Shown in pieces: positions 1-64,000 of a stretch of DNA of 64,000 nucleotides (position 1 is the stretch's first letter; the number at the start of each line of letters is the position of its first letter). The stretch spans positions 1 to 64,000 of the forward strand of contig NZ_WHOL01000040.1 in NCBI RefSeq assembly GCF_009745975.1. The letters run 5' to 3'. Below the pieces are notes generated by a model. The model was not told the origin of the DNA. It made no database searches and saw nothing but the letters and a program-made list of their open reading frames with translations. The DNA comes from Actinokineospora pegani (lineage in GTDB: Bacteria > Actinomycetota > Actinomycetes > Mycobacteriales > Pseudonocardiaceae). Both the position numbers and the translations under genes were made by a program.

Positions 1-138
1 GTTGCCGAAACGACCGAGTACATCCAGTACGCGGCCGTTCCGGCGCCCCGCCCAGACACGCCGTGGACCCGCCGATACACGGCGAACGTTCTGAGCCGAG
101 CCACTAGGCCGTGTTTCGGAAGTCCGTGTTCGCGATAG
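1..138 (+). CDS. possible 3' end of a truncated CDS at the left edge
   Basis: Frame 1 is open from the window edge to a TAG at 136-138. Up to about base 103 the codons end mostly in G or C, as in real genes of this replicon, and encode a stretch containing ETTEYIQYAAVPAPRPDTPW. The last codons and the stop lie inside the inverted-repeat element at 104-273, so the reading frame was probably cut by that insertion. No family is recognised. It could also be chance open frame in GC-rich DNA. Confidence 0.25.
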   Translation, partial: VAETTEYIQYAAVPAPRPDTPWTRRYTANVLSRATRPCFGSPCSR

Positions 139-273
139 CCGCGCCGGAGCGGCCCCTGACGGCACGGGGTGAAGGCACCGGTACAACCCCGGTACCGGCA
201 CCTCCACCCCGCACCGCCAGAAACCACACCGATCACGACTCTCATCGAACGAGACTCCCGAAACGCGGCCTAG
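104..273. mobile_element. MITE-like element with 20-bp inverted ends and CTAG flanks
   Basis: The segment begins CTAGGCCGTGTTTCGGAAGT (104-123). The reverse complement of its other end (254-273) is CTAGGCCGCGTTTCGGGAGT, so 18 of 20 positions match. The CTAG on each side (104-107 and 270-273) fits a 4-bp target duplication of the kind made by IS5-family elements. The interior of about 130 bp has no transposase, so a non-autonomous relic is the simplest reading. The right-hand CTAG supplies the stop codon (TAG, read on the minus strand at 272-270) of the adjacent response regulator. Confidence 0.6.
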
Positions 274-944
274 CCGCCGGGGGAGACGACACCGTTCTCG
301 TAGGCGTAGACGACGGCGTGGGTGCGGTCGCGCAGGTCGAGCTTGGTCAAGATCCTGGACACGTGAGTCTTGACCGTGGTCTCCCCGAGGTGCAGCTCCT
401 TGGCGATCTCGGCGTTGCTCGCCCCGCTGGCCAGGGCGACGAGCACCTCGTACTCCCGGTTGGTCAGCTCCGCGGGCTTCGCCGGGTCCGGGGCCGCGGG
501 GCAGGGCGCGGGCTGGGGGGTGGAGAACCGGGCGATGACCCGGCGGGTGAGCTCGGGGGAGAGCAGGGCGTCGCCGCGGGCGACGATACGGACCGCGTCG
601 ACGAGGTCCTCGGGGGAGGCGTTCTTGAGCAGGAAGCCGCTCGCGCCCGCGCGCAGCGCCTCGAACAGGTAGTCGTCGGTGTCGAAGGTGGTGAGGATGA
701 CGACCTTGGTCGCGCAGTCCGGGTCGGCCAGGACGGTCCTGGTCGCGGCCAGGCCGTCGGTGCCGGGCATCTGCACGTCCATCAGCACCACGTCCGGGCG
801 CAGCTCGCCCACCAGCTCCACCGCCCGCGCCCCGTCGCCCGCCTCGCCGACGACCTCGATGCCCGGCTCGGTCCCGAGGATGACCCGGAAGCCCGCCCGT
901 ACCAGGTCCTGGTCGTCGACCAGCACCACCTTGATGTCGCTCAC
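270..944 (-). CDS. NarL/FixJ-family response regulator
   Basis: Predicted DNA-binding response regulator of 224 residues acting with the sensor kinase encoded just upstream. The N-terminal receiver domain shows the acidic DD pair near residues 10-11 and the phospho-acceptor Asp56 in DVVLMDVQMPGTDG. The C-terminal LuxR/GerE helix-turn-helix carries LTNREYEVLVALASG and SNAEIAKELHLGETTVKTH. The GTG start at 944 overlaps the kinase stop as GTGA, which indicates translational coupling. The stop codon sits in the CTAG boundary of the flanking inverted-repeat element. Targets cannot be read from the sequence. Confidence 0.93.
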   Translation of the reverse strand: MSDIKVVLVDDQDLVRAGFRVILGTEPGIEVVGEAGDGARAVELVGELRPDVVLMDVQMPGTDGLAATRTVLADPDCATKVVILTTFDTDDYLFEALRAGASGFLLKNASPEDLVDAVRIVARGDALLSPELTRRVIARFSTPQPAPCPAAPDPAKPAELTNREYEVLVALASGASNAEIAKELHLGETTVKTHVSRILTKLDLRDRTHAVVYAYENGVVSPGG

Positions 945-2224
945 GGCGCCGCCACCGCCTCCACCGGGAAGACCGCCCGCACCCGGTACCCGCGGTCGGA
1001 GCGCGGCCCCACCTCCAGCTCCCCGTCGTGCACGGCGACCCGCTCCCGCATACCGACCAGGCCGAAGCCGCCCGCCCCCGGTTTCGCGCCCGCCCCGTCG
1101 TCGGTCACCTCGACCTCCAGCGCGTCGCGCCGGAACCGCACCCGCACGTCGGCCGAGCGCGCGCCCGCGTGCTTGAGCACGTTCGTCAGCGCCTCCTGCA
1201 CGACCCGGTAGGCCGAGAGGGCGACGCTCTCGGGCACCGGGCGCGGGTCGCCGAAGGTGCCGAGGGTGATGTCGAGCCCGGCCGAGCGCGCCGAGGCGAC
1301 CAGGTCGTCGACCTGGCCCAGGCCCGGCGCCGAGACCGGCGCGGCCTGCTCGGGCTGGGCGTCGGTGTCCGAGCGCAGCACCCGCAGCAGACCGCGCAGC
1401 TCGCCGATCGCCTGCCGGGCGGTGTCCTCCACCGACCGCAGCGCGCCGCTGGCCACCGCCGGGTCCCGGTCGAGCACCCGCCGCGCCGCGCCCGCCTGCA
1501 CGCCCATGACCGACACGTGGTGGGCGACGACGTCGTGCAGGTCGCGGGCGATGCGGACCCGTTCCGCGGTCACCGCGCCCTCGATGTTGCGCTCCTGCGA
1601 GTGCCGCAGCTGCTCGGCCCGGTCGGCCAGCTCGGCCTCCCGGCGCGCCGACAGCCACGCCATGTTGCCGTAGTAGTAGGCCGAGCCGAAGAACAGCATG
1701 TTGAACCCGATCGAGTAGAGGATCGACGCCAGCACCGGGTCCAGCGGCCCCGCCGCGCCGGGGAACTCCGGCGCGGGCTCCACCAGCGCCCGCACCAGCG
1801 ACTGCCCCAGCCACACGAACATCGCCGCGATGACGCCCACCCGCGCCCACCGGGCCACCCGCCGGTCCTGGCCCCACGCCCCCACGTTGTGGATGGCCAG
1901 GAACAGCGAGATCGACGGCACCAGGTTGTCCCCGGTCTGCTGCCACTGCCCGGCGATGAACACCACCCCCACCACGACCAGCACCGGGACCGGGAACCGG
2001 GTGCGCACCACCAGTGGCAGCGCGATGGCGGTGTTCCACGCCAACTGCTCACCCAGGGGCGGGATGTCGTCGAACACCCGCCCCCCGGCGCTGCTGACCA
2101 GGATGGTCGTCAGAGCGGCCCCCAGGACCACCGCCAGCCCGAGCTGCACGTCCCGCCGCCGCTGCTCAGGCCCGGACGCGGGCCTGCGCCACACGGCGCG
2201 CTCCTCGTCGGACCATTCACCCAT
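941..2224 (-). CDS. sensor histidine kinase (HisKA_3/HPK7 type)
   Basis: Membrane histidine kinase of 427 residues, partner of the overlapping response regulator. Several hydrophobic segments fill residues about 27-45, 64-92, 100-140 and 165-190. They are followed by the dimerisation/phospho-acceptor helix with RIARDLHDVVAHHVSVM (His230) and a C-terminal GHKL ATPase domain with NVLKHAG and DDGAGAKPGAGGFGLVGMRE. ATG 2224 was chosen because the segment upstream of it in frame is not domain-like and because TACGGT lies 7 bases before it, consistent with leaderless expression. Stimulus unknown. The large multi-spanning N-terminus suggests sensing at or in the membrane. Confidence 0.92.
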   Translation of the reverse strand: MGEWSDEERAVWRRPASGPEQRRRDVQLGLAVVLGAALTTILVSSAGGRVFDDIPPLGEQLAWNTAIALPLVVRTRFPVPVLVVVGVVFIAGQWQQTGDNLVPSISLFLAIHNVGAWGQDRRVARWARVGVIAAMFVWLGQSLVRALVEPAPEFPGAAGPLDPVLASILYSIGFNMLFFGSAYYYGNMAWLSARREAELADRAEQLRHSQERNIEGAVTAERVRIARDLHDVVAHHVSVMGVQAGAARRVLDRDPAVASGALRSVEDTARQAIGELRGLLRVLRSDTDAQPEQAAPVSAPGLGQVDDLVASARSAGLDITLGTFGDPRPVPESVALSAYRVVQEALTNVLKHAGARSADVRVRFRRDALEVEVTDDGAGAKPGAGGFGLVGMRERVAVHDGELEVGPRSDRGYRVRAVFPVEAVAAP

Positions 2225-2231
2225 GCGAGTG

Positions 2232-2237
2232 ACCGTA
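2232..2237 (-). promoter_or_regulatory. candidate -10 for a leaderless histidine-kinase transcript
   Basis: On the minus strand TACGGT fits the actinobacterial TANNNT -10 pattern and ends 7 bases before the ATG at 2224, which would place transcription start at or next to the start codon. No clear -35 is seen. Confidence 0.35.
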
Positions 2238-2285
2238 CCGGGTAATTCGATTGCCCACGCCCGCGACCTGCGGTGACATCGACGC

Positions 2286-3167
2286 ATGGACGGACGCGCG
2301 GGCATCGACGCGAACCTGGTGCGGCGGCTGCTCGCCGCCCAGTTCCCCCACTGGGCGGACCTGGACGTGCGGCCGGTGCCGGTCGACGGGTGGGACAACC
2401 GCACCTACCGCCTCGGTGACGACATGTCGGTGCGGCTGCCGACGGCGCAGGGGTACGTGCGGTCGGTGGGCAAGGAGAGCCACTGGCTCCCGAGACTGGC
2501 CCCACGGCTCCCCGTGCCCATCCCGGAGGTCCTGGGCGACGGCGTGCCGGGCGAGGGGTACCCGTTCCCGTGGTCGGTGCGCGGGTGGATCGAGGGCGAG
2601 CGCGCCGACCGGGCGGAGATCCCGGACCGCGCCGCGTTCGCCGTGCGGGTGGCGGCTTTCCTGCGGCGACTGGGCCAGTGCGACGCCGAGGGCGGGCCGT
2701 TGGCGGGCGAGCACTGCTGGTACCGGGGCGCTTCCCTGACCCACTACGACGATGAGACCCGCCAGTCCCTCCACGCCGTCCGGGATCTGATCGACGCGGA
2801 CAAGGCCCTGCACGCCTGGGAGACCGCTTTAGCCGCGCGGTGGACCGGTTCCCCGGTCTGGTTCCACGGCGACATAGCCCCCGGCAACCTCTTGGTCGTC
2901 GACGGCCGCTTGGCAGCCGTGATTGATTTCGGCACGTCCGGGGTCGGTGATCCGGCCTGCGACCTGGTGCTCGCGTGGACGTGGCTGGACGGGGGCGCGC
3001 GGGAGGCCTTCCGCGAGGCCGTTGATCGTGACGAGGCGATGTGGGCGCGGGCGCGTGGGTGGGCGTTGTGGAAGTCGACCCTGGTGATGGCGGGGAACCT
3101 GGGGGACGCGGCGCAGGTCGCCGCTGAGCGGCGGATCGTCGACGCCGTGCTCGCCGAGGTCGAGTAG
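2286..3167 (+). CDS. aminoglycoside phosphotransferase-family kinase
   Basis: A 293-residue APH/choline-kinase fold protein. The catalytic loop HGDIAPGN (residues 194-201, Asp196 as the base) and the metal-binding IDFG (213-216) are intact, so it should be an active small-molecule kinase. The N-terminal lobe contains VPVDGWDNRTYRLGDD, typical of the family. It is divergent from the two-component operon, with about 60 bases between starts, and convergent with the next gene. Substrate cannot be assigned; most chromosomal members are not antibiotic-resistance enzymes. Confidence 0.85.
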   Translation: MDGRAGIDANLVRRLLAAQFPHWADLDVRPVPVDGWDNRTYRLGDDMSVRLPTAQGYVRSVGKESHWLPRLAPRLPVPIPEVLGDGVPGEGYPFPWSVRGWIEGERADRAEIPDRAAFAVRVAAFLRRLGQCDAEGGPLAGEHCWYRGASLTHYDDETRQSLHAVRDLIDADKALHAWETALAARWTGSPVWFHGDIAPGNLLVVDGRLAAVIDFGTSGVGDPACDLVLAWTWLDGGAREAFREAVDRDEAMWARARGWALWKSTLVMAGNLGDAAQVAAERRIVDAVLAEVE

Positions 3168-3184
3168 GCGGCGTCCTGTTGCTC

Positions 3185-5155
3185 TTACCTGACCACCAGG
3201 ACGGCGATGCCCAAGATCGTCAGGAGCAGCAGGGCCACGATGACGATGATCATGAAGAGGATGGTCCTGCGGTAGGTCAGCGGCTTCATGCCCGCTTGCT
3301 TGACCGGGGGCACCGGGGCGGGTTGGGCGGGCGGGGGTGCGGCCGGGGTGTCCACTGTGGCTGGACCGGGTGGGGGCGGGGGTGGGGGAGGCGCGGGGGC
3401 GGGTTGGGGGGTTCTGGCTTGCTGTTCCAAGTAAGCGATGGTGGCGCGCAGGTGGTTCTCCTGCTCGTGCCACCGCTGCCGCTCGGCCGCAAGTTGGTGG
3501 GTGAGGTCGGGGGTGGGTGCGTGGTGGGGCGTGCCTTCGGCCAGGAGTCTCGCGGTGAACTCGGCGAAAGCGGCGGCGGGCTCGGGGGACCTCGTGCTGA
3601 TGGCCAGGACCTCGCGTGCCAGCTCGACCGAGGGGCGTGCGGAGCCGGGGAAGGCCAGGGCCGCCAGGGCGGCCATGACGTCGCAGAGGGCGGGGTCGTC
3701 GGTGGCGTGCAGGGCGGTGAGCAGCCAGGTGGAGGGGGCGCCGTAGAAGCCCAGGCTGGTCGCGGTGTGGCGGTCGATCACGGCTCGGAACAGGGTGCGC
3801 CGGTCATCGTCGTCGCTGAGCCTGGCCAGCCAGCCCGGCACCACCCTGGCCTCCAGCGGGGGCACCTCGCCGACCAGGGCGAGCAGCGCCGAGGGGGCCG
3901 AGGCGAGGTAGCGCTCGCCGAGGGGGCCGATGTCGCCCTCGCGGACGACCTCGGCCGCCGCGGTCTCCAGGGCGACCGGGAACAGGTCGGCCAGGTCGGG
4001 GTCGGCGGGGTCCAGGCCCAGCGCGCGCAGCCACGCCCCGAGCCGCGCCGGGTCGGTGCCGGTCGCCACCAGGTCGCGGGCCAGGTTGACCAGGTCGGCT
4101 CGGCCGGGGCAGCGCCTGCGGGTCAGGGCGACCGAGGTGTCGAACCAGTCCGGGCGGTCCTCGCGGGCGGCGGGCAGGCGCAGCGGGACCACGGCCGGGG
4201 TCGCGATGTGCTCGGTGAGCAGGATCAGGTGGACCGCGTCGGCGAACACGCCGTCCTGGCCCGCGGGGCGGGCGCACAGCCAGTCGATCGCCTCGGCCGG
4301 CCTGCCGCGCACCCACGCGGTCAGCGGCGGCAGGTTCTCCGCCAGCAGCACCCGCTCGTCGCCGCGGTCCAGCGCCGGGCGGATCTCGTCGAGCTGCAGG
4401 TGGACCAGTTCGTTGTCGACGATCGCGTGCACCAGCGCCAGCGCCGACGGCGAGCCCCGGTACTGGCCGACGGCGGCGGGCTCGTCGACCCGGGACGCCA
4501 GCCACCGCACCGCCGCGCCGGTGTCCTCGTCCCACCCGGTCCGGGCCGCGGTCGGCCGCGCGCGGTCGGCCAGCCACCGCTCGACCCACGCCGCCGCCGC
4601 CGAGTCGCGCAGCCGCGCGGGCCAGGACCCGGTGACGACCCGGCTGGGCCCCGGCGCGTCGACCAGCAGCGTGGTCCACACCCGGTCGCGCACGACCGCG
4701 TCCGGCAGCACCCGCAGCACCGCGCCGATGGCGGCCACCACCCCGTCCGGCTCGCCGGGGACCCGCACGGCCGCGTCGTCGTCGACCAGACCGGCCAGCA
4801 CGCGCTCGACCGCCGTCCGCGCGACCGGCAGCGGCGGGTGGTCCCACCCCGCGACCGACAGCCCCGTGTCCGGCAGCAGACCCCCGCCCGCCGCGACCTC
4901 CGCCGCGCACCGCTCCCACACCTGCCACGCCCGCGCGGACGCCGCCGGGACGAACAGGGCCTGGCACACCTCCGCCTGCACCGTGAAGCACCAGTGCTGC
5001 CCCTCACCGGGCACGTCGACCGCGCGCAGGCCCAGCACCGACTGCCCGTCCAGGTCGGGTGGCAGCGGCCCCACGAGCTCCTGGGCGATCGACCGGAGCG
5101 AGGCGGGGCCCTCCTGCGCGGGCCCGCCCCAGCGCACCAGGCGTGCGGCGGTCAT
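3185..5155 (-). CDS. tail-anchored protein of unknown function
   Basis: No family is recognised. The 656-residue product has a long soluble region rich in Ala, Leu, Asp and Arg. It then has a helical segment around AAERQRWHEQENHLRATIAY that looks like a short coiled coil, a proline-rich linker (PAPPPPPPPPGP), and a single C-terminal hydrophobic helix (TILFMIIVIVALLLLTILG) ending four residues before the stop. This implies a cytoplasmic protein held at the membrane by its tail. ATG 5155 is preferred because the in-frame extension upstream is basic and low-complexity. It converges on the APH-like gene with an 17-base gap. Confidence 0.75.
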   Translation of the reverse strand: MTAARLVRWGGPAQEGPASLRSIAQELVGPLPPDLDGQSVLGLRAVDVPGEGQHWCFTVQAEVCQALFVPAASARAWQVWERCAAEVAAGGGLLPDTGLSVAGWDHPPLPVARTAVERVLAGLVDDDAAVRVPGEPDGVVAAIGAVLRVLPDAVVRDRVWTTLLVDAPGPSRVVTGSWPARLRDSAAAAWVERWLADRARPTAARTGWDEDTGAAVRWLASRVDEPAAVGQYRGSPSALALVHAIVDNELVHLQLDEIRPALDRGDERVLLAENLPPLTAWVRGRPAEAIDWLCARPAGQDGVFADAVHLILLTEHIATPAVVPLRLPAAREDRPDWFDTSVALTRRRCPGRADLVNLARDLVATGTDPARLGAWLRALGLDPADPDLADLFPVALETAAAEVVREGDIGPLGERYLASAPSALLALVGEVPPLEARVVPGWLARLSDDDDRRTLFRAVIDRHTATSLGFYGAPSTWLLTALHATDDPALCDVMAALAALAFPGSARPSVELAREVLAISTRSPEPAAAFAEFTARLLAEGTPHHAPTPDLTHQLAAERQRWHEQENHLRATIAYLEQQARTPQPAPAPPPPPPPPGPATVDTPAAPPPAQPAPVPPVKQAGMKPLTYRRTILFMIIVIVALLLLTILGIAVLVVR

Positions 5156-5418
5156 CGCACCGGTCCGGGGCGGACGACGAGCGACACGGCACCACCTGCG
5201 GGGACGAGGCCCGTGACCTCGAGCCTGGCTTGAGTTCACCCGGTCGGGGCCGAATTCGCCGCCGACCGATCACTGATTGAGTCGTGCTGGCGGAATGAGG
5301 TGTTACCGCTTCGGCTCCGATGTCCTTTTCGCGTTTACCAGGATTCTTCGCGGGCACGCGAAACGTGCTTTGTACGCTTTCGCGGACGCCGCCCGCCCGC
5401 GGGGGTCGCGGGGGCAGT

Positions 5419-6750
5419 ATGGCCGTCATGAGCGTGCAGACGGCTGACGAGGTCCGGGCCCAGGGCAGGGCGCTGCGCGAGCGGGTCGGGCTCGCCGAGC
5501 AGGGTGAGCTCACCCTGGCCGACGACCGGCTGACGGTCGTGGAGTTCATCGAGGCCAGCAACGCGGGCAGGCGCGAGGACCTGGTGCCGCTGCGGATCGG
5601 GCGGATGGCCGCCTCCCCGTTCGCCTTCTTCCGCGGCGCGGCCTGGCGGATGGCCGCCGACCTCGACGCGGGCCCGCGCACCGGCGTGCACGCCCAGATC
5701 TGCGGCGACGCGCACGCGGCCAACATGGGGCTGTTCGGCACGCCGGAGGGCAAGGTCGTCATGGACATCAACGACTTCGACGAGACCACCCAGGGCCCGT
5801 GGGAGTGGGACCTCAAGCGGCTGGCGACCAGCCTGGTGCTGGCGGGCCGCGTGGGCGGGGTGCCGGAGGCGCGCTGCCGGGAGGCCGCCGAGGACGTCGC
5901 CCAGTCCTACCGCAAGACGCTCAAGCGGCTGGCCAAGCTGCCGTTCATGGAGTCCTGGAGCGCGCTGGGCGACGAGTCGGCGGTCGAGGCGGCCGACGCG
6001 CACGCCCTGCTCGACGACTTCGCCGAGGCCGCGGCGAAGGCCGCCGCCAACACCAGCTCCCGCCTCGCCGCCCGGTGGACCAGCCGCAGCGACGACGAGT
6101 GGCGCTTCGTGCCCAGCCCGCCGCTGCTGTCCGAGGTGGACGAGCGGACCCGGGAGTCGGTGCGCGCGGCGCTGCCCTCCTATGTGGACACGCTGCGCGA
6201 GTCCCGGCGCAACCTGATCGACCGGTTCGAGGTGCGCGACGTGGCCTTCCGCGTCGTGGGCACCGGCAGCGTCGGATTCCGCAACTACCTCGTCCTGTTG
6301 CACGGCAACGACGAGGACGCGCTGGTGCTGCAGGTGAAGCAGGCCGTGCCGTCCTCGGTGTCGCGGGTGCTCGGGCAGCCCGCCGCCCAGCACGAGGGCA
6401 AGCGCATCGTCAACGGCGCCCGGCTGGTCCAGGCCGAGACCGACATCCTGCTGGGCTGGACGACGGTGGGACGGCGGCACTGCATCGTCCGCCAGTTCCG
6501 CAACCGCAAGGGCGAGATCGACCCGACCACCCTCGGCGGCGGCCACCTCGACGACTACGGCAGGCTCGCGGGCGCCCTGCTCGCCCGCGCGCACACCCGC
6601 TCGGTCGACCCCCGGCTGCTCGCGGGCTACTGCGGCAAGGACCTGGAGAAGGCCATCGGCGCCCACGCCGTGGCCTACGCCGACCGCACCGAGGCCGACC
6701 ACGCCGACCTCGAGGCGGCCATCCGCGCGGGCCACCTGCCCGCGCAGTGA
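5419..6750 (+). CDS. DUF2252 family protein
   Basis: A 443-residue DUF2252 protein. Diagnostic stretches are SPFAFFRGAAWRMAADL, ICGDAHAANMGLFG, VMDINDFDETTQGPWEWDLK and FRVVGTGSVGFRNYLVLL. The GDAHAANMG and DINDFDE motifs resemble the catalytic and metal loops of protein-kinase-like phosphotransferases, and the family is thought to be kinase-related, but its substrate is unknown. ATG 5419 follows a G-rich stretch at 5410-5416; ATG 5428 is an alternative. It stands alone between divergent and downstream transcription units. Confidence 0.85.
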   Translation: MAVMSVQTADEVRAQGRALRERVGLAEQGELTLADDRLTVVEFIEASNAGRREDLVPLRIGRMAASPFAFFRGAAWRMAADLDAGPRTGVHAQICGDAHAANMGLFGTPEGKVVMDINDFDETTQGPWEWDLKRLATSLVLAGRVGGVPEARCREAAEDVAQSYRKTLKRLAKLPFMESWSALGDESAVEAADAHALLDDFAEAAAKAAANTSSRLAARWTSRSDDEWRFVPSPPLLSEVDERTRESVRAALPSYVDTLRESRRNLIDRFEVRDVAFRVVGTGSVGFRNYLVLLHGNDEDALVLQVKQAVPSSVSRVLGQPAAQHEGKRIVNGARLVQAETDILLGWTTVGRRHCIVRQFRNRKGEIDPTTLGGGHLDDYGRLAGALLARAHTRSVDPRLLAGYCGKDLEKAIGAHAVAYADRTEADHADLEAAIRAGHLPAQ

Positions 6751-6844
6751 TCGAGACCACGCCCGCGCCGGGAAATAGTTCAACGCTCAACATGGTTGTC
6801 TGGTCTCTGGAAGCGCCACCCCCGCGGCAGGAAGTGACACCCCG

Positions 6845-7456
6845 ATGAGCACCGAGCAGGACACCCGCACCCTCACCCTGGCGGAAGAGGCCCAGGACCT
6901 GCTGTTCCGCCAGGCCCGCACCGCCAACTCGTTCTCCACCGACCCGGTGACCGAGGAGCAGGTCCAGGCCATCTACGACCTGGTCAAGTGGGCGCCCACC
7001 TCGATGAACACCCAGCCCCTGCGCGTCCTGCTCGTGCGCTCCGCGCAAGCCCGCGCCACGCTCACCCAGCTCATGTCCGAGGGCAACCGCGCCAAGACCG
7101 GCTCCGCCCCCCTCGTCGCCGTCCTGGCCGCCGACACCGACTTCCACGAGAACCTCCCCACCCAGTTCCCCCACTACCCCGGCGCCAAGGACAACTTCAC
7201 CGACGAGCCGGCCCGCGCCGAGTTCGCCAGGTTCAACGCCCTCCTCCAGGTCGGCTACTTCATCCTCGGCGTCCGCGCCGCGGGCCTCGCCGCGGGCCCC
7301 ATGACCGGCTTCGACGCCCAGGGCGTCGACCGCGCCTTCTTCCCCGACGGCCGCCGCAAGTCCCTGGTGGTGGTCAACATCGGCAACCCGGGCGAGAGCC
7401 CCTGGTTCGACCGCAACCCCCGCCTCGACTACACCGAGGTCGTCGAGTCCGTCTGA
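6845..7456 (+). CDS. nitroreductase-family protein, RutE/HadB-like
   Basis: A 203-residue FMN-dependent oxidoreductase of the RutE (malonic semialdehyde reductase) subgroup. The family pattern is seen in FRQARTANSFSTDPVT, YDLVKWAPTSMNTQPLR and NALLQVGYFILGVRAAGL, and in GPMTGFD with FFPDGRRKSLVVVNIGNP near the end. No rut operon surrounds it, so a general NAD(P)H-dependent reductase role is as likely as uracil breakdown. A strong hairpin follows directly after the stop. Confidence 0.85.
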   Translation: MSTEQDTRTLTLAEEAQDLLFRQARTANSFSTDPVTEEQVQAIYDLVKWAPTSMNTQPLRVLLVRSAQARATLTQLMSEGNRAKTGSAPLVAVLAADTDFHENLPTQFPHYPGAKDNFTDEPARAEFARFNALLQVGYFILGVRAAGLAAGPMTGFDAQGVDRAFFPDGRRKSLVVVNIGNPGESPWFDRNPRLDYTEVVESV

Positions 7457-7464
7457 CTTCCCGG

Positions 7465-7509
7465 ACGCACAAGGGCCCACCCGGCGCCGCCGGGTGGGCC
7501 CTTGTGCGT
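7465..7509. terminator. bidirectional rho-independent-type terminator
   Basis: A perfect 21-bp stem (7465-7485 pairing with 7489-7509) with a 3-base loop lies between two convergent genes. No long T run follows, as is usual in high-GC actinomycetes, so it is expected to stop transcription from both sides. Confidence 0.85.
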
Positions 7510-7551
7510 GTGTCCTGGACGCCCGATCCAGGCCGCGCCTCAGCGCGAGGG

Positions 7552-8964
7552 CTAGTAGGTGCCCTGCGTCTGCACGTTCAGCTCCTCGCTCCGGTGCGAC
7601 TTCGCCGGATCGGTGGCCGGGTCGTCCACCCTCAGCACGTCGAACCCCTTGCCCAGGTCCGACGCGTAGATGTGCCCGTTGTAGTAATAGGCCGACCACA
7701 CCCCGCCGCTCTCCGCGTCGTTCGCGGCGGGGCCGCGCTCGAAGAAGCCGATCTCCCTCGGGGCGGTCGAGTCGGTGAAGTCGATGATCTGGACGCCGCC
7801 CATGTACCAGGCCTGGACCATGATGTCGCGGCCGGGGACGGGCAGCAGCGAGCCGTTGTGGGCGACGCAGTTCTCCTCGTCGGTCTGGTGGCGGTCGATC
7901 TTGTAGAAGCTGCGGAACTCCAGCCTGCGCTGGTCGGCCCTGCCGGTGATGTCGTAGATGCCGTTCGCGCCGCGGGTCGGGCCGATGTCCGGGTTGCAGG
8001 TGGCCGCCCCGCCGCCGCCGAGCTCGTCGGTGAACACGACCTTGGTGCCCGCGTTGTTGAAGGTGGCCGAGTGCCAGAAGGCGAAGTGGGCGTCGTCCTG
8101 GACGCGGTGGATGACGCGGGGCTTCTCCCGGTCGGAGATGTCCATGAGCACGCCGTCGCCCATGCAGGCACCCGCGGCCAGGTTCTTCGACGGGTACACC
8201 GTGATGTCGTGGCAGCCCGAGGTGGGCGAGACCATCCCGTTCCGGATGCTGCCGGGGACGCCGGGGTTGCCGCCGTCGGGGAACAGGTTCGGGGTGGCGA
8301 CCAGCGCGGCGGCGCCCGGGTTCGCCACCGGCACCTTGATGATGGAGATGATGTCGTGCGGCGGCTTGCAGTTGCCGAGGCTCTCCGCCGGGCCGTAGGA
8401 CGACACGTACAGGTAGACGTCCCCGCCCCTCCTGGCCGGCACCAGCGTGTGCGTGTGCGACCCGCAGGCGGTCTCGATCGCCTTGATGTAGCGCGGGTTG
8501 CGCTTGTCGCTGATGTCGAAGATCTTCATGCCCTCCCAGTAGGCCTTGGTGCCGTCGTTCTGGGCGGTGGAGGAGCACGAGGCGTCGCTGCGCCGGGAGT
8601 CGGTCGAGAGGAACAGCAGGTCCCCGCTGACCGAGACGTCGTTCTGCGAGCCGGGGCACAGCACCTGGCTGGTGATCGCGGGCCGCGCCGGCTCGCTGAT
8701 GTCGTAGATGGTGAAGCCGAGGTAGTTGCCCGCGATGGCGTAGTCGCCGGTGAAGGCCAGGTCGGTCCCCGTGGAACCGGCCCCCGCGAGCGGCGCGGTG
8801 GCCGGGATGTTCGCCAGGTGCGTGACGTTCGCGCTGGTCACGACCTCATCGGGGGCGGGGAACGGGCCCTGGGCGCCCGCGGGGGACACCCCGGCGAGCG
8901 AGGACAGGGCGAGCGTCGCGGCTCCCACGGCCGCGGCGACCCCCAAACGTGGGGTGGATGGCAC
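7552..8964 (-). CDS. secreted LVIVD-repeat protein
   Basis: A 470-residue exported protein. The GTG start is followed by a Sec signal peptide (hydrophobic LGVAAAVGAATLALSSLAGV, Ala-x-Ala near residue 31). The mature part has repeated blade-like motifs: GFTIYDISEPARPAIT, GMKIFDISDKRNPRYI, GVLMDISDREKPRVIH and GVQIIDFTDSTAPREI. These are LVIVD repeats expected to form a beta-propeller. Cysteines in several blades could form disulphides outside the cell. Function of such proteins is not established. It is divergently transcribed from the DUF305 lipoprotein gene. Confidence 0.88.
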   Translation of the reverse strand: MPSTPRLGVAAAVGAATLALSSLAGVSPAGAQGPFPAPDEVVTSANVTHLANIPATAPLAGAGSTGTDLAFTGDYAIAGNYLGFTIYDISEPARPAITSQVLCPGSQNDVSVSGDLLFLSTDSRRSDASCSSTAQNDGTKAYWEGMKIFDISDKRNPRYIKAIETACGSHTHTLVPARRGGDVYLYVSSYGPAESLGNCKPPHDIISIIKVPVANPGAAALVATPNLFPDGGNPGVPGSIRNGMVSPTSGCHDITVYPSKNLAAGACMGDGVLMDISDREKPRVIHRVQDDAHFAFWHSATFNNAGTKVVFTDELGGGGAATCNPDIGPTRGANGIYDITGRADQRRLEFRSFYKIDRHQTDEENCVAHNGSLLPVPGRDIMVQAWYMGGVQIIDFTDSTAPREIGFFERGPAANDAESGGVWSAYYYNGHIYASDLGKGFDVLRVDDPATDPAKSHRSEELNVQTQGTY

Positions 8965-9077
8965 GGATCAAGCCCCTCTCACGTGCGCGTCGGGCGTTGC
9001 CGGAACCCGCAGTATGACCGGCGGTTTTGCGTCGGGCCAGCGCCACGCGTGTGCTGTTTTCACCAGTCATCCACATC

Positions 9078-9107
9078 TTGTTGCCAACAACCGGGAACGG
9101 GTAGCGT
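9078..9107 (+). promoter_or_regulatory. candidate promoter of the DUF305 gene
   Basis: TTGTTG (9078-9083) and TAGCGT (9102-9107) are separated by 18 bases and lie about 54 bases ahead of the GTG at 9161. The spacing and the TANNNT form fit a housekeeping promoter; this is inference from pattern only. Confidence 0.4.
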
Positions 9108-9160
9108 CGGATCTGCTACCGGATGTGAGTGCCGGATCGGTGAGACGAGGGGGTCCGCAG

Positions 9161-9805
9161 GTGTCGCTCCGACGTGCCGCGGCGGCCGCGCTGGCCGCCC
9201 TCGGCCTGCTCGGCGTGCTGGGCGCGTGCGCGGCCGAGCCGCGCACCCCGGCCAACCCGGTCGTGCAGCCCGGCCTGCCCGGCGAGGCCAACCGCACCCT
9301 CTCGGCGGAGGAGGCCTCGAGCGCGCCGCCCGCCACCCCGCCCAACGAGGCCGACCTCGCCTACGCCCGGGACATGATCGCCCACCACCGGCAGGCGCTG
9401 GTGATGACCGACCTGGTCCCCGCGCGCGGCGCCGACGCCACCGTCCGGGCCTTCGCCTCCCGCGTCGCCGACACCCAGCGGCCCGAGATCGACATGATGA
9501 ACCGCTGGCTGCGCCGCAACGGCCAGCCCGAGGTCGACCAGCACGGCGGGCACGACCACGCCGACCACGCGGCCATGCCCGGCATGGCCTCCCAGCGGGA
9601 ACTCGACGAGCTCGCCGCCGCCTCCGGGGCCGACTTCGACACCCGGTTCCTGACCATGATGATCCGCCACCACGAGGGCGCGGTCGCGATGGCCGACACC
9701 GTGCGCGAGGACGGCGTGGACGTGGTCGTGCAGGAGATGGCGGACAACGTCGTCGTCGAGCAGTCCGACGAGATCGCCAGGATGCGGGGCATGCTCGGGG
9801 CATGA
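9161..9805 (+). CDS. DUF305 lipoprotein
   Basis: A 214-residue exported protein. After the GTG start comes a lipoprotein signal with the lipobox VLGAC, so it should be anchored by the modified Cys. The DUF305 ferritin-like helical domain is evident in ARDMIAHHRQALVMTDL, DTQRPEIDMMNRWL and TMMIRHHEGAVAMA. The paired His and Met residues (also HGGHDHADHAAMPGM) suggest copper or other metal binding, a role proposed for the family. GTG 9161 was chosen because GAGGGGG lies just upstream. The stop overlaps the next start as ATGA. Confidence 0.88.
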   Translation: MSLRRAAAAALAALGLLGVLGACAAEPRTPANPVVQPGLPGEANRTLSAEEASSAPPATPPNEADLAYARDMIAHHRQALVMTDLVPARGADATVRAFASRVADTQRPEIDMMNRWLRRNGQPEVDQHGGHDHADHAAMPGMASQRELDELAAASGADFDTRFLTMMIRHHEGAVAMADTVREDGVDVVVQEMADNVVVEQSDEIARMRGMLGA

Positions 9806-10338
9806 CGGACTTGATCCACACCCCGGTCCTGCCGGGCGCGCGGGTGCGACTGGTCCCGCTGGGCCCGGCGCACGTCGACGACCTGCTGACGATGGTCAAC
9901 GACACCGGCCTGGCGGTGTTCACCGGCAACCACGGCACCTTCACCCGCGAGGAGCTGGTGGACTGGTGCGCCTCGCGCGCCGACCAGGTCGACCGCCTCG
10001 ACTACGCGATCCTCGACAACGCCACCGGCGCCTTCCTCGGCGACCTCGCCGTCAACGCCTGGGACCCGGACAACCGGGTCGCGGGCCTGCGCATCGCCCT
10101 GGGCGGCCGCCACGGCGAGGGCCTGGGCACCGAGGCGCTGCGGCTGGTCCTGGCGCACCTGTTCGACACCGTCGGGGTGCACCGCGTCGGCCTGGAGGTC
10201 GTCGACCACAACACCCGCGCCATCGCCGCCTACCGCAAGGCCGGGTTCCGCGAGGAGGGCCGCCTGCGCGAGGCGTGGCTGTGGCAGGGCGCCCGGCACG
10301 ACGTCGTGGTGATGGGCGCGCTGGCCACCGACCGGTAA
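9802..10338 (+). CDS. GNAT-family N-acetyltransferase
   Basis: A 178-residue RimJ/RimL-like acetyltransferase. The acetyl-CoA region is seen as LRIALGGRHGEGLGTEALRL, followed by VHRVGLEVVDHNTRAIAAY and KAGFREEGRLREAW, the usual order of GNAT motifs A and B. ATG 9802 overlaps the upstream stop by four bases, so it is translated with the DUF305 gene, although no functional link is apparent. Substrate unknown; both N-terminal protein acetylation and small amines are possible. Confidence 0.88.
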   Translation: MTDLIHTPVLPGARVRLVPLGPAHVDDLLTMVNDTGLAVFTGNHGTFTREELVDWCASRADQVDRLDYAILDNATGAFLGDLAVNAWDPDNRVAGLRIALGGRHGEGLGTEALRLVLAHLFDTVGVHRVGLEVVDHNTRAIAAYRKAGFREEGRLREAWLWQGARHDVVVMGALATDR

Positions 10339-10424
10339 ACCGGGGCGCGCCCCGTCCGGGCGGGTCGATAGCATCGTCGGCGATCTGAGCAGCAGGTCCG
10401 AGCACCCCCGACGAAGGAGTCACC

Positions 10425-12491
10425 GTGTCCCAGCCGCAGCCCACCGCCGTCGCACCCGCATCGAGCGTGGTGGTGAAGGCGGGCACCACCGCGGGCGCGG
10501 CCGTCCGGGAGGCCGGCCTGCCCGGCAAGGGGCCGGACGCCGTCGTGGTCGTGCGCGACCCCGAGGGCCGCCTGCGCGACCTGTCCTGGGCCCCCGGGGC
10601 CGACACCGAGGTCGAGCCGGTCGGCGCGGACACCGAGGACGGCCGCTCGGTCATCCGCCACTCCTGCGCGCACGTGCTCGCCCAGGCGGTGCAGCAGCAG
10701 TTCCCCGAGGCCAAGCTGGGCATCGGCCCGCCGGTCAAGGACGGCTTCTACTACGACTTCTCCGTCGAGCGCCCGTTCACCCCCGAGGACCTCGCCGCGC
10801 TGGAGAAGCGGATGAAGGCGATCATCAAGGGGGCGCAGCGGTTCTCCCGGCGGGTGCTGGACTCGGTCGAGGCGGCCAAGGCCGAGCTGGCGGCCGAGCC
10901 GTTCAAGCTGGAACTGGTGGACATCAAGTCTGAGGACAACACTGTCGACACCTCCGAGGTGATGGAGGTCGGCGGCGGCGAGCTGACCGTCTACGACAAC
11001 CTCGACCCGCGCTCGGGCGACCCGGTCTGGGGCGACCTGTGCCGCGGTCCGCACGTGCCGACGACCAAGCACATCCCGGCGTTCAAGCTCATGCGCGTCG
11101 CGGCCGCCTACTGGCGCGGCAACGACAAGAACCCGCAGTTGCAGCGCATCTACGGCACCGCGTGGGAGTCGGCCGAGGCCCTCGACGCGCACCTGGAGCT
11201 CATCGCCGAGGCCGAGCGCCGCGACCACCGCAAGCTCGGCGTCGAGCTGGACCTGTTCAGCTTCCCCGACGAGATCGGCTCCGGCCTGGCGGTCTTCCAC
11301 CCCAAGGGCGGGGTGATCCGCAAGGCGATGGAGGACTACTCCCGCCAGCGGCACGCCGAGTCCGGCTACGAGTTCGTCTACTCCCCGCACATCACCAAGG
11401 GCGCCCTGTTCGAGGTCTCCGGCCACCTGGACTGGTACCGCGACGGCATGTACCCGGCGATGCACCTCGACGCCGAGCACAACGAGGACGGCACGGTCCG
11501 CAAGCCGGGCCAGGACTACTACCTCAAGCCGATGAACTGCCCGTTCCACGACATGATCTTCAAGTCGCGCGGCCGGTCCTACCGCGAGCTGCCGCTGCGG
11601 ATGTTCGAGTTCGGGTCGGTCTACCGCTACGAGAAGTCCGGCGTGGTGCACGGCCTGACCCGCGTGCGCGGCATGACGCAGGACGACGCGCACATCTTCT
11701 GCACCGAGGACCAGGTCCCCGCCGAGCTGGCGTCGCTGCTCAAGTTCGTGCTCGACCTGCTGCGCGACTACGGCCTGGACGACTTCTACCTGGAGCTGTC
11801 GACCCGCAACGACGACAAGTACGTCGGCTCCGACGAGGTGTGGGAGCAGGCGACCGAGACACTGCGGGTCGCCGCCGAGGACTCCGGCCTGGAGCTGGTC
11901 CCGGACCCGGGCGGCGCCGCCTTCTACGGCCCGAAGATCTCCGTGCAGGCCAAGGACGCCCTGGGCCGCACCTGGCAGATGTCGACCATCCAGCTCGACT
12001 TCATGCTCCCCGAGGCCTTCGAGCTGGAGTACACCGCCCCGGACGGCTCCCGCAAGCGCCCGGTCATGATCCACCGCGCGCTCTTCGGCTCGATCGAGCG
12101 CTTCTTCGGCGTGCTGACCGAGCACTACGCGGGCGCGTTCCCGGCGTGGCTGGCCCCGGTGCAGGCCGTCGGCATCCCGATCGCCGACGAGCACAGCGAG
12201 CACCTGCTGGTCGTGGCCGAGCAGTTGCGCGCGCACGGCGTCCGGGTCGAGGTCGACCTGTCCGACGACCGCATGCAGAAGAAGATCCGCAACCACACCC
12301 TGCAGAAGGTGCCGTTCCTGCTGGTCGCGGGTGGGAAGGACGTCGAGTCCGGCGCGGTGTCCTTCCGCTTCCGCGACGGCTCCCAGGTCAACGGCGTCCC
12401 GGTGGCCGACGCCGTGGACGCGGTGCGCGGCTGGATCGCCTCCCGCGAGAACGCCTCGCCCTCGGCGGAGACCTTCACCGTCGCCGGGTAG
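10425..12491 (+). CDS. thrS: threonine--tRNA ligase
   Basis: Charges tRNA-Thr in the cytoplasm. The 688-residue product has an N-terminal TGS domain, the SAD editing domain with [16 protein letters not shown], a class II catalytic core and a C-terminal anticodon domain. Zinc ligands expected for ThrRS are present: Cys372 in PMNCPFH, His423 in DDAHIFC and His550 in [13 protein letters not shown]. The GTG start has AAGGAG at 10414-10419. TAGCAT at 10369-10374 is a plausible -10. The 86-base gap upstream is too short for a T-box. In mycobacteria thrS likewise heads the HIT-pgsA-pimA group. Confidence 0.97.
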
Positions 12492-12531
12492 GCGGCCGAT
12501 CCGGTGGCGGCCCCGGCGCCGGGGCCTCCAC

Positions 12532-12537
12532 TAGGAT
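12532..12537 (+). promoter_or_regulatory. -10 element for leaderless HIT-hydrolase mRNA
   Basis: TAGGAT ends 6 bases before the ATG at 12544 and no Shine-Dalgarno is present in the gap. This is the layout of actinobacterial leaderless transcripts beginning at the A of the start codon. Confidence 0.55.
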
Positions 12538-12543
12538 CGGCGC

Positions 12544-13089
12544 ATGGTCGACCCGGAGTTCGTTCCCCAGGATGGCGTGGGCATCCCTGACGCGCTGCAG
12601 CGGTTGTGGACGCCCCACCGCATGGCCTACATCAAGGGGGAGGGCAAGCCGGACGGCGACGACGCGCGCGGCTGCCCGTTCTGCGGGCTGCCGGACCTCG
12701 ACGACGCCGAGGCGCTCATCGTGGCGCGGGGCAAGGCCGTCTACGCGGTGCTGAACCTGTACCCGTACAACCCCGGGCACCTGATGGTCGTGCCCTACCG
12801 GCACGTGGCCGACTTCACCGAGCTGACCGCCGGGGAGACGGTGGAGCTGGCCGAGTTCACCCAGCACGCGATGCGGGTCGGGCGGCGGGTGTCGGCGCCG
12901 CACGGGTTCAACATCGGGATGAACCAGGGCGTGGTGGCGGGGGCGGGGATCGCCGCGCACCTGCACCAGCACCTGGTGCCCCGGTGGGGCGGGGACGCGA
13001 ACTTCATGCCGGTGGTGGGGCACACCAAGGTGCTGCCCCAGTTGCTCGGCGACACCCGGCGGATGCTCGCCGACGCCTGGGAGGGCTGA
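12544..13089 (+). CDS. HIT-family hydrolase, AP4A phosphorylase-like
   Basis: A 181-residue histidine-triad protein of the type found next to thrS in M. tuberculosis (Rv2613c, a diadenosine tetraphosphate phosphorylase). The triad is in AAHLHQHLVPRWGGDANFM, and NLYPYNPGHLMVVPYRHVAD is the conserved nucleotide-binding strand region. Two cysteines in GCPFCGL near residue 40 may bind zinc. Ap4A is a by-product of aminoacyl-tRNA synthetases, which explains the neighbourhood. The start appears leaderless. Confidence 0.92.
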   Translation: MVDPEFVPQDGVGIPDALQRLWTPHRMAYIKGEGKPDGDDARGCPFCGLPDLDDAEALIVARGKAVYAVLNLYPYNPGHLMVVPYRHVADFTELTAGETVELAEFTQHAMRVGRRVSAPHGFNIGMNQGVVAGAGIAAHLHQHLVPRWGGDANFMPVVGHTKVLPQLLGDTRRMLADAWEG

Positions 13090-13135
13090 GCCTCCCAGGC
13101 GTCGCGGCCGGGGCCGGGCTGGGGCCAGGCCGGGA

Positions 13136-13696
13136 TCAGCCCGTGCGCAGCACGGCCTCGATGTCGATCGTGATCTCGACCTTGTCGCCCACCACGACGA
13201 CGTTGTTCTGCACGCCGCCGAAGTTGACGTTGAAGTCCTTGCGGTTGATGTGGGCCTTGCCCTCGGCGCCGATCCGGGTGCCGCCGTAGGCGTCGCCGCC
13301 GAAGCCGTTGAACTCGAAGGTCAGCGGGACGGTCCTGGTGACGTCCTTGAGGGTCAGCTCGCCGTCCAGCACGTACTTGTCGCCGTCGGCGCGCACGCCG
13401 GTGGCCTGGTAGGTCATGGTCGGGTACTTCTCGACCTCGAAGAAGTCGGCCGTCTTGAGGTGGCCGTCGCGGTCGGCGTTGCCGGTGTGGATCGAGTCGA
13501 GGTCGACCGAGACCTCGACGCCCGCCGCGGCCAGGTCCTCGGTGGTGGTCACGGTGCCCGAGAAGGCGGTGAAGCGGCCCTTGACCTTGCTGATGCCGCC
13601 CATGTGCCGCACGGAGAAGCCGACCTCGGAGTGGGTGGGGTCGATGTCCCAGGTGCCCGCGACGAAGCCGGGGATCTCGGTGGTGGCGCTGGTCAT
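13136..13696 (-). CDS. YceI-family lipid-binding-like protein
   Basis: A 186-residue YceI-domain protein lacking a signal peptide, so cytoplasmic here. The lipocalin-like pattern is clear: GTWDIDPTHSEVGFSVRHM, KVKGRFTAFSGTV, SIHTGNADRDGHLKTADFF and EGKAHINRKDFNVNF. YceI proteins bind polyisoprenoid chains and are often induced by stress. ATG 13696 is set by GGAGGAC just upstream. It is divergent from a MarR regulator and shares an inverted-repeat operator with it, so it is very likely the regulator's target. Confidence 0.92.
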   Translation of the reverse strand: MTSATTEIPGFVAGTWDIDPTHSEVGFSVRHMGGISKVKGRFTAFSGTVTTTEDLAAAGVEVSVDLDSIHTGNADRDGHLKTADFFEVEKYPTMTYQATGVRADGDKYVLDGELTLKDVTRTVPLTFEFNGFGGDAYGGTRIGAEGKAHINRKDFNVNFGGVQNNVVVVGDKVEITIDIEAVLRTG

Positions 13697-13717
13697 GGCG
13701 TGTCCTCCAACAACTGG

Positions 13718-13775
13718 TTGAACGCTTGATTGAACTCTCAACGGGGACGGTACACGGTTTCGATTGAGAGTTCAA
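13718..13775. promoter_or_regulatory. MarR-type operator between yceI and marR
   Basis: TTGAACTCTCAA (13730-13741) recurs as its exact reverse complement TTGAGAGTTCAA (13764-13775), and a further TTGAAC half-site lies at 13718-13723. Together these flank or cover both divergent promoters, including the -10 of the regulator gene just downstream. Confidence 0.7.
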
Positions 13776-13783
13776 CTAGGGGG

Positions 13784-13789
13784 TAGGAT
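13784..13789 (+). promoter_or_regulatory. -10 element for leaderless marR-type mRNA
   Basis: TAGGAT ends 6 bases before ATG 13796, exactly the spacing seen at the HIT gene, with only a G run in between. The operator half-site TTGAGAGTTCAA lies directly upstream, so a bound repressor would occlude it. Confidence 0.5.
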
Positions 13790-13795
13790 GGGGGC

Positions 13796-14323
13796 ATGAG
13801 CGAGGCGACACGCTGGCTGGATGGCCGGGAACAGGACGTTTGGCGGACCTACATCACCATGTCGAGCGCGCTCACCGACGCACTCGACCGCCAGCTCCAG
13901 GGCGACTCGAAGATGCCCTACACCTACTACGAGATCCTCGTGGTGCTGTCCGAGGCCCCCGAGCGCTCGCTGCGCATGAGCGAGCTGGCCGGGCTGCGCG
14001 GCTCCTCGCGAAGCAGGCTCTCGCACGCTGTCTCCCGGCTGGAGGAGGCGGGTTGGGTCGTGCGCCGCGAGTGCCCCACCGACAAGCGTGGCCAGGTCGC
14101 GGTGCTGACCGACACGGGTTTCGACGCCCTGCGCGCCGCCGCCCCCGGCCACGTCACCGCCGTCCGCGAGACCCTGTTCGACCAGCTCACCGCCGAACAG
14201 GTCGACGCGCTCGGCCAGATCAGCGCCGCCGTCCTGCGCAAGCTCGACCCCGAGGGGACGCTGCCCGGCAACCGCGAACCAGCCCCCGGCGCGGGCGCCT
14301 GCGGCCAGCCCCCCGACGTCTGA
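13796..14323 (+). CDS. MarR-family transcriptional regulator
   Basis: A 175-residue winged-helix regulator. The MarR core is seen in LSEAPERSLRMSELAGL, SRSRLSHAVSRLEEAGWV (recognition helix) and RRECPTDKRGQVAVLTDTG (wing). Helices at both ends would form the dimer. It is divergent from yceI across a 99-base region carrying a perfect inverted repeat, so autoregulation and control of yceI are likely; the ligand is unknown. The pair interrupts the HIT-pgsA adjacency seen in mycobacteria. Confidence 0.92.
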   Translation: MSEATRWLDGREQDVWRTYITMSSALTDALDRQLQGDSKMPYTYYEILVVLSEAPERSLRMSELAGLRGSSRSRLSHAVSRLEEAGWVVRRECPTDKRGQVAVLTDTGFDALRAAAPGHVTAVRETLFDQLTAEQVDALGQISAAVLRKLDPEGTLPGNREPAPGAGACGQPPDV

Positions 14324-14436
14324 GCCGGGACCGGGGGGACGCGGCCCACACCGGGTGGGCCCGGCGGGCGGGGCCTCCGGGCCGTTAGGCTGCGCCCACC
14401 AGGTCCCGCTGCCGGTTAGGTGTCCCCGACAGACTC

Positions 14437-15045
14437 ATGCTCAACATCTTCGCCCGCGCGTCGGTCTCGCGCGCCACAGACCCGGTCGGGGCGTGGCTCG
14501 TCCGCCTCGGCCTCACACCCAACGCCATGACCCTGTTCGGCACCGCGGGGGCGGTGGTCGCGTCGCTGTGGCTGTTCTCGACCGGGCACCTGCTGGCCGG
14601 GTCGCTGGTCGTCACCGGCTTCGTCCTGTTCGACCTGATCGACGGGTCGATGGCACGGGCGCGGGGCGGGGGGACCAAGTTCGGCGCCGTGCTCGACGCG
14701 AGCTGCGACCGGATCGCCGACGGCGCCCTGTTCAGCGGGCTCGCCTGGTACCTGTTCACGATCGCCGACCACCCCGTGCTGGCCGCTGCCGCGCTGGGCA
14801 ACATCGTGCTCTCGCAGGTCGTGTCCTACATCAAGGCGCGCGCGGAGGCCTCCGGCCTGGCGGCCGACGGCGGGCTGGTGGAGCGGGCCGAGCGGCTGAT
14901 CATCATCCTGTTCGGCGCCGGTTTCGCCGGGATCGACGTGCCCTACGCCCTCGACGTGGCGCTGTGGCTGCTCACCGCCGGGTCGGTCGTCACCGTCGTG
15001 CAGCGCCTCCTCGCGGTGCGCCGCAGCGCGGAGGCCGCCGGATGA
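14437..15045 (+). CDS. pgsA: phosphatidylinositol phosphate synthase
   Basis: A 202-residue membrane CDP-alcohol phosphatidyltransferase that joins CDP-diacylglycerol to inositol 1-phosphate in actinobacteria. The signature DG-x2-AR-x8-G-x3-D-x3-D is met by DLIDGSMARARGG followed by TKFGAVLDASCDR. About six hydrophobic segments span the rest. It is the first gene of a tightly overlapping operon with the PIM acyltransferase, pimA and a Nudix gene, matching M. tuberculosis Rv2612c-Rv2609c, which fixes the substrate assignment more firmly than the motif alone. Confidence 0.95.
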   Translation: MLNIFARASVSRATDPVGAWLVRLGLTPNAMTLFGTAGAVVASLWLFSTGHLLAGSLVVTGFVLFDLIDGSMARARGGGTKFGAVLDASCDRIADGALFSGLAWYLFTIADHPVLAAAALGNIVLSQVVSYIKARAEASGLAADGGLVERAERLIIILFGAGFAGIDVPYALDVALWLLTAGSVVTVVQRLLAVRRSAEAAG

Positions 15046-15914
15046 GCGGGCTCGCGGCACTGGGCTACCGGGCGGCTTGGCGGCTGGTGCGGCTGCTGCC
15101 GGAACAGGCCGCCGCCGCGCTGTTCCGCGCGGGCGCCGACTGGGCGGCCGCGCGCAGGGGCCCCGGCGGGCAGCGGCTGCGGGCCAACCTGGCCAGGGTG
15201 GTGCCGCAGGCCGGGCCCGAGGAGCTCGACGAGCTGGTGCGCGCCGGGCTGCGCTCGTACGCGCGGTACTGGTGCGAGGCGTTCCGGCTGCCGTCGATGG
15301 ACGCCGACGCCGTCTACCGCGAGTTCGACCGGAACATGACCGGCGCGGAGTACATCACCGCCGCCCTGGCCGAGGGCAACGGCGTGGTGGTGGCGCTGAC
15401 GCACTCGGGCAACTGGGACGCCGCGGGGATGTGGCTGGTCGCCGAGCACGGCACGTTCACCACCGTCGTCGAGCGGCTGCGGCCGGAGTCGCTGTTCGAG
15501 CGGTTCGTGGCCTACCGGGAGTCGCTCGGGTTCGAGATCCTGCCCAGCGAGGGCGGCGAGCGGCTGGCGTCGGTGGTGCTCGCCGAACGGCTGCGCGACA
15601 ACGGGGTCGTGTGCATCGTCGGCGACCGCGAGCTGGGCCCGCGCGGCATTCCGGTCACCTTCTTCGGCCAGCCCGCCGTCTTCCCCGCCGGGCCCGCCTA
15701 CCTGGCCGCGCGCACCGGCGCGGTGCTGCTGCCCGCCGGGCTCTGGTTCACCGAGGACGGCTGGGCCTGCCGGGTGCACCCGCCGATCCCGGTCAGCGGC
15801 GTGCGCGGCATCCCCGCCGCCACCCAGGCGCTGGCCGACGTGTTCGCCGCCGACATCGCCGCGCACCCGGCCGACTGGCACATGATGCAGCCCCTCTGGC
15901 AGGCCGACCGGTGA
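15042..15914 (+). CDS. phosphatidylinositol mannoside acyltransferase
   Basis: A 290-residue LpxL/HtrB-like acyltransferase equivalent to mycobacterial PatA (Rv2611c), which acylates the mannose of PIM. The HX4D catalytic motif is HSGNWD, followed by GDRELGPRGIPVTFFG and FPAGPAYLAARTGAVLLP, the usual second half of the active site. A hydrophobic N-terminus should associate it with the inner leaflet. ATG 15042 overlaps pgsA as ATGA, and its stop overlaps pimA as GTGA. Confidence 0.93.
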   Translation: MSGLAALGYRAAWRLVRLLPEQAAAALFRAGADWAAARRGPGGQRLRANLARVVPQAGPEELDELVRAGLRSYARYWCEAFRLPSMDADAVYREFDRNMTGAEYITAALAEGNGVVVALTHSGNWDAAGMWLVAEHGTFTTVVERLRPESLFERFVAYRESLGFEILPSEGGERLASVVLAERLRDNGVVCIVGDRELGPRGIPVTFFGQPAVFPAGPAYLAARTGAVLLPAGLWFTEDGWACRVHPPIPVSGVRGIPAATQALADVFAADIAAHPADWHMMQPLWQADR

Positions 15915-17035
15915 GGATCGGCATCGTCTGCCCCTACTCGTTCGACATCCCGGGCGGGGTGCAGGCGCACGTGCTCGACCTGGCCAGGGCGCTGACCGGG
16001 CAGGGCCACGAGGTCGACGTGCTCGCCCCCGCCGACGAGGACACCGAGCTGCCGGACTTCGTGCGCGCGGCCGGGCGGGCGGTGCCGATCCCGTACAACG
16101 GGTCGGTGGCGCGGCTGTCGTTCGGGCCGGTCTCCTACGCCCGGGTGCGCCGGTGGCTGCGCGAGCACGACTTCGACGTGCTGCACCTGCACGAGCCGAT
16201 CGCGCCGAGCCTGTCCATGCTGGCGCTGATGGTCGCCGACGGGCCGATCGTGGCCACGTTCCACACCTCGACCCCGCGCTCCCGCACGCTCAGCGCTTTC
16301 CAGAACGTGCTGCAACCGTTCCTGGAGAAGATCACCGCCCGCATCGCGGTGTCCGCGCTGGCCAGGCGGGTCCAGGTCGAGCACCTCGGCGGCGACGCGG
16401 TGGAGATCCCCAACGGCGTCGACGTGGGGTTCTTCCGCGACGCCGAGCCGCTGCCCGGCTACCCGCGCGCGGGCGGCACGATCGGCTTCGTCGGCCGCTA
16501 CGACGAGCCGCGCAAGGGCATGCCGGTGCTGCTCAAGGCGCTGCGGCTGCTCGACGACCTGCCCGAGGCCCGGCTGCTGGTGGTCGGCCGCGGCGACGAG
16601 GACGACCTGCGCCGCGCGGCCGGGCCGCTGGCCGACCGGATCGACCTGCTCGGCCAGGTCGACGACCGGACCAAGGCCCGCGCCCTGCGCAGCTTCGACG
16701 TCTACTGCGCGCCCAACACCGGCGGGGAGAGCTTCGGGATCATCCTGACCGAGGCCATGTCGGCGGGCGCGGTCGTGGTCGGCAGCGACCTCGACGCCTT
16801 CCGCCGCGTCCTGGCCGACGGGGCCGCGGGCGTGCTCACCGCGACCGGCGACCCGCGGTCGCTGGCCCAGGGGCTGCGCGCCGCGCTGACCGACCCCGCG
16901 CTGCGCGCGGCCAAGATCGCCGAGGCCACCGAGCGGGTGGCCGCCTACGACTGGTCGGTCGTGACCGGGCAGGTGCTGCGCGTGTACGAGCAGGCGGTGG
17001 CCGCCGACCCCCGCCGGGTGGAGGAGGCCGGGTGA
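15911..17035 (+). CDS. pimA: phosphatidylinositol alpha-mannosyltransferase
   Basis: A 374-residue GT4-family enzyme that transfers the first mannose from GDP-mannose to phosphatidylinositol. The N-terminal GIVCPYSFDIPGGVQAHVLD loop, the membrane-facing segment near VATFHTSTPRSRTLSAF, and the C-terminal donor site with GESFGIILTEAMSAGAVVV (EX7E motif) are typical of PimA. The GTG start overlaps the acyltransferase stop. Its place directly after pgsA and the acyltransferase supports PimA rather than another GT4 enzyme. Confidence 0.95.
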   Translation: MRIGIVCPYSFDIPGGVQAHVLDLARALTGQGHEVDVLAPADEDTELPDFVRAAGRAVPIPYNGSVARLSFGPVSYARVRRWLREHDFDVLHLHEPIAPSLSMLALMVADGPIVATFHTSTPRSRTLSAFQNVLQPFLEKITARIAVSALARRVQVEHLGGDAVEIPNGVDVGFFRDAEPLPGYPRAGGTIGFVGRYDEPRKGMPVLLKALRLLDDLPEARLLVVGRGDEDDLRRAAGPLADRIDLLGQVDDRTKARALRSFDVYCAPNTGGESFGIILTEAMSAGAVVVGSDLDAFRRVLADGAAGVLTATGDPRSLAQGLRAALTDPALRAAKIAEATERVAAYDWSVVTGQVLRVYEQAVAADPRRVEEAG

Positions 17036-18009
17036 GCGACCTGGGCTTCGTGCTGCTGCTCGTCGGCCTCGCCGTGCTGGTCGTGCTGGGGAGCTGGCTG
17101 GTCGGCACCGCCAACCGGCTCGACCGCCTGCACGTGCGCACCGACGCGGCCTGGGCCGCCCTCGACGCCGCCCTGGCCCGCCGCGCGGTGGTCGCCCGGG
17201 CCGTCGCGGGCTCGCTCGACCCGGTGCCGGGGGACCGGCTGCGGGTGCTCGCCGAGCGCGCCGAACGCGCGCCCCGGGCCGAGCGCGAGACCGCCGAGAA
17301 CGCCCTGAGCAGGGAACTGGCCGAGGTCGACCGCCAGGCGGTCGCGCTGGCGCTGGTCGCCGAGCTCGTCGACGCCGAGCACCGGGTGGTCATCGCCCGC
17401 CGGGTGCACGGCGACGCCGTGCGCGACACGCTGTCGCAGCGGCGGCGGCGGGTGGTGCGCTGGTTCAAGCTCGCGGGCACCGCCCCGGAGCCCGCCTACC
17501 TCGAGATCGCCGAGCCCGAGCCCGACCTGCCCCGGCCCCGCCCGTCGGCCAGGGTCGTCCTGCTCGACACCGAGGACAGGGTGCTGCTCTTCCGCGGCCA
17601 CGACCCCGCCACCCCCGACCACTCGTTCTGGTTCACCGCGGGCGGCGGCGTCGACCCGGGGGAGGACCTGCGCGCCGCCGCCCTGCGCGAACTCCGCGAG
17701 GAGACCGGTATCGCCCTGCCCGACGCCGCCCTGACCGGCCCGGTCTGGCGGCGGCGCACCGTGTTCAGCTTCGAGGACCGCGCCTACGACGGGGAGGAGT
17801 GGTTCTTCCTCGCCCGCCTCCCCGATGGCGCCCGGGTCAGCACCGCGGGGTTCACCGAGCTGGAGGCCCGCACGATCGCCGAGCACCGCTGGTGGTCGGC
17901 GGCCGACCTCGCCGCCACCGCCGAGACCTGCTACCCGGTCCAGCTCGCCGAGCTGCTGCCCGAGCTGCTGACCGGGCAGTGGACCGGCGCCCTGCGCACC
18001 GTCCGCTGA
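17032..18009 (+). CDS. membrane-anchored LemA-like/Nudix fusion protein
   Basis: A 325-residue protein with an N-terminal transmembrane helix (VLLLVGLAVLVVLGSWLVG) and a helical LemA-like stretch (NRLDRLHVRTDAAWAALDAA onward to about residue 150). The C-terminal Nudix domain has the box as GGGVDPGEDLRAAALREL then REETGI. The Nudix Glu residues are intact, so hydrolysis of a nucleoside diphosphate derivative is expected. It corresponds in position to mycobacterial Rv2609c and is translationally coupled to pimA, suggesting envelope-linked nucleotide clean-up (inference). Confidence 0.88.
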   Translation: MSDLGFVLLLVGLAVLVVLGSWLVGTANRLDRLHVRTDAAWAALDAALARRAVVARAVAGSLDPVPGDRLRVLAERAERAPRAERETAENALSRELAEVDRQAVALALVAELVDAEHRVVIARRVHGDAVRDTLSQRRRRVVRWFKLAGTAPEPAYLEIAEPEPDLPRPRPSARVVLLDTEDRVLLFRGHDPATPDHSFWFTAGGGVDPGEDLRAAALRELREETGIALPDAALTGPVWRRRTVFSFEDRAYDGEEWFFLARLPDGARVSTAGFTELEARTIAEHRWWSAADLAATAETCYPVQLAELLPELLTGQWTGALRTVR

Positions 18010-18136
18010 GCCGCCCGGCCGAGAAGTGGCCTGGTGAGATCGGGCCCGATTGGCCTCGGTGAGCGGGCCACCTCGTCCTATCGTCGGTGCTGCGGCGAGC
18101 GCGCCGCGCCCCGACGAGCAGTGGAAGGCAGGACGG

Positions 18137-19063
18137 GTGTCCCAGACGCAGACCGAGGCGACCCAGGCGGAGCAGTCCCAGGACGGGACCGGCACGACCC
18201 GCGTCAAGCGCGGCATGGCCGAGATGCTCAAGGGCGGCGTGATCATGGACGTGGTCACCCCGGAGCAGGCCAAGATCGCCGAGGACGCGGGCGCCGTGGC
18301 CGTGATGGCGCTGGAGCGGGTGCCCGCCGACATCCGGGCCCAGGGCGGCGTGTCCAGGATGAGCGACCCGGACATGATCGACGGCATCATCGCCGCGGTG
18401 TCCATCCCGGTGATGGCCAAGGCGCGCATCGGCCACTTCGTCGAGGCGCGGGTGCTCCAGTCGCTCGGTGTCGACTACGTCGACGAGTCGGAGGTGCTGA
18501 CCCCCGCCGACTACGCGAACCACATCGACAAGTGGGCGTTCACCGTGCCGTTCGTGTGCGGGGCGACCAACCTGGGCGAGGCGCTGCGCCGGATCACCGA
18601 GGGCGCGGCGATGATCCGCTCCAAGGGCGAGGCGGGCACCGGCGACGTGTCCAACGCGACCGGGCACATGCGCAAGATCCGCGGCGAGATCCGCAGGCTG
18701 ACCTCACTGGCCGACGACGAGCTGTACGTGGCCGCCAAGGAGTTGCAGGCCCCCTACGAGCTGGTCAAGGAGGTCGCCCGCACCGGCAAGCTGCCCGTCG
18801 TGCTGTTCACCGCGGGCGGCATCGCCACCCCGGCCGACGCGGCGATGATGATGCAGCTCGGCGCCGAGGGCGTGTTCGTCGGCTCCGGCATCTTCAAGTC
18901 CGGCAACCCCGCCCAGCGCGCCGAGGCGATCGTCAAGGCCACCACCTTCCACGACGACCCGGACGCCATCGCGAAGTTCAGCCGGGGTCTGGGCGAGGCC
19001 ATGGTCGGCATCAACGTCGACGAGATCCCGCAGCCGCACCGCCTCGCCGAGCGCGGCTGGTAA
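18137..19063 (+). CDS. pdxS: pyridoxal 5'-phosphate synthase lyase subunit
   Basis: A 308-residue PdxS/SNZ barrel that makes PLP from ribose 5-phosphate, glyceraldehyde 3-phosphate and ammonia supplied by PdxT. Diagnostic parts are [53 protein letters not shown] and the phosphate loops [12 protein letters not shown] and [13 protein letters not shown] short extension precedes the conserved core. The GTG start has a purine-rich GGAAGGCAGGA upstream. PdxT is encoded 2.5 kb downstream rather than adjacent, the gap being filled by two inserted modules. A hairpin terminator follows. Confidence 0.97.
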
Positions 19064-19085
19064 GCGCTCGAACGCCAGGCGATTC

Positions 19086-19119
19086 GGGCCCACGCTGCCG
19101 AGGATCGCGGCGTGGGCCC
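19086..19119 (+). terminator. terminator of pdxS
   Basis: A 10-bp GC-rich stem (19086-19095 with 19110-19119), extendable by three more pairs, begins 23 bases after the pdxS stop. Confidence 0.65.
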
Positions 19120-19195
19120 GGTCGTTTCGGCGCTGTGGTCGGGACTGATGCCGTGGTCCAAGCTGGGTATCAGCCTTCGGTCGGACGCCGCCGTG

Positions 19196-19354
19196 CTACT
19201 TCGTCTGGTTCGGGTGGCTCGTGTGCACCTGCTCCAGGTACACCGTCCTCCCGTCGACGTAAGTCGCCCCGCCGTGCTGGATCGTGCCGAGCTCTCCCTT
19301 GAGGCGGTGGTTCGTCGGCGTCGTGGACAGAGGCGTGCGTGTGAGGAAGTCCCA
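19196..19354 (-). pseudogene. coding-like remnant after the Phd-like gene
   Basis: On the minus strand the frame that follows directly after the antitoxin stop stays open for 52 codons to a TAG at 19196-19198. Its codons end overwhelmingly in G or C and encode HRLKGELGTIQHGGATYVDG then RTVYLEQVHTSHPNQTK. There is no ATG or GTG near its beginning, so it looks like the 3' end of a second gene whose start was lost, possibly the toxin partner. No family is recognised. Confidence 0.4.
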
Positions 19355-19753
19355 TTAGGGACGCTCCACGGTCTCGGCGGCTTCGTCCTCGTCGAGCCAC
19401 TCCAGATCGGCGCTGCCCAAGCCCGCCGCGATCGCCGCGGCAGTCTCCTTCCAAGACGTCAGCTCAGCGATCGCCAGGCGCGGCTGGCGCGTCGAGAACG
19501 ACGCGCGCGCGGCGTCGACAAGGTCCTGCGCACACGTCTCGCGGTCCGCGGGAGAAAGCGCCAGCATCCAGGGGAAGACCTTCGCCATGCGCTCGGCGAG
19601 GGTGCCGGTCTCGTCCAGGACCGCAGTGATCAGCTGCGCGGCGAAGTCCAGCATGCGCGTGTGCCCCTCGGCCTCGGCGAAGACCTCGGCCGAGTGCTTG
19701 CTCAGGTCCGAGGAGCGTCGTGTGGCGACGGGGAGGTCAACTGCGCTGGTCAT
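19355..19753 (-). CDS. Phd/YefM-like antitoxin with an internal gap
   Basis: A 132-residue protein whose N-terminus (ATRRSSDLSKHSAEVFAEAE) is that of prevent-host-death antitoxins seen in actinomycetes. In relatives as I remember them, the next part is a beta-hairpin of the type VTVTRRDGEPLVLM; here the sequence jumps from EGH to TRMLDFAAQLITAVL, so the DNA-binding/dimer core is missing. The rest is helical and ends EWLDEDEAAETVERP. It is therefore probably a degenerate antitoxin. Upstream lies a tandem repeat that could have been its operator. Confidence 0.6.
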   Translation of the reverse strand: MTSAVDLPVATRRSSDLSKHSAEVFAEAEGHTRMLDFAAQLITAVLDETGTLAERMAKVFPWMLALSPADRETCAQDLVDAARASFSTRQPRLAIAELTSWKETAAAIAAGLGSADLEWLDEDEAAETVERP

Positions 19754-19763
19754 GGACCCATCA

Positions 19764-19783
19764 TGTTCGGAACGTGTTCGGAA
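19764..19783. promoter_or_regulatory. tandem direct repeat ahead of the Phd-like gene
   Basis: TGTTCGGAA occurs at 19764-19772 and again at 19775-19783, an 11-bp period close to one helical turn, starting 11 bases upstream of the start codon at 19753. Autoregulatory operators of antitoxins often have this position; function is inferred. Confidence 0.4.
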
Positions 19784-19906
19784 GTCAGGGCGGAGCCGCG
19801 CGGCGGTGGACGGTTCCGTCGACCAGGCCGAATGGCTTCCGACCAACCGTTGGATGCGTGCCGGTGGTCGGGATAGACGACGCCGGGTGGGCGGCGGGAG
19901 GAATCG

Positions 19907-20464
19907 TCAACGGTGCTCGGAGAGGGACACCGCCGTGGTTCCCGGTTCCAGGGCCTCGAAGACGTGCGGCTCGTCGCCGGGGTAGGTCATGAAGTCCCCC
20001 GGCGACAGCTCGACCGGCGCGTCCGCCGGACCGACCAGCGCCCGCCCGGTGCAGAGCACGACGTGCTCGACCTCGCCGGGCGGGTGCGGCGCCGACTCCC
20101 GCCGCGACCCCGGCTCCGCGGTGAGCAGGTACAGGTCGCGGCGGGTGTTCGCCGGACCGGCCGACAGCAGCGCCGTGGTGTAGTCGGCGGTCTCGGAGGC
20201 CACCGACGCCGCCTCGCCGCGGCGGACCACCCGCACCCGGGGCGAGGGCGGGTCGACGAGCCTGCTGAACGGGATGTCGAGCGCGGTCCCGATCGCCCAC
20301 AGCGTCTCGATGCCCGGGTTGCCCGCGCCGGACTCCAGTTGCGACAGGGTCGATTTGGCGACCCCGGCCCGTTTGCCCAGCTCGCTCAACGACAGCCCGG
20401 CGCGCTCGCGCTCGCGGCGCACGGCCCTGGCGATCACGCCGCTGATCTCTCCCCGGTCCGACAC
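19907..20464 (-). CDS. XRE-cupin transcriptional regulator
   Basis: A 185-residue regulator with an N-terminal helix-turn-helix (LSLSELGKRAGVAKSTLSQL then ESGAGNPGIETLWAI) and a C-terminal cupin (HPPGEVEHVVLCTGRALVG, LSPGDFMTYPGDEPHVFEAL). This architecture is common next to azlCD transporters in bacteria and suggests sensing of an amino acid or related ligand by the cupin. The GTG start at 20464 is divergent from azlC with 73 bases between starts, and that gap is full of CGTTC/GAACG inverted repeats. Confidence 0.92.
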   Translation of the reverse strand: MSDRGEISGVIARAVRRERERAGLSLSELGKRAGVAKSTLSQLESGAGNPGIETLWAIGTALDIPFSRLVDPPSPRVRVVRRGEAASVASETADYTTALLSAGPANTRRDLYLLTAEPGSRRESAPHPPGEVEHVVLCTGRALVGPADAPVELSPGDFMTYPGDEPHVFEALEPGTTAVSLSEHR

Positions 20465-20471
20465 GTCGCTC

Positions 20472-20557
20472 CGTTCGTTATATCGGTCCGAACGTTCATC
20501 TTGACGAACGCTCGGTCGTGCGTTCAGGATACTGGCCATGCGTTCGACATGGCGAAC
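20472..20557. promoter_or_regulatory. cluster of CGTTC/GAACG inverted repeats (XRE operator)
   Basis: Three inverted repeats with the same half-sites are visible: CGTTCG at 20472-20477 with CGAACG at 20489-20494, CGTTC at 20493-20497 with GAACG at 20506-20510, and GTTCG at 20542-20546 with CGAAC at 20553-20557. The last one lies within the first codons of azlC. They cover both divergent start regions and most likely bind the XRE-cupin protein. Confidence 0.6.
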
Positions 20558-21230
20558 ACTCGATCGGGAGTCGCGCCGGGGGATCACGGCGATCGTCGCC
20601 GCCTCGTTCGTCAGCGGCCTGTCCTTCGGCGCCATCGCGGTGGCCTCCGGCATGGCGCTGTGGGTGCCGCTGGTGATGTCCGTGCTGGTCTTCGCGGGCG
20701 GGTCGCAGTTCCTGGCCGTCGGGCTCGTCGCCGCGGGCGGCAGTCCGGTCGCGGCCGTGGCCGCCGGGCTGGCGCTCAACGCCCGGCACCTGCCGTTCGG
20801 CCTGGCGGTCGGCCACCTGCTCGGCGACCGCCTCGCGGCCCGGCTGCTGGGCAGCCACCTGCTGGTCGACGAGTCGGTCGCCTTCGCCATGGCCCAGCGC
20901 GACCCGGCCAGGGCCAAGGCGGCGTTCTGGGCCTGCGGCGCCGGGCTGTTCGCCGGGTGGAACCTGGGCGGCCTGCTGGGCGCGCTCGCCGGGCAGTCGA
21001 TCGCCGACCCGGGCGCGCTCGGCCTCGACGCCGTCTTCCCCGCCCTGCTGCTGGCGCTGGTCATCCCCGCCATGACCGGGCCGGACAAGTGGCGCCCCGC
21101 CCTGGCGGGCGCCGCCATCGCCTTGGCCACCACCCCGCTGCTGCCCGCGGGCGTGCCGGTGCTGCTCGCCCTGCTGGGCATGGCCGCCGTCCCCCGCCGC
21201 CGGGCGACCACCGATGAGGTGCCCGCGTGA
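20538..21230 (+). CDS. azlC: AzlC-family branched-chain amino acid exporter subunit
   Basis: A 230-residue inner-membrane protein of the AzlC/YgaZ family, the large subunit of a two-part amino-acid exporter. Family features include SFVSGLSFGAIAVASGM, VFAGGSQFLAVGLVAAGG and LALNARHLPFGLAVGHLLGD, with about seven hydrophobic helices. ATG 20538 lies four bases after GATACT, hinting at a leaderless message. The stop overlaps azlD as GTGA. Substrate (Leu/Ile/Val analogues or other) cannot be told. Confidence 0.9.
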   Translation: MRSTWRTLDRESRRGITAIVAASFVSGLSFGAIAVASGMALWVPLVMSVLVFAGGSQFLAVGLVAAGGSPVAAVAAGLALNARHLPFGLAVGHLLGDRLAARLLGSHLLVDESVAFAMAQRDPARAKAAFWACGAGLFAGWNLGGLLGALAGQSIADPGALGLDAVFPALLLALVIPAMTGPDKWRPALAGAAIALATTPLLPAGVPVLLALLGMAAVPRRRATTDEVPA

Positions 21231-21535
21231 GCATCGTGCCGATCCTCGCCCTCGCCGCGGGCACCTTCGCCCTGCGCTTCGCGGGCACCGCCCTGCGCGG
21301 CCGGGTGAGCATGCCCGACCACGTCCGCGACCTGCTCGCCACCGCCGCCCTCGTCCTGCTCGTCGCCCTCGCCGCCACCGCCGCGCTGGCCAAGGGCCAG
21401 TCCTTCGGCGGCTGGGCGCTGGCCGCGGGCGTCGCCGTCGGCGGGCTGCTGGCCTGGCGGCGGGCGCCGTTCCTCGTCGTCGTGGTCGCCGCGGCGCTGA
21501 TCACCGCCCTGCTGCGGCTGGCCGGGGTCGGCTGA
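21227..21535 (+). CDS. azlD: AzlD-family exporter small subunit
   Basis: A 102-residue AzlD/YgaH protein, the small membrane partner of AzlC. It has three to four hydrophobic helices, with FALRFAGTALRGRVSMPDHV near the start, which is the conserved arginine-rich region of the family, and AWRRAPFLVVVVAAALITAL near the end. The GTG start overlaps azlC by four bases. Confidence 0.88.
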   Translation: MSIVPILALAAGTFALRFAGTALRGRVSMPDHVRDLLATAALVLLVALAATAALAKGQSFGGWALAAGVAVGGLLAWRRAPFLVVVVAAALITALLRLAGVG

Positions 21536-21581
21536 CTAGGCTCGGACGGCCCGGACCGGCCGGGCGCGGCGACGAGCGGGG

Positions 21582-22211
21582 GTGAGCGAGGTGGCCGACC
21601 AACCGCTGATCGGTGTGCTCGCCCTGCAGGGCGACGTGCGCGAGCACGCCGCCGCGCTCGAGTCCGGCGGCGCCAGGACCACCACCGTGCGCAGGCCCTC
21701 CGAGCTCGACGACGTCGACGGCCTGGTCATCCCCGGTGGCGAGTCCACCACGATGTCGCGGCTGCTGGAGACCTTCGAGCTGCTGGAGCCGCTGCGCGCC
21801 CGGCTCGCGGGCGGCATGCCCGCCTACGGGTCCTGCGCCGGGATGATCCTGCTCGCCGACAAGGTGCTCGACGGCCGCCCCGACCAGCGCCAGCTCGGCG
21901 GGATCGACATGGTCGTGCGGCGCAACGCCTTCGGCAGGCAGGTCGACTCGTTCGAGACCGACCTCGACCTCGCCGGGGTCGACGGCGGCCCGGCGCACGC
22001 GGTGTTCATCCGCGCGCCCTGGGTCGAGGCCGTCGGCCCGGCGGTCGAGGTGCTGGCCGCGGTGCCCGACACCCCGGCGGCCGGAGCCGCCGCCGGTAGG
22101 ATCGTCGCCGTCCGGCAGGGGGCCGTGCTGGCCACCGCCTTCCACCCGGAGCTGACCGGAGACTCCCGGGTGCACCGCCTGTTCGTGGACGTCGTCCTCG
22201 GCCGGGCGTGA
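21582..22211 (+). CDS. pdxT: pyridoxal 5'-phosphate synthase glutaminase subunit
   Basis: A 209-residue PdxT/SNO glutaminase that releases ammonia from glutamine for PdxS. The nucleophile is in [10 protein letters not shown], the His-Glu pair in AFHPELTGD, and the oxyanion region is [28 protein letters not shown] is the conserved N-terminus. GTG 21582 and GTG 21591 are both possible starts; family length slightly favours the second. It sits between azlD and yebC, as mycobacterial pdxT lies next to yebC. Confidence 0.96.
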
Positions 22212-22242
22212 GACCTACTCGACGTGAAGTGACGGAGGAGAG

Positions 22243-22995
22243 ATGAGCGGCCACTCCAAGTGGGCGACAACCAAGCACAAGAAGGCCGCCCTCGACGCCA
22301 AGCGTGGCAAGCTCTTCGCGAAGCTGATCAAGAACGTCGAGGTCGCCGCGCGCACCGGTGGCGGTGACCCGGACGGCAACCCCACGCTGTTCGACGCCAT
22401 CCTCAAGGCGAAGAAGAACTCGGTCCCGCTCGACAACATCGAGCGCGCCCGCAAGCGCGGCGGCGGCGAGGAGGCGGGCGGCGCCGACTGGCAGACGATC
22501 ATGTACGAGGGCTACGGCAGCAACGGCGTCGCGGTCCTGATCGAGTGCCTGACCGACAACCGCAACCGCGCCGCCAGCGAGGTCCGCACCGCGATGAGCC
22601 GCAACGGCGGCTCGATGGCCGACCCCGGCTCGGTCGCCTACATGTTCAACCGCAAGGGCGTCGTCGTGATGGGCAAGGGCGACCTGTCCGAGGACGACGT
22701 GCTCATGGCCGTGCTCGACGCGGGCGCCGAGGAGGTCAACGACCTCGGCGACAGCTACGAGATCATCTCCGAGGCCACCGACATGGTCGCCGTGCGCAAG
22801 GCGCTGCAGGAGGCGGGCTACGACTACGAGTCCGCCGACGCCAGCTTCCTGCCCACCCTCACCGTCGCCCTCGACGCCGAGGGCGCGCGCAAGGTCTTCA
22901 AGCTCATCGACGCCCTCGAGGACTGCGACGACGTGCAGAACGTCTACGCGAACTTCGATGTGAGCGACGAGGTCATGGCCGAGGTCGACGCATAA
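22243..22995 (+). CDS. yebC: YebC/PmpR-family regulator or ribosome-rescue factor
   Basis: A 250-residue YebC-type protein of usual length. The conserved N-terminus [20 protein letters not shown], then [17 protein letters not shown] and [20 protein letters not shown], identify it. Members have been described as transcription regulators and more recently as factors that help ribosomes through proline stretches. The ATG is preceded by GGAGGAGAG. In many bacteria it lies just upstream of ruvC; here 4.5 kb of other genes intervene before ruvCAB. Confidence 0.96.
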
Positions 22996-23036
22996 GGACA
23001 CGATCGGCTGACCAGTGCGCGGTTTTCTGGTCTTAT

Positions 23037-23066
23037 GGGAGGCCCGGGGTTCGCCCCGGGCCTCCC
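23037..23066 (+). terminator. terminator of yebC with UUCG loop
   Basis: A perfect 13-bp stem (23037-23049 with 23054-23066) is closed by a TTCG tetraloop, an exceptionally stable arrangement, 42 bases after the yebC stop. Confidence 0.88.
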
Positions 23067-23112
23067 GTGTTCCCACCAGTCCCCACTGTGCTGATCCCAA
23101 GAGGAGCCGACG

Positions 23113-23625
23113 ATGTCCCTCGACGAGATCTCCGAGGACGAGGCCCGCCTGCGCGACTGGCTGCTGGCCACCTGCCAGACCGAGGGCCACGCCGTGGTCG
23201 AGGTCGGCGACGACGAGTTCGGCGCGGGCTACACGTTCTCCGTGGGCGCCTGGCGGGTGCACGGCGCGCCCGAGGCCGTCGTGGTCGGCATCCCGCAGGA
23301 CATCGCCCGCGGCCTGATCGAGCTCTACGTCCGCCGCGTCGCCGCGGGGGAGCGGTTCTTCCCCGGACTGCCCTACCTGGACTTCTTCGACGGCACCCCG
23401 GTCGTCGTCGAGCGGGTCGACCACGCCTTCTACCCGGAGTACCTGGGCAGCGCGCTGCTGGTCTACCCCTCCGGCCAGTTCCCCGCCCTCCAGCTCATCG
23501 TCGCCACCCCCGACGGCCACTTCCCCTGGCACGCCGACGCCCCCGACGGCTTCCGCGACTGGCAGCCGGTGCTCACCGACAGCGGGCTGCCCGAGAGCTG
23601 GCGCCCGGGGGTCGACGGGCCGTGA
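23113..23625 (+). CDS. DUF4262 domain protein
   Basis: A 170-residue protein of the DUF4262 family. It shows the pattern HAVVEVGDDEFGAGYTFSVG, VVVGIPQDIARGLIELYV, a region around YPEYLGSALLVYPSGQFPAL, and FPWHADAPDGFRDWQPVL near the end. No biochemical function is known for the family. The stop overlaps the ABC ATPase start by four bases, which suggests co-translation but is not informative about its role. Confidence 0.8.
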   Translation: MSLDEISEDEARLRDWLLATCQTEGHAVVEVGDDEFGAGYTFSVGAWRVHGAPEAVVVGIPQDIARGLIELYVRRVAAGERFFPGLPYLDFFDGTPVVVERVDHAFYPEYLGSALLVYPSGQFPALQLIVATPDGHFPWHADAPDGFRDWQPVLTDSGLPESWRPGVDGP

Positions 23626-24524
23626 CGCCCGCGTACTCCGTCGAGGACCTGGTCCTGACCTACCCCGGCCAGGACCGGCCCGCCGTGGACGCGGTGTCGT
23701 TCACCATCGCCGAGGGCGAGGTGTTCGGCCTGCTCGGCGACAACGGGGCGGGCAAGTCGACCGTCGTCCGGCAACTGGTCACCTTGCTGCGCCCGACCTC
23801 GGGCCGGGTGGCGCTGTTCGGCGTCGACGTCGCCACCGACCCCGGGCTGGTCTCGCGCAAGGTCGGGTACATGCCGCAGAGCAGCGCCGCGCTCAACCGG
23901 CTCACCGCCGCCGAGTCCGTCTACTTCGCCGCCCACCTGCGCGGCCTGTCGCGCCGGGACGCGCGGCGCGAGCGCGACGAGCTGCTCGGCCTCTGGGGTG
24001 TCGACGAGGTGGCGGGGCGCTCCTCGGCACGGCTGTCCGGCGGGCAGCGCAGGCTGCTCCAGCTCGCCGTGGCGATGGCGGGCAGGCGGCCCGTGCTCAT
24101 CCTCGACGAGCCGACCAACGACCTGGACCCGGTGCGCCGCAAGCACGTCTGGTCGGTGCTGCGGCAGCGCAACGCCGAGCTGGGCACGACCATCGTGCTG
24201 GTCACCCACGACGCCGTGGAGGCGGAGAAGGCCATCCAGCGCGTCGGCATCCTGCGCCGGGGCCGGTTCACCGCCATCGGCACCCCCGCCGAGCTGCGCC
24301 GGGGCATCGAGGGCTCGCTGCGGGTGGAGCTGGCCTTCCCACCGGGCGACCCGCCTGCCCTGCCCGCGGGCGTGACGCCCCGGGAGGCGGGGGAGGGGCG
24401 GTGGCTGCTGCTGCTCGACCACGCCGACGCGGGCGCGCTCGTCGCCCGCCTCGACCCCGCGACGACCGACATCCGGCTCAGCTCGACCACCCTCGAGGAC
24501 CTGTACCTGCACTATGCCGCCTGA
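23622..24524 (+). CDS. ABC transporter ATP-binding protein
   Basis: A 300-residue ATPase of the DrrA/multidrug-export type. Walker A is GDNGAGKST, the Q-loop lies near YMPQSS, the signature is LSGGQRRLLQLAVAMAG, Walker B is PVLILDEPTNDLDP and the switch His is in VLVTHDAVEAEK. A C-terminal extension of about 80 residues follows, as in DrrA-like exporters. It overlaps the permease gene by 11 bases. Export of a small lipophilic compound is likely; substrate unknown. Confidence 0.93.
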   Translation: MTPAYSVEDLVLTYPGQDRPAVDAVSFTIAEGEVFGLLGDNGAGKSTVVRQLVTLLRPTSGRVALFGVDVATDPGLVSRKVGYMPQSSAALNRLTAAESVYFAAHLRGLSRRDARRERDELLGLWGVDEVAGRSSARLSGGQRRLLQLAVAMAGRRPVLILDEPTNDLDPVRRKHVWSVLRQRNAELGTTIVLVTHDAVEAEKAIQRVGILRRGRFTAIGTPAELRRGIEGSLRVELAFPPGDPPALPAGVTPREAGEGRWLLLLDHADAGALVARLDPATTDIRLSSTTLEDLYLHYAA

Positions 24525-25266
24525 AGCCCTGCCAGCACGGGAGCAACTGCTCGACCTCGTGCTCATCCAGTTCTCGAACCTGCGCTGGGCGTGGACGTCG
24601 ATGGTGCTCACCGGTGTGCTCATGCCGGTGCTCATGACCCTGTCCTTCGGCGCGATGGCGGACCGGGGCAGCGACGACGTCACGGCGGTGCTGTGCGGCA
24701 GCGTGGTGCTGTCGCTGATGTTCCAGAACCAGAACAACGTGGCCTCGAACTTCGCCTACATGAAGGCCATGGGCACCCTGGACTTCCTCGCGACCCTGCC
24801 GGTGCGCCGCCACCTGCTCGTGGTCGCCACCGTGGCCGCGTTCTTCGCCCTGTCGCTGCCCTCGGTCGTGGTGACGGCGGCGCTCGGGGCGCTGGTGCTG
24901 GGCGTGCCGCTGTCGCTGAGCCCCTGGGCGGTGCTGGTGCTGCCGCTGTGCGCGCTGCCGCTGGCCGGGATCGGCGCGATCGTCGGCATCACCGCGCGCA
25001 CCCCGGAGGCCGCGGGCTCGGTGAGCGTGCTGGTCAGCCTGGTGCTGGTGTTCCTCGGACCGGTGCTCATCCCGGCGAGCAGGCTCCCGGGCTGGGTGCT
25101 GGCCACCAGCCACCTCAGCCCGGCCACCTACGCCGCCTCCGCCGTCCGGCAGGTGCTGGCCGGGCCGGTCACCGCCCGCCTCGCCCTCGACCTCGCGGTG
25201 CTCGCGGGCGTCTGCGCGCTCAGCCTGTGGTGGGTCGGCGCCCGCCTGCCCTGGCGCCAGGGCTGA
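24514..25266 (+). CDS. ABC-2 type permease
   Basis: A 250-residue membrane subunit of the ABC exporter. Six hydrophobic segments are visible, with the ABC-2 signature region near FLGPVLIPASRLPGWVLA and the coupling region around ATLPVRRHLLVVATV. It partners the ATPase encoded directly upstream. Its last 47 bases overlap the 3' end of the cupin gene on the other strand. Confidence 0.9.
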   Translation: MPPEALPAREQLLDLVLIQFSNLRWAWTSMVLTGVLMPVLMTLSFGAMADRGSDDVTAVLCGSVVLSLMFQNQNNVASNFAYMKAMGTLDFLATLPVRRHLLVVATVAAFFALSLPSVVVTAALGALVLGVPLSLSPWAVLVLPLCALPLAGIGAIVGITARTPEAAGSVSVLVSLVLVFLGPVLIPASRLPGWVLATSHLSPATYAASAVRQVLAGPVTARLALDLAVLAGVCALSLWWVGARLPWRQG

Positions 25267-25690
25267 GCCGCGAGATCACGCCCCCGTGCTGGGGGAACCG
25301 CGCGACCAGGTCCTCCGGGAAGTGGACCGTCGAGTCGGTGTAGGGCGGGACGACCACCGTGCCGACCAACGACCAGTCGGCGGTCTCCGAGGCCTGCCAC
25401 ACCCCAGCGGGGACCACGGCCTGCGGGCGCTGGCCCGCCGCGAAGTCCAGGCCCAGGACCGTGGTGGTGAGGCGGCCGTCCGGGTCGATCTGGCGCAGCA
25501 CCAGCGGCGAACCGGCGTGGTAGGCGTACAGCTCGGGGTGGTCCAGGCGGTGCCAGGCGGAGAACTCCGGGGCCCGCAGCAGGTAGTAGATGGCCGAGAA
25601 CGCCTCGTCGCGCCAGGACTGCGACCACAGCCCGCCCTCGACCGGCAGCGGGGTCAACCCGAGTGCCGTCTTGATCTGCTCCACGGTCAT
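25220..25690 (-). CDS. cupin (DUF985 family) protein
   Basis: A 156-residue protein of the DUF985/cupin_5 family. The metal-site strand is seen in SAWHRLDHPELYAYHAGSPL, and VPAGVWQASETADWSLVGTV and PPYTDSTVHFPEDLVARFP follow as in relatives. The last residues after HGGVI (SRLSPGARAGG onward) are encoded inside the end of the ABC permease and look like an extension rather than domain. ATG 25690 is only nine bases from the divergent phosphoesterase start. Confidence 0.85.
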   Translation of the reverse strand: MTVEQIKTALGLTPLPVEGGLWSQSWRDEAFSAIYYLLRAPEFSAWHRLDHPELYAYHAGSPLVLRQIDPDGRLTTTVLGLDFAAGQRPQAVVPAGVWQASETADWSLVGTVVVPPYTDSTVHFPEDLVARFPQHGGVISRLSPGARAGGRRPTTG

Positions 25691-25699
25691 TGCGCGATC

Positions 25700-27457
25700 A
25701 TGGCTGACATGAGCAGCGCACCGCGTCCCCGGGACATGTCGGAGGAGCAACTCGGCTTCCAGCCGCAGGAGGCGGTGCGCTGGCTGGCGCCGAAGGTGCT
25801 GGTCACCACCGGCATCCAGTCCGTCATCGCATCGATCTTCGGGTCCTACGCCGACAAGCGGGAGCTGCAGGGCTCCCTGCCCGCCGAGGTCCACCGCTTC
25901 CCCGACGCCGACGACGACGGGGCGTTCTGGCTCGACTACGTCGCCGACCTCGGCGACGGGTTCGACGCGACCTACTCGGTGGCCTCGCTGCTGGCGGCCG
26001 AGGAGCTGGACCTCCCCGACGCCGGGCCGCTGCCGCGCGGGCGGCTGCTGGTCATGGGCGGTGACCAGGTCTACCCGTCGGCGTCGACCCGCGCCTACGA
26101 GGACCGGACCAAGGGCGTCTACCGGGCCGCGCTGCCCGAGGCGCGCGGCGAGTCGCCCACCCTGTTCGCCCTGCCGGGCAACCACGACTGGTACGACGGC
26201 CTGACCTCCTTCCTGCGCGTCTTCGCCCAGAAGCGGGCCTTCGGCGGCTGGGAGACGGCGCAGACGCGGTCCTACTTCGCCGTCCAGTTGCCCCACCGGT
26301 GGTGGCTGTGCGCGATCGACACCCAGTTCGACGACTACATCGACGGCCCGCAGTTGGAGTACTTCCGCTCGATCTCCCAGGAGATGCGGCCCGGTGACGG
26401 CGTCATCCTGTGCACGCCCACCCCGGTGTGGGTGGCGGCCGGGTCCGGCCACGAGGTCGAGAAGTACGACACGATCGACTTCTTCGACCGGGAGGTCGTC
26501 CGCCCGCGCGGCGCCGAGGTGCGGGTCATGCTCTCGGGCGACAAGCACCACTACGCCCGCTACGCCGAGACCGGCGGCGACCGGCAGCGGATCACCGCGG
26601 GCATCGGCGGCGCCTACCTCTCCGCCACCCACGAGCTGCCGCGCGACCTGGTGCTGCCGCCGCCGAAGTCGCGGATGCGCGACAAGTCCCCGACCGCCGA
26701 GTACGCCCTGGCCGCCCGCTACCCCAAGCGGCTGACCTCGGAGGCGTTCGCCGCGGGCATCTTCCGGCTGCCGCTGCGCAACCCCGGGTTCTGGGGCCTC
26801 ACCGGCGTCCTGCAGACGGTCATGACCCTCGCGGTGCTCTACGGGCTCGTCGAGACCCTGGGCGAGCAGCGGGACAAGGGCTTCTTCGGCATGGTCGCCT
26901 CCTGGACCCCCGCGCTCATCGTCGCCGTGGTGCTGCTGCTGGGCGGGACGGCGTTCGCCAAGATCGAGCGGTTCCACGGCGGCGGCACGGCGACCTGGGC
27001 CGGGGTCCTGCACGCCCTGGCGCACATCGGGCTCAGCGTGGGCTGGTCGTTCGTCGTCATCTGGCTCTACACGACCGTCCTGCCGCGCGGGGTGGTCGAC
27101 GACTGGGCGACGCTGGCGATCGTGCTGGTCGGCACGCCGGTGGTCATCGGGTTCCTCGACGCCGAGCTCGTCGCCCTCTACCTGATGGTCGCCTCCCGCT
27201 TCGGCATCAACCTCAACGAGGTCATGGCGGGCCAGAGCATCGAGCACTACAAGGGCTTCCTGCGGCTGCGCATCTCCGCGGACGGCGACCTCACCGTCCA
27301 CCCCGTCGGCCTCGACCGCGTCGGCCGCCGCTGGCGGGCCGACCCCGGCGGCGCGGCGCACGAGCCGTGGCTGACCCCGTCCCGGCCGCTGCGGCCCCGG
27401 CTGATCGAGGCGCCGGTCACCGTGCCCCGCGTGTCTGCGCGGCCCGCCGCGGGCTGA
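25700..27457 (+). CDS. membrane metallophosphoesterase
   Basis: A 585-residue protein with a calcineurin-like phosphoesterase domain followed by membrane helices. Metal-binding motifs are [15 protein letters not shown] and [12 protein letters not shown]; an expected N-terminal DxH is not obvious, so the domain is a variant. After about residue 370 there are four to five hydrophobic segments (for example TALIVAV-type stretch [14 protein letters not shown] and [14 protein letters not shown]). ATG 25700 and ATG 25709 are alternative starts, neither with a good ribosome site. Substrate unknown. Confidence 0.82.
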
Positions 27458-27469
27458 CCCCTAAGCTCC

Positions 27470-27485
27470 TCGAACGAGTGTTCGC
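27470..27485. promoter_or_regulatory. LexA/SOS box of ruvCAB
   Basis: TCGAAC-GAGT-GTTCGC differs at one base from the mycobacterial/actinobacterial SOS box TCGAAC-N4-GTTCGA and lies 25 bases upstream of the ruvC start. RuvCAB is a known LexA target in M. tuberculosis. Confidence 0.85.
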
Positions 27486-27510
27486 AGAGATCGGCCACGA
27501 GGGGAGCGGC

Positions 27511-28149
27511 GTGCGCGTCCTGGGTGTCGACCCCGGCCTGACCAGGCTCGGGATCGCGGTCGTCGACGGCGGCACGGGCCAGGCGGTGCGCGCCGTCGCG
27601 GTCGACGTCATCCGCACCCCGGTCGAGGACGACCTGGCGGTCCGGCTGCTCAAGGTCTCCGACGGCGTCGAGGCCTGGCTGGACCGCCACCGCCCGGACG
27701 TGGTCGCCATCGAGCGGGTGTTCAGCCAGCACAACGTGCGCACCGCCATGGGCACCGCGCAGGCCGCCGGGGTGGTCGCGCTGGCCGCCGCCCGCCGCGG
27801 CCTGCCGGTCATGTTCCACACCCCCAGCGAGGTCAAGGCCGCCGTCACCGGGTCCGGCCGCGCGGACAAGGCGCAGGTCACGATGATGGTGACCAAGCTG
27901 CTCCGGCTCACCGAGGCGCCCAAGCCCGCCGACGCCGCGGACGCGCTGGCGCTGGCCATCTGCCACCTGTGGCGGGCCCCGGTGCGCAACCGGATGGCCG
28001 CGGCCGAGGCGAGGGCGGCGGAGCTGGCCAAGGCGCACCGTGCGAGGCTGGCCGCGGCGGCGCAGCGGACCAAGCGGGCCGCCCAAGGCAAGGCAACACA
28101 GGGCAAGGCAAGCGCAGCGGCATCCACGAGCAGGACGGTGGCGGAGTGA
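27511..28149 (+). CDS. ruvC: crossover junction endodeoxyribonuclease RuvC
   Basis: A 212-residue Holliday-junction resolvase. Catalytic carboxylates are visible in [28 protein letters not shown] and the C-terminal [17 protein letters not shown]. After the nuclease domain there is an Ala/Lys/Arg-rich tail of about 45 residues, likely disordered and basic. GTG 27511 has GAGGGGAGC upstream. The stop overlaps ruvA as GTGA. The SOS box ahead of it predicts DNA-damage induction. Confidence 0.97.
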
Positions 28150-28748
28150 TCTCATCGGTGCGGGGGACCGTGGCGTCCATCGGTCTCGACCACGCCGTCG
28201 TGGAGGTGGGCGGGGTCGGGCTCGCCGTGCAGGCCACCCCGCACACGCTGGCCACCCTGCGCCGCGGCGACGAGGCGGCGCTGTCGACCGCGCTGGTCGT
28301 CCGCGAGGACTCGCTGACCCTGTTCGGCTTCGCCGACACCGCCGCCCGCGACCTGTTCTGGCTGCTGCAGACCGTCTCCGGCATCGGCCCCCGGCTCGCC
28401 CTGGCCACCCTGGCCGTGCTGGAGCCCGCGCAACTGCGCCACGCCCTGGCCGACGGCAACATCTCCACCCTGACCCAGGTGCCCGGCATCGGCCGCAAGG
28501 GCGCCGAGCGGCTGATCATCGAGCTGCGGGACAAGGTCGACGCCGTGGTCCCCGCCGACGCCGCCCCGGCCGCGCCCAGCGCGTCCGCCGTGCGCGGGTC
28601 GGTCGTCGAGGCGCTCACCGGCCTCGGCTTCCCGGTCAAGCAGGCCGAGCAGGCCGTCGACCGGGTGCTCGCGCACGCGGAGAACGCGGGCGCGCCGACC
28701 TCGGCCGTGCTCCGCCAGGCCCTCGCCGCGCTCGGGCCCAAGCGGTGA
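28146..28748 (+). CDS. ruvA: Holliday junction DNA helicase subunit RuvA
   Basis: A 200-residue junction-binding subunit. It has the N-terminal OB domain ([20 protein letters not shown]), the two helix-hairpin-helix motifs ([16 protein letters not shown] and [19 protein letters not shown]) and the C-terminal RuvB-contact domain after an Ala/Pro linker. It is overlapped by four bases at both ends with ruvC and ruvB, the standard operon. Confidence 0.97.
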
Positions 28749-29830
28749 CCGAGCACCTCGGCGACGACCTGGGCGCGCTCGACGAGCAGGACTGGGCCGA
28801 CTCGCAGCTCTCCCCGGTGGCCGAGCCCGCCGAGCGCGACGACGAGACCACCCTGCGGCCCCGGCTGCTCGACGAGTTCGTCGGCCAGCCCCGGGTCCGC
28901 GAGCAGCTCCAACTGGTGCTGCAGGGCGCCCAGCGGCGCGGCTCCCCGCCCGACCACGTGCTGCTGTCCGGCCCGCCCGGCCTGGGCAAGACCAGCCTGG
29001 CCATGATCATCGCCGCTGAGCTGGGCAGGCCCATCCGGATCACCTCCGGCCCGGCGCTGGAGCGCGCGGGCGACCTCGCCGCGATGCTGAGCAACCTCGG
29101 CGAGGGCGAGGTCATGTTCATCGACGAGATCCACCGCATCGCCCGCCCCGCCGAGGAGATGCTCTACCTGGCCATGGAGGACTTCCGGGTCGACGTCGTG
29201 GTCGGCAAGGGGCCGGGGGCCACCAGCATCCCGCTGGAGATCGCCCCGTTCACCCTGGTCGGGGCGACCACCCGGGCGGGCTCGCTGACCGGGCCGCTGC
29301 GCGACCGCTTCGGCTTCACCGCGCACATGGAGTTCTACACCGCCGAGGAGCTGGAGCTGGTGCTGCGCCGCTCCGCGACGATCCTCGGCATCGACCTGCT
29401 CGACGACGGCGCCGCCGAGATCGCGGGCCGCTCCCGGGGCACCCCGCGCATCGCCAACCGGCTGCTGCGCCGGGTCCGCGACTACGCCGAGGTCCGCGGC
29501 GACGGCCGCGTCGACGTGCCGACCGCGCGCGCCGCCCTGGAGGTCTACGACGTCGACGACCTCGGCCTCGACCGGCTCGACCGCGCGGTGCTCGGCGCCC
29601 TGGTCCGCTCCTTCGGCGGCGGCCCGGTCGGCGTCGCCACCCTCGCCGTGGCGGTGGGCGAGGAGCCCACCACCGTCGAGGAGGTCTGCGAGCCCTACCT
29701 GGTGCGCGCGGGGATGCTCGCGCGCACCCCGCGCGGCCGGGTGGCGACCGCGCTGGCGTGGACGCACCTCGGCCTGCCCGCCCCCAGCGACGCGCCGGGC
29801 TGGGCTGCGCCTACCCTGTTCGACGAGTGA
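28745..29830 (+). CDS. ruvB: Holliday junction branch migration ATPase RuvB
   Basis: A 361-residue AAA+ motor. Walker A GPPGLGKT is at residues 76-83, Walker B is [10 protein letters not shown], sensor 1 lies in [20 protein letters not shown] with the arginine finger, and sensor 2 follows in [21 protein letters not shown] winged-helix DNA-binding domain is at the C-terminus. The GTG start overlaps ruvA. Confidence 0.98.
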
Positions 29831-29948
29831 CCGCTCGCACGCTGCCGACCCCGGGGTCCTGGGACTTCCGCACCTGGCAGACTTGGGTCCAACAAACCCG
29901 AACAATCGGACTTTTCCCGCATCGGGAACGGTTCCCGGACGGAGAGAC

Positions 29949-30359
29949 ATGAACCAAGCCCTACTGCCGCTGCTGCTCGTCGCCGCGCTCGCGATCCCGC
30001 TGGTCATCGGCTCCCGCAAGCAGAAGAAGATGGTCGCCCAGCAGCAGGAGCTGCAGAACTCGCTCGACGTCGGCGACCGGGTCATGACCACCTCCGGCCT
30101 GTACGGCACCGTGTCCGACATCTCCGACGACGCCACGATCGGCATCGAGATCGCCCCGGGTGTCGAGACCACGTGGCTGCGCCAGGCCGTGCGCGAGAAG
30201 GTCGGCCCGGACCTGCTCGACGAGGACGATGACGACATCGACACCGCCGACACCGACGTCGACGCCGACGACCGCGAGGAGCGCACCGCCTCCGCGACCG
30301 GCTCGTCCTCGGCGTCGACCGCTCAGGTGGCCCCGCCGCTCGAGCACGGCAAGAACTGA
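29949..30359 (+). CDS. yajC: preprotein translocase subunit YajC
   Basis: A 136-residue small Sec accessory protein. One N-terminal transmembrane helix (LLPLLLVAALAIPLVIG) is followed by the conserved RKQKKMVAQQQELQNSLDVG, then DRVMTTSGLYGTV and a very acidic tail (DEDDDDIDTADTDVDADD). GGAGAG precedes the ATG. It is followed by a hairpin and then secD, so co-transcription with secDF may be partial. Confidence 0.95.
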   Translation: MNQALLPLLLVAALAIPLVIGSRKQKKMVAQQQELQNSLDVGDRVMTTSGLYGTVSDISDDATIGIEIAPGVETTWLRQAVREKVGPDLLDEDDDDIDTADTDVDADDREERTASATGSSSASTAQVAPPLEHGKN

Positions 30360-30373
30360 CACCCAGGGGCTCG

Positions 30374-30407
30374 TCACTGTCCGCCCCCGGTAGTGGGCGG
30401 ACAGTGA
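30374..30407 (+). terminator. hairpin after yajC
   Basis: A perfect 13-bp stem (30374-30386 with 30395-30407) with an 8-base loop lies 14 bases after the yajC stop. It may end or attenuate transcription before secD. Confidence 0.65.
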
Positions 30408-30440
30408 GCCGCGCAACACTGGGTTAACTTCGCACCAGGT

Positions 30441-30487
30441 ACGCTGCGCCCTCACCCACATGTGTCATCCGGGTGTGGGCGCAGCGT
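30441..30487 (+). promoter_or_regulatory. long hairpin in the secD leader
   Basis: ACGCTGCGCCC (30441-30451) pairs perfectly with GGGCGCAGCGT (30477-30487). After one T-T mismatch a further 5 bp (30453-30457 with 30471-30475) extend the stem, leaving a 13-base loop. The hairpin ends 69 bases before the secD start. Whether it acts as RNA structure or protein site is unknown. Confidence 0.5.
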
Positions 30488-30556
30488 CATGACCACACAT
30501 CGCGGCGCGCACGCAGTTCCGTGCGCACACGAGCGAGCCGAGGAGACGGACCGACC

Positions 30557-32368
30557 GTGGCACCACCGGTTGGGCAGATCCGCCCAGGGCGCTATCTGGC
30601 GTTCTTCGTAGCAATCGTCGCCATCCTTTACGCCCTGGTCTTCGCGACCGGCGACCGCAAGGCCGAGCCCAAACTGGGCATCGACCTGCAGGGTGGCACC
30701 CGGGTCAGCCTGACCGCCCGGACCGAGACCGGCGAGCCGCCCAGCCAGGAGTCGCTCGAGCTCTCGCGCCAGCTCATCGAGACCCGGGTCAACAACACCG
30801 GTGTCAGCGGCGCCGAGGTGGTCCTCGACGGCAACAACCTGGTGATCACCGTCCCCGGCACGAACGGCGAGCGGGCCAAGGACCTCGGGCAGACCGCGCA
30901 GTTGCGCTTCCGCCCGGTCGTGCAGGCAGCGGCGCTCCAGCAGCCCCAGCAGCCCCAGCAGCCGCAGCCCACGCAGCCCCCCGCCGCGCCGCCCTCGGCC
31001 GGGGCGAGTGACGCGCCCGCGACCCCGCAGGGCCGCCCCGCGCCGAACCTGGCGCAGGACCAGCCCTCCACCCCCGCCCCGCCGCCCGCGGACCAGCCCG
31101 CCGCGGGCCAGGGCGAGGACCCGCGCGTGGCCGCCGCCCCGGAGACCTGCAAGGAGTACGTGCGGCTGTCCGTCCAGAACAGCGACCCGAACACGCCGTT
31201 GACCGCTGAGGAGAACGGCAACCTCATCAGCGAGGGCAAGAAGTGCAGGCAGGACCCCAGGCTGGCGCCCGCCGACGGCTCGCAGGCCGACCAGGCGCTG
31301 CAGCAGGCCGTCATGAGCGTGCTGACCTGCGGCCCCGGCCAGATCGACCCGCTGGTCGGCCACGACGACCCGACGCTGCCGCTGGCCGCCTGCGACCAGG
31401 AGGGCGCGGAGGTCTTCATCCTCGGTCCGTCGTTCCTTGAGGGCACCGAGATCAGCGACGCCAACGCCAACCCGGACTCGCAGGGCGCGGGCTACCTGGT
31501 CACCGTGAGCTTCAAGTCCGCGGGCCAGGACGTGTGGGCGAACTACACCCGCGACCACGTCCAAGAGCGCGCCGCGTTCGTCCTCGACACCCAGGTCGTG
31601 TCCGCGCCCACCATCCAGGGCGCCATCGCGGGCGACACCACGATCACCGGCGGCCAGGGCGGGTTCACCAACGCCGAGGCCACCAAGCTGGCCAACGTGC
31701 TCAAGTTCGGCTCGCTGCCGCTGTCCTTCGAGGCCTCGGAGGCCGAGACGGTGTCGGCGACGCTGGGCCTGGCCTCGCTGGAGGCGGGCCTGATCGCGGG
31801 CGGCATCGGCCTGGCGCTGGTGTTCATCTACTGCCTGCTCTACTACCGCCTGCTCGGCGTGCTGACCATCCTCTCGCTGGTGCTCTCGGCGGGCGTGGTC
31901 TACGCCTTCCTGGTGCTGCTCGGCCGGTGGATCGGGTTCACCCTCGACCTCGCGGGCATCGCGGGCTTCATCATCGCCATCGGCATCACCGCTGACTCGT
32001 TCGTCATCTTCTTCGAGCGGATCAAGGACGAGATCCGCGAGGGCCGCACGTTCCGCTCGGCCGTGCCGCGGGCGTGGGTCCGGTCGCGGCGCACGATCCT
32101 GTCCGCCGACGCCATCAGCTTCCTGGCCTCGGCCGTGCTCTACGTGCTGGCCGTCGGCCAGGTCAAGGGCTTCGCGTTCACCCTGGGCATGTCCACGGTG
32201 CTCGACCTCATCGTCGTGTTCCTGGTGACGCACCCGCTGGTGGTGCTGGCCTCCAAGTCGAAGTTCCTGTCCAACTCGAAGCTCTCCGGCCTCGGTGCGG
32301 CGCACCACTCCGCCGCCGCGACGCGGGCGACCAAGGCCGCGGGCGCAGCGGCCCCGAAGGAAGTGTGA
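30557..32368 (+). CDS. secD: protein translocase subunit SecD
   Basis: A 603-residue RND-like translocase component that uses the proton gradient to finish protein export. The N-terminal helix is followed by KLGIDLQGGTRVSLTART, and the C-terminal half has five helices with SLEAGLIAGGIGLALVFI, GFTLDLAGIAGFIIAIGI and TADSFVIFFERIKDEIREG. A long Pro/Gln/Ala-rich insertion (about residues 118-190) interrupts the periplasmic P1 region, as in other actinobacterial SecD. GTG 30557 is preceded by AGGAGA. SecF follows after one base. Confidence 0.96.
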   Translation: MAPPVGQIRPGRYLAFFVAIVAILYALVFATGDRKAEPKLGIDLQGGTRVSLTARTETGEPPSQESLELSRQLIETRVNNTGVSGAEVVLDGNNLVITVPGTNGERAKDLGQTAQLRFRPVVQAAALQQPQQPQQPQPTQPPAAPPSAGASDAPATPQGRPAPNLAQDQPSTPAPPPADQPAAGQGEDPRVAAAPETCKEYVRLSVQNSDPNTPLTAEENGNLISEGKKCRQDPRLAPADGSQADQALQQAVMSVLTCGPGQIDPLVGHDDPTLPLAACDQEGAEVFILGPSFLEGTEISDANANPDSQGAGYLVTVSFKSAGQDVWANYTRDHVQERAAFVLDTQVVSAPTIQGAIAGDTTITGGQGGFTNAEATKLANVLKFGSLPLSFEASEAETVSATLGLASLEAGLIAGGIGLALVFIYCLLYYRLLGVLTILSLVLSAGVVYAFLVLLGRWIGFTLDLAGIAGFIIAIGITADSFVIFFERIKDEIREGRTFRSAVPRAWVRSRRTILSADAISFLASAVLYVLAVGQVKGFAFTLGMSTVLDLIVVFLVTHPLVVLASKSKFLSNSKLSGLGAAHHSAAATRATKAAGAAAPKEV

Positions 32369-32369
32369 C

Positions 32370-33581
32370 GTGTCCTCTCCCCAGGGAACCGAGAAGCACG
32401 CTGACCGGGCCAGTGCCACCAAGGCCAGCGTCTTCGAGCGGCTCTACGTCGGCAACGGCGCGTTCGACATCGTCGGCAGCCGCAAGCGCTGGTACATGCT
32501 CTTCGGCGTGCTGATGCTGGTCTGCGTGCTGTCGATGGCGCTGCGCGGGTTCAACCTCGGCATCGACTTCGAGGGCGGCACCCGGCTGTCGATGCCCGCC
32601 CAGAGCGAGACCGGCCAGGTCATCGAGGTGACCGAGGTCGAGCGCGTGTTCAACACCGCCGCGGGCCAGCCCGCCGCGTCGGTGCAGTCGGTCGGCACCG
32701 GCGGCGGCGCGACCATCCAGGTCAAGTCCGAGACCCTGGACAACAACCAGGTGGCGCTGGTGAAGGCCGCCCTGGCCAACGAGCTCAGGCCGGTGTCCGC
32801 CGACGGCGGCACCGGTGTCGGCCAGATCAGCGACTCGGCCGTCTCGGGCACCTGGGGCAGCGAGATCTCCCGCCAGGCGCTGATCGCGCTGGCCGTGTTC
32901 ATCGCGCTGGTGACGGTCTTCCTCGCGCTGTACTTCGAGAAGTGGATGGCGCTGGCCGCGCTCGGCGCGCTCGTCCACGACATCGTGGTCACCATGGGCA
33001 TCTACTCGATCATCGGCTTGGAGGTCACCCCGGCGACGGTCATCGGCCTGCTCACGATCCTCGGGTTCTCCCTCTACGACACGGTCGTCGTGTTCGACAA
33101 GGTCAAGGAGAACACCCGTGGCATCCTCGGCCTGACCAGGCGCACCTACGCCGAGGCGGCCAACCTGGCGCTGAACCAGACGCTGATGCGCTCGATCAAC
33201 ACCTCGGTCATCGCGCTGCTGCCGGTGATCGGCCTGCTCGTGGTCGGCGTCGGCCTGCTCGGCGTCGGCACCCTGGGCGACCTCGCGCTGGTGCAGATGA
33301 CCGGCATGATCGCCGGTGTGCTGTCGTCGATCTTCCTGGCGACGCCGTTCCTGGTCGACCTCAAGCTCACCGAGTCCAGGTACCGCCAGCAGGCGGAGAA
33401 GGTCCGGCAGCGCCGCGTGACGGCCGCCCGCCGGGCCGCGGGCGGCGAGCAGACCGCCGAGGGCGACGACGAGCCGCGCCGGGAGAACGCCTACGCGAGC
33501 ACCGTCCCCGGGCGCATCCCCAAGGCCAGCGACGCGCGCCGGGTCGCGGCGAACCGCCCGACCGGCAAGCGCAAGCGCTGA
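32370..33581 (+). CDS. secF: protein translocase subunit SecF
   Basis: A 403-residue partner of SecD with six predicted helices. The family hallmark FNLGIDFEGGTRLSM, then SRQALIALAVFIALVTVFLA, ALGALVHDIVVTMGIYSI and GFSLYDTVVVFDKVKENTRG, identifies it. A basic C-terminal tail with many Arg follows the last helix. The GTG start lies one base after the secD stop, so the two are translated together. Confidence 0.96.
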   Translation: MSSPQGTEKHADRASATKASVFERLYVGNGAFDIVGSRKRWYMLFGVLMLVCVLSMALRGFNLGIDFEGGTRLSMPAQSETGQVIEVTEVERVFNTAAGQPAASVQSVGTGGGATIQVKSETLDNNQVALVKAALANELRPVSADGGTGVGQISDSAVSGTWGSEISRQALIALAVFIALVTVFLALYFEKWMALAALGALVHDIVVTMGIYSIIGLEVTPATVIGLLTILGFSLYDTVVVFDKVKENTRGILGLTRRTYAEAANLALNQTLMRSINTSVIALLPVIGLLVVGVGLLGVGTLGDLALVQMTGMIAGVLSSIFLATPFLVDLKLTESRYRQQAEKVRQRRVTAARRAAGGEQTAEGDDEPRRENAYASTVPGRIPKASDARRVAANRPTGKRKR

Positions 33582-33582
33582 C

Positions 33583-34116
33583 ATGACCGACAGCGTGACC
33601 ACCGACGAGGCGCTGGCCCTGGTCCGGGAGGTCCCCGACTTCCCGGAGCCGGGGATCGTCTTCCGCGACCTCACACCGGTGCTGGCCGACGGACCCGCGT
33701 TCCGGGCGGTCACCGCCGCCCTGGTCGCGGGCCTGCCCGCCGAGGTGACCGCGATCGTGGCCATCGAGGCCCGCGGGTTCCTCTTCGGCGCGGCGATGGC
33801 CCAGGCCACCGGCCTGGGCCTGGTCACCGTGCGCAAGCCGGGCAAGCTGCCCGCGGTCGCCGCCAGCGCCACCTACGCCCTGGAGTACGGGACCGCCACG
33901 CTGGAGCTGCCCGCCGCCACGCTGGCGGCGGGCGCCTCGGTGGTCATCGTCGACGACGTGCTGGCCACCGGCGGCACCGTGGCGGCCACGGCGGGACTGG
34001 TCGAGGAGGCGGGCGCGCGCACCGCCGCCGTGGCGGTGGTGCTGGAGCTGGGCGCGCTCGGCGGCCGTGCGCGGCTGCCCGCGGGCGCGGTCTGCAACGC
34101 CCTTGTCACCGTGTGA
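33583..34116 (+). CDS. apt: adenine phosphoribosyltransferase
   Basis: A 177-residue type I phosphoribosyltransferase that salvages adenine to AMP. The PRPP loop is VVIVDDVLATGGT; VPDFPEPGIVFRDLTPVLAD and IEARGFLFGAAMA are the usual N-terminal and flexible-loop regions, with LVTVRKPGKLP preceding the loop. It begins one base after secF and precedes rel, the order seen in mycobacteria. Confidence 0.95.
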   Translation: MTDSVTTDEALALVREVPDFPEPGIVFRDLTPVLADGPAFRAVTAALVAGLPAEVTAIVAIEARGFLFGAAMAQATGLGLVTVRKPGKLPAVAASATYALEYGTATLELPAATLAAGASVVIVDDVLATGGTVAATAGLVEEAGARTAAVAVVLELGALGGRARLPAGAVCNALVTV

Positions 34117-34235
34117 GCAAGATGCCGCTCGACGCGGGGCCGTGCTTCGTCCCCGCTGCTCAGGTGTGACCCTTCGACGTCCCAAGTGGGCAGTTCACCG
34201 CCCCGAAGCGCCTGCCGCGGCCGCGGCGGAGTTAT

Positions 34236-34275
34236 TCTCGGTGTCCGGGCCACACCCGTGACCCGGACACCGAGA
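34236..34275 (+). promoter_or_regulatory. 14-bp inverted repeat upstream of rel
   Basis: TCTCGGTGTCCGGG (34236-34249) pairs perfectly with CCCGGACACCGAGA (34262-34275) around a 12-base centre. It ends 17 bases before the TTG start. TATTCT (34233-34238) overlaps its left arm, so it could be an operator over a promoter or a leader hairpin. Confidence 0.55.
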
Positions 34276-34292
34276 GTGCGCCGGGAGCTGGC

Positions 34293-36608
34293 TTGACCCA
34301 CCACGTGGACACGAGTCCCGCCGCACCGGGCGCCGCCGAGGCGGCGCCCACCCCCGCGGGTCGGCAGCCCTCGGCCACCCGCCGGGTGCGGGCCAGGCTC
34401 GCCCGGCGCATCACCGCCCAGCGCCCCGCCGTGGTCAAGCAGGTCCTCGAACCGCTGGCCGCGGTCCACCGCGAACTGCACCCCAAGGCCGACCTGGCGC
34501 TGCTGCAGCGCGCCTACGACGTCGCCGAGGAGAAGCACCGCGCGCAGAAGCGCAAGTCCGGCGACCCCTACATCACCCACCCGCTGGCCGTGTCCACGAT
34601 CCTGGCCGAGCTGGGCATGGACACCACCACCCTCGTGGCCGCCCTGCTGCACGACACCGTCGAGGACACCGAGTACTCCATCGACGCGCTCACCGAGGAC
34701 TTCGGCGAGGAGGTCGCGCACCTGGTCGACGGCGTCACCAAGCTGGACAAGGTGCAGCTCGGCACCGCCGCCGAGGCCGAGACCATCCGCAAGATGGTCA
34801 TCGCCATGGCCCGCGACCCCCGGGTGCTGGTGATCAAGCTGGCCGACCGGCTGCACAACATGCGCACGATGCGCTTCCTGCCGCCGGAGAAGCAGGCCAA
34901 GAAGGCCCGCGAGACCCTCGAGGTGCTCGCCCCGCTGGCGCACCGGCTGGGCATGGCCACGGTCAAGTGGGAGCTGGAGGACCTGGCGTTCGCCATCCTG
35001 CAGCCCAAGAAGTACGACGAGATCGTGCGCCTGGTGGCCAACCGGGCGCCCTCGCGCGACACCTACCTGCAGAAGGTCGTCGGCGAGCTGGGGTCCAACC
35101 TGGAGAGCTCGCGGATCGACGCGCGGGTCGAGGGCAGGCCCAAGCACTACTACTCGATCCACCAGAAGATGATCGTGCGCGGCCGCGACTTCGACGACAT
35201 CCACGACCTGGTCGGGGTGCGCATCCTGGTCGACGACGTGCGCGACTGCTACGCGGCGATGGGCGTCGTGCACGCGCTGTGGCAGCCGATGCCCGGCCGG
35301 TTCAAGGACTACATCGCCCAGCCGCGCTTCGGCGTCTACCAGTCGCTGCACACGACGGTGATCGGCCCGGACGGCAAGCCGCTGGAGGTGCAGATCCGCA
35401 CGCACGAGATGCACCGCACCGCCGAGTACGGCATCGCCGCGCACTGGCGGTACAAGGAGACCAAGGGGACCCACACCGGGCCCGAGGTCGACGAGATGGC
35501 GTGGATGCGCCAGCTCCTGGACTGGCAGCGGGAGGCGGCGGACCCGGGCGAGTTCCTGGAGTCGCTGCGCTACGACCTGGCCACCAGGGAGATCTTCGTC
35601 TTCACCCCCAAGGGCGACGTGGAGACGCTGCCCGCCGGGTCGACCCCGGTCGACTTCGCCTACGCCGTGCACACCGAGGTCGGCCACCGCTGCATCGGCG
35701 CCCGGGTCAACGGCAGGCTGGTCGCCCTCGAGCGCAAGCTGGAGAACGGCGACGTCGTCGAGATCTTCACCTCCAAGGCCGAGGGCGCCGGGCCGTCCCG
35801 GGACTGGCTGGCCTTCGCCGCCTCGCCGCGCGCCCGCGCCAAGATCAAGCAGTGGTTCGCCAAGGAGCGCAAGGAAGAGGCGATCGAGGCGGGCAAGGAC
35901 GCCATCGCCAAGGAGGTGCGCCGGGTCGGCCTGCCGATGCAGCGCCTGGTCTCCGCCGACTCGGTGACCGCGCTGGCCCGCGAGCTGCGCTACCCGGAGG
36001 TCAGCTCCCTGTACGCGGCGGTGGGGGAGGGGCACACCTCCGCCCGGCACGTCGTGCAGCGCCTGGTCGCCCTGCTCGGCGGGGTCGACCACGCGGAGGA
36101 AGAGCTCGCCGAGCGCTCCACCCCGTCCACGATCACCCGCCGCCGCGGCTCCGGCGACGCGGGCGTGATCGTCAAGGACGCCTCGGACGTGTGGATCAAG
36201 CTGGCCCGGTGCTGCACCCCGGTCCCCGGCGACGACATCCTGGGCTTCGTCACCCGAGGCGGCGGGGTCAGCGTGCACCGCACCGACTGCACCAACGCCG
36301 ACGAGCTGCTCCAGTCGCCCGAGCGGCTGCTGGAGGTCGAGTGGGCGCCCTCGGAGTCGTCGGTGTTCCTGGTCGCCATCCAGGTGGAGGCCCTCGACCG
36401 GCACCGGCTGCTGTCCGACGTGACGAAGGTGCTGGCCGACGAGCGGGTCAACATCCTCTCCGCCTCGGTGCAGACCTCCCGCGACCGGGTGGCGGTGTCC
36501 CGCTTCTCCTTCGAGATGGGCGACCCCAAGCACCTCGGCCACGTCCTCAAGGTCGTGCGCAGCGTGGAGGGCGTCTACGACGTGTACCGGGTGACGTCGG
36601 GGTCCTGA
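34293..36608 (+). CDS. rel: bifunctional (p)ppGpp synthetase/hydrolase
   Basis: A 771-residue RelA/SpoT-type enzyme controlling the stringent response. The hydrolase HD domain shows [18 protein letters not shown] and [20 protein letters not shown]. The synthetase has [33 protein letters not shown] and [20 protein letters not shown]. These are followed by TGS ([20 protein letters not shown]), a conserved-Cys region ([20 protein letters not shown]) and a C-terminal ACT domain. TTG 34293 is preferred because GGGAG lies five bases ahead. Confidence 0.97.
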
Positions 36609-36655
36609 CCGTTTTCGCCAAGACGCGCGCCGGGCCCGGCCCTAGCGTGGTCCGC

Positions 36656-37546
36656 GTGCAGACAGTCAGCCCCGAGTCCTTCGCCCGCGCCGAGACGTTC
36701 GTGTGGTCCGCCGCGCGCGTCCTCGACCGCCACCGCCACGCCCACCTGTTCGCCGACGGCCCGGCCGCCCCGGTGCTGGCCGCCCTGGCCGCGTACCGCA
36801 ACCCCGACGGCGGGTACGGGCACGCCCTCGAGCCCGACGGCCGCGGCCCGGGCAGCCAGCCGATCACCACGTTGACGGCCCTGCACGTCCTGCACGAGAC
36901 GGGCGCCGCCCCGGACGGTGTGGCCGACTACCTGGACTCCATCACCGCCCCCGACGGCGGCCTGCCGTTCGTCCACCCGAACGCCGCGGACTACCCGCGC
37001 GCGCCGTGGTGGCAGATCGCCGACGAGTACACCGGCGAGCTGCTGACCACCGCGAACCTCGCGGGCGCCCTGTGGCGGGCGGGCGTCACCCACCCCTGGC
37101 TCGACCGGGCCGCCGAGTTCTGCTGGCCCCGCCTCGAGTCGATCACCGCCACCCACCCCTACGAGGCGATGGGCGCCATCCGCTTCCTGGACTCCACCCC
37201 GGACCGCGACCGCGCCGAGCCCCTGGCCCGCCGCCTCGGCGCCTTGGTCCGCGACAGCGGCCACGTCCGCGTGGGCGATTCCGGCGCCCCCGCCGACGGC
37301 TACGCCGCCGACGAGGTCAAACACCCCCACGACTACGCGGTGACCCCGGACAGCCTCGCCCGCCACTGGTTCACCGACGAGGAGTTCGAGCACTCCCTCG
37401 ACCACCTGGTCACCGCCCAGCGCGAAGACGGCAGCTGGCGCGTCGACTGGCCGACGTGGACCCCGGTGACGGAACTCGAATGGGCAGGCATGCACACAGT
37501 GGACACCCTCGCCCAACTCCGCCTCTTCGGCCGCCTGGCAGGCTAG
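36656..37546 (+). CDS. alpha/alpha-toroid (prenyltransferase/squalene oxidase-like) protein
   Basis: A 296-residue soluble protein with repeat motifs of the terpenoid-cyclase/prenyltransferase toroid fold: YRNPDGGYGHALEPDGRGPG, SITAPDGGLPFVH and QREDGSWRVDWPTWTPV. Catalytic Asp motifs of true cyclases are not evident, so it is best called a toroid protein of unknown function. GTG 36656 was chosen over GTG 36647. It follows rel after 47 bases and may be co-transcribed. Confidence 0.7.
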   Translation: MQTVSPESFARAETFVWSAARVLDRHRHAHLFADGPAAPVLAALAAYRNPDGGYGHALEPDGRGPGSQPITTLTALHVLHETGAAPDGVADYLDSITAPDGGLPFVHPNAADYPRAPWWQIADEYTGELLTTANLAGALWRAGVTHPWLDRAAEFCWPRLESITATHPYEAMGAIRFLDSTPDRDRAEPLARRLGALVRDSGHVRVGDSGAPADGYAADEVKHPHDYAVTPDSLARHWFTDEEFEHSLDHLVTAQREDGSWRVDWPTWTPVTELEWAGMHTVDTLAQLRLFGRLAG

Positions 37547-37565
37547 ATGGGCAATTCGTGATCGG

Positions 37566-37877
37566 TCAGTGGTCGTAGGCGATCAGGGATCGGGTGATGG
37601 GTTGGCCGGTGGCGCGGTTGTGCCAGATCGCGGCGGCGAGGGCGAGGGTGCAGACCAGGTGCAGGCGCGCAGGCCCCGGAAGAACCGTGCGTGCGACGAG
37701 CAGTAGCCGTAGCCGGTCCACCCGGCCAGTTCCGAGCGTTTGGTCGTCTCGCGGGAGCGGGCGCATTCGAGCCGGGTTGTTGTAGCCGGACTGTTGTGGC
37801 AGGTAGGCGAACGTGCCGAGCATGTGTTTAGGTCGGTCTTCACAAACTGATCCTGGACACCCTTCGTCCGTATCCAA
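37566..37877 (-). pseudogene. eroded IS982-family transposase
   Basis: Three pieces of an IS982 transposase lie in order on the minus strand but in two frames: KHMLGTFAYLPQQSGYNN, then (other frame) CARSRETTKRSELAGWTG followed by YGYCSSHARFFRGLR, then back to RLHLVCT joined to LAAAIWHNRATGQPITRSL and IAYDH-stop. Compared with intact members as remembered, about 30 residues are lost between the first two pieces and about 100 between HLVCT and LAAAIWHN. It is a relic that cannot move by itself. No inverted ends were recognised. Confidence 0.75.
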
Positions 37878-37911
37878 CCACCGCCCCGACTGAGGACTTA
37901 CTCATCTAGAA

Positions 37912-38154
37912 CTAGCGCGTCTGCTGCTTCAGCGCGGCTCGGGCTTGCTCGCGCGCCTCCTTCTTCTCACCCTTCTCGACTTTGGCCCGCAGGTCGAGAA
38001 TGTCCTTCGCGTCCTTTGCGGCCTTACCTTCCCAACCATCGATTTTCTTGTTCAAGGCCGCTATTTCCTCGCGGAGGCCCATGGCCTGCTTGAGGTGCCC
38101 ATCCCGTGACTTGATCTTGCTTTCCAGGTCTCGCCGGTCTCTTTCCAGGGACAA
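37912..38154 (-). CDS. small coiled-coil protein, codon usage unlike neighbours
   Basis: An 80-residue, highly charged helical protein beginning SLERDRRDLESKIKSRDGH and continuing with LREEIAALNKKIDGWEGK and ILDLRAKVEKGEKKEAREQ. Heptad-like spacing suggests a coiled coil. Codons such as AGA, AAA, ATA, GAT, GGT and TTG are frequent, giving clearly lower GC3 than surrounding genes, which suggests recent transfer. No ATG or GTG begins the frame; TTG 38154 with GGAGA five bases ahead is the likely start. No family recognised. Confidence 0.5.
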   Translation of the reverse strand: MSLERDRRDLESKIKSRDGHLKQAMGLREEIAALNKKIDGWEGKAAKDAKDILDLRAKVEKGEKKEAREQARAALKQQTR

Positions 38155-38223
38155 CGCATCTCCAAGATCGTCGATCGAACACTGCGACCGCCCACAGTAC
38201 GATCTTTCCGCGGCCGCAACAGC

Positions 38224-38937
38224 TCACTCGGGGATCTGTCGTGGAACTGGCAGGTTTCCCCGGCCGACCAGGGTCGAGAGCGAGACGCCCGCGAACTCTC
38301 GGACGTCCTTGGCCAGGTGCGGCTGGTCGGCGTAGCCGAGATCGGCCGCGATCGCGCCGAAGTGCGTGCCCGTGCGGGCCTGCGACACCGCGGCGCTGAA
38401 CCGGAGGACGCGGTGCAGCATCCGGGGGCCGTAGCCGAAGGCGGCTTGGCAGTCCCGCCGGAGTTGGCGGGGGCTGCGGTTGAGCCGATCGGCCATGCCC
38501 CGCACGTCACCGGTCGTCGTGGCCAGACGACGCAGTTCGGTGGCCAGGGGGTCGGCGGGGGCGGGCAGGGCGCTGGTCAGCACCCGCTGGGCGTCGGCAG
38601 TGGTCGTGGTCTGCGCGAGGCGGTCGGCGAGTTCGCCCGCGCGCGGGTGCAGGTCGGCCAGGGGGACGCGGGCATCCACGAGGTCGCAGGCGGGGATGCC
38701 GAAGGCGGGCCGCAGCGAGGGGTAGCGGATGGCGACCAGGGTGCCCGGGAGCGGGGAGGACAGCTTCGCGGTGGTGTCCGGGCCCGCAAGCCACAGCTCA
38801 CCGGTCTCGCGGTGCCAGATGACGTCGGCGCACGCGTCGGGCAGGACCCGGGTCGGGGTGGTGTCGCCGAACCGGGTCCAGACGCAAGCGACGCCCGCCC
38901 CGGAGTCCCGGGACGGGCGTCGCTCGGCATAAGGCAT
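38224..38937 (-). CDS. AraC-family transcriptional regulator
   Basis: A 237-residue regulator with an N-terminal sensor-like domain (VWTRFGDTTPTRVLPDACAD, VAIRYPSLRPAFGIPACDLV) and a C-terminal AraC pair of helix-turn-helices (ADRLNRSPRQLRRDCQAAFG, FGAIAADLGYADQPHLAKDV). The ATG overlaps the stop of the upstream cyclophilin gene as TAATG, so it is translationally coupled to an extracytoplasmic isomerase, an unusual pairing. Targets unknown. Confidence 0.88.
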   Translation of the reverse strand: MPYAERRPSRDSGAGVACVWTRFGDTTPTRVLPDACADVIWHRETGELWLAGPDTTAKLSSPLPGTLVAIRYPSLRPAFGIPACDLVDARVPLADLHPRAGELADRLAQTTTTADAQRVLTSALPAPADPLATELRRLATTTGDVRGMADRLNRSPRQLRRDCQAAFGYGPRMLHRVLRFSAAVSQARTGTHFGAIAADLGYADQPHLAKDVREFAGVSLSTLVGRGNLPVPRQIPE

Positions 38938-39638
38938 TAGCCGACCGTGGCCGTGGTGATGGTGACCTCGGTGTTGGGCTTCCCGTCCTGCTCCGGCGTG
39001 GAGCCCGCCTCCGCGACCTTGGCGACGACGCCGGTCCCGGCGTCGTCCATCGTGCCGAAGACGGCGTAGTCCGGGGGCAGGGGGCTGTCCTGGTAGACCA
39101 GGAAGAACTGGCTGCCACCGGTGTTGGGACCGGCGTTGGCCATCGCGACCGTGCCCGCCGGGTAGACGACCGAGCCGCTGCGCTCGGCGGGCTTGAGGTC
39201 GGTCGGGTTCTCGTCGGGGATGGCGTACCCGGGGCCGCCCTGGCCCGTCGCGGTCGGGTCGCCGCACTGCAGCACCCAGATGCCCGCCGTGGTGAGCCGG
39301 TGGCACTTGGTGCCGTCGAAGTACCCGGACGAGGCCAGGTGGGCGAAGCTGCGGGTCGTGCAGGGCGCGTTCTCGGCCAGGGTGATCGCGACGTCGCCCT
39401 GGTTGGTCGCCAGGGTCACCGAGGCGGGGCGCTCGTCGGAGGTGGCGGGGGGCCGGCCGACGTCCTTGCCCGCCGAGGAGCCCTCCGCCACGTACTCGCA
39501 GGTGCCCGGCTCGGCCGCGGCGGGCGCGGTGGTCGACGCGGGGGGCTGCGAGTCCGTCGACCCGGTGCCCGACGTGCTGTTCCCACACCCGGCGAGCAGC
39601 AGCCCGCCCAGCGCCAGTGCGGCGGCGGTCAGCCTCAT
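38937..39638 (-). CDS. cyclophilin-type peptidyl-prolyl isomerase lipoprotein
   Basis: A 233-residue exported isomerase. The signal peptide ends in the lipobox LLLAGC, followed by a Ser/Thr/Pro/Ala linker and a cyclophilin domain with FDGTKCHRLTTAGIWVLQCG, AMANAGPNTGGSQFFLVY and YAVFGTMDDAGTGVV. The GSQFF core is intact; the Trp/His-Leu-Asp region of classical cyclophilins is replaced by DSPLPPDY. It overlaps the next cyclophilin gene upstream by four bases, so the two are tandem duplicates. Confidence 0.92.
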   Translation of the reverse strand: MRLTAAALALGGLLLAGCGNSTSGTGSTDSQPPASTTAPAAAEPGTCEYVAEGSSAGKDVGRPPATSDERPASVTLATNQGDVAITLAENAPCTTRSFAHLASSGYFDGTKCHRLTTAGIWVLQCGDPTATGQGGPGYAIPDENPTDLKPAERSGSVVYPAGTVAMANAGPNTGGSQFFLVYQDSPLPPDYAVFGTMDDAGTGVVAKVAEAGSTPEQDGKPNTEVTITTATVG

Positions 39639-40408
39639 GCGATCGCCACCGCGTCGATCTTGGCGGGCGAGGCAGGCTTGCCGTCGCTCGCACCGCCGTC
39701 CACGCCCTGGCCCGCGACCTCGTCGACGACCTTGAGGCCGTCCTCGGAGACGGTGCCGAACACCGTGTACTGCGGCGGGAGCTGGGAGTCGCCGAAGACG
39801 ATGAAGAACTGGCTGCCGTTGGTGTTCGGGCCGGAGTTGGCCATCGCCAGCGTGCCGCGCGGGTAGGTGAGGTCCGCGGAGACCTCGTCGTCGAACGAGT
39901 AGCCGGGGCCGCCGCCACCGGTGCCCGACGGGTCGCCGCACTGCAGGACCTTGAGGCTCTCGCCGGTGGTCAGGCGGTGGCAGTCGGTGCCGTCGAAGTA
40001 GCCCTGGCCCGCCAGGCTGGCGAAGCTGGCCACGGTGCACGGCGCCTTGGCCTGGTCCAGCGTGATCGGGACGTCCTTGCCGTTGAGCTTGATCGTGGCC
40101 GGGGTGGTGCCCTCGGTCTTGACCTGCTCGGGGTCCGGGGCGGTCGCCTCCTTGGCCGCGGGCTTGCCCTCGGTGACCGGGTAGGCGCAGTTGCCCGGAC
40201 CGGACGGGGTGGCCTGCTCGGCGGTGCTGGTGTCGTCGTCGCCGCCGATGTTGACCAGGAGGTAGACCACGCCGACAACGACGACGACGCCGACGACGGT
40301 GCTGATCACACCGATGAGCCGCCGCTTGCGCGCGCGTTCGGCCCTGTTGGCGAGCTGGCGTTCCAGCTTGGCCTTGGCCGCTTTCCGGCGCTGATCGTTG
40401 CTCGGCAC
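39635..40408 (-). CDS. membrane-anchored cyclophilin-type peptidyl-prolyl isomerase
   Basis: A 257-residue protein with a basic N-terminus (RRKAAKAKLERQLANRAERA), one transmembrane helix (VISTVVGVVVVVGVVYLLV) and an external cyclophilin domain (FDGTDCHRLTTGESLKVLQC, AMANSGPNTNGSQFFIVFGD, YTVFGTVSEDGLKVVDEVAG). It matches the ppiB-like gene placed between rel and the metallo-hydrolase in M. tuberculosis. The GTG start is divergent from the hydrolase gene. The downstream paralogue is a lipoprotein version of the same domain. Confidence 0.93.
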   Translation of the reverse strand: MPSNDQRRKAAKAKLERQLANRAERARKRRLIGVISTVVGVVVVVGVVYLLVNIGGDDDTSTAEQATPSGPGNCAYPVTEGKPAAKEATAPDPEQVKTEGTTPATIKLNGKDVPITLDQAKAPCTVASFASLAGQGYFDGTDCHRLTTGESLKVLQCGDPSGTGGGGPGYSFDDEVSADLTYPRGTLAMANSGPNTNGSQFFIVFGDSQLPPQYTVFGTVSEDGLKVVDEVAGQGVDGGASDGKPASPAKIDAVAIA

Positions 40409-40539
40409 CTGGCACCCTCCCTGACCTGACGATTCCGGCAGTGGCGCAGTCTATGGGCACCCCCGGTAAGAACAGTGTGGTGGTACCGGCCGATAGGCTG
40501 GGAAGCGCTTGAGAACACAGTCACCTTGGAGGTCTCCCC

Positions 40540-41247
40540 GTGCTGGTCGTCGGCTTCCCCGCCGGAGCCTTCCAGGCGAACTGCTTCATCATCGCCCCCG
40601 GCGAGGGCGCGCAGTGCGTCATCGTCGACCCAGGTCAGGACGCTGAGGAGCCGTTGGCCGAGGCCCTGCGCAAGCACCGGCTGACCCCGGTCGCCGCCGT
40701 GCTCACCCACGGCCACCTCGACCACGTGTACTCCGTCGCCCCGGTCTGCGACGGCAGCGACATCCCGGCCTGGATCCACCCCGACGACCGGTACATGCTC
40801 AGCGACCCGCTGCGCGGCCTGAGCCGCGAGTCGGCCGCGTTCTTCGGCGGCCTGGAGCTGCGCGAGCCCAAGCAGGTCCGCGAGATGACCGACGGCAGCG
40901 TCCTGGACCTCGCGGGCCTCACGCTCACCGTCACCCACACCCCCGGCCACACCGAGGGGTCGGTGGTCTTCGGCCACGACACCGCCGACGGCGACCACCT
41001 GCTGTTCGCGGGCGACACCCTGTTCGCCGGGTCCATCGGCCGCACCGACCTGCCCGGCGGGTCGATGGCCAGGATGACCGACTCGCTGCGCAAGCTGCTC
41101 AGCCTCGACGACGAGACCGTCGTGCTGCCCGGCCACGGCGGTGCGACCACCATCGGCCGGGAGCGGGCGAGCAACCCGTTCCTCACCGGGATGATCGACC
41201 TGGACGCCCCCGGCTCCGACCACAAGCACCGGGGTCAGGGCATCTGA
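40540..41247 (+). CDS. metallo-beta-lactamase fold hydrolase (glyoxalase II-like)
   Basis: A 235-residue zinc hydrolase similar to mycobacterial Rv2581c. The metal motif is LTHGHLDHVYSVAPV, with further ligands in HTPGHTEGSVVFG, FAGDTLFAGSIGRTDLPGGS and VLPGHGGATTIGRE. The usual second His/Asp pair of the THxHxDH motif is modified to HGHLDH. GTG 40540 has TTGGAGG upstream, and TAGGCT (40494-40499) may be its -10. In mycobacteria hisS follows it; here it does not. Confidence 0.9.
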   Translation: MLVVGFPAGAFQANCFIIAPGEGAQCVIVDPGQDAEEPLAEALRKHRLTPVAAVLTHGHLDHVYSVAPVCDGSDIPAWIHPDDRYMLSDPLRGLSRESAAFFGGLELREPKQVREMTDGSVLDLAGLTLTVTHTPGHTEGSVVFGHDTADGDHLLFAGDTLFAGSIGRTDLPGGSMARMTDSLRKLLSLDDETVVLPGHGGATTIGRERASNPFLTGMIDLDAPGSDHKHRGQGI

Positions 41248-41870
41248 TGGCCGACCGCGTCCCGCTCGACCTCGGCGAGCCCGCCTCCGCCCGGCGCAAG
41301 GGCTGCGCCACCGGCTTCGTCGTGCTCGTCTTCGGCGCCGCCGTGGGCGGTCTGGCCGGGCTCGTCGCCGGGCGGACCGCCGGGCTGATCGCGTTCGTCG
41401 TCGTCGCGGTGCTGCTCGGCGTGCTGGTGTGGGCGATGGCCAGCCGCACCGTGTGGCTGGAGGGCACCACCGTCGTCGCCCGCACCATCACCCGCCGCTC
41501 GGTCGACCTGGTCACCGCCGAGCGGCTGGAGCTGCTGGTCACCGACGTCCGGGGCGCGCGCACCATCGGCATCCTGGTCGGCTCCGGCCGCCGCTCGGTG
41601 AGCATGTCGCTGGCGGTCTACTCCGGCACCGGCGGGCGCGAGCTGGGCATCCTGGTCCTGCGCAAGCTCGCCGACATCTTCGCCACCAGCGAGAACACCG
41701 CCGGCCTGGTGTTCTCCGAGCTGCTGGTGGCCCAGTTGCGCGCCGAGGCCAAGGGCGAGGCCGCCCCGGACCGCCCGCTCTACCAGCTCGCGTCGGTCGC
41801 CCCGGCGGGCAGGCTGGCGCAGCGGCTCAAGCCGGAGGCGGTCACGCGCTTCGTGGCGTCCCTGGACTGA
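41247..41870 (+). CDS. membrane protein of unknown function
   Basis: A 207-residue protein with two adjacent hydrophobic helices (GFVVLVFGAAVGGLAGLVAG and LIAFVVVAVLLGVLVWAM) and then a soluble domain (TVWLEGTTVVARTITRRSVD, RRSVSMSLAVYSGTGGRELG). The layout resembles PH-like membrane proteins, but no family is assigned. Its ATG overlaps the upstream stop as TGATG. Its last 29 bases overlap the end of the convergent YibE/F gene. Confidence 0.75.
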   Translation: MADRVPLDLGEPASARRKGCATGFVVLVFGAAVGGLAGLVAGRTAGLIAFVVVAVLLGVLVWAMASRTVWLEGTTVVARTITRRSVDLVTAERLELLVTDVRGARTIGILVGSGRRSVSMSLAVYSGTGGRELGILVLRKLADIFATSENTAGLVFSELLVAQLRAEAKGEAAPDRPLYQLASVAPAGRLAQRLKPEAVTRFVASLD

Positions 41871-43497
41871 CCGGCTCCCTGACCGCGACCAGCGCGGCCA
41901 GTGCCGTGGTGACCGGGACGGCCGCCACCAGGCCGATGCTGCCCACCAGGGTCCGCACGATCTCCTGGGCGATCGACTGCGACTGCAGGATCGTGCCCAG
42001 CCCCACCCCGGAGATCGACGAGTAGAGCAGCACCGGCAGCGCCGCGCCCGCGTACGCCATGACCAGGGTGTTCACCGCCGAGGACACGTGGTCGCGGCCG
42101 ATCCGCAGCCCGGCCGCGTAGAGCTGCCGCCAGCCCAGGCCCGGGTTGGCCGCGCGCAGCTCCCACACCGCGCTGGTCTGGGTCACCGTCACGTCGTCGA
42201 GCACGCCCAGCGCGCCGATCACGATGCCCGCCAGCAGCAGCCCGCGCGTGTCGATCCCGTACCCCAGCGTCCCGACCAGCGTCGTCGCGTCCTCGTCCAG
42301 CCCGGTCAGCGACGACACGGCGGCGAAGACCGCGCTCAGCACCCCGATCAGCGCCAGGCTGACCATCGTGCCCAACACCGCCGTCGACGTCCGCGCCGAC
42401 AACCCGTGCGTCAGGTACAGCACCACGAACATGATCACGCCCGACCCGACCACGGCCACCCACAGCGGGTTCTCCCCGGCCAGGATCGCGGGCAGCACGA
42501 ACAGCAGCAGCACCACGAAGCTCAGCACCAGCCCCACCAGCGCCTTGAGCCCCTGCCACCGCCCCAGCACCAGCACGGCGAGGGCGAACAAGGCCGCCAG
42601 CACCGCCAGCGGCGCCCCCCGCTGGAAGTCGACCACCTGGTAGCTCTCCCCGGCGAGCGGATCACCCCCCGAGTACGACATGACCACGTCGTCCCCGACC
42701 GCGAACCGCGGCGTGCTCGGCTCGATCGGCACCACGGTCCGCACATCGCTGCCCGCGGCGTCCCCATCGGACATGAGCACCGTGAGCACCAGACACCGGT
42801 CCCCACCCGCATCGGACGACCCGCACGGCCCCACCTGCGCGGCGACGACCTCACCCGCGACCGCGCTCTGCAGCGAGGAGTTGACGGCGGTGGGGGTGTC
42901 GCCGGTGGGGAACAGGACCACCATGCCGACGAGGGCGGCGAGCGCGAACGGGGCGAGCAGGCCGAACAGCAGCTTGCGCACGGCGTCGGAGACGGGGGCG
43001 GCCGGCCCGTGTCCGTGTCCGTGCCCGTGTCCGGTGAGGACGATGTCGGGGTCTGGCTGGGGTGTGCGGGTGGTGTCCGGGGTCGAGTGGCTGCCGGGCT
43101 CTCGACGGGCACGGCGTGGGGAGGCGGTGTCGTCCGGGGTTGGGTGCTCGCTGGTGCGGTGGCGTCTTTGGGGGGTCTCGTCGGGGTCGCGTCGTCGTGG
43201 TTCGGGGTTGTCGGGTGGGACTGGGTGTTGGCCGGTGCCGGGGTGCCTCCGGGAGGCGTCGCCGGGGTCACGGCGTCCGCGCCGGGGGAGTCCGGGGTCG
43301 ACGGCCGGGTCTGGACGCGTGGTTCGGCGGGGCGGCGCGGGGTCGTCCGGGACCGGGTGCTGGTCGGTGCCGTGGCGCCCCGAGGCGGCCGTGCGGCCGT
43401 CCTCCGGGGCTCGTCGGCGGCCCGGTCGCGGCGCGTCGGGGTGCTGGGACCGGTCGGGCCGGACCCTCGGAATCGGCTGCGTGTCCCCGTCGTCCAC
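41842..43497 (-). CDS. YibE/F-family membrane protein with repetitive N-terminus
   Basis: A 551-residue protein. The C-terminal two thirds is a YibE/F multi-helix membrane domain (GLKALVGLVLSFVVLLLFVL, DDVTVTQTSAVWELRAANP, GRDHVSSAVNTLVMAYAGAA, SISGVGLGTILQSQSIAQEI). The first about 165 residues are Pro/Arg/Asp-rich with three imperfect repeats centred on QHPVPDDPAPPRR, QHPVPPDNPEPRR and EHPTPDDTASPRR, then a GHGHGHGHG stretch before the first helix. GTG 43497 was chosen from the domain edge. Function of the family is unknown, though export has been proposed. Confidence 0.82.
   Translation of the reverse strand: MDDGDTQPIPRVRPDRSQHPDAPRPGRRRAPEDGRTAASGRHGTDQHPVPDDPAPPRRTTRPDPAVDPGLPRRGRRDPGDASRRHPGTGQHPVPPDNPEPRRRDPDETPQRRHRTSEHPTPDDTASPRRARREPGSHSTPDTTRTPQPDPDIVLTGHGHGHGHGPAAPVSDAVRKLLFGLLAPFALAALVGMVVLFPTGDTPTAVNSSLQSAVAGEVVAAQVGPCGSSDAGGDRCLVLTVLMSDGDAAGSDVRTVVPIEPSTPRFAVGDDVVMSYSGGDPLAGESYQVVDFQRGAPLAVLAALFALAVLVLGRWQGLKALVGLVLSFVVLLLFVLPAILAGENPLWVAVVGSGVIMFVVLYLTHGLSARTSTAVLGTMVSLALIGVLSAVFAAVSSLTGLDEDATTLVGTLGYGIDTRGLLLAGIVIGALGVLDDVTVTQTSAVWELRAANPGLGWRQLYAAGLRIGRDHVSSAVNTLVMAYAGAALPVLLYSSISGVGLGTILQSQSIAQEIVRTLVGSIGLVAAVPVTTALAALVAVREPVSPGTPRSA
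43006..43032. repeat. hexanucleotide microsatellite encoding His-Gly repeats
   Basis: Four and a half units of a 6-bp repeat (GTGTCC/GTGCCC) lie in frame in the YibE/F gene and encode alternating His and Gly. Unit changes would lengthen or shorten the His-Gly run without shifting frame. Confidence 0.7.
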
Positions 43498-43607
43498 GGG
43501 GCCATTGTCCCAGCAGGCGCCCGGGTGCGGGTGGGGCAGGTTGGCGGTCAGCCCAGAACACGGTGCGCGCGCCGCCGAACCCGGCGCGTCAGACACGCCT
43601 GGGGATC

Positions 43608-43710
43608 GCCGCGGAGTTGTCCACAGGCAAGATCGACTCCGGCGTGCCGAACGGGTGAAGCCGGTAGAATGGGCCTCGGGCCGCCCCCAGTGGTGTGGTG
43701 GGGTTTGGTG
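43608..43710. repeat. dispersed repeat, copy A (uninterrupted)
   Basis: Bases 43608-43691 match 47712-47795 at 79 of 84 positions, and 43692-43710 match 48113-48131 at 18 of 19. Copy A is therefore the intact form of a repeat that copy B carries split by an insertion. It contains TTGTCCACA at 43617-43625, the actinobacterial DnaA-box consensus. It has no convincing coding frame. Confidence 0.8.
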
Positions 43711-43803
43711 TCGCGCGGGGTGCGCTCGAACGGGTTCGCCTGCCCGGGTCGGAAGGCGGGGGCCTGTGTGGTTGTCAAGCTGCGGTAGTGGGCGCTGTTG
43801 CGG

Positions 43804-43880
43804 GAGCATGGCGTAGAGGACGTCGCGGCGTCTGCGGGCGAGGAAGAACGCGCGTTTGAGTTTGTGGTTGCGGGGCCGGG
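43804..43880 (-). pseudogene. remnant of IS110-family transposase C-terminus
   Basis: On the minus strand NHKLKRAFF joins directly to LARRRRDVLYAML. In IS110 transposases as remembered, these two conserved C-terminal segments are separated by about 35 residues, so the remnant has an internal deletion and no upstream catalytic domain. It ends near repeat copy A, which may be the former IS flank or end. Confidence 0.55.
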
Positions 43881-43940
43881 TGTTCGGCCTTGGTGCCGAA
43901 GCTCCTGGTTCAGGAACCACGAAACATCACGGGGATGGGG

Positions 43941-44981
43941 TCAGAGCGGGTCCGCGAAGGTGAATCGTGTGGTCATCGCTTGCTCGCAGGCCCTGACCGC
44001 CCGGCGCAGGCGGTGTTCGCGGGTGCCGGTCAGCAGGACCCACGGCACACCGCGCTCCCGCAGCCCGCGCACGAACCGGGCGGTCATCCACGGGCGCAGG
44101 TGCTCGCCGTCGCGGGTGCCGTCCTGTTCGAACGGGACGCCCACGTGGTCGGTCAGCAGGTACAGCGCGGGCCGCCGCGACCCCACGGCCGCGTCGACCT
44201 CCGCGTGCCCCGCGCCCAGGTAGCGCTCGCACCACACCGTCGCCGCCCACGGGTCGTTGTCGCAGACCAGCACCGGCGCCAGCGGGGCCGCCGCGTCCTC
44301 GTCCGCGCCCTGGCGCACCGCGACGTCGACGAAGTCGCCCACCGTCCACACCGTCGAGCCCGCCCTGGTCTTCACCTCGGTGTGCTCGCGGCCGTACTCC
44401 GGCACGAAGTCGCCGCCGTGGTGCGCGGCCAGCGCCCTGGCCAGCGTCGTCGTCCCGCTGGACTCCGCGCCGAGCACGACCACCCGCGTGCACAGCCCGG
44501 CCCGCGTCGACCGGGCCAGGCGCGACCAGTTGCCCCGGACGTCGGCGCGCACCGCCGTGCCCGACACCGGGTGCGCGACCCGGCCCGGGTCCACCGGCAC
44601 GTGCCGCGCGCCGAGGCGCCGGGCGAGCTCGGCCCCGTAGCCCTCGCTGCTGAACACCGCGTCGACCGGCTCGTGGCCGTCCAGGGCCGCCCGCCGGGCC
44701 AGCACCGAACGGACGACGCCCATGTGCAGGTCCCACACGGCCGGGTCGTGGTAGTCGATCGGGTGGTCGTCGAGGTCGCCGACGACCCGGACGCCGGGGT
44801 CGGCCGCGTGCTCCTCGGCCAGCCAGGACACCCGGTCGCGGATGGACAGCGACTCGACCGTCGCGCCGAGCATCGCGACGGTGGTGCGCCCGGACTCGGC
44901 GGCGGCCGATCGGATCAGGTGGTGGTGCCCGGCGTGCGGGGGGTAGAACTTGCCGAGCACCAGGGCGTGGCGGAACCTCAT
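43941..44981 (-). CDS. nadR: NadR-type NMN adenylyltransferase/ribosylnicotinamide kinase
   Basis: A 346-residue bifunctional enzyme of NAD salvage. The N-terminal nucleotidyltransferase has LGKFYPPHAGHHHLIRSA (HxGH motif) and DAVFSSEGYGAELARRL. The C-terminal kinase has Walker A VVLGAESSGTTTLARAL followed by FVPEYGREHTEVK. No helix-turn-helix is present, so unlike enterobacterial NadR it is not a repressor. ATG 44981 overlaps the pnuC stop as ATGA; the transporter and enzyme form one nicotinamide-riboside uptake unit. Confidence 0.94.
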   Translation of the reverse strand: MRFRHALVLGKFYPPHAGHHHLIRSAAAESGRTTVAMLGATVESLSIRDRVSWLAEEHAADPGVRVVGDLDDHPIDYHDPAVWDLHMGVVRSVLARRAALDGHEPVDAVFSSEGYGAELARRLGARHVPVDPGRVAHPVSGTAVRADVRGNWSRLARSTRAGLCTRVVVLGAESSGTTTLARALAAHHGGDFVPEYGREHTEVKTRAGSTVWTVGDFVDVAVRQGADEDAAAPLAPVLVCDNDPWAATVWCERYLGAGHAEVDAAVGSRRPALYLLTDHVGVPFEQDGTRDGEHLRPWMTARFVRGLRERGVPWVLLTGTREHRLRRAVRACEQAMTTRFTFADPL

Positions 44982-45610
44982 GCCGCGGTCCGCGCGCGCA
45001 GGTCGGCCCGCCACGAGCGCAGCCCGAGCACGCACAGGGCGAGGAAGCCGACGTAGAGGATCGACGTCAGCCACAGGCCCTTGTAGGCGTAGAGCGGGAT
45101 GTAGACCAGGTCGGCGGTGATCCACAGCCACCAGCTCTCCAGCTTCTTGCGGGCCTGCCCCCAGGTCGCCAGCAGCGACAGCACGGTGGTGAACCCGTCG
45201 GGGAACGGGACCGTGGAGTCGGTCGCCGTGCTGAGCAGGAAGGTGAGCGCCGCGGTGGCGGCCACGCCCACGACGAGGACCACCCGCCACTGCGCCACGG
45301 TGACCCGCGAGACCGTGAGGTGGGTGCGCTCGTCGCCCCCGCGCAGCCACGACCACCAGCCGTAGACGGCGAGGGCGACGTAGACGACCTGCAACCACGC
45401 GTCCGCGTAGAGGCCCGCGGTGATGAACAGGGCGAAGAACGCGAGGTTGTTGACAATCCCGATCGGCCAGTTCCACACGTTCTGCCGCGCCACCAGCCAC
45501 ACGCACAGCGCGCCGGTGACGAACCCGACCACCTCCATCCACGAGGTCTCGGCGCCGAACGCGGTGAACGCGGTCGCGCGAAGTGGTCCCAGCACGCCGT
45601 CGAGTGACAC
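44978..45610 (-). CDS. pnuC: nicotinamide riboside transporter PnuC
   Basis: A 210-residue membrane transporter of the SWEET-like PnuC family with about seven helices. The substrate signature is QNVWNWPIGIVNNLAFFALF; ESWWLWITADLVYIPLYAYK and GLWLTSILYVGFLALCVLGL follow as in the family. GTG 45610 has GGGAGGAG upstream. Its overlap with nadR supports nicotinamide riboside as substrate, trapped by the NadR kinase. Confidence 0.94.
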   Translation of the reverse strand: MSLDGVLGPLRATAFTAFGAETSWMEVVGFVTGALCVWLVARQNVWNWPIGIVNNLAFFALFITAGLYADAWLQVVYVALAVYGWWSWLRGGDERTHLTVSRVTVAQWRVVLVVGVAATAALTFLLSTATDSTVPFPDGFTTVLSLLATWGQARKKLESWWLWITADLVYIPLYAYKGLWLTSILYVGFLALCVLGLRSWRADLRARTAA

Positions 45611-45715
45611 CGGCTGACTCCTCCCTGTTCGACCGCCGCCCTGGTCAGCCGACCCGCAGCCTACGGAGCCGCTGCCCGGTCGGGCGACAAGTGGGATCGA
45701 CCCGTTGCGCGATGA

Positions 45716-45731
45716 TCGAACATGTGTTCGA
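45716..45731. promoter_or_regulatory. perfect LexA/SOS box over the radical SAM start codon
   Basis: TCGAAC-ATGT-GTTCGA matches the actinobacterial SOS consensus TCGAAC-N4-GTTCGA exactly. The ATG in its centre (45722-45724) is the start codon, so bound LexA would block both a leaderless transcript and its promoter. Confidence 0.85.
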
Positions 45732-47662
45732 CTAACGCCGTGCGATGGGACGGACAGCGGTTGGACGGGACCCGGGCCGACGAGGCCGGGCAGGGCTCGC
45801 TGCCGGGGCTGCCCGGCCTGGTGCGCAGCGTGCGGACCCCGGAGTTCGCCGGGGTGGTGTTCCACGAGGTCTTGGCCAAGTCAGTGCTCAACCGCGTGCC
45901 CGGGCGCGGCGAGATGCCGTTCGAGTGGACGGTCAACCCCTACCGCGGGTGTTCCCACGCGTGCACCTACTGCCTGCACGGCGACACGCCGATCCTGATG
46001 GCCGACGGCACGACCAAGCCGCTGGCCGAGATCGCCGTCGGCGACCGGATCTACGGCACCGAGCGGCGCGGCAGCTACCGCCACTACGTGCCCACCGAGG
46101 TGCTCGACCACTGGAGCACCACCAAGCCCGCCTACCGCGTCACCCTCGCCGACGGCACCCAGCTCATCGCCAGCGGCGACCACCGCTTCCTCACCGAGCG
46201 CGGCTGGAAGCACGTCACCGGCGAGGTCTCCGGGCCCGGCCGCCGCCCGCACCTGACCGTCGGCAACAAGCTCATGGGCACCGGCCAGTTCGCCGCCGCC
46301 CCCAAGGACACCGCCGACTACCGGCGCGGCTACCTCGCGGGCGTCGCCAGGGGCGACGGCGGCGCGCCGCGCGCCGAGCAGGCAGGCGCCCGGGTCGCGG
46401 AGTACCTGTCCGGCGACTCCGGGCTCACGCTGCCCGTCGACTGGCCGCGCACCCCGACCGACGAGTGGCGCAAGGGCCTGCTCGCCGGGGTGTTCGACGC
46501 CGACGGCACATTCGCCCACCGCATCCTGCGACTGCCCAACCTGGGGCCGCGCGCGCTGGCGGCCGTCGAGGAGGCGTTGTCGCGCTTCGGTTTCCAGCAC
46601 GCCCTCGAGCAGCGCAGGCTGCCGATGGCCCGCCGCTGCGTGCGCGTCGACGGCGGCCTGCCCGAGCACCTCCGCTTCTTCCACCTCACCGACCCCGCCG
46701 TCACCACCAAGCGCACCATCGACGGCGCCGCCATCAAGTCCCCCGCCCGCCTCGACGTCGTCGCGGTCGAGCCGCTGGGCCTGGAACTGCCGCTCTACGA
46801 CATCACCACGGGCACCTCGGATTTCATCGCCAACGGCGTGGTCAGCCACAACTGCTTCGCCCGCCACTCGCACACCTACCTCGACCTCGACGCGGGCGAC
46901 GACTTCGACAACCAGGTCGTGGTCAAGCTCAACGCGCCCCAGGTCCTCAAGCGACAGTTGACCGCCCCCTCGTGGCACGGCTCGCCGGTGGCCATGGGCA
47001 CCAACACCGACCCGTACCAGCGCGCCGAGGGCCGCTACGGGCTGATGCCCGGCATCATCCGCGCCCTCGCCGAGTCCGGAACGCCCTTCCAGATCCTCAC
47101 CAAGGGGACCATGCTCTCCCGCGACCTCCCGCTGCTCAAGGCCGTCTCCGCGGACGTGCCGGTCGGCCTCGGCGTCTCACTGGCCCTGCTGGACCGCGAA
47201 CTCCAGTCCTCTGTGGAACCAGGCACGCCGTCCCCGTCGGCCCGCCTGGAACTCATCCGCCGGATCACCGGCGCGGGCCTGCCCTGCGGTGTGTTCGCCG
47301 CCCCGATCCTGCCCGGCCTCACCGACGCGGTGGAACAGTTGGACGCGCTGCTGGCCGCCATCGCGGCGGCGGGCGCGACCGGCGTGACGGTGCAGCCGTT
47401 GCACATCCGGCCGGGTATGCGCGAGTGGTTCGCGGCCTGGCTCGCCCGCGAGCACCCGGTGCTCGTCCCGCTGTACCGGCGCGTCTACGGGCGGGGGCTG
47501 CGGGCCGCGCCCGGGTACCGGGCCGCGTTGGCCGCCCGGGTCGCGCCGTTGGCGCGTCGACACGGGTTGGCGGGTGGGGGGTACCGGTTCCCGGAGGGGA
47601 GCGTGGTCGAGAAGCGCGTTCCGGAGCAGACGACGGGCCCGGACCAGTTGAGCCTGCTCTAG
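45722..47662 (+). CDS. intein-containing Rv2578c-family radical SAM protein
   Basis: The 646-residue precursor has an N-extein (1-83), an intein (84-377) and a C-extein. After splicing, the radical SAM motif reads NPYRGCSHACTYCFARHSHT, a CxxxCxxC [4Fe-4S] site; before splicing the third cysteine position is the intein's own Cys84. The C-extein continues with GSPVAMGTNTDPYQRAEGRY and GAGLPCGVFAAPILPGLTD, a TIM-barrel of the SplB-like type. Its mycobacterial relative is Rv2578c. A perfect SOS box overlaps the start codon, so damage induction is expected. The reaction catalysed is not known. Confidence 0.93.
   Translation: MCSTNAVRWDGQRLDGTRADEAGQGSLPGLPGLVRSVRTPEFAGVVFHEVLAKSVLNRVPGRGEMPFEWTVNPYRGCSHACTYCLHGDTPILMADGTTKPLAEIAVGDRIYGTERRGSYRHYVPTEVLDHWSTTKPAYRVTLADGTQLIASGDHRFLTERGWKHVTGEVSGPGRRPHLTVGNKLMGTGQFAAAPKDTADYRRGYLAGVARGDGGAPRAEQAGARVAEYLSGDSGLTLPVDWPRTPTDEWRKGLLAGVFDADGTFAHRILRLPNLGPRALAAVEEALSRFGFQHALEQRRLPMARRCVRVDGGLPEHLRFFHLTDPAVTTKRTIDGAAIKSPARLDVVAVEPLGLELPLYDITTGTSDFIANGVVSHNCFARHSHTYLDLDAGDDFDNQVVVKLNAPQVLKRQLTAPSWHGSPVAMGTNTDPYQRAEGRYGLMPGIIRALAESGTPFQILTKGTMLSRDLPLLKAVSADVPVGLGVSLALLDRELQSSVEPGTPSPSARLELIRRITGAGLPCGVFAAPILPGLTDAVEQLDALLAAIAAAGATGVTVQPLHIRPGMREWFAAWLAREHPVLVPLYRRVYGRGLRAAPGYRAALAARVAPLARRHGLAGGGYRFPEGSVVEKRVPEQTTGPDQLSLL
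45971..46852 (+). other. intein with LAGLIDADG-type endonuclease remnant
   Basis: A 294-residue protein intron. Block A begins CLHGDTPILMADG, block B contains IASGDHRFLTERGW, and the C-terminal blocks read YDITTGTSDFIANGVVSHN followed by Cys as the +1 extein residue. The penultimate His and terminal Asn are present, so splicing should work. Two dodecapeptide-like motifs, LAGVARGDGG and LLAGVFDADGT, keep their acidic residues, so the homing nuclease may be active or only recently decayed. Confidence 0.93.
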
Positions 47663-47711
47663 GCCCCCTGAACCTTCGCCCGCACCAGTGCGCGCCGCGT
47701 CCTGGCGAGCC

Positions 47712-48131
47712 GCCGCGGAGTTGTCCACAGGCATGATCGACTTCGGCGTGCCGAACGGGTGAAGCCGGCAGAATGGGCTTGGGGCCGCCCCCAGTGGGCA
47801 ATGCCACTTACTTCGTGTTTTTCCTGGTTGGGCGGGTGTGGTGGTGGAGGGTTCGGGTGGGGGCCGGTCGGTGTCGGCTTGCTCGGTCGTCTCGCGCACG
47901 GGGTTGGTGGGTGAGGCGACCGGATGGGCTCGGTTCTGTCGCCCCTGTTCGGGACCTCGTACTCGGGGACCCGAAGGAGGGTGTGGTCGACAGGCAGGGC
48001 CGTGCGGTGTTCTCGCGTTCGGAACGCTTCCACGCCTCGATCTCCGCGGCCGCCATCACCACGCACGACCCCACAGCCTCCACGCCGGGCTAAGTGAGTG
48101 GCATTGCCCAGTGGTGTGGCGGGGTTTGGTG
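47712..48131. repeat. dispersed repeat, copy B (split by a MITE)
   Basis: The left half (47712-47795) and right half (48113-48131) match copy A at 43608-43710. The 314-bp element at 47796-48109 and a duplicated AGT lie between them. The DnaA-box-like TTGTCCACA is at 47721-47729. Beyond the right half similarity to copy A fades quickly. Confidence 0.8.
47796..48109. mobile_element. 314-bp MITE with inverted ends and 3-bp target duplication
   Basis: The left end reads GGGCAATGCCACTTAC and the reverse complement of the right end reads GGGCAATGCCACTCAC, so 15 of 16 positions match. AGT flanks it on both sides (47793-47795 and 48110-48112). The uninterrupted sequence with a single AGT exists in copy A at 43689-43691, which proves insertion. 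No transposase domain is recognised inside; a 91-codon open frame on the minus strand (47808-48083) is Arg/Ser/Thr/Pro-rich and probably not a protein. Confidence 0.85.
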
Positions 48132-48218
48132 TTGGCGGGGTTTGCCGCGAATGGGATTGGAGTGGCGGGCCGCTTGCGGATGTGGAAAGGCGAGGGCTGG
48201 GGCGGGTTGCCGGTTGTG

Positions 48219-49001
48219 CTACATGACCCAGCGGCGGAAGCCGCCCTCGGAGTTGATGACCTGGCCGGTGACCCACTGGCTGTCGTCGGAGGCCAGCCAC
48301 CGCACCAGGTTCGCCACATCGGCCGGGGTCCCCCAGCGCCCGGCGGGGAGGGCGCGGCCGACCTGCTCGGCCAGTTCCCCGCCTGCCCAGCCGGTGTCGA
48401 CCGGGCCCGGGTTCACGGTGTTGACGGTGATGCCCCGGTCGATCAGCGCGTCCGACAGGGTCAGGGTCATCTGGTGGATGGAGCCCTTGCTGATGGCGTA
48501 GGGGATTTCCTGGCTCATCGGTCCGAGGTGCTGGCCCGAGGTGAACAGGATGATCCGCCCGCCGCCGCGCGTGTCGTCGTGGGCGGCGGCGAAGGCTTGG
48601 GCCAGGAGGACGCTCGCGCGGGCGTTGACCGCCCAGGTCAGGTCGAGTTCGGCGGCTGTCACCTCCGCGAGGGTGCCCAGCGAACTGCGCGCGTGGTTGG
48701 CGACCACCACGTCCACCCCGCCGAAGGCGTCCACCGCCGCTTCGATCACTCGGCGCGGCGCGTCCGGGTCGGCGAAATCCGCGACCACGTGCCGCACACC
48801 CTCGCCCAGCAGCCGCACGACCCCGGACTCGCCCAGGTCGTCGGCGCCCCACGGCTGACCGGCGTCGTGCTCCGCCCAGGACTGGACCAGCACCGACGCC
48901 CCCGCCGCGAGCAGGTCCGCGGCCAGGGCGAACCCGATCCCCGCCCGCCTGCTGACCCCGGTGACCACGACGACCTTGCCCGTCAACGCCTGCACGCCCA
49001 T
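48219..49001 (-). CDS. short-chain dehydrogenase/reductase
   Basis: A 260-residue classical SDR. The cofactor motif is VVVTGVSRRAGIGFALAADL (longer loop than TGxxxGxG), catalytic YxxxK is in PYAISKGSIHQMTL, with Ser in ILFTSGQHLGP, and NTVNPGPVDTGW follows. The C-terminal SEGGFRRWVM is typical. An oxidoreductase for a small alcohol or ketone is expected; substrate unknown. The repeat/MITE block lies just past its stop. Confidence 0.9.
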   Translation of the reverse strand: MGVQALTGKVVVVTGVSRRAGIGFALAADLLAAGASVLVQSWAEHDAGQPWGADDLGESGVVRLLGEGVRHVVADFADPDAPRRVIEAAVDAFGGVDVVVANHARSSLGTLAEVTAAELDLTWAVNARASVLLAQAFAAAHDDTRGGGRIILFTSGQHLGPMSQEIPYAISKGSIHQMTLTLSDALIDRGITVNTVNPGPVDTGWAGGELAEQVGRALPAGRWGTPADVANLVRWLASDDSQWVTGQVINSEGGFRRWVM

Positions 49002-49024
49002 GTCCCGACCGTAGCCAGCGAACG

Positions 49025-49063
49025 CCAGTGCCCTCCACCCGGAATCCGGGTGGAGGGCACTGG
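49025..49063 (-). terminator. 39-nt palindromic terminator of the DEAD-box gene
   Basis: A perfect 19-bp stem (49025-49043 with 49045-49063) begins nine bases after the helicase stop at 49072. In RNA a small loop would form at the centre. Confidence 0.85.
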
Positions 49064-49071
49064 TCAGTCGA

Positions 49072-50589
49072 TCAGCGCTCGGCGTTGAACCGGCGCGGTG
49101 CGCGGCGCGGTGCGGCGGTGCCCCGGCGGGCGCCGCGGTCGAAGCCTGCGTCGTTGCGGGTGTCGCGGTGGGCGCCCTCGCGCGGGGCTCCCTCGCGGCG
49201 GCGCGGGCGGAACTCGCCGCGGAAGTCGCCGCGCGGGCCGCCGCCGTCGCGGCGCGGGGAGCGCTGCGGGCGGCTGGGGCGGGCCGGGGGCTCGATCCAC
49301 GGCTCGCCCGTGGGGACGCGCGCGCCGGTGATGCGGACCAGGTCGGCGTTGCCCGGGGCGACCCGGGTGCTCTCCGGCTTGATCCCGGCCTTGTCGGTCA
49401 GGCGGGCGACGCTGCGGCGCTGCTCGTGGGTGACCATGGTGACGACGGTGCCCGACTCGCCCGCGCGGGCCGTGCGGCCCGCCCGGTGCAGGTAGTCCTT
49501 GGAGTCGGCGGGCGGGTCGACGTGCACGACCAGGCTGACGCCGTCGACGTGGATGCCGCGGGCGGCGACGTCGGTGGCGACCAGGACCGGGGTGACCCCG
49601 TCGCGGAACTGCGAGAGCACGCGGTTGCGGGCGCCCTGGGTCTTGCCGCCGTGCAGCGCCCCGGCGCGGACGCCGACCTCGCGCAGCTTCTCGGCCAAGC
49701 GGTCGACGTGGTGCTTGGTGCGCACGAACATGATCGTGCGGCCGTCGCGGGCGGCGACCTCGGTGATGACGTCGGTCTTCTCCCGCTTGGACACCAGCAG
49801 CACGTGGTGCTCCATGGTGGACACGCTGGCGGTGGACACGTCGACCGAGTGCGTGACCGGGTTGGTCAGGTAGCGGCGGACGAGCTGGTCGACGTCGCCG
49901 TCCAGGGTGGCCGAGAACAGCAGCACCTGGCCGTCGCGGTCGGTGAGGTCGAGGATCTCGCGGACCTGGGGCAGGAAGCCCATGTCCGCCATCTGGTCGG
50001 CCTCGTCGATCGCGCTGAACTGCACGTCGGTCAGGGTGCAGGTGCCCTGGCGGACGTGGTCGGAGAGCCGACCGGGGGTCGCGATCAGCAGGTCGACGCC
50101 GCGGCGCAGCGCCTCGGCCTGCCGGGGGAAGGACATGCCGCCGACGGCGGTGCGGCACCACAGGCCCAGCGCGCGGGCCATCGGGGTCAGCGCGTCGGAG
50201 ACCTGCAGCGCCAGCTCGCGGGTCGGCACCAGGATCAGCGCGCGCGGGCGGCCGGGGCGGGCGTGGCCGCCGTCGAGCCGGGCCAGCAGCGCCAGGCCGA
50301 AGGCCAGCGTCTTGCCGGAGCCGGTCTGGGCGCGGCCCAGCACGTCGCGCCCGGCGAGCGCGTCGGGCAGCGTCGCGGCCTGGATTGGGAAGGGGGAGTC
50401 GATGCCGGCCTCGGCCAGCGCCGCCAGCAGCTTCGGCGGCAGGCCCAGCTCGGCGAAGGAGGGACCGTTCTCACCGATCTCGTTGTAGCGGCCCTTGCCG
50501 CTCTGGCGGTGTCGGGGCTTGCGGTCCGCCTGGTCGACGCCAAGGTCGGCCTGCTCGGAATCGATCATGGACAGGGCAGTGTCTGGCAC
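49072..50589 (-). CDS. DEAD-box ATP-dependent RNA helicase
   Basis: A 505-residue helicase that unwinds RNA duplexes. Motifs in order are FPIQAATLPDALAGRD (Q motif), AQTGSGKT (I), PTRELALQV (Ia), TPGRL (Ib), IDEADQM (II, DEAD), LFSATLD (III), VATDVAARGIHVDG (V) and HRAGRTARAGESG (VI). A long Arg/Gly/Pro tail (PRRDGGGPRGDFRGEFRPRR) follows, typical of RNA-binding helicases. GTG 50589 has GAGAGGA upstream. The roughly 190-base leader implied by TAGTAT at 50781 fits cold-shock helicases. Confidence 0.93.
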   Translation of the reverse strand: MPDTALSMIDSEQADLGVDQADRKPRHRQSGKGRYNEIGENGPSFAELGLPPKLLAALAEAGIDSPFPIQAATLPDALAGRDVLGRAQTGSGKTLAFGLALLARLDGGHARPGRPRALILVPTRELALQVSDALTPMARALGLWCRTAVGGMSFPRQAEALRRGVDLLIATPGRLSDHVRQGTCTLTDVQFSAIDEADQMADMGFLPQVREILDLTDRDGQVLLFSATLDGDVDQLVRRYLTNPVTHSVDVSTASVSTMEHHVLLVSKREKTDVITEVAARDGRTIMFVRTKHHVDRLAEKLREVGVRAGALHGGKTQGARNRVLSQFRDGVTPVLVATDVAARGIHVDGVSLVVHVDPPADSKDYLHRAGRTARAGESGTVVTMVTHEQRRSVARLTDKAGIKPESTRVAPGNADLVRITGARVPTGEPWIEPPARPSRPQRSPRRDGGGPRGDFRGEFRPRRREGAPREGAHRDTRNDAGFDRGARRGTAAPRRAPRRFNAER

Positions 50590-50780
50590 GGGGTCCTCTC
50601 GGGACGTGGCACGTCTCGGGAGGCTCCGCCCTCTGTCATGAGGTCGGCAGGCTTTCACGCGGACGGGCCCGGCGTGGTAGCACGCCGTTATTGGGTGGTC
50701 TGTCTGATGGTCACCGCCACCGCCCGGACCGTTGAACTGATCCGACGGGAGCGACTCTTGTCGCTCGCGGTGCTGAACCG

Positions 50781-50786
50781 ATACTA
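50781..50786 (-). promoter_or_regulatory. candidate -10 of the DEAD-box gene
   Basis: Minus-strand TAGTAT is the best TANNNT in the 298-base gap between the helicase and RIO genes and would give a leader of about 185 bases. No good -35 is seen. The rest of the gap shows no gene. Confidence 0.35.
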
Positions 50787-50887
50787 CCTGACGTGGTCGC
50801 CCCCTTGTCCGGTGCGGGCCCTTCGAGATCGTGAGCGTGCCCACTGGGCAGGTGGGGCGGGCGACCGCGGTCACCCGCCCCACCTGG

Positions 50888-51856
50888 TCAGACGCCCGCT
50901 ATCGACAGCAGCCTGGCGGTGAGCGCCGCGGCGTCGCCGACCTCGGCGGGCAGGCCCCGCCCGGCGAACCAGGAAGCGATGTTCGCCACATCCCTGGCCA
51001 GGAACTCCCGGCCCGCCGGGTTGGCGACGACGTCGACGACCTGCGGCAGGTCGATCACGACCAGCTCGCCGTCGCGCACGAGCGCGTTGTAGGCGGACAG
51101 GTCGCCGTGGGTGAGCCCTTCGGTGGCGAAGACCTCCAGCGCCCGCACGAGCTGCTCCCACAGGTCGCGCAGCTCGTCGGCGCCGGGGCGCACCTGGGCC
51201 AGCCGGGGCGCGCCCTCGGTGGCCGCGCCGCCCGCGGGCCGGACGAACTCCAGCAGCAGTTCGGTGCCGTCGCGCTGGACCGGGTAGGGCACCGGGGCGC
51301 CCGCCGCCCACAGCCTGCCCAGGGCGGCGAACTCGGCCACCGCCCACTGCTCGGCGATGAGGTTGCGGCCGAACGACGTGCGCCCGGCGATCGCCCGGTT
51401 CTCCCGGGACCGGCGCATCCGCCTGCCCTCGAGGTACCCGGCGTCGCGGTGGAACAGCCGGTGCTCGCCGCCGCGGTAGCGCTTGGCGGCCAGCACGCAC
51501 GAGTCCCCGTCGGGCACCGCGCGCTCCAGCAGGAAGACGTCGGCCTCCTTGCCGGTCTTGAGCACGCCGAGCTCGGTGTCGGCGGCGGCCAGCTCGGTCA
51601 CCAGCCAGTCCGGCCGGGGCTTGGGCCCCTGCTCGGCCTCGCCCCAGGTCGACCAGCGGTCGGCGCCGTCGGGCAGCAGGCCCTGGGTGGTGTAGGCGTC
51701 GTCGCGGACGCGGGCCAGCCGGGCCTTCTCGGCCTCGGTGAGCCGCCCGGACCTGGTCGGCTGCGGGTCGTCGTCGAAGCGCCGCCGCCTGCGGGCCCGG
51801 GGGTGGTCGTCGTGGTGTTCGTCGGAAAAGTCGTCGGTGAGACCGTGCGAGCGCAC
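50888..51856 (-). CDS. RIO1-family atypical serine kinase
   Basis: A 322-residue RIO kinase. The ATP region has LGVLKTGKEADVFLLERAV with Lys in VLAAKRYRGGEHRLFHRD, the catalytic loop is LTHGDLSAYNALVRDG and the metal loop is VVIDLPQVVDVVANP. A basic, His-rich N-terminus of about 40 residues precedes the kinase. The GTG start has AAGGAG about 10 bases ahead. Bacterial RIO kinases are poorly understood; a ribosome-related role by analogy with eukaryotes is only a guess. Confidence 0.9.
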   Translation of the reverse strand: MRSHGLTDDFSDEHHDDHPRARRRRRFDDDPQPTRSGRLTEAEKARLARVRDDAYTTQGLLPDGADRWSTWGEAEQGPKPRPDWLVTELAAADTELGVLKTGKEADVFLLERAVPDGDSCVLAAKRYRGGEHRLFHRDAGYLEGRRMRRSRENRAIAGRTSFGRNLIAEQWAVAEFAALGRLWAAGAPVPYPVQRDGTELLLEFVRPAGGAATEGAPRLAQVRPGADELRDLWEQLVRALEVFATEGLTHGDLSAYNALVRDGELVVIDLPQVVDVVANPAGREFLARDVANIASWFAGRGLPAEVGDAAALTARLLSIAGV

Positions 51857-51913
51857 TGGTTGTTTCTCCTTGAGCGGGGGTGGGACCCCTCGGAGGACCA
51901 GCGCGAGCAGCGC

Positions 51914-51982
51914 TCAGCGGCCGGTCGACTCCGAGGGGCGGGCGGGCGGGTACGGCGCCACCACAGGGACGTTCATGTCCAT
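51914..51982 (-). CDS. 22-codon ORF with strong ribosome site upstream of RIO kinase
   Basis: An ATG at 51982 is preceded by AGGAGGT (51990-51996 on the minus strand), the best Shine-Dalgarno in the region, and opens 22 codons beginning MDMNVPVVAPYPPARP. The stop lies 57 bases before the RIO kinase start. It may be a leader peptide controlling the kinase gene or a small protein. No family recognised. Confidence 0.45.
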   Translation of the reverse strand: MDMNVPVVAPYPPARPSESTGR

Positions 51983-52083
51983 CGGGCACCTCCTCGGCTC
52001 CGCCGGTGTCTCCGGCTCGGGTCGTACGCGAACAGCATGGCGCGGCGGCCGCACGCCGCGCAATCGATTTAACTCGTCAGGGG

Positions 52084-52824
52084 TCAGTCGATGACCAGTT
52101 CCAGCTCCCGCTCGCCCACGGGCTCCAGCCGCAACCCGGCGGCCCTGGCGGCGGAGACGATGGTCCGCACGGTCCCCGGCTCGCGCGGGGCGGTGGCCAG
52201 CGCGGCGGCCAAGCGGCCCTTGGCGGCCTTGTTGAAGTGGCTGACGCTCTTGCGCCTGCCGCCCGCGTCCTCGGTGACCACCCGCACCGCCACCGCCCGC
52301 GGGACGTCGGCCAGCGCGGCGTAGGCGCCGGACCGCAGGTCGACCACTAGGTCATCCACTGTGGACAGGGTCTTCTCCAGGTCGGCCCGCCAGACCGTCC
52401 GGAGGCCGCCGACCCCGGGCAGCGCCGAGCCGCCGGAGAGTCGGTAGGCCGGGATCGGGTCGCTCGTCCGCACCACCCCGAACAACGCGGAGGCCACGGC
52501 CAGCCGCCTGTCCGCCCGCGCCCGCTGCGCCCTGGTGAACGACCCCGCGCCGAGCGAGTCGTAGAGGACGCCCGTGTAGCGCTCCAGGGCGGGCGCCGTG
52601 GGGGAGGTGAACAGCTCGGCGTTGCGCTCGACCTCATCGGTCTGCCGCTCGGACAGCCCCAGCGCCTGGAGGCTGGCCGGAACGTCGTCGGCGAGGGTCC
52701 GCAGCGCCTCGGTCAGCCTGCGGCGGACCGGGGTGAGTTCGGGGAAGGAGAGCGCCCCGAGGTCCAGGGGGAGGCCATCCCCGCCATCGCTCTTGGTTTC
52801 CGAGGGCGGCAGGAGAACAAGCAC
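52084..52824 (-). CDS. yaaA: YaaA-family peroxide-stress protein
   Basis: A 246-residue DUF328/YaaA protein. It has the conserved N-terminal MLVLLPPSETKSDGGDG, then RYTGVLYDSLGAGSFT, SALFGVVRTSDPIPAYRLSG and KSVSHFNKAAKGRLAAAL, the last being the basic strand region of the family. YaaA in E. coli lowers free iron and binds DNA during peroxide stress; the same role here is by homology. GTG start. Confidence 0.93.
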   Translation of the reverse strand: MLVLLPPSETKSDGGDGLPLDLGALSFPELTPVRRRLTEALRTLADDVPASLQALGLSERQTDEVERNAELFTSPTAPALERYTGVLYDSLGAGSFTRAQRARADRRLAVASALFGVVRTSDPIPAYRLSGGSALPGVGGLRTVWRADLEKTLSTVDDLVVDLRSGAYAALADVPRAVAVRVVTEDAGGRRKSVSHFNKAAKGRLAAALATAPREPGTVRTIVSAARAAGLRLEPVGERELELVID

Positions 52825-52903
52825 GCGGCGAGCCTAGAGAACGGCGGCGGTGCTGTTGTCCCGGGGCCGTGACCTGTGGGGCAGGCCCGGGGGAGGCCGG
52901 GGT

Positions 52904-52933
52904 GGGCCCGCTGCCCTCGCGGGGAGCGGGCCC
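52904..52933 (-). terminator. hairpin after the VOC-protein gene
   Basis: GGGCCCGCT (52904-52912) pairs with AGCGGGCCC (52925-52933) and the interior adds three G-C pairs. It lies 45 bases past the minus-strand stop at 52979. Confidence 0.5.
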
Positions 52934-52978
52934 GGCGGAGCCGCGTCCGGGGAAGCGAGTCGCGGCTCGGGTCGGGGG

Positions 52979-53347
52979 TCAGCCCTCGGTGGGCTGGCCG
53001 ATGCAGAACTCGTTGCCCTCGGGGTCGAGGAGCACCGTCCAGGCCAGGCCCGGGATCTCGTGCTCGTCGACGGCCTTGGCGCCCAGGGCGACCACCCGGG
53101 CGACCTCGCGGTGGCGGTCGTCGGTGTGCAGGTCGAGGTGGAGGCGGTTCTTGCCCTCCTTGACCTCGGCCACCCGCTGCACGGCGAGGTAGGCGGCGGA
53201 GTGCGGCGCCGCCCCCGGCGGGGTCATGGCGATGAAGCTGTCCTCGTAGTTCAGGCTGATCTCCAGGTCGAGGACCTGGGTCCAGAACTCGGCGAGGGCC
53301 GGGGGGTTGATGCTGTCGATGGTCACACCGCTGTGCTGCAAGCTCAT
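52979..53347 (-). CDS. VOC/glyoxalase-like domain protein
   Basis: A 122-residue vicinal-oxygen-chelate protein. The two beta-alpha-beta repeats are seen in SGVTIDSINPPALAEFWTQV and RLHLDLHTDDRHREVARVVA, with VLLDPEGNEFCIGQP at the end as in many actinobacterial members. His and Glu ligands are partly kept. ATG 53347 is favoured over GTG 53377 by family length. Substrate unknown. Confidence 0.87.
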   Translation of the reverse strand: MSLQHSGVTIDSINPPALAEFWTQVLDLEISLNYEDSFIAMTPPGAAPHSAAYLAVQRVAEVKEGKNRLHLDLHTDDRHREVARVVALGAKAVDEHEIPGLAWTVLLDPEGNEFCIGQPTEG

Positions 53348-53395
53348 GCCCGGCAAGGTACTGGCGGGGACCGACAAAACCGCCGCCCGACGCTC

Positions 53396-54634
53396 TCACC
53401 TGGTCGTATAGGTCCAGCCACTCCCGGTTCCCCGGTACAGCGCGACCGGGATCGGGGAGACCCCCTCCCGCATCCGCTCGCGGTAGAGGACGCCCCGGAG
53501 GTGGTCGATCTCGTGGCAGACCAGGCGGGCGATCCCCCGGTCGAACCGGGTGACCCGGGCCTCGCCCGCCAGCGTCTCGTGCGCCACCTCGACGGCGAGC
53601 GGCCGGGGAACGACACCGCGCACGTCGAAGAAGCTGAGACACCCCTCGTGCTGATCGTCGGTCCCGGACGACTCCTCGATCACCCGCGGGTTGAGCGGTG
53701 TGATCGTCTCCGCGCCGGGCGCCCGCACGACCGCCGCGGCGCGCCCGATCCCGATTTGCGGCGCGGCCATCCCCCATCCCCTTGGTGAAGTCGTGTACCC
53801 GCCGCACCCGTTCCACGGCCGCCATGAGCCGGTCGACGACGCGCCGGGCCTCCTCGGCTTCCTCGGGGAGCGTGAACGGCCTGGCGACCTGGCTCAGGAT
53901 CTCGTCGCCCTCCTGGGCGATCCCGAGTCCGCGCATCGTCTCGGAGGGTGAAACCGGCTCTGTGGTGCTCACCGCGTCGGACGCTCGCAGCTTCCACTCC
54001 ATGCGGTAGCGGGCGTGCAGCGACGTTTCCACACCCCAGAGGATGGGATCGAGTTCGTCCGGGAATTCGACGGCCATGCTGAGCCGCCGGGCGGGCAGTC
54101 GAACAGCCCGCTGCCACCACGGCCCCACTTGTGCCCCGGGACGTCGTAGGTGTACTCGATCAACGCGGATTCACCTGGGTAGAGGGGGAATTTGGCCCCA
54201 TCGTTCTCGAACAGGAGCCAGACCTCTTTGAACGCGTCCTGGTCGTCTTTCACCCGCCAAGACATTTTCTCTCCGCGAGAGGTCGCGGCCGGGACGATCT
54301 CAGGCCAGGTCAAGGGGTCATCCCGGTACAGCAGGGCGGGTCGCCCGCGTCGCCAGGAAACCGGTCGACCGCGATGCGGATCAAACACGACTTGCAGATC
54401 GCGCCATCTCCGGACGAGCGCGCCGCCCGCCAGGAGATTCCGGTCCGCTCCCTCAGCGAAAGCAAGACTCGGGACCACAGTGCCTCGTTCGACTTTGCTG
54501 ACGTAGGAAGGGTCTTAACCAACTGCCCGCGCCAGTGCCTTCTGCGATCGCCCAGCACCCGCGCGCAAGCGTCGCAGTTCGGTGATGAACGCGCCCTGTG
54601 CGTCATTCCCGTCGTCGGCCGCCTTGCCGCTCAT
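53396..54634 (-). pseudogene. decayed XRE-HTH/peptide-deformylase fusion gene
   Basis: Minus-strand pieces in order are an XRE helix-turn-helix (AFITELRRLRAGAGRSQKAL, then an in-frame TAA at 54515-54517, then DPSYVSKVERGTVVPSLAF), a middle domain (RDDPLTWPEIVP, DAFKEVWLLFENDGAKFPLY, then in another frame RAVRLPARRLSMAVEFPDEL), and a deformylase domain. The last reads VHDFTKGMG, shifts by one in a G5 run at 53771-53775, then MAAPQIGIG, EGCLSFFDVRG and HEIDHLRG. Further deletions are evident. The metal site itself (Cys, HExxH) survives. Such HTH-deformylase fusions exist in actinomycetes; this copy is dead. Confidence 0.8.
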
Positions 54635-54753
54635 GTGTCCCCAGACCTCATCACGTGAATGGAATGAACCGGGTGTGATCGCGGATCAACCCAGCGTCCA
54701 CCCGCGCGGCCCTCTCGGTCGCGACCGCCGTCCTGGCCGACTTCGCCCGCGCC

Positions 54754-54945
54754 GTGCGGACACTTGTCGAAGACCCCGGTTCCCGCATCGACCCTGTTCA
54801 GGAAACCAAGTTCGACGACCTGCTCCGCGTGGCCCGCACCGCGGGCGCCTCGCTCGCAGACGGGGAGATCGATCCAGGGCACCTCGACGACTTCAACGCG
54901 GTCGTGTCGGCGATATCGCGGTCGCGCGGGCGGGCCGTGGCCTGA
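54754..54945 (+). CDS. small hypothetical protein or 3' fragment
   Basis: A 63-codon frame from GTG 54754 encodes an acidic helical peptide ([35 protein letters not shown]). The same frame is open upstream to about 54679 with good codon bias but no start, so this may be the tail of a truncated gene lying against the pseudogene. No family recognised. Confidence 0.4.
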
Positions 54946-55045
54946 CCCCGGCGCGGGTCGTCTACCTCGCGACAACCCGAATGCGCAGGCCGGGGGCCGG
55001 TCACTACCCTCTACAAGCACCATTCCCGCGCTCGAGGAGCCCACC

Positions 55046-56794
55046 GTGATCACCAGGATGTCGTCGTTGTTCCTGCGCACCCTGCGCGAGGACCCGGCGG
55101 ACGCGGAGGTGCCCAGCCACAAGCTGCTGGTGCGCGCCGGGTACGTCCGCCGCGTGGCTCCGGGCGGGTACTCGTGGCTGCCGCTGGGGCTGCGGGTGCT
55201 GCGCAACGTCGAGCGGGTCGTGCGCGAGGAGATGGACGCCATCGGCGCCCAGGAGATCCAGTTCCCGGCGCTGCTGCCCAAGGAGCCTTACGAGGCCACC
55301 AACCGGTGGACCGAGTACGGGCCCAACCTGTTCCGGCTCAAGGACCGCAAGGGCGCGGACTACCTGCTCGGACCCACCCACGAGGAGCTGTTCACCCTCA
55401 CGGTCAAGGGCGAGTACTCGTCCTACAAGGACTACCCGGTCACGCTGTACCAGATCCAGACCAAGTACCGGGACGAGGCGCGGCCCCGGGCGGGCATCCT
55501 GCGCGGCCGCGAGTTCGTCATGAAGGACTCGTACTCCTTCGACCTCGACGACGAGGGGCTGTCGGCCTCCTACCAGGCGCACCGCGACGCCTACATCAAG
55601 ATCTTCGACCGGTTGGGCGTCGAGTACGTCATCTGCTCGGCCACCTCGGGGGCGATGGGCGGCTCGGCGTCGGAGGAGTTCCTGGCGGTGGCGCCCACCG
55701 GCGAGGACACCTTCGTGCGCAGCACCGGCTCGGACTACGCGGCCAACGTCGAGGCCGTGGTGACCCCCGCGCCCCCGGCCCGCCCGCTGGAGGGCCTGCC
55801 CGCGTCCCAGGTGCACCACACCCCGGCCACCCCGACCATCGACACGCTGGTCGCCTTCCTCAACGGCGCGGGCCTCGGCCGGGAGTTCACCGCCGCGGAC
55901 ACCCTCAAGAACGTCCTGCTCAAGACCCGCCAGCCCGGTGCGAAGGAGTGGGAGCTGCTGGGCGTCGGCGTGCCCGGCGACCGCGAGGTGGACCAGAAGC
56001 GCCTGGAGGCGTCGCTGGAGCCCGCTGAGGTCGCGCTGCTCGACGACGCCGACTTCGCCAGGAACCCGTTCCTGGTCAAGGGCTACATCGGGCCGAAGGC
56101 GCTGCTCGACAACGGCGTGCGCTACCTGGTCGACCCGCGGGTGGTCACCGGCACCGCCTGGGTGACCGGCGCGGACACCGCCGACCACCACGTGGTCGAC
56201 CTGGTCGCGGGCCGCGACTTCACCCCGGATGGCACGATCGAGGCCGCCGAGGTGCGCGCGGGCGACCCCGCCCCGGACGGCACCGGCACCCTGGTCGCCG
56301 CGCGCGGCATCGAGATCGGCCACATCTTCCAGCTCGGCCGCAAGTACGCCGACGCGTTCGGCCTCGACGCCCTCGGCGCGGACTCCAAGCCCATCCGGAT
56401 CACCATGGGCTCCTACGGCATCGGCGTGTCCCGGCTCGTCGCGGTGCTGGCCGAGCAGCTCTTCGACGACCAGGGCCTGAACTGGCCGCGCGAGATCTCG
56501 CCGTTCGACCTGCACGTGGTCGTCGCGGGCAAGGACGAGGCGCTCAAGGCAGGCGGCGAGGACCTGGCCGCGAAGCTGGACGCCGAGGGCCTGTCGGTGC
56601 TGCTGGACGACCGGTCGACCTCGCCCGGTGTGAAGTTCAAGGACGCGGAGCTGGTCGGCGTGCCGACCATCGTCGTGGTCGGCCGCGGCCTGGCCAACGG
56701 CGTCGTCGAGGTCAAGGACCGGCGCAGCGGCGAGCGGGTCGAGGTGCCCGTCGCCGAGGTCGTCGACCACCTCAAGGGCCTCGTGCGGGGCTGA
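55046..56794 (+). CDS. proS: proline--tRNA ligase
   Basis: A 582-residue bacterial-type prolyl-tRNA synthetase with the editing (INS) domain between class II motifs 2 and 3. Seen are [20 protein letters not shown] (motif 1 region), [20 protein letters not shown] (motif 2), [15 protein letters not shown] and [12 protein letters not shown] in the insert, [20 protein letters not shown] (motif 3) and the anticodon domain [23 protein letters not shown] 55046 follows GAGGAG at 55034-55039. TACCCT (55005-55010) may be its -10. Confidence 0.97.
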
Positions 56795-56802
56795 CCCGGA
56801 CA

Positions 56803-56848
56803 ACGGTGAAGGGGCGGGCCCACCAAGGTGGACCCGCCCCTTCACCGT
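56803..56848. terminator. terminator between convergent proS and the next gene
   Basis: A 22-bp stem with a single mismatch (56803-56824 with 56827-56848) and a 2-base centre lies directly after proS and just before the stop of the opposing gene, so it can serve both. Confidence 0.8.
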
Positions 56849-56855
56849 CTGGCCG

Positions 56856-57827
56856 TCAGCCCTCGTAGGGCCGGATGCTCTGGATGATCTTCGTGACCAC
56901 GTCGTCGGGCAGCGCGTCCGGCGTGCCCTGGTCGTGGTAGAGCATGAACAGCATCGTGTTCTCGCCGTTCTTGAACGCCACCGTGGTGAACTTGACGGTG
57001 GGCGACGGGCACTCGCCCGGCTGGTCCACCGTCATGACCGCCGTCGCCGTCACCGCCTCGATCTTGCCCGCGGCCACCTTGGTGGGGGACGGATCGGAGA
57101 ACTGCACCGGGGCCTTGGAGTCGTCCGGGTTGAGCGAGGCGGCCTCGGCGAACAGCTTCACGCCGTTGACCGCGGCCCGCTCGACTTCGATCTGGCCCGC
57201 CGTGACGAACCCGGCGTTGCCCCGGTTGGAGCCCTTCACCGCCGTGCACGCGTCCGGCTTGTAGGTGGTGACGCCGTGCATGACCGCGGTGGGCTTGCCC
57301 TCGTTGTCGGCGAACCCGACGATCGTGTCCGGGGTGGCGACCTTCCAGTCCTTGGGGACGTCGTAGGCGACACCCTCCTTGTGGGACAGCACGCCCTGCC
57401 AGCCGGTCACCACCGACTCGACCAGGATGTCCTCGACGTTGCTCGGCGTGGACGGCCGCGAGGACGAGGTCGGCCTGCTCGTCGACCCGCGGCTGGACGA
57501 GGTGGTCTCCGGCGCCCGCTGCGAGCTGCTCGGCCCGGGGGCCGCCACGGGCTCGTCCCCGCCCCTGTTGATCAGCAGCAGCGTCGCCACCCCGCCGATC
57601 GCCACGACCAGCACGACCACCGCGACGACGATCCACGGCGTGCGGTCGGACTTGGGCGGGCCCGGGGGCGGCGGCTGCTGGTACATGCCGAAGCCCTGGT
57701 AGGACTGCTGGTACTGCTGGTCACCCTGGGGGTGCCCCTGCTGGTACGGGGCGGGTTGACCGGTCACCGGGTCCACTTGGTACTGCGGCTGCGGCTCCTG
57801 CCAGTACGGACCCCCTGGGGTGCTCAT
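56856..57827 (-). CDS. membrane-anchored extracytoplasmic protein, Gln/Pro-rich N-terminus
   Basis: A 323-residue protein with a Tyr/Gln/Pro-rich cytoplasmic start (QVDPVTGQPAPYQQGHPQGD), one transmembrane helix (TPWIVVAVVVLVVAIGGVA), a Ser/Thr linker (TTSSSRGSTSRPTSSSRPST) and an external domain (GVAYDVPKDWKVATPDTIVG, FAEAASLNPDDSKAPVQFSD). The plan is shared with the proteins encoded at 58591 and 59322. Its start overlaps the HAD gene stop as ATGA. Function unknown. Confidence 0.8.
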   Translation of the reverse strand: MSTPGGPYWQEPQPQYQVDPVTGQPAPYQQGHPQGDQQYQQSYQGFGMYQQPPPPGPPKSDRTPWIVVAVVVLVVAIGGVATLLLINRGGDEPVAAPGPSSSQRAPETTSSSRGSTSRPTSSSRPSTPSNVEDILVESVVTGWQGVLSHKEGVAYDVPKDWKVATPDTIVGFADNEGKPTAVMHGVTTYKPDACTAVKGSNRGNAGFVTAGQIEVERAAVNGVKLFAEAASLNPDDSKAPVQFSDPSPTKVAAGKIEAVTATAVMTVDQPGECPSPTVKFTTVAFKNGENTMLFMLYHDQGTPDALPDDVVTKIIQSIRPYEG

Positions 57828-58579
57828 GCCCCAGACCGTAGTTCACCCGGGCGGGCGCCGGTCGGGGAGTCGCCGGTACCCAGCAGCCCGGACAGCACGG
57901 CCGTGGTGTGGGACAGGTCGGGGAAGACCACCTGCGCGCCCGCGGCGGCCAGCTCGTCGACGCTGCTGCGCCCGGTCGCCACCCCCACCGCCACCGCGCC
58001 GTGCGCCACCGCCCCGGCCACGTCCAGCGGCGTGTCGCCGACGACGACCACCCGCTCCGGCCGCCGCCCGTACTTGTCGGCCACCGCGGCCACGGCGTGC
58101 TCGACGAGCACGTGCCGGTCGACCGAGAGCGCGCCGTAGCCGCCCACCGCCAGGTCGAGGTGGGTGTGCAGGCCCAGCGGGGCCAGCTTCACCTCGGCCA
58201 GCTCCGGCAGGTTGCCGGTGACCAGCGTCTGCACCACCGACGGCTCCGCGGCCAGCGCCGCGAGGACCTCCGGGACGCCGGGCAGCACCCGCCCGCGCTC
58301 GGCCATCGTGGACCGCCCCCGCTCGGCGATGCGCACCAGCGCCGCGTACAGCGCCTCGACGTGCTCCTCGGTCCAGTCGACGTCGTTGGCCTCCAGCACG
58401 CCGATCGCCAGACCGCGCTCGGTGCGGCCGGGCCAGGGCGGTGACTGGGCCATCTCGACCCCGACGACGTCGGCGAGCGCCTCGGCGTACCAGACCTTGC
58501 CGAGTCCGCTGTAGTCCACGAGGGTCAGGTCGACGTCCCACAGGACGGCGGTGGTGGGGCTTGGCTGCACGAAGCCCAT
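57824..58579 (-). CDS. HAD-superfamily phosphatase
   Basis: A 251-residue haloacid-dehalogenase hydrolase. Motif I is LWDVDLTLVDYSGLGK (DxD), motif II VQTLVTGNLPELAEVK and motif IV VVVGDTPLDVAGAVAHGA. A helical cap lies between motifs I and II. Phosphoglycolate phosphatase-like activity is typical but not specific. ATG 58579 was chosen at the domain edge. It sits within the cluster of extracytoplasmic proteins and is coupled to the one downstream. Confidence 0.9.
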   Translation of the reverse strand: MGFVQPSPTTAVLWDVDLTLVDYSGLGKVWYAEALADVVGVEMAQSPPWPGRTERGLAIGVLEANDVDWTEEHVEALYAALVRIAERGRSTMAERGRVLPGVPEVLAALAAEPSVVQTLVTGNLPELAEVKLAPLGLHTHLDLAVGGYGALSVDRHVLVEHAVAAVADKYGRRPERVVVVGDTPLDVAGAVAHGAVAVGVATGRSSVDELAAAGAQVVFPDLSHTTAVLSGLLGTGDSPTGARPGELRSGA

Positions 58580-58590
58580 CCTGGCACGGG

Positions 58591-59325
58591 TCAGGAGGGG
58601 CGGGCGCTGTCGGCGATGGCGGCCACGGCCGCGCCGTCGAGCACCGCCGGGTCGGCGGGGCCGCCCTCGACGTCGCCGTTGGCCACGACGAAGCCCAGCC
58701 GCCCGCCGAGGTCGAGCACGGTGACCGCGATCAGGCCCCTGGTGCTCATGCAGGCGTTGCCCGAGGTGGTGACGACGGCCTCCACCCGCACGCCGTCGAC
58801 GCCCGCGCCGTCCGCGCGCGAGCGGGTGACGGGCTTGGGCGTGCCCACCTCCACCCGCACGCTGCTCGCCGAGGAGTAGCCGTCGACCCCCACCGCGTGC
58901 GCGATGTCGGTGGCCACCTGGTTGATCTCGCCCGGCCGCGCGACGCCGCTGCCCGCGAAGCCCCGGTTGTAGGACTCGCCCGCGCACTCGTAAGCGCCCG
59001 CCGTCGCGTACGAGGTGATCGGGGTGCCCAGGGACTTGAGCACGACCGGGTCCGCGCCGTCGGCGACGTCCCAGTCGACGGGGACGGTGAACGCGATGCG
59101 GCCGGTGAGGTTGTCGACGAGCTCGCCCCCCGGCGTGGTGGCCGCGGTCGTCGGCGGGGGAGCGGGGGCCGGTCCGCCGGCGGCGGGGGCGCGGTCGAGG
59201 ACGAGGAAGGTGGCCGCCCCGCCGCCGAGCACCACCGCCGCGACGACCGCGGCGATGACCGGCCCGCGCCCGCGCGGCTCCTGGAACGCGCCGAGACCCT
59301 GGTAACCGCCGCCCGGGTAGCTCAT
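58591..59325 (-). CDS. membrane-anchored extracytoplasmic protein, paralogue 1
   Basis: A 244-residue protein with a Gly-rich N-terminus (MSYPGGGYQGLGAFQEPRG), one transmembrane helix (VIAAVVAAVVLGGGAATFLV), a Pro/Ala linker and an external domain. It shares the motif YECAGESYNRGFAGSGVA with the next protein's YLCQGAEYGRAFSGSGVA, showing duplication. Its ATG overlaps that gene's stop as ATGA. Function unknown. Confidence 0.8.
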   Translation of the reverse strand: MSYPGGGYQGLGAFQEPRGRGPVIAAVVAAVVLGGGAATFLVLDRAPAAGGPAPAPPPTTAATTPGGELVDNLTGRIAFTVPVDWDVADGADPVVLKSLGTPITSYATAGAYECAGESYNRGFAGSGVARPGEINQVATDIAHAVGVDGYSSASSVRVEVGTPKPVTRSRADGAGVDGVRVEAVVTTSGNACMSTRGLIAVTVLDLGGRLGFVVANGDVEGGPADPAVLDGAAVAAIADSARPS

Positions 59326-60026
59326 CGACGTGGCCGGACGCTGTCGGTGATCTTCTTCAGGTCCGCCTGCGCCACCGGCTCCGGGCCCCGGGCCCGACCC
59401 GCCTCGGTGTCGGTCGCCACGACCACCACCCCCGTGCCCGCCGGGGTCGCCAGCGCCACCACCGTCACCGTCCCGCGCGACCCCACGCACTGGTCACCGG
59501 ACTCGGCCGCCTCGGCGTCGGCGCGCACCAGCACCCCGCGCGCCCCGTCGCGCACCACCGGAGTGGCCCGCGACACGGTCACCCGCGCGGTCTGGCTGGC
59601 GTCGCTGTACTGGTCGGCGGCGATGGCCGCGGCCAGCTCGGACGCCGCGCGCTCCGGGGGGCCTGCGGCCACCCCGCTGCCGCTGAACGCCCGCCCGTAC
59701 TCCGCGCCCTGGCAGAGGTAGGTCCCGTAGTCGGCGAGGCGTCCCAGCCGCACGCCGCTCGACGATTCCAGCGACTGGTCGTCCTCGGCCAGCACCCAGT
59801 CCCCGGGCACCTCGTAGGACAGCCGCGCCCGCGGGTCCAGCACGACCCGCCAGCCCTGGTTGACCGGGACCTCCGGCGCGGCCTCGCGGGTCCTGGTCGA
59901 GGCGACCGACGTCGCGCTGGGCAGGTCGCCGGAGTCGGGCCCGGCGGGCGACAGCACGCCGACGACGGCGAACGCGCCCGCCACGAGCACCAACGCCCCA
60001 GTCGCCACCGCCATCCGCCCGCGCAC
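59322..60026 (-). CDS. membrane-anchored extracytoplasmic protein, paralogue 2
   Basis: A 234-residue protein starting with a transmembrane or signal helix (VATGALVLVAGAFAVVGVLS) and an external domain with LSYEVPGDWVLAEDDQSLES, the shared YLCQGAEYGRAFSGSGVA and GDQCVGSRGTVTVVALATPA. The two cysteines in the mature part could form a disulphide. GTG 60026 or ATG 60014 may start it. It is the first gene of the four-gene group reading to 56856. Confidence 0.78.
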   Translation of the reverse strand: MRGRMAVATGALVLVAGAFAVVGVLSPAGPDSGDLPSATSVASTRTREAAPEVPVNQGWRVVLDPRARLSYEVPGDWVLAEDDQSLESSSGVRLGRLADYGTYLCQGAEYGRAFSGSGVAAGPPERAASELAAAIAADQYSDASQTARVTVSRATPVVRDGARGVLVRADAEAAESGDQCVGSRGTVTVVALATPAGTGVVVVATDTEAGRARGPEPVAQADLKKITDSVRPRR

Positions 60027-60154
60027 CGGCCGAACTTAGCGCAGCGCCCTTGGATACCCCTCTGCACAAGCCCCCACCACACCCCACAAACAAGCCGGTC
60101 TCGTGGAGTTACACACTCCGCGGCCCCACGGGACAGGCCCCACCAGCTCCCAGG

Positions 60155-60565
60155 TCAGCCCGCGAGGAAGCTCAGCCGCACCCGCCGCACCGGGTTGTCG
60201 ACGTTGGTGTCGACCAGGCAGATCGACTGCCAGGTGCCCAGCGCCAGAGCGCCGCCGAGCACCGGGATCGTGGCGTAGGGCGGGACCAGGCCGGGCAGCA
60301 CGTGGTCGCGGCCGTGCCCCGGGGTGCCGTGCCGGTGCCGCCAGCGGTCGTCGGCCGGGAGCAGGTCGCGCAGGGCGGCCAGCAGGTCGTCGTCGCTGCC
60401 CGCGCCGGTCTCGATGACGGCCAGACCCGCGGTGGCGTGCGGCACCCACACGTTGAGCAGCCCGTCCACCGCGCCCGCGGCGGACAGGAAGCGCGCGCAC
60501 CGGTCGGTCAGGTCGTGGACGACCTCGGTGCCGCCGGTCCGAATCTCGATCTCCTCGCTGTGCAC
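60155..60565 (-). CDS. yjbQ: YjbQ/UPF0047 family protein
   Basis: A 136-residue protein of the YjbQ family. It contains GLLNVWVPHATAGLAVIETG and RHRHGTPGHGRDHVLPGLVP, the latter holding the conserved His/Asp cluster, and ends GTWQSICLVDTNVDNPVRRV. Members have been linked to thiamin-phosphate-synthase-like activity in vitro, but the true role is uncertain. The GTG start is divergent from the aminotransferase gene with 22 bases between. Confidence 0.92.
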   Translation of the reverse strand: MHSEEIEIRTGGTEVVHDLTDRCARFLSAAGAVDGLLNVWVPHATAGLAVIETGAGSDDDLLAALRDLLPADDRWRHRHGTPGHGRDHVLPGLVPPYATIPVLGGALALGTWQSICLVDTNVDNPVRRVRLSFLAG

Positions 60566-60575
60566 CGGGCCACCG

Positions 60576-60581
60576 TATGGT
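60576..60581 (+). promoter_or_regulatory. -10 for a leaderless aminotransferase mRNA
   Basis: TATGGT ends 6 bases before GTG 60588, the same spacing as at the HIT and MarR genes. The gap to the divergent yjbQ start is only 22 bases. Confidence 0.5.
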
Positions 60582-60587
60582 GAACCG

Positions 60588-61586
60588 GTGCGCGCCGCCT
60601 TCGGAGAAGACTTCGACGTCCCGCCCGGCTACCTCAACACGGCGAGCGTCGGCATCCCACCCGCCCGGGTCGCCGACACGGTCGACACCGCCGTCCGGCG
60701 CTGGCGGACCGGCGCGGCCACGCCGCCGGAGTTCGACGCGCCCGTGGAGGTGGCGCGGGCCGCGTGGGCGCGGCTGGTCGGGGTCGACGTCGGGTCCGTG
60801 GCCATCGGCGCCGCGGTCGCGCACCTGGTCTCCCAGGTGGCCGCGGGCGTCCCCGACGGAACCCGCGTGCTGACCGCGCGCAACGAGTTCACCAGCCTGA
60901 CTTTCCCCTTCGCCGCCCGAGGCCTGGAGGTCGTCGAGGTCGACCTGGACGACCTCGTGGACCGGGCCCCGGACTTCGACCTGGTCGCCGTCAGCGTGGT
61001 GCAGTCCGCCGACGGGCGCGTGGTCGACCTCGACGGCCTGCACGCCACCGGGGCCATGGTGCTGCTCGACGCCACCCAGGCCGCGGGCTGGCTGCCGCTG
61101 CGGCTGGACTGGGCCGACTGGGTGGTGTGCGCGGGCTACAAGTGGTTGCTGTGCCCGCGCGGGGCCGCCTGGCTGGCGGTGCACCCGCGCGCGGTGGAGC
61201 TGACCAGGCCCGTCGCCGCCAACTGGTACGCCGGGGAGGACCGCTGGCGGTCCCTCTACGGCCTGCCGCTGCGCCAAGCGGCCGACGCCCGCGCGTTCGA
61301 CCTGTCGCCGGTCTGGTTCGCCCAGGCCGGCGCCGCCGAGTCGCTAACCTGGCTGGCCGGGCTCGACCTGGCCGAGGTCCGCGCGCACTGCGTCGGCCTG
61401 GCCGACGGGCTGCTCGAGCGGATGGGGTCGGCGCCGCGCGGCTCGGCCATCGTCTCCATCGACGCGCCCACCGAGCCGCTGACCGCCGCGGGCATCCGCT
61501 GCTCGTCGCGCGCGGGGCGCGCGCGGCTGGCGTTCCACCTCTACAACACCGTCGAGGACGTCGAGGCGGTTCTCGGCGCACTCTGA
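60588..61586 (+). CDS. class V aminotransferase-fold PLP enzyme
   Basis: A 332-residue PLP-dependent enzyme of the NifS/EgtE-like group. The N-terminus has YLNTASVGIPPARVADTVDT, the cofactor Asp lies in AMVLLDATQAAGWLPLRL, and the Schiff-base Lys is in WVVCAGYKWLLCPRGAAWLA. It resembles EgtE-type C-S lyases of ergothioneine synthesis, but no other egt gene is nearby, so the substrate remains open. The start is likely leaderless. Confidence 0.88.
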   Translation: MRAAFGEDFDVPPGYLNTASVGIPPARVADTVDTAVRRWRTGAATPPEFDAPVEVARAAWARLVGVDVGSVAIGAAVAHLVSQVAAGVPDGTRVLTARNEFTSLTFPFAARGLEVVEVDLDDLVDRAPDFDLVAVSVVQSADGRVVDLDGLHATGAMVLLDATQAAGWLPLRLDWADWVVCAGYKWLLCPRGAAWLAVHPRAVELTRPVAANWYAGEDRWRSLYGLPLRQAADARAFDLSPVWFAQAGAAESLTWLAGLDLAEVRAHCVGLADGLLERMGSAPRGSAIVSIDAPTEPLTAAGIRCSSRAGRARLAFHLYNTVEDVEAVLGAL

Positions 61587-61672
61587 GCCAGACCCCGGCT
61601 GAACTGCGTCTTTCGCCCCTATCGGTCATCCGGTACGACACGGCTGGGCGACACCGATTACCGTCAGCAGTC

Positions 61673-62434
61673 GTGTCGGAGCCCCAGCACCCCGGTCGCG
61701 GCCCGTGGCCCGGGTCGCACCCCAGCCACGGTGAGACGGACTGGATCCCCCGCGTGTCCGGCGGGGACCCGTTCCAGTTCAGTGCCGAGCCGCCCCCGCC
61801 CCCACCGAACACGGCGCTGAGCTGGGGACTGCGCATCGCGGGCCTCATCGCCATCGCGGTGGTGTCCGGCCTGGTCTGGTCGTACGTCACCAGCGACGGC
61901 GACAGCGCGGACCAGGCTGGCGTCCCCACCGTCGAGCAGACCCTGCCCAAGACAGCGGGCAAGTACCAGTTCGACCCGCACCCCGAGGTGGCGAAGGCGC
62001 GCACCGACACCGACTGCGCCAAGCACGCCTACGGCGCCACGCGGGAGTTCCTGGCCAGGCCCGGCTTATGCACGAAGGTCGTCCAGGGCCTGTTCACCAC
62101 CACGGTCGAGAACCGCGAGATCCTGGTCTCGGTCGGCGTGCTGCACTTCAACAGCGCCAAGACCGCGGGCGAACTGCGCGCCCTGACCGACCGCGACGGC
62201 ACCGGCAACGTCAACGACCTCGTCCGGGACAAGGTCATCAGCGTCCCCCCGCTCACCGCGCTCAGCGGCGGGGGCTACGCGGCTCAGCAGAACGAGTCCG
62301 TCGTGGTCATCGTCGAGGCCGACTACGCCCCGGTCGAGGGCAAGGCCACCCGCACCGCCGCTGATGAACCCACCCTCAAGGCTGTCTGCGGCGATGCCCT
62401 GCGCCTGGCCCTGGAGATCGACGCCGAGGCCTGA
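61673..62434 (+). CDS. single-pass membrane protein of unknown function
   Basis: A 253-residue protein with a Pro-rich cytoplasmic start (HPGRGPWPGSHPSHGETDWI), one transmembrane helix (GLRIAGLIAIAVVSGLVWSY) and an external domain with cysteines (DTDCAKHAYGATREFLARPG, GLCTKVVQGLFTTTVENREI, LKAVCGDALRLALEIDAEA). TACCGT at 61659-61664 may be its -10. Family not recognised; general plan resembles the proteins encoded at 56856-60026. Confidence 0.75.
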   Translation: MSEPQHPGRGPWPGSHPSHGETDWIPRVSGGDPFQFSAEPPPPPPNTALSWGLRIAGLIAIAVVSGLVWSYVTSDGDSADQAGVPTVEQTLPKTAGKYQFDPHPEVAKARTDTDCAKHAYGATREFLARPGLCTKVVQGLFTTTVENREILVSVGVLHFNSAKTAGELRALTDRDGTGNVNDLVRDKVISVPPLTALSGGGYAAQQNESVVVIVEADYAPVEGKATRTAADEPTLKAVCGDALRLALEIDAEA

Positions 62435-62457
62435 CGAAGGCACGGCGGACACCCCGG

Positions 62458-62483
62458 CTGGCGGAGAACGGGTTCTCCGCCAG
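62458..62483. terminator. bidirectional hairpin between convergent genes
   Basis: A perfect 12-bp stem (62458-62469 with 62472-62483) lies 23 bases past one stop and 49 bases before the opposing one. Confidence 0.7.
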
Positions 62484-62531
62484 AAGAGCTCATCGGGGTG
62501 CGTGGGCCAGATCGCGGGCCGCGGACCCCAC

Positions 62532-63047
62532 CTACGGGCGCCCTGGAAAAGCAGGCGTGGCCGGATCGATCCCAGCAGCGATGCGCCATCGCGTAGCCCG
62601 AACCGACTCCTCGACCAGCGCCTCCGCCGCCGTCTCGCGGACGTCGACGTCGTCCGTGCGCTCCAGAACCGCCCGCCAGGCCACCGTCGCGTCCTGTTCC
62701 GCCGTGACCAGCAGCGCCAACGCGCCAGCCTGATCAGCCACCGGCCGCGGTGGGAGATAAGCGGGCTCCGCGGGCCGGGGCACCGCACCGGCAGCCCCCA
62801 GCAGCCGCTCGGTGGCATCACGCCGGGCCCGGTGGGCCAGCGCGCCTTGCGCGATGGAGGTGTTGAACGACGCGGGGAGGAAAGCGCTCACCAGCCCGTA
62901 GACCCAGACAGCGGCGTGCTCGGCCCCGAGGGCGGCCTGGACGGCCGCGAGGGTGTCCTCGGCCATCGGGGGGAGACTGGCCGGGACGGTGGTCGGCTGG
63001 GCGGCGTCGGTGGGGTCCACGACGGGGGGATCGGGCTGTTCCTGCAT
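62532..63047 (-). CDS. DUF4439 ferritin-like protein
   Basis: A 171-residue helical protein of the DUF4439 ferritin-like family. Glu/His-containing helices are visible in TLAAVQAALGAEHAAVWVYG, GALAHRARRDATERLL and LALLVTAEQDATVAWRAVLE. Iron binding is possible but not shown. Its ATG overlaps the upstream lipoprotein gene stop as TGATG. In mycobacteria similar Ala-rich genes lie between proS and rimP, matching the position here. Confidence 0.85.
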   Translation of the reverse strand: MQEQPDPPVVDPTDAAQPTTVPASLPPMAEDTLAAVQAALGAEHAAVWVYGLVSAFLPASFNTSIAQGALAHRARRDATERLLGAAGAVPRPAEPAYLPPRPVADQAGALALLVTAEQDATVAWRAVLERTDDVDVRETAAEALVEESVRATRWRIAAGIDPATPAFPGRP

Positions 63048-63544
63048 CAGGCGAGGACCTCCTGGAGCGCGGCGCACGCTGCGGCCACCGAGGCGATCAG
63101 GCCCGCGCGGTGGCGGGGCACCGTGGCGACCAGCGGGGTGATCTGCTGCTCGGCGTCGGCGAGGGCCTTGACCACGGCGGCCTTGGCCGCCGCGGGGTCG
63201 GCGGGGACCTGCGGGGCGGCCGAAGGCGGCGGGGTGGTGGCGGGGGCGGTGCCCGCGGGCGGGGACACGCGGTCGACCTCGGCGGTCAAGGCCTGGGCGT
63301 GCTCGGCGCGGACCCTGGCGACCTCGCCCGCGACGGCGGCGAGGGCGGGCACGGCGGCGGCGATCGCGGTGGCCGCCGCGGCGTCGGACTCGGCGCGGGC
63401 GGCCAGGGCGGCCAGCGGGTCCGGGCCGTCGGGCGCGTCGTCGGAGGTGCACGCGGACAGCAGCGGGAGGGCGACCGCGCCCGCGGCAAGTGCGCGCAGC
63501 AGGGCCCGGCGGTGCAGCACGGCGGGGGAGCGGCGGGGCGTCAC
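63047..63544 (-). CDS. Ala-rich lipoprotein of unknown function
   Basis: A 165-residue protein with a basic N-terminus (RRSPAVLHRRALLRALAAG) and lipobox LPLLSAC, possibly exported by Tat because of the paired arginines. The mature part is helical and Ala-rich (AAVPALAAVAGEVARVRAEH) with a Pro/Thr linker. It is coupled to the ferritin-like gene and both face away from rimP. Confidence 0.8.
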   Translation of the reverse strand: MTPRRSPAVLHRRALLRALAAGAVALPLLSACTSDDAPDGPDPLAALAARAESDAAAATAIAAAVPALAAVAGEVARVRAEHAQALTAEVDRVSPPAGTAPATTPPPSAAPQVPADPAAAKAAVVKALADAEQQITPLVATVPRHRAGLIASVAAACAALQEVLA

Positions 63545-63702
63545 GGGCGGTCATCCTGCCAGGCCCCGGCGCGGCCCCGGCCGCGGCTTGCCGGGGAGAC
63601 CCGTCCGGGGCGAACCGGATACGCTAGGCGACCACGGACGGCGCGCGGTACCGCCGACCGGCAGACAACCGCAGGACCGACCAGAATCAGGGAGCGGCCG
63701 AC

Positions 63703-64000
63703 GTGGCCAACCAGGGACAGGGCGCGCCCGGCGACGCCGTCGACGGGGCGTTGCGCCCCCTAGTCGACGACGCCGTGCGCGCCGCGGGGTACGACCTCGA
63801 GCAGCTCGACGTCTCCACCGCCGGGCGGCGCCGCCTGGTGCGGGTGATCGTGGACGGGGACGACGGGGTCGGCCTGGACCAGGTGGCCGAGGTCAGCCGG
63901 GCGCTGGCCGCCGTGCTCGACGAGCACGACGAGGTGCTGGGCGGGCCGTACACCCTCGAGGTCACCTCGCCGGGCACCGACCGGCCGCTGACCCGCCCCC
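63703..64000 (+). CDS. rimP: ribosome maturation factor RimP (5' part)
   Basis: The first 99 codons of RimP, needed for 30S subunit maturation; the gene runs off the window. Recognised by [59 protein letters not shown] and [17 protein letters not shown], the last being the highly conserved SPG region. The GTG start has AGGGAG upstream. It normally heads the nusA-infB operon, which should follow. Confidence 0.95.

Follow-up and report, generated by a model that had tools for sequence, protein, structure and literature searches.

Organization of the locus

From our analysis of a 64,000-nt stretch of the genome of Actinokineospora pegani, a soil actinobacterium (hereafter the window; contig NZ_WHOL01000040.1, genome size 6.44 Mb), an ORF of 646 aa at 45722-47662 of the forward strand was found to match NF038136, the NCBIfam profile "intein-containing Rv2578c family radical SAM protein", with 857.3 bits against a cut-off of 700 and over positions 1-573 of the 574 in the profile. 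The same ORF matched NF038135 (493.8 bits, cut-off 430), and its C-extein part carried the radical SAM domain PF04055 (Table 1). Because both NCBIfam profiles were matched over their cut-offs, the combination of an Rv2578c-family enzyme with an intein is already a named one, and the Actinokineospora gene is the same in kind; it differs in that its endonuclease is shortened; the SOS box and promoter layout are added here by comparison. No paper on the Rv2578c-family intein was found by title or abstract in a literature search that covered non-subscription papers. The nearest named relatives by this gene are Actinokineospora species, with 72-81% identity in the best segment. The divergent neighbours on the minus strand (43941-45610) are an NMN transporter (PF04973) and an AAA_28 protein that is possibly NadR-like.

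Table 1. Features of the intein-containing radical SAM gene and its promoter region (window coordinates)
Feature	Position	Strand	Description
-35-like hexamer TTGCGC	45705-45710	+	conserved TTG 11 bases before the box
LexA-type SOS box TCGAACATGTGTTCGA	45716-45731	+	perfect TCGAAC-N4-GTTCGA
-10-like hexamer TCGACT	45728-45733	+	overlaps the 3' end of the box; 17-base spacer from the -35-like hexamer
Most likely start codon GTG (VRW)	45740-45742	+	family profile begins here; expected transcription start too (leaderless)
N-extein	45740-45970	+	ends ...RGCSHACTY, with the first two cluster cysteines
Class 1 intein	45971-46852	+	294 aa, Cys1 to SHN; Hint parts and shortened LAGLIDADG insert
C-extein	46853-47659	+	begins CFAR (third cluster cysteine); remainder of the radical SAM domain; PF04055, NF038135
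Stop codon	47660-47662	+	

A LexA-type box conserved in the gene family

The first-pass annotation had claimed a perfect TCGAAC-N4-GTTCGA box at this gene, and the box is present. No other perfect copy occurs in the window, where six sites with two mismatches or fewer were found against 1.76 expected, and it is one of seven in the whole genome, where the pattern read backwards gave no perfect match. Of the other perfect genomic boxes, one precedes lexA and another precedes a gene with weak similarity to DNA polymerase IV. Four more (L002, L004, L005, and L007) are near a cytochrome P450-like gene, an AlkB-like gene (a reading of the sequence, with no NCBIfam match), an unassigned region, and a YbaK-like gene.

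We examined 194 loci, of which 16 that did not fit the motif were left out of the counts and six duplicates were dropped; the sample is not random, as an intein-bearing query was used to retrieve the named set and the 30-locus lists contain the top scorers. Among the 16, six have an intein at the same site (L066, seen at the first junction only, L124, L127, L130, L149, and L150), L151 and L152 duplicate the intein-bearing genes L218 and L213, and the other eight have match spans of intein-free size. The box counts also exclude 15 unique loci that have no recognizable [MVL]RW start. In the 60 bases before the start of the 157 loci that have one, the box was found with no mismatch in 95 and with one mismatch in 22 (117/157 with one or none), and at this stringency it was absent from all 3,140 mononucleotide shuffles and all 1,570 gene-body windows used as controls. 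By intein state, such a box precedes 59/68 genes with a large intein, 14/16 with a mini-intein, and 44/73 with none. The box is thus conserved before the Rv2578c gene family with or without the intein. Raw counts, which are not corrected for the tree, are higher with the intein (75/84 counted intein-bearing loci against 44/73 intein-free ones), and in tree-corrected pairs there was no association between box and intein (14 independent pairs, median p 0.5), a comparison of low power in which usually fewer than six pairs differ in the box. The comparison with intein-free relatives that had been proposed therefore finds the box in those relatives too and gives no support to the idea that the box belongs to the intein.

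A box with one mismatch or none was missing before the start in 40 of the 157 loci, and 19 of these form the Streptomyces-like group f5; the same 19 count among the 29 intein-free genes that have no such box. The f5 loci (among L072-L095) have a Shine-Dalgarno-like run and a leader, and in 15 of the 19 a conserved palindrome altered in its outer part, GGGAAC-N4-GTTCTA, was seen; three hold TCGAAC-N4-GTTTCA and one (L094) holds ACGAAC-N4-GTTCTA at -82, and in 18 of the 19 the palindrome lies about 46-59 bases before the start. Possibly it is a weakened or altered LexA site.

Promoter layout and start codon

Promoter elements were compared in the 113 loci with a box of one mismatch or none at -28 to -23 from the start. 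In 108 of them, the first base of the box is at -24 or -25 relative to the start codon, and 98 have TTG 11 bases upstream of the box (TTGAC in 66). TCGAAT or TCGACT runs across the end of the box in 104, and a T occupies box+17 in 109; a Shine-Dalgarno-like run was found in none of the 113. Six bases separate the -10-like hexamer from GTG 45740 in the window gene. A promoter of sigma-70-type geometry would put the transcription start on this GTG and so give a leaderless mRNA. The promoter is thus expected to be leaderless, with the box lying between and over its elements. A TCGAAC-N4-GTTCGA-like box near the promoter and conserved in orthologues is what characterizes the actinobacterial LexA regulon, and box conservation together with promoter layout makes LexA/SOS control of the gene, as claimed in the first-pass annotation, well supported; such control would go with the enzyme family.

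The same annotation had placed the start codon inside the box, an arrangement in which the repressor would cover the start region, and this was not borne out. ATG 45722 lies within the box and in frame with the ORF; the family profile, however, begins at the [V/M]RW codon, which is GTG 45740 (residue 7 counted from ATG 45722), and leaves the ATG outside. The ATG is part of the ATGT filling of the N4 spacer, whose letters vary among relatives, as does the frame of the box: it is in frame in 8/16 rows of the window clade, an open in-frame ATG occurs within the box in 21/119 loci, a box at -25 is out of frame with the start, and L008 and L011 have a stop codon between box and start. With the transcription start on GTG 45740, the ATG would lie upstream of the transcript, and the conserved -10-like hexamer downstream of it and the lack of a Shine-Dalgarno-like run also speak against its use. 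We therefore rejected the in-box start on box frame, ATG rarity, and the layout across the 113 loci, and give it almost no credence; the box would still be a LexA site if it were true.

The intein and its distribution

The intein comprises residues 84-377 of the 646-aa ORF, and its Cys1 is the third cysteine of CSHACTYC, with SHN at its end and cysteine at +1. Its location at the third cysteine of the CxxxCxxC motif, the interruption of the Fe-S site, and the presence of cysteines as both nucleophile and +1 residue are thus as the first-pass annotation had described them. The N- and C-terminal splicing signatures TIGR01445 and TIGR01443 were matched over their cut-offs, and the residues of a class 1 intein are all present (C1, S68-G-D-H71, H293, N294, and C+1). 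The same insertion site was found in all 96 extracted inteins, 19 of which are mini-inteins (143-166 aa) and 77 larger (210-382 aa). C1, T6, H71, D277, H293, and N294 are invariant in these 96 rows, the window copy included; C1, the Asn, and the +1 Cys belonged to the search patterns, which every intein-sized gap passed, and the constancy of the cysteine pattern is partly by construction. Among PDB sequences, replicative DNA helicase chains matched best, with weak similarity (best E 5.8e-4).

In 14 genes of the genus (91 pairs), pN/pS was 0.27 and 0.34 in the splicing segments, 0.28 and 0.34 in the exteins, and 0.45 in the endonuclease remnant, which is indicative that the splicing part is maintained while the remnant is under looser constraint. 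From its residues, the intein would be expected to splice itself out in the cell. Relative to the 345-aa forms, the window copy lacks 51 residues in the stretch between its two LAGLIDADG-like motifs, and its LAGLIDADG_3 match of 20.7 bits is below the Pfam cut-off of 22.5, whereas the 345-aa form L011 scores 32.5. The two complete LAGLIDADG domains of an active homing endonuclease are not present in the window copy, and its endonuclease is probably dead as well as shortened.

The intein is patchily distributed across the family. Mapped on a 172-row extein tree (quick method), its presence needs 24 changes, 16 of them forced by supported branches; in the window clade, it occurs in 16/16 rows, including two rows of another genus code. 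The same site is occupied in a diverged sister group (L213, L216-L218, L220, and L223), and two DUF5131 genes (L206 and L238) carry an intein at the last Cys of a GC...GCxxC motif. The DUF5131-gene inteins are 31.3% and 36% identical to that of L011, and hence distantly related. L206 (1327-3171) is on a Streptomyces plasmid, where it has a Pfam DUF5131 match of 320.6 bits, adjoins a gene for a 'three-Cys-motif partner protein TcmP', and is missing from the gene table of the record; L238 was identified by its own sequence and by the DUF5131 match in its genome (G485). DUF5131 was found over the cut-off in 31 of 246 genomes surveyed, with the intein confirmed in G485 among those inspected, a part of the 31; the long DUF5131 match L244 was inspected and is not an intein. 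A search of plasmids for the intein gave three records.

A phage source of the intein was considered and rejected, as the 119 of 50,697 phage records that match are each below 60% identity, and viral contigs scanned with the 345-aa form L011 gave no confirmed relative. The best phage match (26.3%) is annotated 'radical SAM protein-like', but we read its sequence as that of an intein-bearing helicase-like protein. For the gene at 292-3561 of L205 (virus Rctr197k), which has this annotation and gives this reading, the name may reflect intein similarity.

Relationship of the enzyme to spore photoproduct lyase

The nearest solved fold to the enzyme is that of spore photoproduct lyase, with a TM-score of about 0.5 and 11-19% identity in the listed alignments, and other radical SAM families are close behind. 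The GC...C.YCF/Y cluster motif is similar to that of SplB. Spore photoproduct lyase has a conserved H-donor cysteine outside the cluster motif, and C140 mutants of it appear in PDB titles. In the Rv2578c family, by contrast, invariance across 37 rows is confined to the three cluster cysteines, and the next best column has Cys in 27/37. Membership in the spore photoproduct lyase family was rejected for want of an invariant fourth Cys; the fold resemblance stands, and spore photoproduct lyase as the nearest fold fits control by DNA damage. Regulation of SplB radical SAM genes by the SOS response has been described in several species (PMC8565304). The radical SAM gene vnz_31145 of S. venezuelae, a possible Rv2578c orthologue and the only one found in print with such data, is reported to show LexA ChIP-seq enrichment and 19.97-fold upregulation with mitomycin C (PMC9380542); its printed box was not seen by eye in the 95 bases before the start of the 19 f5 loci. 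An S. ambofaciens gene of the Rv2578c family is described as a phage integration site in a 2026 paper (PMC12924846).

Possible intein mobility, possible redox gating, and preferred model

Could the intein be an active homing element that is still spreading within the genus? Both LAGLIDADG-like motifs of the window copy keep an Asp, and pS in the 14 genes is lower in the intein segments (0.32, 0.41, and 0.32) than in the exteins (0.44 and 0.51). However, the 51 residues lost between the motifs, the domain match below the Pfam cut-off, and the highest pN/pS in the endonuclease remnant make this reading very improbable. The lower pS, seen in the window gene and 13 others of the genus, could reflect codon bias or a later exchange of inteins. 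A wider proposal is that the third cysteine codon of CxxxCxxC-type motifs is a recurrent landing site in radical-SAM-type proteins, and that each such intein would be a built-in redox or metal gate, since its nucleophile sits beside cluster ligands, here added to SOS transcription. The cases are the Rv2578c genes, the diverged sister group, and the DUF5131 genes, in which the site is the last Cys of a longer motif. If it were true, maturation of the enzyme would have to wait until the cell is able to provide an intact cluster; we consider this proposal unlikely.

The first-pass annotation had proposed two-step control, with synthesis triggered by damage and splicing possibly sensitive to the accompanying oxidative stress. 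In such a two-step switch, a Cys-3/Cys1 disulfide, or metal or cluster on the precursor cysteines, would hold splicing until the cell is reducing again. In Pyrococcus abyssi, the radical SAM enzyme MoaA hosts an intein with a Cys-3/Cys1 pair of the spacing seen here (CTY before Cys1). The disulfide between those two residues is described as controlling activity (PMC3922620) and as preventing the initial step of splicing under oxidizing conditions (PMC10663303); that intein is, however, archaeal and in another host enzyme, and the redox effect is reported there. Mycobacterial DnaB inteins are reported to be sensitive to oxidation and zinc, and a mycobacterial SufB intein to stress; these are actinobacterial like the present one, but belong to other host proteins and sites and are only weakly similar. 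By analogy, redox effects on splicing are possible. The annotation had also held that the cluster can form only after splicing, which is likely for the working enzyme; the precursor, on the other hand, still has three cysteines in CxxxCxxC spacing because intein Cys1 stands in as the third, so a metal or cluster might bind the precursor. The cysteine at -3 could pair with Cys1, and it and that at -7 are cluster ligands that come with the site and are kept in intein-free genes. An intein at this site would hence have a disulfide trap by default, which is no evidence of selected regulation, and we found no sequence evidence that the trap is used or selected. The intein is kept throughout the window clade despite a shortened endonuclease in the copies viewed, which would favour the switch; the rarity of exact deletion also explains such persistence, gains or losses of the intein are frequent elsewhere on the tree, and box and intein were not associated in the low-power tree-corrected pairs. 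We therefore regard the two-step switch as unlikely; a tolerated passenger is the best description of the intein.

The reading we prefer, and consider highly probable, is that of a LexA-repressed Rv2578c-family radical SAM gene, whose product is closest in fold to spore photoproduct lyase and which carries an inherited intein of mobile origin at the codon of its third Fe-S cysteine. LexA on the box would block the overlapping promoter, and DNA damage would lift this repression. The leaderless mRNA would then give the precursor protein, from which the intein would be excised via Cys1, Asn294, and Cys+1 to restore CxxxCxxC, and the spliced enzyme would probably work on a DNA lesion. Against this model stand the 40/157 loci without a box of one mismatch or fewer (19 of them in f5), the low identity to spore photoproduct lyase (11-19%, with the TM-score near 0.5, other radical SAM families close, and no invariant fourth Cys), and a repair link for the S. 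ambofaciens member that is called speculative in the source paper (PMC12924846).

The conserved box links an uncharacterized family of actinobacterial radical SAM enzymes with the DNA damage response, and the corrected start codon and the leaderless promoter matter for expression work. In essence, the same enzyme with a large intein, a mini-intein, or none in close relatives offers natural replicates for testing inteins at Fe-S cysteines as redox or metal sensors.
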